A program made the translations under genes and the position numbers. 29,192 nucleotides of DNA, from assembly GCA_030620115.1 (NCBI GenBank), contig JAUXFG010000039.1:1-29192 (forward strand). The letters are read 5' to 3'. Below the pieces are notes generated by a model. That model was not told where the DNA came from. It did no database searches and was given only the letters and a program-made list of their open reading frames with translations. Below are positions 1 to 29,192 of this stretch, piece after piece. Position 1 is the stretch's first letter. Each line of letters starts with the position of its first letter. The DNA is from Candidatus Fermentibacterota bacterium. GTDB taxonomy: Bacteria > JAFGKV01.

Positions 1-444
1 CTGGGGTAATGGGGGAATGGGGAGGAAGAATCTATAATCTGGCAATCTAGAATCTGGGAATCTGGGGGAGGGGACGGGATTGCGGAATGCTGGAATGCTG
101 GATTGCTGGAATGGGGGGATGGGAGAATGGGGGGATGGGGAGGATTGAACATCGAACATCGAACATCGAACACCCAACGTCGAACGAGAGGATGATGGAG
201 GGCCATGCTCCGTCATGGCCGTTGATGCCGATACAACGGACGCGATCCGCCAGCTGGCGGACGTCCCTCCAGAGATACAATGCTCTTCCGGTTGACGGCT
301 GAGAGCTTTCTTGAGAAACATCGAGCATCCCCTCACCTACGCTCGGGGCAAGCTCACTCGGTTCAACGTGGAATGTGGGAAAGGGATTGAGGAATTTGAG
401 AGGAAGACGTTGTACGCCGGGGAGTGGTAGAATCTCCAATGCGT
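1..444. repeat. Non-coding spacer of consecutive short tandem repeats
   Basis: I see no convincing gene here. The stretch is a chain of degenerate short repeats with units of about 7-9 bases: an AATCTGG-type repeat at about 29-68, a GGAATGCT-type repeat at 84-114, G-rich GGGGGATGGGA blocks at about 112-142, and a GAACATC-type repeat at 147-185. Reading frames cross it on both strands, but their translations are low-complexity products of the repeats. From about 190 to 444 the sequence is non-repetitive and I recognise nothing in it. The spacer lies downstream of the ABC ATPase stop codon, where a permease gene might have been expected. Confidence 0.7.
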
Positions 445-1167
445 TCAATTGGTTATGCGCAGGAATAGTTGCTCAAGCGATTCGGAACTTGCTGTGGAAA
501 GAAGCTCCGATCTTGTTCCCGAAAGGATGAGCTCTCCCCTATGAATGACGCCGAGGTGATCTGCGAGTTCCTGGGCCACGGAGAGCGTATGGGTTGACAG
601 AAGAATGCTCATGCCCTGGTCGGCCTTTTCACGGAACAGATCCTTAAGAATCCGCCCGCTCTTAGGATCAAGGCCTACCATGGGCTCGTCCACCAGGAGA
701 ACCCGCGGCTGGGGAAGCATGGCTGCGGAGACGACATATTTCTGTCTCGTGCCGTGGCTGTAACTCTCGATACGCTGATGATGGTAGGGCGCTAATGAGA
801 ATAGATCCACGTATCGATCAATGCGCCCTCTGAGCTCTGCGCCCTCCAGCCGGTGAAGCCCTCCGACGAAGGTGAGGAACTCCTCTCCGGTCAGCTTGCC
901 GTAGAGAAAGGGAACATCGGGTACGTAGGAAAGAATCTCCCTGACAGGGATCCAGTGTTTCAATGGGTCGAGACCCAAGACGGTCAGCGTACCCTCATTG
1001 GGGAATAAGAGGGCCGCAATGAGACGGAGCGTGGTGGTTTTTCCCGCCCCATTGGGGCCTAGAAACGCATAGATGGAGCCTTGCGGGACTTCAAGATCGA
1101 GCTTTCGGACTGCCCATGTATCGTCGAACTGTTTGCCTATTCCTTTGAGTTGAATCGCGGGCGTCAC
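445..1167 (-). CDS. ABC transporter ATP-binding protein
   Basis: This 240-aa protein is the cytoplasmic nucleotide-binding subunit of an ABC transporter, in the class that usually pairs with ABC-2 type permeases. It has a Walker A motif (GPNGAGKTT, about residues 38-46), a Q-loop region, a Walker B motif (VLLVDEP) and a switch histidine in LLSTHTLSV. The signature that is normally LSGGQ reads YSHGTRQK, a variant common in ABC-2 ATPases of the CcmA type. The ATG overlaps the end of the upstream 286-aa gene by four bases, so the two are probably translationally coupled. No permease gene follows; the next 444 bases look non-coding. The substrate cannot be inferred. The family assignment is secure, the transporter type less so. 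Confidence 0.93.
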   Translation of the reverse strand: MTPAIQLKGIGKQFDDTWAVRKLDLEVPQGSIYAFLGPNGAGKTTTLRLIAALLFPNEGTLTVLGLDPLKHWIPVREILSYVPDVPFLYGKLTGEEFLTFVGGLHRLEGAELRGRIDRYVDLFSLAPYHHQRIESYSHGTRQKYVVSAAMLPQPRVLLVDEPMVGLDPKSGRILKDLFREKADQGMSILLSTHTLSVAQELADHLGVIHRGELILSGTRSELLSTASSESLEQLFLRITN

Positions 1168-2024
1168 GGTCCTATGCCTTCAATGGGACAGCTCAGGGAT
1201 GAGAGTTCCCGGGGCTGCTCGTGTGATATGATCCGGTCTTCTGCCATGTGCTTCTCGTCTATTGATTTTTCGGTTTCGAGGATCAAGTCCCATCCCAAGG
1301 GTGTTCTCTGTCTCACTACTATCCCGGATTCGTCGACCCACAGCAGACTCTCTGTGCCTCGATATTCCAAGGAGAGCACGCAGCCATGCTCCGGTGGTGG
1401 GAGAGGAGGCGATTGCACCCTCCGCAGCACGACCTCCAGGGGCTGAAGGCTCAGGGGATCCAGCATGCTCCATGTGAGAGATTTATTGTTCTTCGGGCAT
1501 ATTCCCGGAAATCCCGGCATCAACCCATCACCCACGACCAGGCAAGAATCCACGGGCAGCACTCGGGTGGATGAGATCCCCATTCCGTGGTACTCAACCA
1601 CGATTATGGCCTCCTTCCGTCTCCCTTTGATCTCGAATTCCAGATCCCCCAAGGAGAGTTGTACGAGGAAGTCCTGCAAGGAATTCGTGGGGCCAAAGGA
1701 AATAGTACCGTTCACGGTGAGTGACTGGGGCATCCCTGTTCCCATAGGGTTGGCACTGAGCTGCCATTCAATATGTCTATTCCCGTTCACCTGTTTGCTT
1801 TGGTATACAAGCTGACCAAACCTCTGCTCACCGTGCCATAGTCCGTAGGTCAACTCCCCCTCGAATTCGGAAACCATCGACGCGTAGGAAACCCTTCGTG
1901 TTGTCGAGGAGGATCGAGTCGGGCCATTCTGTGCAAGCCAAAGCATTGAAATAATCCAAAAACAGCCCACAAAGATCCCGGAGAAAACGAGCCCGGCTCT
2001 CTCGTTTCTTTGTGGTGGGGCCAT
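1164..2024 (-). CDS. Membrane-anchored protein of unknown function
   Basis: I do not recognise this 286-aa protein. It has a short basic N-terminus, one hydrophobic segment at about residues 11-31 (an uncleaved anchor or signal), and then a soluble, beta-rich-looking region that is probably outside the cytoplasm. The body has alternating polar and hydrophobic strands with phrases such as YGLWHGEQRFGQL and GIVVRQRTPLGWDLILE, resembling lipid- or polymer-binding beta-barrel-like domains near transport or transglutaminase genes; that resemblance is an impression. The ATG has an AAAGGA ribosome site six bases upstream. Its 3' end overlaps the ABC ATPase start by four bases, which suggests a joint role in export or envelope work. 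Confidence 0.75.
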   Translation of the reverse strand: MAPPQRNERAGLVFSGIFVGCFWIISMLWLAQNGPTRSSSTTRRVSYASMVSEFEGELTYGLWHGEQRFGQLVYQSKQVNGNRHIEWQLSANPMGTGMPQSLTVNGTISFGPTNSLQDFLVQLSLGDLEFEIKGRRKEAIIVVEYHGMGISSTRVLPVDSCLVVGDGLMPGFPGICPKNNKSLTWSMLDPLSLQPLEVVLRRVQSPPLPPPEHGCVLSLEYRGTESLLWVDESGIVVRQRTPLGWDLILETEKSIDEKHMAEDRIISHEQPRELSSLSCPIEGIGP

Positions 2025-2131
2025 GATTGTTCCTTTCGGAGGGTTCAGGAGTCGAGGCCAAGATCGTGCTTCTTCCTGAGTGCTGCAAGCTAGTCCGGGC
2101 TAACCGATCTCCTGCACAAAGGTCGGGTGGA

Positions 2132-2995
2132 TCAGGGAAGAAGACGCTTGGGCGAAGGCCCCCCCTGTACGAGGATGATGAGGGTGACCTCAGGGGGCGA
2201 GCCGATTCTTACCGGGATGATTGAGGTGCCGAGCCCTCTGCTCACATGCATCCAGGTGCACCCGGATTGGAAGTTCCCTCGCATATACTTCTCGAGTTCC
2301 TTGGATCCGCTGGACCATGCTCCGTCAAGACCAGGGAGCCTGATTTGACCTCCGTGGGTGTGACCGGAGAGTACCACGTCGATGCCCCAGTGGGTTGCCT
2401 GGGGAAAGACGGTTGGGAAGTGAGCGAGGAGAAGCCGTGGAGTTGTCCTGTCATCTCCCAGATGGAGGAGTGCTCCCTCGAGAAAGCTCCGCCCGGTGCT
2501 GGGATCGTCTACGCCAATCACCCAAAGATGGCCGCGATCTTTCTTCAGCAGACGGACCTCATTCCTCAGCACGATCATTCCCGCCTCTGATACGGCCCTC
2601 ACGATGGCGTCGGCATCTCCATCATACTCGGCATTCCCCATGATGAAGAAGCTCCCCAGGGGGGCTTGAAGACCCACCATTCTGCCCGCAAGACTGCGAG
2701 CGAGGTTTGGATATGTACAGAGATCCCCTGTGAAGACTACAAGATCAGGGCGGAGGTTCTCCGCCAACCCGAAGGCGGTTTTTTCGCGCGGGCCAATGGA
2801 GGTTGAATGAAAGTCCGTGAATTGGATGATTCTCAGGCCGTCAAGGTCAGGATGAAGGCCACACACTGAAACCGTCTCTTCTTCCAGGATTACCCGATTC
2901 GGTTTGATGCCTTCCGTATAGAGCACTAGCGCGACGAGCAGCCCGATGGTGATCCGTACCAACGAACTAGTCCGATAGCGGCGCCAAGACCACAT
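2132..2995 (-). CDS. Calcineurin-like metallophosphoesterase with altered GNHD motif
   Basis: This 287-aa protein belongs to the YkuE/YaeI-like branch of membrane-associated metallophosphoesterases, which includes UDP-diacylglucosamine-type phosphohydrolases. An N-terminal hydrophobic segment (about residues 11-27) precedes the catalytic domain. Metal-binding motifs are visible: Asp61-x-His63 (TDFH), Gly90-Asp91, His192 (LLLAHFP) and Gly-His-Thr-His at 211-214. The third motif, normally Gly-Asn-His-Asp/Glu, reads Gly-Asn121-Ala122-Glu, so the usual catalytic histidine is missing while the metal-binding Asn remains. Its start overlaps the htrA-like gene by 29 bases, and it is probably in the same operon. 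Activity may be reduced or changed; the substrate is unknown. Confidence 0.88.
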   Translation of the reverse strand: MWSWRRYRTSSLVRITIGLLVALVLYTEGIKPNRVILEEETVSVCGLHPDLDGLRIIQFTDFHSTSIGPREKTAFGLAENLRPDLVVFTGDLCTYPNLARSLAGRMVGLQAPLGSFFIMGNAEYDGDADAIVRAVSEAGMIVLRNEVRLLKKDRGHLWVIGVDDPSTGRSFLEGALLHLGDDRTTPRLLLAHFPTVFPQATHWGIDVVLSGHTHGGQIRLPGLDGAWSSGSKELEKYMRGNFQSGCTWMHVSRGLGTSIIPVRIGSPPEVTLIILVQGGPSPKRLLP

Positions 2996-4040
2996 TAGCG
3001 GTTCTCATCCTGCCCTCGCGCTCATACTCGACGTGCAGCTCTTCTCCCACCAGCAGGCCCGCCAAAGCACCCCGGGCATCTTCTATGCTTTGGATGAACT
3101 CACCATTCAGTTTCCTGATCACGTCGCCGGTCTGGAGCCCGGCTTTCGAGGCGGGGCTTCGTCTTTCCACCTCTGAGACGAGAACTCCCTGCTGGCTATC
3201 AAGGCCCAGCGAAAGGGCGAGCAATCTAGTAATCTCCTGGATCCGGATTCCCGTATGCACATCTCGTGTCTTGCCGAACGCGACGAGCTCATCCACTACT
3301 CTCTTTGCCTGGTGGATCGGGATGGCGAATCCCATGCCTACCGAGCCTCCAGACTTGGAGAAAATGAACGTATTGATCCCAATGACTTTGCCCTCTGAAT
3401 TGACCAAAGGGCCGCCGGAGTTGCCGGGATTGATGGCGGCATCGGTCTGGATCATGTTCCTGTAGATCCTCGACTGTCCCCTTTCCGACTTCACGTCTCG
3501 ATTGATGGCACTGATGACGCCTGCCGTGACACTGGGAGACGGATCATCCAACAGGTAGCCAAACGGGTTTCCGATGGCGATGGCCCACTCGCCGATATAG
3601 AGGTCCTTGCTGTCTCCCAACTCCACGGACGGAAGATTCTCGCCCTTGATCTTGAGTACCGCAAGATCGGTGGCCTGATCTGCGCCCACGGGTTTGCCTG
3701 AGAATTCTCTGCCGTCGGGAAGCGTGATGGTGATGGCGCTGGCGCCCTGGATTACATGATGATTGGTGAGGACTAGCCCGTCCCTACTGACGATGAATCC
3801 CGATCCCATGGAATGAACTTGATACCGCCGCGCGACCCGCCCACCACGGAAGAAGTAGTCGAAAAAGGGATCCCGAAGGGGTTCGTACCGCTCAATAACC
3901 TGGGTGACACTGATGCTGACCACCGCAGGACCGGCCTTCTCTGCGGCCGTGACAATGGCGGTCCGTCGTGAATCCGAAATATCCCCGCTGACAAGTGCGG
4001 GGAAAAGGAGGACCAGGAGAACGGCTCCTACTGTGCTCAT
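2967..4040 (-). CDS. HtrA/DegP-type periplasmic serine protease
   Basis: This 357-aa protein is a trypsin-like protease of the Deg/HtrA family, expected to act on misfolded envelope proteins. A hydrophobic N-terminus (about residues 4-19) looks like a signal or anchor, although it lacks the usual basic residues. The catalytic triad is visible: His95 in TNHHV, Asp125 in ATDLAVLK and Ser208 in NPGNSGGPL. One PDZ domain follows (about 260-350), with phrases such as [14 protein letters not shown]. With one PDZ rather than two it resembles DegS or actinobacterial/candidate-phylum HtrA more than DegP. The ATG overlaps the transaldolase stop by four bases, and its own end overlaps the metallophosphoesterase start, placing it inside a tight operon. 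Confidence 0.95.
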
Positions 4041-4690
4041 CGATTTCGACCAAGTAGTGTGTTCCAGTCTTTCATGAAACGTTCAATACCGGTATCCGTC
4101 AGCGGGTGATGCAGTAGTTTGAACAAGACCTGTGGAGGGATCGTGGCGATGGGAGCGCCGAGGAGGGCCGCCTGGAGGACATGTAATGGATGACGGATAC
4201 TTGCGACGATTGTCTGGGACGGAAGGTCGTAGTTCGCAAGGACTTCAAGGATCTGTTCCACGAGGTCCATTCCCGTGTGACCGATGTCGTCCAATCGGCC
4301 GATGAACGGAGAGAGGTAGCTTGCCCCTGCTCGCGCAACCAACAGCGCCTGAAGTGGTGAAAAAACCAGCGTCACGTTGGTTCGAATTCCCTCGGACTCC
4401 AGGAGCCTCACCGCACGCAGTCCCACTTCGCCTACGGGGATCTTTACGATGACATTGGGGGCGAGGTCTGCCAGTCTCCTGGCCTGTTCCACCATGGGAT
4501 CTAGTTCTTCTGCGGTGACTTCGGCGCTCACGGGCCCGTCTACTATGGAACAGATCTCCTTGATAAGAGGTTCGAAGTCGCGGCCCTCCCTGGCTACAAG
4601 ACTTGGATTGGTAGTAACGCCGTCCGCCAATCCAAGATCAGCAGCGCGCCGAATGTCATCGGTATTTGCCGTGTCCAAGAAGAATTTCAT
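4037..4690 (-). CDS. tal: Small transaldolase (TalC/Fsa family)
   Basis: This 217-aa TIM-barrel aldolase belongs to the short transaldolase family. It transfers a dihydroxyacetone unit in the non-oxidative pentose phosphate pathway in the cytoplasm. The Schiff-base lysine is Lys83 in VIVKIPV, Asp6 lies in FLDTAN, and the conserved TTNPS motif is at 26-30. At the position that separates the two activities of the family, SPF(129)IGR carries Phe as in transaldolases; E. coli fructose-6-phosphate aldolase has Tyr there. I therefore favour transaldolase over aldolase. A strong GGAGG ribosome site sits nine bases before the ATG. The gene begins 27 bases after the lamin-tail gene and overlaps the protease gene by four bases. 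Confidence 0.94.
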
Positions 4691-4717
4691 CTCACACGTC
4701 CTCCTGAGGGATTGTGG

Positions 4718-6823
4718 TCACTCTCCCATGTAGACCGTTTTTACTGAACTGATGAGGGGGCCTAGCTGGAGGCTGATCACATATATGCCGGGCGGGCATT
4801 GCTGTCCCTGCTCGTCAGTACCGTTCCATGTTGCCGTGAAGGTCCCCTGCTGAAACCTGTCGCTCTCGAGGAGCCTTGTCATTCTGCCGTTCACCGTGTA
4901 GACCGCCAATTGCATGCGCGTGCCTGGATGGTACTCCTCGAGCAGGGACGCCTCGAATTCAGGCGTAAGAGGACTGATGGTGTAGGCGAGATCCACCGAT
5001 CCCTTGAAAGGATTTGGTCGGGGATCGCTCAGCTGGATTGGAAGCAGCTCCAGGTCTGGAGGGGAATAGACCGGTCCAATCGAAATGCGCCCCGCCTGCC
5101 TGTCTTCTGCAACCACCCAATAGAGATATGCGGCATCGGGCTGCGCAGAAAGATCGATAAAATTGAATGGTTCGGGTCCCTCAACGGGGAAGGTCGAAAT
5201 CCTCGTGGTATCATCGGGATCCTCATGTGGAGCACGATAGATGTGATAGGAGAGAGATTCGGCTCCAATACAGGTCCACTGCAGTACTGCGCCGTCCACT
5301 GTTCTCGATACCTGGATCTGGCATGGCGTGCTCAGACATGATGGTAATGCTCCCGGCGTGGGGAAACGTGTGCCCCATTCGTCCTCTTCTGCGCCGGGAT
5401 GAGCAATGCGTTGAAATGAGAGGCCCGGCTCGGGTGATGAAGCCCAGGAGAAGCGGTCAGCAATGAGACCCCTTTCGTCAATCAGCATCAGCATGCCTTC
5501 GTCCAAGTTGAGGGCGAAATAGGGAGGAAAATTCTCGGAACTCAGTACCGTGGAACTTCCCTGGCACAGGGTCGAGTCCGCGGGAAGCGGCAGCACATCT
5601 TCACAATACACCAGCCAATTCCTCAAAGGCACGGAAGCTCGGCCCACATTCGTAATTTCGATGAACTTCCGGGAGCTGTTTTCCGGCCAGAACATGACCT
5701 CAGAGAGAACCAGCAAGGCGTTCTCCACGTGAGAAGGCGGCAGATCACCATTGGGGCGGCCGGGGCTGGGCTCTGGGTCAACGGCCCATTGGTCGCACTT
5801 CAGTGCCAGGGACCAGCCATAGGGTGGTATTGGAAGACGAGCCCGGGGGCCGCAGGACACACTATCTATGGTTCTACCCTGACACATTACGGCGACGTCC
5901 AACCCCGAATTCGGGAGATGCAGGCTAGGAACAAGATCAGCGTTCAGGGCGATGCAGCCATTCGGGGGCAAGGTGCGATCCTCTGGCAAGAGATAGGTTT
6001 GATCGTTCAGAACCACATTTACATTGGAAAGATGGATCGGCCAGGAAAGAAGACTTGCCAGTTCGACGAACTCGTCCTCAGAAGGAGATAGTTGGAGTTC
6101 GATGATGCGGATCTCACCCGGCCTCGGGCATGCCTCGCGCACTGATATGGTTGTCGGCCCCACCAGCAATGGTTCTTGCTTTTCCTCGCCCGCAAGGAAC
6201 TCAGTCCGAAGCAGTATATTGAGACTGTCTCGGGCTTCATCTCCATCATCTTCTATGAAAAGAAAAGACTGGTAGAGAGAATCGTTCTCGCCCTCCTTGG
6301 CAGCCAGGGATACTTGCTGCCAAGGCGCTTTGTCTGATCCACGCGCCCAGAAGAGTGTGGGAGCGTGGGGCAATTGATCTGCTCCGAGAATCGGGACCGA
6401 GATCCGGATCACGCCCGGCAGGGGAACCCGAAGCGGAGGCACGGCGAGCTTCCAACGTGCCCCGGCAAACATTGCCAATCGCCACACGGGAACCGAGTCG
6501 CTTCCTGCCTGGAATTCCCCGAGGGCTCCTTCCGGCAAAAGTATCAACAAGCGATCGTATGCCTCAGCCATAGAGAGCAGAACCGTGGCGGAGGGGATAC
6601 TTGAGGGCCACTGAAGCATCAGGGAATCGCCACACTGGTGGCAATGCTCTACGGACCAGCGGAGTGCTCCATCCTCGGCCACCGTCCACTCATCATTATC
6701 CCCAAGAGAAAGAGACCATCTCCACGTCGTATCTTGCACCACGATTGTCTCTTCTTGGGGTGCTGACGGGCTTGTGGCGCCGAGAGGCAAGGAAGCGATC
6801 AATAATATGATCAGGTTCATCAT
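4718..6823 (-). CDS. Secreted lamin-tail-domain protein with FlgD-like sorting C-terminus
   Basis: This 701-aa protein begins with a short hydrophobic signal sequence (about residues 3-16) and looks secreted. An N-terminal region (about 25-225) of unknown fold is followed by two lamin-tail-like modules, about 236-360 (GEIRIIELQLSPS...FVELAS) and 368-495 (LVLSEVMFWP...FIEITNVG). A fibronectin III-like segment follows (about 500-590). Residues 595-701 form a FlgD-Ig/type A sorting domain, shown by DPRPNPFKG, YTVNGRMTRLL, ATWNGTDEQG and PPGIYVISL. Such C-termini route proteins to the cell surface in FCB-group bacteria. An AAGGA ribosome site serves either of two adjacent ATGs (6823 or 6820); the second has better spacing. 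The function of the N-terminal region is unknown. Confidence 0.88.
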   Translation of the reverse strand: MMNLIILLIASLPLGATSPSAPQEETIVVQDTTWRWSLSLGDNDEWTVAEDGALRWSVEHCHQCGDSLMLQWPSSIPSATVLLSMAEAYDRLLILLPEGALGEFQAGSDSVPVWRLAMFAGARWKLAVPPLRVPLPGVIRISVPILGADQLPHAPTLFWARGSDKAPWQQVSLAAKEGENDSLYQSFLFIEDDGDEARDSLNILLRTEFLAGEEKQEPLLVGPTTISVREACPRPGEIRIIELQLSPSEDEFVELASLLSWPIHLSNVNVVLNDQTYLLPEDRTLPPNGCIALNADLVPSLHLPNSGLDVAVMCQGRTIDSVSCGPRARLPIPPYGWSLALKCDQWAVDPEPSPGRPNGDLPPSHVENALLVLSEVMFWPENSSRKFIEITNVGRASVPLRNWLVYCEDVLPLPADSTLCQGSSTVLSSENFPPYFALNLDEGMLMLIDERGLIADRFSWASSPEPGLSFQRIAHPGAEEDEWGTRFPTPGALPSCLSTPCQIQVSRTVDGAVLQWTCIGAESLSYHIYRAPHEDPDDTTRISTFPVEGPEPFNFIDLSAQPDAAYLYWVVAEDRQAGRISIGPVYSPPDLELLPIQLSDPRPNPFKGSVDLAYTISPLTPEFEASLLEEYHPGTRMQLAVYTVNGRMTRLLESDRFQQGTFTATWNGTDEQGQQCPPGIYVISLQLGPLISSVKTVYMGE

Positions 6824-6851
6824 GTTCCTTGAAACCTCGGGTTCCTGTCAT

Positions 6852-7034
6852 AGGATTCACACAGGGACAAGTTCACATTTTGACATCCCATCTTCACCGC
6901 ATCGATTGGCCTCGCCTCGATCGCGTAATCCTCGACGTAGCTTGAACTACGCCTCCGGTTTCGCTCCCTCGGGGAGACCAGTTCTACGGCAAATTTGTGC
7001 GCCAAGACTGCGAACTTATCCCTGTGCGAACCCT
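6852..7034 (+). repeat. 183-bp intergenic element, copy A
   Basis: This is one of three dispersed copies of exactly 183 bp in the window. By hand count it matches copy B (10725-10907) at about 156 of 183 positions with no gaps. The ends are imperfect inverted repeats: AGGATTCACACAGGGACAAG on the left and a matching GCGAACTTATCCCTGTGCGA on the right. Inside are two hairpin-forming stretches, one around CGTAG-CTTGAA-CTACG and one around CTCCC-TC-GGGGAG. It ends 29 bases upstream of the lamin-tail gene start. No transposase is encoded, so it resembles a MITE or REP-like element. Confidence 0.9.
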
Positions 7035-7400
7035 TCGTCCTACGGACTTCCGCCGCCGCTCTGCGAGTTATGGCGCGACAAGGCGCCGTGATACGAGGTC
7101 CTTTGGGCGTGGATTCCATTTTAAGACGTAAATCTCATGCACCTTGTAGTATAGCCTTCGGAATGGGTGATGTCCACTGCATGAGCTTCGCTACCCGCCT
7201 GCAGGCGGGTGGGGGGGAATGGGGGATTGGGGGGATAGGGAGAAGATAGCGTGCAGCGCTGAGCGTTCAGATGACGGAGGAAGGATGCGGGAGAGATTCT
7301 TCGCTTCCTTTGGTCGCTCAGAATGACAGGGGTGGTGCACAAATGGATGTGGTGCTGTGTGTCATTCTGAGGGAGCGGAGCGACTGGATTCCCGATACCT
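7035..7400. repeat. Repeat-rich spacer with GTCATTCTGAG inverted pair and perfect palindrome
   Basis: No gene is supported. An 18-bp perfect palindrome, ACCCGCCTGCAGGCGGGT, lies at 7193-7210 and runs straight into a G-rich tract (7209-7245) resembling the one at 112-142. Two outward-facing copies of a GTCATTCTGAG-type repeat follow: one on the minus strand at about 7292-7327 and one on the plus strand at 7361-7390. A third copy lies at 21728-21762. Repeats starting with this word and encoding phrases like CHSEGAERP in translation occur in many bacterial genomes. The stretch 7035-7192 shows nothing I recognise. Confidence 0.7.
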
Positions 7401-8003
7401 TTATAGAAGAAACCAGGCAGCGACGAACAAGGAGAGGTCAGCTGAAGCGTGGAGCAATAGCGAGGGGGCGAGTCCTCCCTCCTCCAGCACCAGTCGCCTC
7501 CAGAGCCACGCAGTTCCCGTGAGCACAAAGAGCGACAAGACCGCCAAGTACAGTGGGAACAGGAACGCCAAAGTCCCTGCATGGTAGAGGGCAAAGAGCA
7601 GGTCGGGCACCGCAATGCCTGGAGAAGACGAAACAAGCAGCTGGCGCCAGAAGAGCTCCTCAAAGACCGGAACCACAAGACAATGGATGAGGGTCAGCAG
7701 CGGCAACGACGATGAATCTATCGCAAGGGAGGAAAAAGCGGAATGCAGCGTCTCGGGATGATTCCTCAGAAGGAGGTAGACGACCAGTCCCGCGCAGAGA
7801 TGGGTGGGGAGAAAATACAGAGTTTTCTTGCTGAGCCCGCCGAGTCGTGGTCTCCATCCCTGGAAGAGAGAAAGGCAAAGCAAGCAACCCAAGATCGCGA
7901 TCTCGAGAGCGAGCGCTGCCAATACATTATGGAGCACGTAGATGCCGAGCACGATTGCGATCTGGGGCGCCAATCCCCAGGCGAGGGAGCGCCTCGCGAT
8001 CAC
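7401..8003 (-). CDS. CPBP (CAAX-type) intramembrane metalloprotease
   Basis: This 200-aa, very hydrophobic protein has about six to seven membrane segments and the three motifs of the CPBP/Abi family: Glu115-Glu116-x-x-x-Arg120 (EELFWR), His141 in FALYHAG, and His185 in LLHASADL. These are the expected glutamate and histidine residues of the intramembrane active site. Family members act in prenyl-protein processing, bacteriocin self-immunity or unknown envelope roles, and nothing here identifies the substrate. The GTG start overlaps the stop of the sulfatase-family gene in a GTGA, so the two are probably co-translated. The length is typical of short family members. Confidence 0.88.
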   Translation of the reverse strand: MIARRSLAWGLAPQIAIVLGIYVLHNVLAALALEIAILGCLLCLSLFQGWRPRLGGLSKKTLYFLPTHLCAGLVVYLLLRNHPETLHSAFSSLAIDSSSLPLLTLIHCLVVPVFEELFWRQLLVSSSPGIAVPDLLFALYHAGTLAFLFPLYLAVLSLFVLTGTAWLWRRLVLEEGGLAPSLLLHASADLSLFVAAWFLL

Positions 8004-9427
8004 TGCAAGTACCCGAGTGCTTTCAGACGTTTGGCATCCTTCTCATCATGCCCGGGAAGCCTCGGATCGCCTGGATGCCCGGGAGGTTTTTCCGGCGCCG
8101 AATTCAGCCAGGCGGATAGCCTCTCGCGATACACATCGGCCTCTGCAAAGCGAGGTATCAGCACATCGACTGTTTCCGCCGGATCAGAGTTGAGATCAAG
8201 GAGCATGAAGTCCCCTGCGCGGGGCGGATCAGGATACCATACGAGCTTGGTCACGCCATCGGTGACAGCTCTGAATTTGCCGGATGAAGCATTGTCCTTT
8301 CTCAAAGGGAAGTAGTCAGGCTCGAAACAGGCTCCGCTTTCCAAATAGATCAGGCGTTCTTGATCGGGGTCTGAGAAGAGATCGACTCCCTCCACCTCTG
8401 GGCTGACGGAGGAGAGACCCAGCAGTCCCAGAAGCGTGGGGAATATGTCGAGCAAACTGGCCACGTGAGTGTTCTTCTCGCCCGGTGGTATCCCAGGACC
8501 GGAAATCATCAAGGGCACACGAACCTCAGGCTCGTGAAGGAGGTTGCCGTGATCACACCAGAGCCCATGTTCACCCAATGCTTCTCCGTGATCCGCCGTA
8601 AGAACAATGATCGTATTCTTGGCAAGACCCTTCTGCCGCAAAAAGGCGAAGAGACGCCCTATCTCGCGATCGCTGTAATGGACCTCCTCTTCATATAGGC
8701 ATCGAATCTGGGAATACAAGCGAGAGGACAAGGGGTTGGCGAAGTGAAGTTCCCCTAATGTAAGACCAAAGGGCAGTACCATTTGCGTATTGTTCATCAT
8801 GGTCCCAAAACCATTCTGAAGGATCGCATCCATGGAAACTCGATCACACGCCTTGTCTCTTGCCGACGGGGGAGGCGCATAGGGCATATGGGGATCGAGG
8901 TAGTGCACCCAGAGAAAGAAAGGTTCATGGGATGCAGCTGATTCCAGCCATCGGAGCGCCGCATCCGTGGTGCCGGCGGCATTTCTGTCGTGCCCCGCAA
9001 CATCATAGTACTCGAAGCCTTGGTTGAGACCGGACTTCGTGTCCAACATATGATTGGTAACCACCGCCGCAGTGGCGTACTCCTGCTCAAGGAGAAGTTC
9101 GGCGAGGGTCTCATGATCATCGGTCAGTCGTCCCCAAAGGACTCGTACGCCGTGCGTCTGGGGATAAAGACCGGTCATGATGCTGGCCATGGCTTGGGTT
9201 GTGCGCGGAGAGGGAGTATAGACATGTTCCCACCAGGTTCCCGAATGCGCCAGAGAATCAATGACGGTGGTGGGCCGATAGGATCCATAGACTCCGACGT
9301 GATCGGCACGCAGCGTGTCGACTACCACAATCAACAGATTTGTGCGTCGAGCACCGCACCCCCAGACAAGAAGACCCCCCAGGAAGGCGATTAGCGCCGC
9401 CCGGGGGGCCTTTGATCGATGAAACAT
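8000..9427 (-). CDS. Sulfatase-fold lipoprotein, threonine at nucleophile position
   Basis: This 475-aa protein belongs to the sulfatase/alkaline phosphatase superfamily. I start it at the ATG at 9427; a longer frame to 9583 runs through word-like repeats and lacks a sensible signal. From this start there is a basic n-region, a hydrophobic stretch and a lipobox-like LLVWGC (Cys24), pointing to a membrane-anchored lipoprotein. Metal-site motifs are VVVDTLRADH (Asp37) and LTADHGEALGEHG; the substrate-side motif is YLDPHMPY. The segment that carries Cys or Ser in formylglycine sulfatases reads SPRTTQAMASIMTG, with Thr76 at the nucleophile position, so it may be a phosphohydrolase, phosphotransferase or sulfatase-like enzyme of unknown substrate. 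The CPBP protease gene overlaps its end. Confidence 0.88.
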   Translation of the reverse strand: MFHRSKAPRAALIAFLGGLLVWGCGARRTNLLIVVVDTLRADHVGVYGSYRPTTVIDSLAHSGTWWEHVYTPSPRTTQAMASIMTGLYPQTHGVRVLWGRLTDDHETLAELLLEQEYATAAVVTNHMLDTKSGLNQGFEYYDVAGHDRNAAGTTDAALRWLESAASHEPFFLWVHYLDPHMPYAPPPSARDKACDRVSMDAILQNGFGTMMNNTQMVLPFGLTLGELHFANPLSSRLYSQIRCLYEEEVHYSDREIGRLFAFLRQKGLAKNTIIVLTADHGEALGEHGLWCDHGNLLHEPEVRVPLMISGPGIPPGEKNTHVASLLDIFPTLLGLLGLSSVSPEVEGVDLFSDPDQERLIYLESGACFEPDYFPLRKDNASSGKFRAVTDGVTKLVWYPDPPRAGDFMLLDLNSDPAETVDVLIPRFAEADVYRERLSAWLNSAPEKPPGHPGDPRLPGHDEKDAKRLKALGYLQ

Positions 9428-9449
9428 CAAGGTGTGACGGGGTGGAGAG

Positions 9450-9455
9450 ATTATA
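9450..9455 (-). promoter_or_regulatory. Possible -10 box for the sulfatase-fold gene
   Basis: A perfect TATAAT on the minus strand lies 22 bases before the chosen ATG at 9427. No good -35 hexamer is seen at the right distance, and there is no Shine-Dalgarno sequence before the ATG, which would fit a short leader. The placement supports 9427 as the start but is weak evidence by itself. Confidence 0.3.
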
Positions 9456-9515
9456 GCGAAGCTGCGCCTCAAACCGACGAGTGATGCTGCCGTAGTCCAT
9501 TGATCGAGGCGCAGC

Positions 9516-9600
9516 GATACTGGTTGCTGGTCACTGGATACTGGATGGAACCGGGAGTCGTTCCGTTCTCCTTCCAGCATCAAGCATCCAGCATCAGCTC
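9516..9600. repeat. Word-like short repeats upstream of the sulfatase-fold gene
   Basis: Degenerate repeats of about 8-9 bases: a GATACTGG/TTGCTGGT series at 9516-9547 and a CCAGCATCAAG series at 9573-9598. They resemble the repeats at 29-185 and 21850-21870 in style. They would add an implausible N-terminal extension to the sulfatase-fold protein if translated. Confidence 0.6.
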
Positions 9601-9603
9601 GCA

Positions 9604-9673
9604 GCTAGCCGACAAACGTCATCGCAAAACTTGACTCGTTTGTGAGGTTTCCATCTCATTGAAGACGGCTAGC
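9604..9673. repeat. Nested inverted repeats overlapping the gap stop codon
   Basis: Outer arms GCTAGCCG (9604-9611) and CGGCTAGC (9666-9673) enclose two smaller hairpins: CAAACG/CGTTTG (9613-9618 with 9637-9642) and TGAG/CTCA (9643-9646 with 9655-9658). The layout could fold as a small three-way junction in the gap transcript. The right arm overlaps the gap stop codon. There is no T run, so it is not a classic intrinsic terminator; it could protect the mRNA 3' end or be chance. Confidence 0.4.
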
Positions 9674-10667
9674 CAGCCACCCTAATCAGAAGGTCGACGA
9701 TCCGATTCGAATAGCCCCACTCATTATCGTACCACGCCAGAATCTTGACCATGCGGCCGACAGCCATGGTAGAAGTCGGATCAAAAATGGATGAATACGG
9801 ATTGCCTACAATGTCAGACGAGACGAGTTCATCCTCCGAATACTGCAGGATACCTTCGAACCGTTTCTCTTTGGAGGCCTCCAGCATGGCGTCATTGACT
9901 TCATCCTTGGTTACTTCCCGCTGGAGATATGCCGTGAAATCGACGATGGAGCCATCGGGATGCGGTGTTCGCAATGCCAGGCCGTCCATCCTGCCTTGCA
10001 GCTCCGGGAGCACGAGCCCGATGGCCTTGGCTGCTCCTGTTGTGGTGGGAACCAGATTGAGGGCTGCCGCCCTGCCCCGGCGGTGTTTCTTGTTGGGGCC
10101 ATCAAGAAGAAGCTGGTTCTGTGTATATGCGTGCACCGTGTTGAGCAGGCCTGTTTCGATGCCGAATTCCCTCTGGAGCACGTATGCGACGGGAGCGAGA
10201 GCATTGGTCGTGCATGAAGCATTGGAAATAATCTTGTGTTTCTCCAGATCCAGGACTTCGTCGTTGACTCCAAGCACCACGGTGACGTCCGGGTTTTTTG
10301 CAGGGGCCGTGATGATGACCTTCTCCGCGCCGGCTTGAAGGTGGCGGGACGCACCATCACGATCGACGAAATAGCCCGTAGCCTCAGCCACCACGCGGAC
10401 TCCGTTGGCTGCCCACGGAAGCGCAGCGGGATCGCGTTCCGCATAGACCGGTATCCGTTTCCCGTTCACCACAAGGCAATTGGCATCAACTGAGACCTCG
10501 CCACGGAATGGCCCATGGACCGAGTCCCATCGTAGCGAATAGGCCAGCTCCTCAGGGGCGAACAGATCGTTGATCGCCACGATCTCCATCTCTGGTCTCG
10601 CTATGCCTGCCCGGAGCACCAAGCGGCCGATTCTTCCGAATCCATTGAGAGCCACCTTCACTGCCAT
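9669..10667 (-). CDS. gap: Glyceraldehyde-3-phosphate dehydrogenase, type I
   Basis: This 332-aa enzyme oxidises and phosphorylates glyceraldehyde 3-phosphate in glycolysis/gluconeogenesis in the cytoplasm. The Rossmann motif NGFGRIGR is at residues 8-15, Asp34 of AINDL favours NAD, Cys152 in SNASCTTN is the catalytic nucleophile and His179 (NTVHAYT) its partner. PTTTGAAKA and WYDNEWGYSNR are present as expected, and the length is standard. A near-perfect AAGGAGG ribosome site lies upstream of the ATG. No other glycolytic gene is adjacent, and element B sits 57 bases upstream, so its promoter probably lies in or next to the repeat. Confidence 0.98.
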   Translation of the reverse strand: MAVKVALNGFGRIGRLVLRAGIARPEMEIVAINDLFAPEELAYSLRWDSVHGPFRGEVSVDANCLVVNGKRIPVYAERDPAALPWAANGVRVVAEATGYFVDRDGASRHLQAGAEKVIITAPAKNPDVTVVLGVNDEVLDLEKHKIISNASCTTNALAPVAYVLQREFGIETGLLNTVHAYTQNQLLLDGPNKKHRRGRAAALNLVPTTTGAAKAIGLVLPELQGRMDGLALRTPHPDGSIVDFTAYLQREVTKDEVNDAMLEASKEKRFEGILQYSEDELVSSDIVGNPYSSIFDPTSTMAVGRMVKILAWYDNEWGYSNRIVDLLIRVAG

Positions 10668-10724
10668 CTGAGAGAACCTCCTTGTGAATCAAACGAACAC
10701 TGCATGGGATCACTGCTGCGCTTG

Positions 10725-10907
10725 AGGATTCGCGCAAGAATGAGTTCACATTTTGACATCCCATCTTCACCCCATCTATTGATCTCGCCTCGATCGCGAA
10801 ATCCTCGACGTAGCTTTGGCTACGCCTCCGGTTCCGCTCCCTCGTGGAGACCAATCCTGGGGCAAATCAGTGCGCCAAGAATGCGAACTTATTCTTGCGC
10901 GAATCCT
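10725..10907 (+). repeat. 183-bp intergenic element, copy B
   Basis: Same length and orientation as copy A. The ends form an almost perfect inverted repeat: AGGATTCGCGCAAGAATGAG on the left, with GCGAACTTATTCTTGCGCGA inside the right end. The central hairpin CGTAGC-TTTG-GCTACG is perfect here. The element starts 57 bases upstream of gap. No target-site duplication of more than a base or two can be read from the flanks. Confidence 0.9.
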
Positions 10908-10997
10908 TAACGGCGCCAAACATGAGCTCTTCTTTCCTCTGACCCGAATATTCCACGAGTCGAACTCCTGATAGCTACAAGGCTTGAGAAGCTAAGC
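10908..10997. other. Spacer between element B and the 61-aa ORF
   Basis: Together with element B and 10668-10724 this forms a 330-base gap without a supported gene. I see no gene, terminator or repeat in this 90-base part. Confidence 0.5.
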
Positions 10998-11183
10998 TCA
11001 CCAGGGATTTTGTTCAACGGTGTGCGTTCCCACAATGCGAAAGATCCTGGCAGATTGCCCGCCACATGGCGAACTCCATTCGGGAACGAGCTCGAAACCG
11101 CACTGTTTGAGAATGCGCCTTGTTCTCTCTTCGGATTCGCCGGCAGCCGTGGGCAACTCATAATAATAATCAACATTTCTCAC
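10998..11183 (-). CDS. Possible 61-aa small protein
   Basis: A 61-codon frame starts with GTG overlapping the glycosyltransferase stop in a GTGA, the same coupling used elsewhere in this window. The translation is protein-like (an YYYELPT start, a charged helix EERTRRILKQCGFELV, then WSSPCGGQSARIFRIVG), with no low-complexity repeat. It resembles no family I know. No independent ribosome site is seen, as expected for coupled translation. It could be a genuine small partner of the glycosyltransferase, the remnant of a longer gene, or chance. Confidence 0.4.
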   Translation of the reverse strand: MRNVDYYYELPTAAGESEERTRRILKQCGFELVPEWSSPCGGQSARIFRIVGTHTVEQNPW

Positions 11184-12214
11184 TCGGAGCGTGATCCTTT
11201 GATAGGGTTTTGCAGGAGGCCGACAAAGGCCCCCGCAAGGATGACCGCCAGTTGAAGGGAATACAAGGCCATGGATCGGAAGGCAAACCAGAGCCCCCTA
11301 TGGCGCGCGATGAAGGAATAGATTCTTGCGTTTGCCAGAAGCGATCCCAAAGCGAGAGCGGGAAAGGCAACGGCAGATTGAGGAAAAGGGAGAGCCAGCA
11401 AGAGCGCCAGAATCGAGGCTCCCACGAGAAATCCTGCCACCTTCATCTCCGTACTGGCGGATCCTGAATCCTCCATGAGTGATTTCGTACCTCTGGCGAC
11501 TCTTGTCCATGCCCTGCTTTTCCAGAAGGCGTTGGAAAGGCTCTTCCGAAGGGTGAAGTTGAAGATGTGCCTGACTTGAAGATCAGGATCCACCACAAGA
11601 CGGTAGCCGCGTCGTTTGAGCAGCTGGCAGAAGAGCACATCTTGGCAACAGCCATTGGCCAGAATGAGAGAGAAGTCTTCTGGGAAGCCTCCTTCCCGGA
11701 GGAATGCCGCGCGATTCATGGCGAGGCAGTGCGACGCAATGTAATCCGGCTCCCGTTTCCTGGTTTCAGAGTAGTGCACATGGAGCGATTGGAAACAGGA
11801 TGCGAAGTGCTCCGGGTCGTATGGGTCGATGGTATAGGTGCCTCCAAGAACCGAGGAGGGCTCGGCTGTCTTGAAGTAGGAAACTATGCGCTCCAGGGTA
11901 TGGGGGAGAAGGCAGCAGTCATGATCAGTGAAGAATACGATGGGTGCACGTGCTGCTTGAGCACCTCTATTCCGCGCCATGGCAGCACCGGCCGGACGTT
12001 CCAGGCGGATGACCCTGGCGCCGGCCTCGGCGGCACGCCTCGCGGTGTTGTCACTGGAGCAGTCGTCCACAAGAACCAATTCCGCAGATGCCAATGAGCT
12101 TGCGCGGAAGGCGCGGAGCACAGGAGCCAAGAACGCCTCGGCATTTCGTGCGGCAATCACTACGGAGATTGCTGGTGTCTTGGTATGGGGAAGAATAGGA
12201 AGGCTATCCTGCAT
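11180..12214 (-). CDS. Family 2 glycosyltransferase, membrane-associated
   Basis: This 344-aa protein has a GT-A fold glycosyltransferase domain over about residues 15-235. ISVVIAARN opens the domain, LVLVDDCSSDNT follows, and FFTDHDC carries the metal-binding DxD (Asp-His-Asp). The C-terminal third holds about three hydrophobic segments (residues 250-335) that would anchor it in the inner membrane. It probably adds a sugar from a nucleotide-sugar donor to a lipid-linked or surface glycan; donor and acceptor cannot be read. An AGAGGG ribosome site precedes the ATG by seven bases. It is divergent from the S41 protease operon across a 207-base region. Confidence 0.9.
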   Translation of the reverse strand: MQDSLPILPHTKTPAISVVIAARNAEAFLAPVLRAFRASSLASAELVLVDDCSSDNTARRAAEAGARVIRLERPAGAAMARNRGAQAARAPIVFFTDHDCCLLPHTLERIVSYFKTAEPSSVLGGTYTIDPYDPEHFASCFQSLHVHYSETRKREPDYIASHCLAMNRAAFLREGGFPEDFSLILANGCCQDVLFCQLLKRRGYRLVVDPDLQVRHIFNFTLRKSLSNAFWKSRAWTRVARGTKSLMEDSGSASTEMKVAGFLVGASILALLLALPFPQSAVAFPALALGSLLANARIYSFIARHRGLWFAFRSMALYSLQLAVILAGAFVGLLQNPIKGSRSE

Positions 12215-12421
12215 CGAAGAACCCTCTGCTTATATTTGGTGTTCGGGCCAAATAGGCAGGCCGGTTGGTCTTTTGCAACAGCGGGGAAGCGGGGTACCCG
12301 GTTGATCCGAAGATGGGCTTCTTGTAAGTTCACCTGACTTGCCGGGAGTATGGGAGATCGAGGAGGCAGATTCCTTGGGAGATCCCGGCGAACAACAAGG
12401 TTTGAGAGTTGGAGTATTCAC
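12215..12421. promoter_or_regulatory. Divergent promoter region, glycosyltransferase / S41 protease
   Basis: The two genes are transcribed away from this 207-base gap, so it must hold promoters for both. A weak plus-strand candidate is TTGATC, 17 bases, then TAAGTT, but neither hexamer is a good match. The GGAG seven bases before the ATG at 12422 is a clear ribosome site for the protease and decides its start. Confidence 0.35.
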
Positions 12422-13987
12422 ATGCGTAGTGTTCAAACCACCATGGTAGTTGCCATAGGAGCGCTTGCCATATTTGCGCTCGTGAGTTCCGGCAGGAGTA
12501 GGGCTGGCAATGTGTACAGGGATCTCGAGCTCCTGGGGCAGACACTCACCATTGTGCGGGATTCTTATGTGGACGAGGTTGACATCGGAGTTCTTCTCGA
12601 GAATGCATTACGCGGCATGGTCGACGTCCTCGATCAGCATAGCACCTATCTGGACACCGAGGACCTACGGCTTCTCCGCGAAGAGGCGGAAGGAAAATTC
12701 GGGGGGCTCGGCATCGTGGTGGGGATGCGTGAGGGTGTGCTTACTGTGGTGGCTCCACTGGATGGGTCTCCCGCGCAGGCGGGAGGGCTGAGGCCTGGAG
12801 ATCGGCTGGTCGAGATTGACGGGCTGACCACATTCGGCATGTCTCTTCGATCTGCCATTGCCAGGCTCAGGGGCAGGATTGGGGCTCCAGTGGAACTTAC
12901 GATCAACCGCCCCGGGGTGACCACGAATCTTTCCGTTGAGATCACGAGAGAAGAGATCGAAGTGCCGAATGTGCCTTATGCATTCCATGTGGTCTCACCA
13001 ACCGGAAAGAGGGTCGGGTATCTTCGCTTGGCTGCCTTTACTGAAAAAACATCCGCGGTTTTCCGCGCTGCGCTGGAGCAGTTGCTTTCCCAGGAATGCG
13101 AGGGTTTGGTCATTGACCTGAGGGGGAATCCGGGAGGACTGTTGAGCCAAGCGGTTGAGGTGGCGGATCTTCTGCTTCCCCAAGGGGCGCCGGTCTGCTA
13201 TACCGTGGGAAGGAGGGGTTCTCAGACGGTCGAATACTGGAGCAAGAATCCGGCGGTGATAGGGGATCTGCCCCTTGTCGGGCTGATTGATGGGGGAATG
13301 GCCAGCGGAGCGGAAATTGTTGCCAGTGCACTCCAGAGTAATGCCAATGGAGTTCTTTTAGGGAATACATCTTTCGGCAAGGGCACGGTACAAGAGCTAA
13401 GGGACCTTGGTGACGGAACAGCAATCAAGATCACTACTGGCAGATGGTTTACGCCGGAAGGATTCTGCGTGGACGTGGGGCTTGGTGTGGTTGATTCCAC
13501 TCGTGCATCCCCTGGGGAAAGAGGGAGAGTAGGCGTGGATCCCAACATTGAGGGCGTTGTTCCTGAGGGGGGCGCCCTGGCACTCGATCTTGCCTCAGGG
13601 CTCGCGCAAGCCTTTGTGGATTCTTTTGTGGGAGCGGCGGAGGAGATGCTCATTTCACCGGAGTCCTTCCGGCCAGGGGATGAGCTTGTCGAAAGCCTTG
13701 CCTCCTGGATCGAGCATGCCTCCACTCTGTCAATGGACGATCCGGATTCAGCCGCCCTTCTTGCGACGCAGGTCCGCGAGGAAAAGGCACATGTGGCACG
13801 CTATGTAGGAACTGAAGTGGCCCGACGCCGATGGGGGAACGAGGGCGCCGCCAGATTCGTCTGCCACGCTGATTCGGTGGTGATCCGGGGGATCTCCCTA
13901 GTATCCGATGCAGAAGCCTATCAAATCGCTCTCCACATGCGGGCAACCAATCAGGACAGCACTGCAGTACATCTCCATGAGAATTGA
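12422..13987 (+). CDS. S41 family C-terminal processing peptidase
   Basis: This 521-aa protease is of the CtpA type, acting in the periplasm on protein C-termini. I use the ATG at 12422 because a GGAG site precedes it and the protein then begins with a signal or anchor segment (about residues 8-23). A PDZ domain covers about 90-165, with the carboxylate-binding GGLGIVV region and LRPGDRLVEIDG. The protease core includes IDLRGNPGG, Ser295 in GGMASGAEI and Lys320 in SFGKGTVQ, the catalytic Ser/Lys pair. About 100 C-terminal residues beyond the core have no domain I recognise. It overlaps the ruvX-like start by 11 bases, heading a three-gene operon. Confidence 0.94.
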   Translation: MRSVQTTMVVAIGALAIFALVSSGRSRAGNVYRDLELLGQTLTIVRDSYVDEVDIGVLLENALRGMVDVLDQHSTYLDTEDLRLLREEAEGKFGGLGIVVGMREGVLTVVAPLDGSPAQAGGLRPGDRLVEIDGLTTFGMSLRSAIARLRGRIGAPVELTINRPGVTTNLSVEITREEIEVPNVPYAFHVVSPTGKRVGYLRLAAFTEKTSAVFRAALEQLLSQECEGLVIDLRGNPGGLLSQAVEVADLLLPQGAPVCYTVGRRGSQTVEYWSKNPAVIGDLPLVGLIDGGMASGAEIVASALQSNANGVLLGNTSFGKGTVQELRDLGDGTAIKITTGRWFTPEGFCVDVGLGVVDSTRASPGERGRVGVDPNIEGVVPEGGALALDLASGLAQAFVDSFVGAAEEMLISPESFRPGDELVESLASWIEHASTLSMDDPDSAALLATQVREEKAHVARYVGTEVARRRWGNEGAARFVCHADSVVIRGISLVSDAEAYQIALHMRATNQDSTAVHLHEN

Positions 13988-14426
13988 TAGCCTTGCGACT
14001 CAGGAGGAGCCGGATAGCGCGTGCCCCGGTCGGCTGCTTGGTATCGATTATGGGAGGAAATACATTGGCCTTGCGCTGTCAGACCCCAATCGGACAATCG
14101 CCAGCCCGTTGAAGATCCTGCGGGTGAAGAATCCTTCCGAGGCACTCCACCAGATCGTTGATCTTGCCCGCAAAGAGGAGGTCACTGCATTGGTCGTCGG
14201 GCTCCCGCTGGACATGGAAGGGGATGAAGGGCCCATGGCGAAGGAAATCAAGGCATGGGCCAAGCGGCTCCAGCTTCTTTGTGGTATTCTGATCTACTTT
14301 GTGGATGAAAGCCTGAGTTCCATCGAAGCACTGGAGACCGCGAAGCGGCTCGGCCGGCATCGCGAGCGGTACGATCACCTTGCCGCATCGCTCATCCTGC
14401 AAGCATTCCTTCATGGCCAATCATGA
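13977..14426 (+). CDS. ruvX: RuvX/YqgF-family putative pre-16S rRNA nuclease
   Basis: This 149-aa RNase H-fold protein is of the YqgF family, implicated in 16S rRNA 5' maturation and annotated in older work as a Holliday junction resolvase. Motifs in order are LLGIDYGRKYIGLALSD (with catalytic Asp24), VVGLPLDMEGDEG, FVDESLSSIEA and YDHLAASLILQAFL. The usual DERLT and DSLAA motifs thus read DESLS and DHLAA, a mild divergence that keeps the acidic residues. I chose the ATG at 13977, overlapping the protease gene, since the longer frame adds 23 residues unlike the family. The stop overlaps the mltG start. A yqgF-mltG pair is common in bacteria and supports both calls. Confidence 0.92.
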   Translation: MRIDSLATQEEPDSACPGRLLGIDYGRKYIGLALSDPNRTIASPLKILRVKNPSEALHQIVDLARKEEVTALVVGLPLDMEGDEGPMAKEIKAWAKRLQLLCGILIYFVDESLSSIEALETAKRLGRHRERYDHLAASLILQAFLHGQS

Positions 14427-15427
14427 AGTGGTTGATCGTATTCCTTCTGCTTGGTCTGGTTCTTTTTGGGATCACCATGCTATGGAAGGAGCTACACACC
14501 CCCGCAGGGTCCGAAGGATGGGTTCGAGTCGAGCTTCCACGTGGGGCCTCCTTGCAGCGTGCGGCGGTTCTCCTGGCAGATCGTGGATTGCTGGTACACC
14601 CTCGGGTTTTTGTCCTCTGGGCCAGGGTTACCGGCAACGCAAAGAGACTGCAAGCCGGGGCGTACCTCCTGAGCCCCACTATGACGCCGCTGGAGATTCT
14701 CGAGAGAATCGTTTCAGGACAGATCATCACGCTCTCGTTCACTATTCCTGAAGGCTCAACCATGCGGGAGATCGCGTCAACCATCCTGAGGGAGACGGGA
14801 ATCGACTCAGCAGGGTTCCTCTCTCACTGCGAGAATGATTCCTTCATTCGATCTTTGGGTGTACACGCGTCGACTCTGGAGGGATATCTGTTCCCGGATA
14901 CCTATACCATATCCTCCCGGGCGCAGCCGGATAGAGTCGCTGCCATGATGGTGGCAAGGCTCCGGGGCTTGCTCGAACAGCTTGAGTGGGATGAAGAGCT
15001 CACCGGAATGACATTGCATCAGATTCTCACGCTTGCCGCCATTGTCGAAAAAGAAACGCGGCTGCCCGAAGAACGGCCACAGGTGGCTGCGGTCTACCTG
15101 AATAGGCTTCGGATCGGCATGAAGCTGGATGCCGATCCAACGGTGCTCTACGCCATGGGGGGAGATCAGAAGAGACTGACCTATGAGGATCTCCGGTTTC
15201 CATCGCCCTACAATACGTATCTCCATGCGGGTCTCCCTCCGGGACCCATATGCTCGCCCGGGCTCGGCTGCATCAGGGCTGTCTTGCATCCCGCCAGGGA
15301 CTGTGATGCGCTTTTTTTTGTGGCAAAGGGAGACGGATCCCACGTATTCAGCCGGACATTCTCCGCTCACAACCGAGCGGTCCGCCGCTATAGGAATAGT
15401 CGAAGGGCGGGAAGAAAGGGAGGATAG
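14423..15427 (+). CDS. mltG: Endolytic murein transglycosylase MltG
   Basis: This 334-aa protein is a YceG/MltG family enzyme that cleaves nascent glycan strands and so sets peptidoglycan chain length, anchored in the inner membrane. One transmembrane segment spans residues 3-20, followed by a LysM-like region (about 33-105). The catalytic domain shows TLEGYLFPDTY (151-161) and LAAIVEKET (204-212), whose first Glu (209) matches the catalytic residue of E. coli MltG. LDADPTVLYA and GLPPGPICSPG are also typical. Its length is normal for the family. The ATG overlaps the ruvX stop in an ATGA. It is the last gene of the operon. Confidence 0.96.
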   Translation: MKWLIVFLLLGLVLFGITMLWKELHTPAGSEGWVRVELPRGASLQRAAVLLADRGLLVHPRVFVLWARVTGNAKRLQAGAYLLSPTMTPLEILERIVSGQIITLSFTIPEGSTMREIASTILRETGIDSAGFLSHCENDSFIRSLGVHASTLEGYLFPDTYTISSRAQPDRVAAMMVARLRGLLEQLEWDEELTGMTLHQILTLAAIVEKETRLPEERPQVAAVYLNRLRIGMKLDADPTVLYAMGGDQKRLTYEDLRFPSPYNTYLHAGLPPGPICSPGLGCIRAVLHPARDCDALFFVAKGDGSHVFSRTFSAHNRAVRRYRNSRRAGRKGG

Positions 15428-15572
15428 CGGGCGACTCAAGTGGCCTGTTTCCCCGCTTCTTCTCGGTTTCGGCGGGAGCTACGGGCCAGAACCATTCATT
15501 CCTTTTTTGATGTGGCGCGGCGGGCTTGACGGGAATATGGGCTTTGGTATCTTTGCGCCTCAGTAATTGTTC

Positions 15573-15623
15573 AACGGTTCAGAGGTTCAAGGCTTACCGG
15601 AAATTCTGAACCTATGAACCGTT
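15573..15623. repeat. Long inverted repeat between mltG and tRNA-Phe
   Basis: Arms at 15573-15590 (AACGGTTCAGAGGTTCAA) and 15604-15623 (ends in TGAACCGTT) can pair over about 17 bases with one mismatch, leaving a short loop. The arms are made of a GGTTCA word repeat. No T run follows. It may end or stabilise the mltG transcript or be one of the word-like repeats common in this genome. Confidence 0.55.
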
Positions 15624-15648
15624 ACCATAAGAGATCAGAGTCTTAGAT

Positions 15649-15721
<73 letters not shown>

Positions 15722-15785
15722 TTTCTTTGCCCACCTATCCCGGAATGTGGACTCCTGCCTATTCGCTACAAATCAACCTCGAAAT

Positions 15786-16031
15786 CCGGGATGTTTCATT
15801 TTATTGTTTTCCAGTCTCGGTCCAACGCTACGGCTCAAGATTAGGAATACAGAATCCTGTAGAGAGATTCCGGAAACGCAGCCCCACCATCAGTCATTGC
15901 GAGGAGGGTGGCGACGAAGCAATCTCATCCGCCCATTGAGATCGCCACGCTGACGCTCGCGATGACCAGCACTACGCTCAGTCATTGCGAGAAGGGTTCC
16001 GAAAGTGCAAACCACCTCCCGGCCTGTCCTG
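15786..16031 (+). repeat. Dispersed repeat of about 246 bp, copy 1
   Basis: This stretch matches 21951-22197 along its length, in the same orientation, from CGGGATGTTTCATT to CCCGGCCT. A GTCATTGCGAG-type inverted unit lies inside (15893-15966), its arms GTCATTGCGAG and CTCGCGATGAC facing each other. That inner unit is of a type seen in many bacterial genomes; the surrounding arrangement is shared by both copies here. The whole 379-base spacer 15722-16100 between tRNA-Phe and the flippase holds no gene I can support. Confidence 0.8.
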
Positions 16032-16100
16032 AGCTCAGTCGAAGGGCCTATCCTGAAATATCCCCCCCAGAAATGAAAGCCTATTCGATAAATCGATGAT

Positions 16101-17639
16101 TCACGTTCCGTGCATTGACGAGCTACGATTTTCTTTTCTAAAATGACATAGCGCCGCAATGGCTTGCGCTCGCTCTTCGGCGCTGATCACGTTGGAGACC
16201 ACAAGGGTCGCGCCATAGGCCAGCACAGAGAGGGCCGTACCGAGCACGAGCAGGAGCCAACCCTGAAGCATGGTCTGTGCTCCGCGGAGCACTGCCATCT
16301 GGATCGCGCCTGCCACGAGGGTTTTCGTGAAGGCCGACCAAGGAAGCGTGACGCCGGTTCGTCTCAACACGTAGGTGACCAAGACGATCACCGAGAGTAT
16401 TTGGGTGATACTGTTGGCTAGTGCGGCGCCGATGATGCCGTGCCGAGGAATCAAGAGGAAATCCAAGATGATGTTGACGACCGCTGCCGCTCCCGCCAAG
16501 CGAACATTAAAGCCCTGCCAACCGGCAGCGTAGAGGAGATAGGCGGTGGCACGGGCTATGATGAGGATGGGGGCGGCGATGCAGAAGATCCTTATGGCCC
16601 CAGATACGGGAAGATACGCATTTCCATACACCAGGGAGACAAGAAGAGGGGCATATGCATAGACGCCGACGGCGATGCACAACGAGATGGCGAACAGCAG
16701 GCGAGTGCTCTTTCTGTAGTGTGCCTTGGATGCTTCGCGGTCTCCCCGTCCTTCCAACCCGGAAAAGACAGGAAAGAGGATATCGGCGAGCTTTTCCGGC
16801 ACGATGCGCATGGCAACGCCGACCACCATATACGCGATATCGTAGAATGCGACCTCAGCCCGGGAATGGAAGAAGTAGAGGAAGAATACCTCGGATCTTT
16901 GCCACACCACGGTATCGAAGAAAAAGATGGCAGCAAGGCTTCGTGCATAATGGGAGATATCAATTGCCAACTCGTGAGGCAATGTACCCGGGGGCGGAAG
17001 CGTGGAGACGAGGGTTCGTCGGTACACGAGAACCCTGACGATTGCGAGAAAGACCTTGAGAAGAACCAGCCCCAGGACTCCTCCTCCTGAAAGGAGGATG
17101 ACCGCCGCCGCCGTGAAGGAGAGCGGAAGTAACACGAGATTGATCCTAAGCAGGGACCGGTAGGCGAGCAGACCCTCAAAGCTGGCCTCATAAACCACGG
17201 TCAGGCTATCCGGCAAGATGGCGAGTGCCGCAATCAAGAAGAGACAGACGGGGATATCCTGCGAAGAATGACCTGCAAGAGGATGGGAGAGCAGAAAGAG
17301 GCCGGTAGTGGCCAGCACTCCGAGGAGAAGCTCCCTTTTCACTACATAGGCGACTACTGACGAAACGCCGGTTTTGTCGCTTAATGCATGGCGCTGTGCG
17401 ACGAAGCGAATAATGGTATTCGGATATCCAAGGTTGACCACCTGAACTGCTAACTGCACCACATAAAGAAGGAAGGAGTAGCTGCCCTGCAAATCGGGAC
17501 CCAATATTCGGGCCACGAGGATGGATAACGCCAATCCCCGGATCACGAGCAAGGTCGTATTCAGCACATTGTACGCGCCCTTGCCTGCGAGCCCGCCTAG
17601 TGGGGGAGGGGGCGGAGGGTCCTGGGAGTGCTTATTCAC
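16101..17639 (-). CDS. Polysaccharide flippase (Wzx/MOP superfamily)
   Basis: This 512-aa integral membrane protein has about 12-14 hydrophobic segments and the look of the MOP superfamily flippases that move lipid-linked oligosaccharides across the inner membrane. Typical features are the opening AYNVLNTTLLVIRGLALSILVARILGP, an internal loop FSGLEGRGDREASKAHYRKS and LIPRHGIIGAALANSI. I prefer the GTG at 17639, which overlaps the RsbW-like gene by eight bases. An ATG at 17693 would overlap it by 62 bases. A short run of six prolines (about residues 8-13) precedes the first membrane segment. Being downstream of a phospho-switch module suggests regulated export of a surface glycan. Confidence 0.88.
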   Translation of the reverse strand: MNKHSQDPPPPPPLGGLAGKGAYNVLNTTLLVIRGLALSILVARILGPDLQGSYSFLLYVVQLAVQVVNLGYPNTIIRFVAQRHALSDKTGVSSVVAYVVKRELLLGVLATTGLFLLSHPLAGHSSQDIPVCLFLIAALAILPDSLTVVYEASFEGLLAYRSLLRINLVLLPLSFTAAAVILLSGGGVLGLVLLKVFLAIVRVLVYRRTLVSTLPPPGTLPHELAIDISHYARSLAAIFFFDTVVWQRSEVFFLYFFHSRAEVAFYDIAYMVVGVAMRIVPEKLADILFPVFSGLEGRGDREASKAHYRKSTRLLFAISLCIAVGVYAYAPLLVSLVYGNAYLPVSGAIRIFCIAAPILIIARATAYLLYAAGWQGFNVRLAGAAAVVNIILDFLLIPRHGIIGAALANSITQILSVIVLVTYVLRRTGVTLPWSAFTKTLVAGAIQMAVLRGAQTMLQGWLLLVLGTALSVLAYGATLVVSNVISAEERAQAIAALCHFRKENRSSSMHGT

Positions 17640-18072
17640 CTGTCTCTGGTATAGGTGTGATGGATTTTGTGAGGGTGACGATGGTCCCTCCATCGGGCTT
17701 CCGGCCGAATTCTACTGAATCCATGAAAGCGCGCATGAGAAAGATGCCTCTGCCACAGGATCTTAGAATGTTTGTTCCTACGGTAGGGTCCTCTAAAGCA
17801 GAAGGATCGAATCCAGATCCCTGATCGACGATATTGATGACCATGGTGTCACGTTCTCTCGCGAATGTAATGGCTGTAGGAATTCCATGGTTAAATCCGT
17901 TCCCGTGCCCCATGGCGTTCCGTGCTGCCTCCAGCACGGCATTGGCAATCATGTCGGATATTTCTTCCGGGGCGCCCAGCGCCTGAGGAATCACCAGGGC
18001 CATCTGGTGGACGAGATCGAGTAGTTCCTCGTCACTTGGAATGCGGACGCTGATCTTGGAGGGGGAACTCAA
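17632..18072 (-). CDS. RsbW/SpoIIAB-like anti-sigma factor kinase
   Basis: This 146-aa protein is a small GHKL-type ATPase of the anti-sigma/serine kinase family. The N box is seen in ANAVLEAARNAMGHGN, the G1 box in VDQGSGFDP and the G2 box in SCGRGIFLM. Family members bind a sigma factor or other target and phosphorylate a STAS antagonist. The start codon appears to be TTG at 18072 with a distant AGGGA upstream. It lies between the phosphatase and flippase genes and overlaps the latter. No sigma factor is encoded nearby, so the target may be unlinked or not a sigma factor. Confidence 0.88.
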   Translation of the reverse strand: MSSPSKISVRIPSDEELLDLVHQMALVIPQALGAPEEISDMIANAVLEAARNAMGHGNGFNHGIPTAITFARERDTMVINIVDQGSGFDPSALEDPTVGTNILRSCGRGIFLMRAFMDSVEFGRKPDGGTIVTLTKSITPIPETGE

Positions 18073-18165
18073 GAAGGTCTTCCCTGAGCTAGCTGAGACG
18101 GTCCGGAAGAATGCCTACGGGTGATCATCGAAATGTCGCGCATTCTTTCTCTGGACTGTGGGCTG

Positions 18166-20337
18166 CTATCCATTTCGGATAAAGAGCACCACGATATCAT
18201 CAGCGGGTGGCACGCCGTCGAGGAAGGCATCGAGTTCGGCGAGAAAAATATCGGCCAGCTCATGGCATGACGCATTCGGATGGTTGCGCACAATATCTTG
18301 GAGACGCGCGGTACCGAATCCTTCGTCATCTTCTGAAGAACCCCTCACAAGGCCGTTACTGAAGAAGATGATCAGATCGCGCGATACGAGCTGGGCCGTC
18401 ACTGTGTCAAACTGCCGTTTCTTCCCGGACTCACGTGACGCGGTGATCCCTTCGCAACGTGAGCCAAGATGCTCGAATTTCCCTGCAAGCGCTCGGTGAA
18501 GGAGCACTGGCTCATTCCCCGCAAGCGACAAGGTGAGGCTATTGGATCTCTGATCGATGATACCATAGCTCAGCATATACGCACCATCACCCGAATGATC
18601 GGACGAGAGAATCACACGATCGAGTTCCGCCAAAACCGCGGCGGGGCTCTGTTTTGTGGGGGCAACAGTTTGGGTGGTGATCCTCATTTCCAAAGCCCGG
18701 ATCAATGCTTGAAAACCATCTCCCGGCACATCGGCCAAGAAGACCCCGAGTCGATTTTTGCTCAGGCTCATCACGCAGCAGACATCAGCTGCCGGTGGTT
18801 CGGCTCGCCGAAGGACCATGCCTACCTGGATCTTTTCCTTCTCAGTGAGGTCGATCTTACAGAGTGGTTCTTGCAGTTCCTCCAGGAGATTCCGAGAGTA
18901 TGCTTCTTCCACCGCACGGTGCATACGTTGAATGTGGGCCGGAGGCCCCGCGTCTCGATGAGGGAGGATGTTGTCCGCAAAGCGGAGCCCCAATACGGGG
19001 ATGGCGACAAAACCAACGGCCAGGATCAGGATTGATAATACGGTTTGGAATCCAGATGTCCCGATGCCCGGGAGACCAAAGAATGCCAGGAAGAACAAGG
19101 AAAGGGCCAAGGTGGCAGCCACTGGACCCTCACGCTTCGCAACGAGCCCGGAGAGCACGGTTGCGAAAAAGAACACGATCCTGTCCCACCACCATGCAGA
19201 GGAAAGGGAAAAGGGTACCCAGGCGGCGATGATCAGTGCTGAAAGAAGGAGTGCCACGAGCGTTGAAGCGCGGTGGAACAGCCGATCAAGTATCGGACGA
19301 ATGCCAAGCTCACTGGCAAGACCCACTCCAAAGGCGAGAAACAAAGATTGGAGCCATGGGAAGCCTGGACCAACAAAACGGCTCATACTGGTTTCAGCTA
19401 CGCCTGGGAGCAGCAATGCCACCGATGCGAACCCGATACCCGATATTCCAAGTAACCAACCCGTCTTGAGTTCACTCCCGGGAGGCAGCGCATCTCTGTC
19501 TTGTGGTGCACGGCTATTCCAAAGGTAGTAGCCCACAAGCACAAGCCCCGCAACAATGGCGCCGAATACAATCGTGACAAGAATGCTGATTGTCGCTGGG
19601 CAGCCTTGGGAGAGGTGATCAACCATGGCGAGCACAGCGGCCACACCGGCGCTCGTTGCCCACCATCCCGCATGTCCTGGATTGGGCAGTGCATCCTCGA
19701 TTGTCTTCCAGATCGACCGCATGGCCAAGGAGAGCAGAGCGAATGAGAGTATCGCCATGAGCACGAGAGGGAAGAGTGATGGAGAAGATTCGGGGATTCT
19801 TGGGATATCCGCCGAGAGGAGCGTGATGGCGGGGAGGCATCCCGTTCGGGGAAGGTGCATGGAAAGGCTGGGGCCGACGGGAGGGATGAGCACAATAGTT
19901 TCATCCCCGCTGTCGCTCTCTGTGCGCTCGACCGTCGCGTCCCCCAACGCCTTTGAAAGGGAAGCCTCGATCTCTTCACCCCATGCCGAGACTTGGTCGG
20001 GCTCCAGGTGTAGACCTGGAGCCCAAGGGCTTTTCTGCGAACCTAGCAGATTGCCCGTGGGATTCTGGACCACGGTTGCTTGTTCAAGGTGCGAGGTCCA
20101 TCTGCTCACCCAGATCGGTCCAGTTGGGGAGAGAATGATTCTTTGGTGTGGAGCTGATTGAACCTGCGAGCCGAGGGCATGCGCCACAGGCATCGCCCGT
20201 TCCTGGATATGCTTTGGTCCCAAGCCCCAAGCATGCCTTGCCCTGGGAAGCCACTCAAGGCAAGCAAGCACTGCGAGAATAACTCCGACGACGGCGAAAA
20301 TGGCGGGCCGGATTCCCGCACTGCGACTTATTGGCAT
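18166..20337 (-). CDS. Membrane-bound SpoIIE/RsbU-type PP2C phosphatase
   Basis: This 723-aa protein has an N-terminal transmembrane segment (about 11-30), an extracytoplasmic region to about 185, then about eight membrane segments (about 187-455). A cytoplasmic SpoIIE-type phosphatase domain follows (about 475-723). Metal-binding motifs are LADVPGDG (Asp536) and PADDIVVLFIR near the end. The first normally reads DVSGHG, so it departs from consensus while keeping the Asp. Such proteins dephosphorylate a STAS antagonist in response to a signal sensed by the membrane or outer part. The partner is most likely the STAS protein encoded just upstream, 42 bases away. Only 93 bases separate it from the RsbW-like gene. 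Confidence 0.9.
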   Translation of the reverse strand: MPISRSAGIRPAIFAVVGVILAVLACLEWLPRARHAWGLGPKHIQERAMPVAHALGSQVQSAPHQRIILSPTGPIWVSRWTSHLEQATVVQNPTGNLLGSQKSPWAPGLHLEPDQVSAWGEEIEASLSKALGDATVERTESDSGDETIVLIPPVGPSLSMHLPRTGCLPAITLLSADIPRIPESSPSLFPLVLMAILSFALLSLAMRSIWKTIEDALPNPGHAGWWATSAGVAAVLAMVDHLSQGCPATISILVTIVFGAIVAGLVLVGYYLWNSRAPQDRDALPPGSELKTGWLLGISGIGFASVALLLPGVAETSMSRFVGPGFPWLQSLFLAFGVGLASELGIRPILDRLFHRASTLVALLLSALIIAAWVPFSLSSAWWWDRIVFFFATVLSGLVAKREGPVAATLALSLFFLAFFGLPGIGTSGFQTVLSILILAVGFVAIPVLGLRFADNILPHRDAGPPAHIQRMHRAVEEAYSRNLLEELQEPLCKIDLTEKEKIQVGMVLRRAEPPAADVCCVMSLSKNRLGVFLADVPGDGFQALIRALEMRITTQTVAPTKQSPAAVLAELDRVILSSDHSGDGAYMLSYGIIDQRSNSLTLSLAGNEPVLLHRALAGKFEHLGSRCEGITASRESGKKRQFDTVTAQLVSRDLIIFFSNGLVRGSSEDDEGFGTARLQDIVRNHPNASCHELADIFLAELDAFLDGVPPADDIVVLFIRNG

Positions 20338-20379
20338 CCTGTCGACCTCCTGGGCTCTTGGAGGAGGAGTGTGCTCCTA

Positions 20380-20724
20380 CTACGATTTGAAACTGGCGAT
20401 TGCTTCCTTTTCGTCGTCCCAATCCTCTAGGACGGTAATGAGCTGCGTAATGACCAGAAGATTGTGGATTTTCTTGGTCAAACGAAGAAGTTTGAGTTCG
20501 CCCTCGGCTTTCTTGAGGCTGGTGTACGCGGAGATCAGAGTCCCAAGCCCGGTGGAATCAATCCAAGAGACATGTGCCAGATCAATGAGTACTTTCCGCT
20601 TCTCTGCGGTGATGAGGTCCTTCATGGTGTCGTGAAGCAGATTTGCTTCACTTCCTCCGATGAGCTTGCCTTTCAACTCGAGGATAATGACATCCTCGAC
20701 GTCGCGTTGAGAGATCTTCAACAT
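20380..20724 (-). CDS. STAS-domain anti-anti-sigma factor (SpoIIAA/RsbV-like)
   Basis: This 114-aa protein is a single STAS domain. The segment VLIDLAHVSWIDSTGLGTLIS holds the conserved Ser (in DSTGLG) that the partner kinase phosphorylates. I start at the ATG at 20724 because GGAG precedes it by seven bases; a longer frame to 20844 adds 40 residues unlike the family. In its unphosphorylated form it would bind the RsbW-like protein and free that protein's target. It heads the minus-strand unit STAS, phosphatase, kinase, flippase, divergent from mazG. Confidence 0.93.
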   Translation of the reverse strand: MLKISQRDVEDVIILELKGKLIGGSEANLLHDTMKDLITAEKRKVLIDLAHVSWIDSTGLGTLISAYTSLKKAEGELKLLRLTKKIHNLLVITQLITVLEDWDDEKEAIASFKS

Positions 20725-20842
20725 GCCGTCGCTCCATAGAAAAGGGTTCCCGAAGTTCATGAGTGAACGCGATGACAAGTAGTTGACCATGGTCCCCGAG
20801 TCAAGGGTTGCGATGGATGATTCATGCCACCATGTTCCCCGC
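20725..20842. promoter_or_regulatory. Divergent promoter region, STAS module / mazG
   Basis: This 118-base gap must drive both the STAS-led operon and mazG. I see no clear pair of promoter hexamers. The GGAG site for the STAS gene lies within it. Confidence 0.3.
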
Positions 20843-21634
20843 ATGGAACGACTAGAAAACCTCCTCAGGAAACTCCGCAGTCCCGATGGATGCCCGTGGG
20901 ACAGAGCGCAGACCCCACAATCCCTGATTCCCTTCCTTGTTGAAGAGGTTCATGAGCTTGTGGATGCGATCACCACACAGGATGAGTCTCGGATACGAGA
21001 GGAACTCGGCGACATCCTGCTCCATCTTCTTTTTCAAGTTCAGCTCGCCGAGGAACGAGGCGCCTTTGCGTGGGGCGATGTCGTGACTGGCATTTGCGAG
21101 AAGATGGAGAGCAGGCATCGCCACATCCTCAATGGAGATGGTCCATCTGACCGATCAGGGGAGACCTGGGAGACTTCCAAACGCAAAGAGAAAGACAGGG
21201 ATTCCCTGCTTGATGGCATTCCCGGAACTCTGCCGGCTCTCCTGAGATCATGGCGCGTTCAGCAGCGGGCCGCAGAGGTTGGCTTTGACTGGCCGGATGC
21301 GGCATCGGTCTGGGAGAAGGTACATGAGGAAATGGCGGAACTGGAGCAGGAATTTGCTGCTGAGGACAGCACCCGCATAGCGGATGAGCTGGGTGATCTC
21401 CTCTTTGTCTTAGTGAGTTTTGGTCGCCACCACGGGTTGGTCGCCGAGAATGTGCTGCAGAGTGCCATGGCGCGATTCTCTCGGCGGTTTCGGGAGATGG
21501 AACGTGAGCTTGCGCAGCGAGGGAGCCCCATTGGGACCGTTCCGCTCGCGGTGATGGATGCAATGTGGGAGAAAATCAAGAGTGCTGAGAAGCGCGGTGA
21601 AGAGGAGCATCCCGCGGATCACAAAGCCGGATGA
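20843..21634 (+). CDS. mazG: Nucleoside triphosphate pyrophosphohydrolase MazG
   Basis: This 263-aa enzyme hydrolyses nucleoside triphosphates to monophosphates and pyrophosphate, clearing aberrant nucleotides. Two MazG domains are visible. The first has GCPWDRAQT, EEVHELVDAI and EELGDILLHLLFQ; the second has EEMAELEQEF and DELGDLLFVLVSFGRHHG. These are the paired EExxE and ExxD metal-binding motifs. With the ATG at 20843 the length equals that of the E. coli protein, which supports this start over upstream in-frame ATGs. No strong ribosome site is seen. It stands alone on its strand, followed by a long repeat-rich spacer. Confidence 0.96.
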   Translation: MERLENLLRKLRSPDGCPWDRAQTPQSLIPFLVEEVHELVDAITTQDESRIREELGDILLHLLFQVQLAEERGAFAWGDVVTGICEKMESRHRHILNGDGPSDRSGETWETSKRKEKDRDSLLDGIPGTLPALLRSWRVQQRAAEVGFDWPDAASVWEKVHEEMAELEQEFAAEDSTRIADELGDLLFVLVSFGRHHGLVAENVLQSAMARFSRRFREMERELAQRGSPIGTVPLAVMDAMWEKIKSAEKRGEEEHPADHKAG

Positions 21635-21950
21635 TCTCAGGATTGGGGGAATGGGAGAGGGCAATCCATAAGCAACGATTTACCAGCCACACAGGTATGG
21701 TGTATGCGGAAGCACCTACTACTATATGTCATTCTGAGGGAGCAAAGCGACCGAAGAATCTGGGTGGGGAACCGGGGGCAGCGTGGGTGAAGGATAATCC
21801 CGGCCACCGAGTCCTTACATCTCTCAGGCGGAAGCCGGTCAACGTGCTTCAGGTGTCAGGTGTCAGGATGCGGAAGGAGCGTCTACGCTCGCCCAATGGC
21901 CCGGAGAGAACAATCGATCGGAATCCCGAAATCGAGGAAGATCTCCATTA
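21635..21950. repeat. Spacer with G-rich tract, GTCATTCTGAG repeat and word-like repeat
   Basis: No gene is supported. A G-rich stretch follows mazG at 21640-21660. A plus-strand GTCATTCTGAG-type repeat is at 21728-21762, a third copy of the pair seen at 7292-7390. A CAGGTGTCAGGTGTCAGGA tandem repeat is at 21850-21870. The remaining sequence holds nothing I recognise. Confidence 0.6.
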
Positions 21951-22197
21951 TCGGGGATGTTTCATTCTCTCGTTTACGATCTCGGCCTCGCGCTACGGCT
22001 CACGATAGGAATACAATATCCCGTGGAGAGATCCCGGAACCGTGGCACCACCCTCAGTCATTGCGAGGAGAGTAAGCGACGAAGCAATCTCATCCGCCCA
22101 TTGAGATCGCCGCGCTATCGCTCGCGATGACCCCCGGGGCCTCACTCATTGCAAGGAGGGTTCCGAAAGTGCAAACCACTTCCCGGCCTATCCTTGC
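21951..22197 (+). repeat. Dispersed repeat of about 247 bp, copy 2
   Basis: Second copy of the repeat at 15786-16031, same orientation and nearly the same length. Its inner inverted unit is at 22057-22131 (GTCATTGCGAG to CTCGCGATGAC). The part from TTCCGAAAGTGCAAACCAC to CCCGGCCT is also shared almost exactly. Confidence 0.8.
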
Positions 22198-22923
22198 CGA
22201 AATCCATGAAACCTGAGATCTGTGAACACCTGCCATGTACGGATAGCTCGGTGTCCAATTGTGGGCGGCCCATGTCCAAAACCGAACACGGGAAGCGGTA
22301 CGCGATCAATGAATATGATCAATGACTGTCTAGTTCTATTCATCATCGAATTAGATTAGTCAATTATAGTATGGATTGGATATAAGAAACACAATCATAA
22401 GAGGAATTGTCAAACAGCAATTGTGTTATTGATTTCCGTTACTGGTAGAGACTCTGCAATGGAGGTAATAAAATCGGTTCTATCGAATGTTGCAGCTAGG
22501 GTTTAGATTGACGCGATCGAGGCGGAGAGACAGAGAGATCTACCCTAAATCGGTTCGCTGAGATGAGTTGGAATTTCCCGGAAGAGCTGCGATATCCACT
22601 GGCATAGGATTTGCAGCACGCACCATTGGGATAGTAGGAGCGGCGACCACGCGATGGCGTGTGTGCTCGATCCCACAAGCCCGCGGCGATGGCGAGGACC
22701 AGATCTTGCTCAATGGTGGATTCATGCGCATCAACTTCTCCGCGCGGGCACCAATTCTCTTCTTTCCGTGTCGGCAAGGAAGAAAACTAGTGGAGAAGCG
22801 CTGTCCGCTTGTAGTGGGTGGCTCTCATACAGGCCAGCAGTCACGCCCCACCGCTGAGTCAGTGTGATTGTTATTCCTCCGTGAGATCTGGCCCCGCAGC
22901 CATCGCACCAACTCAACCCATTT
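22198..22923. other. AT-rich island and unassigned spacer
   Basis: From about 22240 to 22500 the sequence is strikingly AT-rich (roughly one-third GC by eye from 22320 to 22450) compared with the GC-rich genes around it. An 8-bp inverted pair, AACACAAT at 22388-22395 and ATTGTGTT at 22420-22427, lies within it. From 22500 to 22923 composition returns to normal. Open frames on both strands there resemble no family and lack good ribosome sites. The island could be a remnant of transferred DNA or a regulatory/structural site. Confidence 0.5.
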
Positions 22924-22951
22924 AGGGTTCGCGCAGGAATAACTTCACATT
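22924..22951 (+). repeat. Solo terminus of the 183-bp element family
   Basis: AGGGTTCGCGCAGGAATAAC followed by TTCACATT matches the end of copies A-C closely, but the following sequence does not continue into the element interior. It lies 35 bases downstream of the mtgA stop codon. Confidence 0.65.
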
Positions 22952-22985
22952 ATTCCACCATTCCAATCGCGACGCGAAGTCCGTA

Positions 22986-23852
22986 TCAAAGATCCCGGAT
23001 ATAAGCGGCGCCCCCGAGCTGCTGCATCTGGTGAATGATCCACGCGACTCGTCCGCATACATATCCCGACGGCCGATCAATGTGGAGTCTCCGTGGGTTC
23101 GGGAGTACTGCAGCCAGGAGGGCTGCCTCCTCCATGGTGAGCCGATCCGGTGATTTCGAGAAGTAGATCTCACTGGCCGCCCCGACTCCAAATACTCCTG
23201 GCCCGAACTCGGCGATGTTCACGTAGACCTCGATGATTCTTCGCTTGGGCCAAAGAGCTTCCAGGAGGATCGTGAAATAGGCCTCGAGGCCTTTTCGCAC
23301 GAGGCTCTTCTTGGGCCACAAGAAAAGGTTCTTGGCAACCTGTTGGGTGATACCACTTGCACCGCGTGTTCGAATGCCGGACCGATACTCCTGCCATGCC
23401 TTTCTCATGGATTTGAAGTCGAATCCCCGATGCGTGGGAAAGCTCTGATCCTCAGCCGCTACCACGGACAAGAATACCTCTGGAGAGATCTTCTCCCAAT
23501 CCACCCAGCGGTAGTGCAGCATGTTGTCCGAAGAACGAGACCACCGATGGTGGAGCATGAAGGATGAGACCGGCGGTGCGAGCCACCGTAGACAGAGAAC
23601 CGGCACAATCGTAAGCAAGACAACCAGGAGCGCAAGCGCGCGAAACATGGCCCACCGCATACTTCGTCGTCCAGAAGATGAGATCTCTTCAGATTCAACG
23701 GAATGGGATTCTGGGACCCGTGATGCAGCTGATTCAAGGCAGGTGTTTCCCTCGTGGCCATCGATTCCCGGCGGACTCTGGTTTTCACTGATAAATGAAG
23801 CTTGTTCTGGAGATGCTTCTTCTGATTGCGTTTGTCTCGGTACGAGGTCCAT
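22986..23852 (-). CDS. mtgA: Monofunctional peptidoglycan glycosyltransferase
   Basis: This 288-aa protein is a family GT51 enzyme that polymerises lipid II into glycan strands at the outer face of the inner membrane. A polar N-terminus of about 65 residues precedes one transmembrane segment, and the catalytic domain shows VVAAEDQSFPTHRGFD (catalytic Glu), GASGITQQVAKNLFL, RKGLEAYFTILLEALWPKRRIIEVYVN and AALLAAVLPNP in the expected order. There is no transpeptidase domain. I choose the ATG at 23852 because AAGGGAG lies five bases upstream; a frame to 23879 lacks such a site. The N-terminal extension is longer than in E. coli MtgA and lacks a recognisable domain. Confidence 0.95.
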   Translation of the reverse strand: MDLVPRQTQSEEASPEQASFISENQSPPGIDGHEGNTCLESAASRVPESHSVESEEISSSGRRSMRWAMFRALALLVVLLTIVPVLCLRWLAPPVSSFMLHHRWSRSSDNMLHYRWVDWEKISPEVFLSVVAAEDQSFPTHRGFDFKSMRKAWQEYRSGIRTRGASGITQQVAKNLFLWPKKSLVRKGLEAYFTILLEALWPKRRIIEVYVNIAEFGPGVFGVGAASEIYFSKSPDRLTMEEAALLAAVLPNPRRLHIDRPSGYVCGRVAWIIHQMQQLGGAAYIRDL

Positions 23853-24087
23853 GCGCGCTCCCTTAGGATAAGCTCTCAACCTGAGAGATCAGAAGAGTAA
23901 CTCACAGGAGTAGATATTTAGCATCGCAAAAACGTGCTTGACAATTCATGGGGGCAACCGGCAGGTTTTCATGATAGAGGGGCTGGTTTGCCCTTCAGGA
24001 ATCTCGTCCGGATTGAAGATCACGGGCGGTGCGGTGGGAGACAGGTGCAGAGAAACACGGGAGAGGCTACAACAAGGGAGGCCACTC

Positions 24088-24282
24088 ATGAGAATCGCAT
24101 CTTCGATTATCGCAGCACTGGGCATAGTGCTGCTCATCATGGCTTTAGTAGGAAGACTTTTCGGTCCGTCAATAGTCTACCTGCTGGGCGATTCTTTCGC
24201 TTCCATGACACTGCTTGTCGCGTCAAACACGGCGTTTCTTCTGGCCATTCTGCTGCGCATGATCTCCATGGAGGGTAATTAG
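24088..24282 (+). CDS. 64-aa small membrane protein with two hydrophobic segments
   Basis: A 64-codon gene with an excellent ribosome site (AAGGGAGG, six bases before the ATG) encodes a protein of two hydrophobic helices, about residues 5-23 and 38-58, joined by a short loop (RLFGPSIVYLLGDSFAS). The longer frame to 23938 adds 50 polar residues without a ribosome site, so I reject it. I do not recognise a family. It is divergent from mtgA and convergent with the threonine dehydrogenase gene, so context gives no function. A perfect TTGACA at 23938-23943 lacks a partner -10 box. Confidence 0.7.
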   Translation: MRIASSIIAALGIVLLIMALVGRLFGPSIVYLLGDSFASMTLLVASNTAFLLAILLRMISMEGN

Positions 24283-24386
24283 ACGTCTCGGGAATTCCAC
24301 AAGTTCCTGGCACACAACGCCTTCGCAGGCAATTGACGATTGACTCTCTATTGTTCCAGAGCCCCAATCGCGCAGCGATACTCAGG

Positions 24387-25373
24387 CTATTGCTCCCCGT
24401 ATAAGCGACCTTCTTTGTGGCGCGTAGACAGCTTCTCGAGCATATCCTTCGTCATTTCCTCAAGATCCCACTCCGGTTGCCAACCCCATTCTTCACGTGC
24501 CGCGCTGTCATCGATACTCGCAGGCCATGTGTCGGCAATGCCTTGTCTGAAGTCCGGCTCATAGCGCGCCGTGAAATCCGGCAGATGTTTCTGAATGCTC
24601 TTGGTGAGATCTCCGGCAGTGAATGAAAGAGCACCCACGTTGAAGTCACTGTGATGAACCAGCTTGGAGAAGTCTGCCTCGGCCAAATCCATGGTAGCCT
24701 TCAGACAGTCGGGCATGTACATCATGGGAAGGCTGGTGTCCTCACGTACGAAACAGGTGTACGATCCTTTTTCCACGGCTTTGTAATAGATCTCCACCGC
24801 ATAGTCTGTGGTTCCGCCTCCGGGAAGAGTTTCCGCTGAAATGATGCCCGGGTAGCGAAGCCCACGAACATCTACGCCGAATCGACTGACGTAGTAATCA
24901 CAGAGCAACTCGCCTGCGACCTTGGTCACACCGTACATGGTTCGTGGTTTGAGGATGGTCTCCTGGGGGGTCATGATCCGTGGGGTTTCGGGGCCGAATG
25001 CGGCAATAGAACTTGGTATGATCACCCTGGTCATGTCAAAATCCATGGCTGCATGGAGCACGTTGAGCGTCCCGTTCATATTCACATTCCAGCAGAGCTG
25101 AGGGTTCTTCTCACCTACTGCTGACAAGATCGCCGCCATATGAAAAATCGTGTCGATGTGATGCTTCTTGATCACGACGTCGAGGCTCGCTCTCTCGGTT
25201 ACATCGATGAAGTAGAACGGCCCTGATTCCCGCAGCATTCTGCTCGGTTCAGTGCTTCGGCCAGTGGCAACCACGTTCTCTGCGCCATAGCGTTCACGGA
25301 GAGCCATGGTGAGTTCGCTGCCGATCTGACCGACCGCCCCGGTCACGAGGATGTTCTTGATCTTTTTTACCAT
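24387..25373 (-). CDS. L-threonine 3-dehydrogenase, extended SDR type
   Basis: This 328-aa enzyme belongs to the short-chain dehydrogenase-like threonine dehydrogenases, distinct from the zinc-containing Tdh of E. coli. It oxidises L-threonine to 2-amino-3-ketobutyrate with NAD. The nucleotide motif is GAVGQIG, the catalytic stretch is SSIAAFGP with YGVTK (Tyr-x-x-x-Lys), and the family hallmarks RYPGIIS, PGGGTTDYAVEIYY and LPMMYMPDC are all present. Length is normal. An AAGGGG ribosome site lies four bases before the ATG. No 2-amino-3-ketobutyrate CoA ligase gene is adjacent. Related epimerases are an alternative, but the PGGGTTDYAVEIY signature argues against them. Confidence 0.92.
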   Translation of the reverse strand: MVKKIKNILVTGAVGQIGSELTMALRERYGAENVVATGRSTEPSRMLRESGPFYFIDVTERASLDVVIKKHHIDTIFHMAAILSAVGEKNPQLCWNVNMNGTLNVLHAAMDFDMTRVIIPSSIAAFGPETPRIMTPQETILKPRTMYGVTKVAGELLCDYYVSRFGVDVRGLRYPGIISAETLPGGGTTDYAVEIYYKAVEKGSYTCFVREDTSLPMMYMPDCLKATMDLAEADFSKLVHHSDFNVGALSFTAGDLTKSIQKHLPDFTARYEPDFRQGIADTWPASIDDSAAREEWGWQPEWDLEEMTKDMLEKLSTRHKEGRLYGEQ

Positions 25374-25485
25374 CTTTCCCCTTCCATCCTATGGTATAAT
25401 TCTGTCATGAAACAAACGTGCGGAAAACTATAGGTGTCACGAGCTTCCAACAAGTGTGACGAGCAGAAGAGCTAGCCCGGACTCT

Positions 25486-27498
25486 TCATCGTCGACGTCG
25501 GGAGGGCCTTCTGAGGCGAACGCGGCCGGGAAGCTTGCCGCCTGAGATTTCCTTCAACTTGTCCCTCAGGCGGGCGGCGGTCTCAAAATCCATCCTTGAC
25601 GCCGCCTTGACCATCTCTTCCTGGAGTACCTCCACCAGTGCAGATTCCTCACCAGAGAGATCCAGATCCAACGGGAGTGCCCCCGGAGCGGCGTGAGCAA
25701 CATCGGTTGCTGCGAGAATCTCTTCCTTTGTCTTTGAGACGGAACGAGGAATGATGCCTTCTGCCTCATTGAATGCCATTTGTATCTTGCGCCGTCGATC
25801 CATTTCATTCATGGCTCTCTCCATGGAACCCGTGATGACATCGGCGTAGAGTACCACCTCGGCATTGACATTTCGTGCCGCTCGCCCCGCTGTCTGTATG
25901 AGACTCGTCTCCGAGCGAAGGAATCCTTCCCGATCAGCATCGAGTATTGCCACCAGCGACACTTCCGGCAGATCGAGCCCCTCCCTGAGCAAGTTGATGC
26001 CTACCAGCACATCGAACATCCCGAGCCGAAGATCCCGCAAAATTTCTACCCGTTCGAGGGCGTCGATCTCCGAATGCAGATAACGAATCCTGATGCTCAG
26101 ACCGGTCAAGTGCTCGGCAATATCCTCAGCAAGTCGTTTGGTGAGCGTAGTCACTAGTACCCGTTCACCCATACGAACCTTTCCCCCGATACGCTGGTAC
26201 AAGTCATCTATCTGGTGAGTTGCCGGGCGCACAATTACCACAGGATCAACCAGTCCTGTCGGCCGGATGATCTGCTGGACCACATCTCCTTGCACCATTG
26301 CGATCTCTTCTTCTGCCGGGGTAGCCGAAATAAAGATGACCTGGTCAGTCACCTCCAAGAACTCCTGGAAGGTCAGCGGCCTGTTGTCTAGTGCTGAGGG
26401 CAATCGGAAGCCGTGCTCCACCAGGGTGAGTTTTCTGCTCCGGTCACCATTCCACATGGCTTTGAGCTGCGGTATGCTTACATGGCTCTCGTCAACAATG
26501 GAGAGGAAAGGTCTCTGGAAGTAATCGAGCAGGCACGCCGGGCGTTCACCGGATTTCCGACCACTCAGGTGACGACTATAGTTCTCGATTCCTGAACAGA
26601 AGCCAGTCTCCCGGAGCATCTCAAGATCATACAAAGCCCTCGACTCAAGGCGCTGTGCCTCCAAGAGCTTGCCCTGATCTCGAAGTTCGGCAAGCCGATG
26701 GGAAAGCTCGTGTTCTATCATGCCGATGGCGTGCTCAATCTTCGGGCCCGGGGTCACAAAATGACGGGCAGGATAAATGGCAACTCGCCCAGTGGTGTCA
26801 ACCGTCCGCCCGGTAATGTGGTCCACGCGGGAGATACGTTCGATCTCAGTGTCAAAGAATTCAATCCTCAACAGGGTGCCGCCATAGGCGGGGAAAATCT
26901 CCACGACATCACCGCGGACCCTGAATGTCCCCGGGGCGAGCGCCACATCGTTTCGCGCATACTGCATGTGGACAAGCCTGTCCATCAGTTTGGTTCTATC
27001 GAGACTCGATCCCTGTTGGAGGATCAGATACATCTCTTGCCAATCGGTGGGATTGCCGAGCCCATAGATGCACGACACGCTTGCCACAACAATCACATCA
27101 TCCCGTTCCATCAGTGATGTCGTCGCTCTGAGTCGCAGTCGTTCGATTTCTTCATTGATCGAGGCATCTTTTTCAATGTATGTGTCAGTCCGCGGTATGT
27201 ATGCTTCCGGTTGGTAGTAGTCATAGTACGAGATAAAGAACTCTACGGCATTGTCGGGGAAATAGCCCTTGAGTTCCCCGTATAGCTGGGCGGCAAGCGT
27301 TTTGTTATGACTGACCAGCAAGGTGGGCAGTCCTACTCTCGCTATGGTGTTCGCCATGGTGAAAGTCTTGCCTGATCCTGTGACGCCAAGAAGAACCGAA
27401 GCTCGCTGGTTACTTGTGATGCGATGGACCAAGGCGTCGATGGCTTGCGGTTGATCTCCTGCCGGCTGGTAGGGTGCGCGAAGCGTGAAGATGGCCAC
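25486..27498 (-). CDS. uvrB: Excinuclease ABC subunit B (UvrB)
   Basis: This 670-aa DNA-damage recognition helicase acts in nucleotide excision repair with UvrA and UvrC. It shows Walker A GVTGSGKT (39-46), the beta-hairpin region YYDYYQPEAYIP, IVDESHVSIPQ (motif II), LREGLDLPE and QTAGRAARN, and a C-terminal UVR motif for UvrC contact (about 620-655). The start is GTG, fixed by an in-frame TAA immediately upstream and by the family start AxFxLxxxYQPAGDQP. No Shine-Dalgarno sequence precedes it; the 183-bp element C ends two bases before the GTG. Length is typical. Confidence 0.98.
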   Translation of the reverse strand: MAIFTLRAPYQPAGDQPQAIDALVHRITSNQRASVLLGVTGSGKTFTMANTIARVGLPTLLVSHNKTLAAQLYGELKGYFPDNAVEFFISYYDYYQPEAYIPRTDTYIEKDASINEEIERLRLRATTSLMERDDVIVVASVSCIYGLGNPTDWQEMYLILQQGSSLDRTKLMDRLVHMQYARNDVALAPGTFRVRGDVVEIFPAYGGTLLRIEFFDTEIERISRVDHITGRTVDTTGRVAIYPARHFVTPGPKIEHAIGMIEHELSHRLAELRDQGKLLEAQRLESRALYDLEMLRETGFCSGIENYSRHLSGRKSGERPACLLDYFQRPFLSIVDESHVSIPQLKAMWNGDRSRKLTLVEHGFRLPSALDNRPLTFQEFLEVTDQVIFISATPAEEEIAMVQGDVVQQIIRPTGLVDPVVIVRPATHQIDDLYQRIGGKVRMGERVLVTTLTKRLAEDIAEHLTGLSIRIRYLHSEIDALERVEILRDLRLGMFDVLVGINLLREGLDLPEVSLVAILDADREGFLRSETSLIQTAGRAARNVNAEVVLYADVITGSMERAMNEMDRRRKIQMAFNEAEGIIPRSVSKTKEEILAATDVAHAAPGALPLDLDLSGEESALVEVLQEEMVKAASRMDFETAARLRDKLKEISGGKLPGRVRLRRPSRRRR

Positions 27499-27500
27499 TT

Positions 27501-27683
27501 AGGGTTCGCGCAGGAATAAGTTCGCAGTTTTGGCGCTCATATTTGCCTTAGATTTGGTCTCCCCGAGGGAGTGAGACCGGAGGCGTAGCCAAAGCTACGT
27601 CGAGGATTTCGCGATGGAGGCGAGGCTCACAGATGGGGTGAAGATGGGATGTCAAAATGTGAAGCTATTCCCGTGCGAACCCT
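27501..27683 (-). repeat. 183-bp intergenic element, copy C (inverted)
   Basis: This copy is in the opposite orientation to A and B and again exactly 183 bp. Its ends AGGGTTCGCGCAGGAATAAG and GCTATTCCCGTGCGAACCCT form inverted repeats. The internal hairpins are CTCCC-CGA-GGGAG and CGTAGC-CAAA-GCTACG. One end supplies the last codons and stop of the rodZ-like gene; the other stops two bases short of the uvrB start codon. Thus it fills the whole gap between the two genes and probably replaces the original uvrB ribosome site. Confidence 0.9.
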
Positions 27684-28453
27684 TTTGGGGAACCGGCCGG
27701 TATCTGCTTCCTATCGATGATCACGTCTCGTACTACATGGCCCCGCTTCCCGAGGGGCGGCAAGAGATGGCCATTGAGACTCAGCTCGACCCCCCCCGCA
27801 TTGCCCAGTGTTACCCTGAAATCCTTTTTGGCGTCGAACAACCGGATATCGCCGGGCGCCAAGAGCAATGCCGGTTTCTCGGCGCCGTCCGAAGCCACAC
27901 TTACCCATGTAGTCTCTGCTGCCAGAATTTGCAAAGTGAGAAGCGATTGACCTGCGTCCATTATGATTGCTGGCTCTGCAATGGATGATTTGGGTGGAGC
28001 CTCGGGCGCTATCTCGACTACCGGGCTGAATTCCTCGTCTCCCGGGCCAGCCGTACCGCCGGACAAGATCCAGATGGCACCAAGAACAGCCACCGAAGCA
28101 ATCAACAAAATGATAGCCAATCGGCTTCCTGCATCTCGGTGATCATTTTCGCGGGGTTTCAGCTCGGAAAGAGAATCCCGCGTTCGGGAGATGAGATCGC
28201 GATAGTCATCGAGCAGGATTTCATCGGCCTCAAGAAGTCTTCCGTATGCCTTGAGGAAGCTGATGGCGTAGGCCGGACCGAGCAAGCTGTCGATCTGCTC
28301 GGTCTCCAATGCTTTCAGGTAGCATACCCTCACGTGGGTCTGTTCTGATGCCGCCTCAAGAGTCAAGCCTTTGGCCTCTCTGAGCTTTCGAAGGCGGGAT
28401 CCCGGAGAAGATACGCGGAGCTTGTCAGCCTCGGTTTTTTGTTCCTCCACCAC
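27665..28453 (-). CDS. RodZ-like cytoskeletal/transcription-type protein
   Basis: This 262-aa protein has a helix-turn-helix domain (about residues 16-85, GSRLRKLREAKGLTLEAASEQT), a linker, one transmembrane segment (about 115-135) and a C-terminal domain of the DUF4115 kind. The last is seen in TWVSVASDG, LLAPGDIRLFDAKKDF and GNAGGVELSLNGHLLPPLGKRG. That order matches RodZ, which links MreB to the membrane and cell-wall machinery. I start at GTG 28453, preceded by an AAGGA site and overlapping the thymidine phosphorylase gene by 29 bases. A frame to 28627 lies inside that gene. The final residues GFARE and the stop are encoded by element C. Confidence 0.88.
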   Translation of the reverse strand: MVEEQKTEADKLRVSSPGSRLRKLREAKGLTLEAASEQTHVRVCYLKALETEQIDSLLGPAYAISFLKAYGRLLEADEILLDDYRDLISRTRDSLSELKPRENDHRDAGSRLAIILLIASVAVLGAIWILSGGTAGPGDEEFSPVVEIAPEAPPKSSIAEPAIIMDAGQSLLTLQILAAETTWVSVASDGAEKPALLLAPGDIRLFDAKKDFRVTLGNAGGVELSLNGHLLPPLGKRGHVVRDVIIDRKQIPAGSPKGFARE

Positions 28454-29192
28454 CCTTTTCCTTTGCAAACCACCAAGGCGATTTTCCGGAAGCGTCCATC
28501 CGTTCGATGATGAGCGGAGGAAATGCCACCACATCCTGAGACAAGACAATCCCTGTATGTAATTCCTTTGCCGCGCTCTCGGCCGAGTCGCGATCCGGAG
28601 CGTGTATCTCCATGATCTCTTGCCCACGGCTCAGCTGATCGCCGACTTTTGCTTTGAGGACGAAGCCCACCGAGGGGTCGATCTCCGATTCTAAAGTTCG
28701 TCTTCCTGCGCCTAGTGCCACGGCTACTTCGCCGCACAGGCGCGCATCCAATCGCGCAAGGTACCCATCGCCCGGCGACTGCAGGGAGAGCTTCACCGGT
28801 GCTGCCGCCAGAATCGACGAATCTTCGACGATGCGAGGATCTCCACCTTGCGCTTCCACCATTTCCACGAACTTTGCCAATGCACTCCCATCTTCGAGCC
28901 GCTGGCGTGCGCGCTTGAGCGCCGTCTCCGGATCATCGGCTATTCCAGACAAGAGGAGCATCTCGACTGCCAATGCCACCGTCAATTCAACAAGGTCCTC
29001 GGGGCCATTTCCCTGCAGCAGCGCCAGGATCTCTTTCACTTCCAGGGCGTTGCCTACGGCATATCCCAGTGGTTGATCCATGTTGGTCATCAACGCCGTG
29101 ACGCGCCTCCCCGCTCCTTCACCAATGGTGATGAGAAGCTCTGCGAGTTCTTCCGCCTCATCGAGTCTTTGCATGAAGGCGCCGCTTCCCAC
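28425..29192 (-). CDS. Thymidine/pyrimidine-nucleoside phosphorylase, 3' part
   Basis: The coding region runs off the right edge of the window, so the N-terminal catalytic half is missing and the true start is outside. The visible 255 residues fit the C-terminal part of a DeoA/Pdp family phosphorylase, which cleaves thymidine to thymine and deoxyribose 1-phosphate. Family phrases are GSGAFMQRLDEAEELAELLITIGEGAGR, ALMTNMDQPLGYAVGNALEVKE, and the C-terminal alpha/beta domain with GYLARLDARLCGEVAVALGAGR and VGDQLSRGQEIMEIHAPD. The stop overlaps the rodZ-like start. The family cannot be narrowed to DeoA or Pdp from this part. Confidence 0.93.
   Translation of the reverse strand: MGSGAFMQRLDEAEELAELLITIGEGAGRRVTALMTNMDQPLGYAVGNALEVKEILALLQGNGPEDLVELTVALAVEMLLLSGIADDPETALKRARQRLEDGSALAKFVEMVEAQGGDPRIVEDSSILAAAPVKLSLQSPGDGYLARLDARLCGEVAVALGAGRRTLESEIDPSVGFVLKAKVGDQLSRGQEIMEIHAPDRDSAESAAKELHTGIVLSQDVVAFPPLIIERMDASGKSPWWFAKEKGGGGTKNRG

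Follow-up and report, generated by a model that had tools for sequence, protein, structure and literature searches.

Dispersed non-coding 183-bp inverted-repeat elements in a Candidatus Fermentibacterota genome, most likely mobilised by ISAzo13-family transposases

The window analysed here is the 29,192-nt contig JAUXFG010000039.1 (C172) of a Candidatus Fermentibacterota bacterium, one of the 296 contigs of a 4.1-Mb genome (assembly GCA_030620115.1, hereafter G000). It contains three elements of 183 bp, namely copy A at 6852–7034 and copy B at 10725–10907 on the plus strand, both with the L end first, and copy C at 27501–27683 on the minus strand, inverted and with its R end at 27501. In a self-alignment of the window, A and B were 85% identical over 184 nt without gaps, and C in inverted orientation was 85% identical to A (183 nt) and 84% to B (190 nt), which bore out the gap-free relationship proposed in a sequence-only reading of this DNA. 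The proposed imperfect terminal inverted repeats (TIRs) of about 30 bp were also recovered: those of A were placed by TIR pattern and end model at 6852–6882 (plus strand, L end) and 7004–7034 (minus strand, R end), and the arms of B at 10722–10752 and 10880–10910 were 31 nt long and 90% complementary. Both suggested internal stems, CGTAGC..GCTACG and CTCCC..GGGAG, were found. The TIR pattern had seven matches in the window, where 0.01 were expected from shuffles; six of them are the termini of the three copies and the seventh is a solitary L-type TIR (AGGGTTCGCGCAGGAATAACTTCACATTATT) at 22924–22957 on the plus strand (pattern match 22924–22946), 3' of a transglycosylase gene and with no partner end within 700 bp.

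The search was extended to the whole genome, where the element had 56 BLAST matches and a 20-base TIR core had 121 matches with at most three mismatches, compared with none for the reversed pattern as a control. About 541 kb were fetched around the TIR sites, and all copy counts given below come from these sampled regions and are lower bounds. The TIR sequence of about 30 bp reads AGGGTTCGCGCAGRAATAA[C/G]TTC[A/G]CATTYT, and the two ends can be distinguished by their models (L, AGGGTTCGCGCAGGAATAACTTCACATTTTGACATCCC; R, AGGGTTCGCGCAGGAATAAGTTCGCATTCTTGGCGCACAG). From 157 end matches we obtained 143 distinct TIRs and 33 convergent pairs, which gives at least 33 complete elements. Equal length was a property of the three window copies and did not hold for the family, which ranges from 40 to 449 bp with 183 bp as the commonest class, represented by nine L-R copies in the sampled genome and one in a sister genome (G001). 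In three copies a 40-bp double TIR is all that remains, and longer members have extra palindromes towards the hairpin tip (centred on GGCATGCC, CAGCTG, GTAC or AAGCTT), which are found at other places in the genome too. Neither the TIR pattern nor a transposase relative was found in viral contigs.

The sequence-only reading had seen no transposase, and this is correct for the 183-bp elements themselves, which contain no transposase gene and have no coding capacity; elsewhere in the genome, however, two ISAzo13 insertion sequences bear the same TIR. Four solitary L ends were found to run on into one common non-MITE sequence, and one of the four, on contig C130, belongs to an insertion sequence of ~2.05 kb with two overlapping ORFs meeting at an A8 run. 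Its ORF2 matched the Pfam model DDE_Tnp_ISAZ013 (9.6e-114) and the NCBIfam model transpos_ISAzo13 (1.6e-119), and the end of its ORF1 matched the start of the latter model. The 3' terminus of this insertion sequence (AGGGTCCGCGCAGAAATAACTTCACATTCTTG) differs from the MITE L end at one base in 25 (24 of 25 identical), and its other end (TTAGYGAAGGCACAAAAATAAACTACC) is a diverged version that recurs at the end of contig C45, giving a close match at one end only, and fragments of the element lie at the contig ends of C259, C185, C77 and C45. The second ISAzo13 element, on C193 (~2 kb, open across an A9 run, 6.9e-118), has MITE-like TIRs at both of its ends, thereby providing the transposase gene between matching termini that the sequence-only reading had suggested looking for. 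Beyond the TIR, the MITE interior had no match in the C130 insertion sequence, which therefore lends no support to an origin by simple internal deletion. ISAzo13 relatives exist outside the phylum, the closest (61% identity) being in a Deltaproteobacteria MAG with a terminus that matches 21 of 25 TIR bases. The transposase was absent from all 20 relatives that were searched.

As a side observation, the ISAzo13 elements (L131:1195–3002 and L187:982–2705) encode the transposase in two ORFs across the A8 or A9 run, a possible programmed frameshift, and their ORF1 has about 180 residues ahead of the part that matches the model, a layout also present in a relative at L202. We also considered whether a 3.08-kb TIR pair on C78 might be an autonomous element, but rejected it: judged from translation, the long ORFs inside were glycosyltransferase-like and sliding-clamp-like, and no transposase was among them.

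The bases flanking the TIRs genome-wide read CTNA-GG...CC-TNAG, with C at position -4 in 74 of 143 flanks, T at -3 in 107 and A at -1 in 113. Since all TIR flanks taken together read C-T-N-A before the GG, the sequence identifies the target as CTNAG. Insertion was probably accompanied by a 3-bp TNA duplication, the exact length of which we infer from the flanks: such a duplication predicts agreement between positions -2 and +2, which was 0.58 against 0.35 expected (p = 0.0035). Exact 3-bp duplications were found in only 6 of 33 pairs, no clear excess over the 3.6 expected by shuffling, and exact triplets may be few because the outer flank bases have drifted or because the duplication is shorter. 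Among the insertion sequences, that on C130 has TAA on either side, and the flanks of that on C193 fit TA better than TNA. The targets CTAAG and CTGAG both contain stop codons.

The history of copy C could be read from a comparison of three genomes of the phylum, G000 and its sisters G001 and G002. In both sisters the rodZ-like gene and uvrB abut with no room for an element, the rodZ stops lie within CCCTGAGG and CTCTAAGT, and CTAAG (L215) or CTGAG (L214) stands at the place where C is inserted in G000. In the window, a target remnant CTTAG (minus strand CTAAG) is found on the plus strand at 27498–27502, the right-hand junction of C, and its TAA aligns with the sister rodZ stop. Copy C thus sits exactly at the former rodZ stop, directly upstream of uvrB; the original stop was removed, and the rodZ-like gene now stops at a codon (27665–27667, minus strand) that the L-end TIR of C supplies, its protein ending in ...AGSPKGFARE-stop. 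Because both sisters keep the rodZ-uvrB arrangement without the element and have the stop site exactly at C, copy C is, by this sequence comparison, a demonstrated insertion. The sisters likewise have a shorter gap locus, and neither their gap nor their uvrB locus has an element. Whereas in this comparison G000 had 116 TIR matches and the two transposases described above, a single element of exactly 183 bp and no transposase were found in G001, and neither was found in G002, so that the amplification of the TIR family appears to be lineage-specific.

We consider it highly probable that the 183-bp repeats are non-coding MITE copies with TIRs of ~30 bp and a CTNAG target, and that their mobility was provided in trans by a transposase of the ISAzo13 family (DDE) encoded in the same genome. 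The classification as a non-autonomous mobile element, which the sequence-only reading had put forward, agrees with the many copies, with TIRs that recur on two ISAzo13 insertion sequences, with the site of C being empty in two sisters and with the CTNAG target. By ordinary DDE transposition, as we infer it, a transposase encoded by insertion sequences with the same TIR would act on the MITE ends and insert the element into CTNAG, probably with duplication of TNA. Copy C landed exactly on the rodZ stop, and the element interior is a fold-back, the R strand of which is predicted to form one long hairpin.

An extremely unlikely alternative is that a RAYT (Y1) transposase moves the elements as REP- or BIME-like palindromes; many short palindromic modules do occur in the genome, some of them within the longer members, but the long TIRs common to DDE insertion sequences, the target consensus on both flanks and lengths well beyond those of REPs all argue against it. 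The sequence-only reading had also entertained a structured RNA/DNA regulatory element, and a rival of this kind would be a conserved RNA or DNA acting in cis on housekeeping genes that it precedes, such as gap and uvrB. All three window copies are indeed of equal length and lie just upstream of minus-strand genes, at 28 bp from the lamin-tail (LTD) gene, 57 bp from gap and 2 bp from the ORF start of uvrB. This placement did not extend to the family: by counts that rest on crude ORF calls, elements genome-wide lie at 28 gene 5' ends and 25 gene 3' ends, with the R strand in sense orientation in 29 cases and antisense in 24, and there is accordingly no positional or strand bias. In addition, neither sister genome has the element at gap or at uvrB, the insertion of C destroyed the rodZ stop, and an Rfam search of the window returned a tRNA only, with no match for the elements at the gathering score. 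We therefore regard a conserved regulatory element as very improbable; regulation as the function of the family is not supported, although individual copies may affect their neighbour genes.

A further question within the MITE reading is whether the fold of the element is itself under selection. The R strand, which is the minus strand for A and B and the plus strand for C, is predicted to fold end to end as one long hairpin. The minimum free energy for copy B was -101.6 kcal/mol (z = -11.2) on the R (minus) strand compared with -77.6 (z = -7.4) on the L (plus) strand, and the corresponding values were -99.1 and -61.2 for copy A and -94.2 and -46.2 for the copy in G001. The R strand was the better fold in 30 of 33 copies, among them that of G001. 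In the ten 183-bp copies the 74 pairs of the hairpin were kept in 93.9% of cells, and ten pairs had changed on both sides, compared with 4.8 in column shuffles, only 2 of 500 of which reached ten; the hairpin has compensatory changes. In a strand-neutral alignment of the arms, the R strand had G-U at 36 positions compared with A-C at 15 (p = 0.0046). Changes within the 183-bp class were pair-keeping in 28 cases and pair-breaking in 12 (p = 0.017), and where the interior varies the hairpin is kept, since the variants are themselves palindromes.

These observations would suit a history in which elements of MITE origin are co-transcribed from flanking genes, the R-strand RNA closes into its full-length hairpin and is thereby either processed or protected, and copies with an intact fold persist. 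The ratio over all 30 copies, however, was 47 pair-keeping to 33 pair-breaking changes and not significant (p = 0.15), and the absence of an orientation bias towards neighbour genes speaks against such retention. A TIR-wide mutation asymmetry with p = 3e-5 when counted by cells was dropped as evidence, since the distinct changes were equal (8:6 in both the L and the R ends), which attributes part of the signal to shared ancestry, and double changes can also come from gene conversion between the arms. Selection on structure, as hinted at in the sequence-only reading, is only partly supported: the covariation and the much better fold of one strand speak for it, but conversion between the arms and common descent may account for some of this signal. 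We take these data as real but modest hints of RNA-level selection on the fold, and consider the co-transcript history possible though on the unlikely side. It is rather doubtful that the fold of one strand, as RNA or as single-stranded DNA, would control spread itself, with substitutions filtered for keeping G-U pairs on the R strand, tip palindromes exchanged and the hairpin, not only the TIRs, being the selected unit.

The nearest analogue in mechanism is RUP of Streptococcus pneumoniae, a non-coding MITE of ~107 bp with about a hundred intergenic copies attributed to IS630-Spn1, an insertion sequence of its own genome with matching TIRs, from which mobilisation in trans was likewise deduced (PMC2229807). 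Like RUP, the 183-bp elements are short and non-coding and share their TIRs with an insertion sequence of their own genome. They differ in the parent family (ISAzo13 instead of IS630) and in the target (CTNAG instead of TA), and they are longer and have a strongly strand-asymmetric fold. The Correia or nemis elements of Neisseria are MITEs of 107 or 155 bp with long-hairpin transcripts and proposed RNase III processing of co-transcripts, and long-hairpin transcripts have been described for bacterial MITEs in general (PMC2229807). The 183-bp elements resemble them as short MITEs with a long hairpin, here a predicted fold, but have a different TIR and target. From the ISAzo13 family proper, including the two elements of this genome and that of the Deltaproteobacteria MAG with the common TIR, they are set apart by having no transposase gene. 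MITEAba12 of Acinetobacter and the MITEs of Coxiella are other bacterial IS-derived MITEs that belong to other IS families and hosts. In open-licence full text, one paper was found to name both ISAzo13 and MITE, and the passages retrieved from it contain no description of such a pair; ISAzo13-driven MITEs appear to be little described.

The repeats accordingly form a new family within a familiar class of elements and do not represent a new regulatory system. They account for a noticeable part of the repeats between genes in a little-known bacterium, from a phylum of which three genomes were compared here, and they provide a concrete, laboratory-testable ISAzo13-MITE pair with a target that overlaps stop codons. 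Their strand-asymmetric hairpin is also a modest starting point for asking whether selection acts on the folding of MITE RNAs.

Several other repeats were observed alongside the family. A third end type (AGGGTTCGCGCAAGAATAAGCTACATCGAGTCCCGCGTACTGCGCGGGA) occurs in about a dozen places (L093, L118, L152, L154, L157, L162, L164, L165 and others), mostly with no recognised partner end, and the short palindromic modules GGGCACGGCATGCCGTGCCC, TCCGCCAGCTGGCGGA and TCCCGCGTACTGCGCGGGA recur at the sampled G000 loci, often near TIRs and also elsewhere. The copies at L113:2998–3216 (219 bp) and L144:97–288 (192 bp) have the same flanks but differ inside, which looks like an exchange of the interior in a duplicated locus. 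In the window itself, a second dispersed repeat of ~230 bp, containing CAGTCATTGCGAGGAG...GCGACGAAGCAATCTC, was found at 15784–16030 and 21950–22194, the two copies being 76–95% identical in pieces, and a short repeat (TGTCATTCTGAGGGAGCRAAGCGACCGAAGAATCT) was found in direct and inverted copies at 7294–7328, 7355–7384 and 21722–21761.
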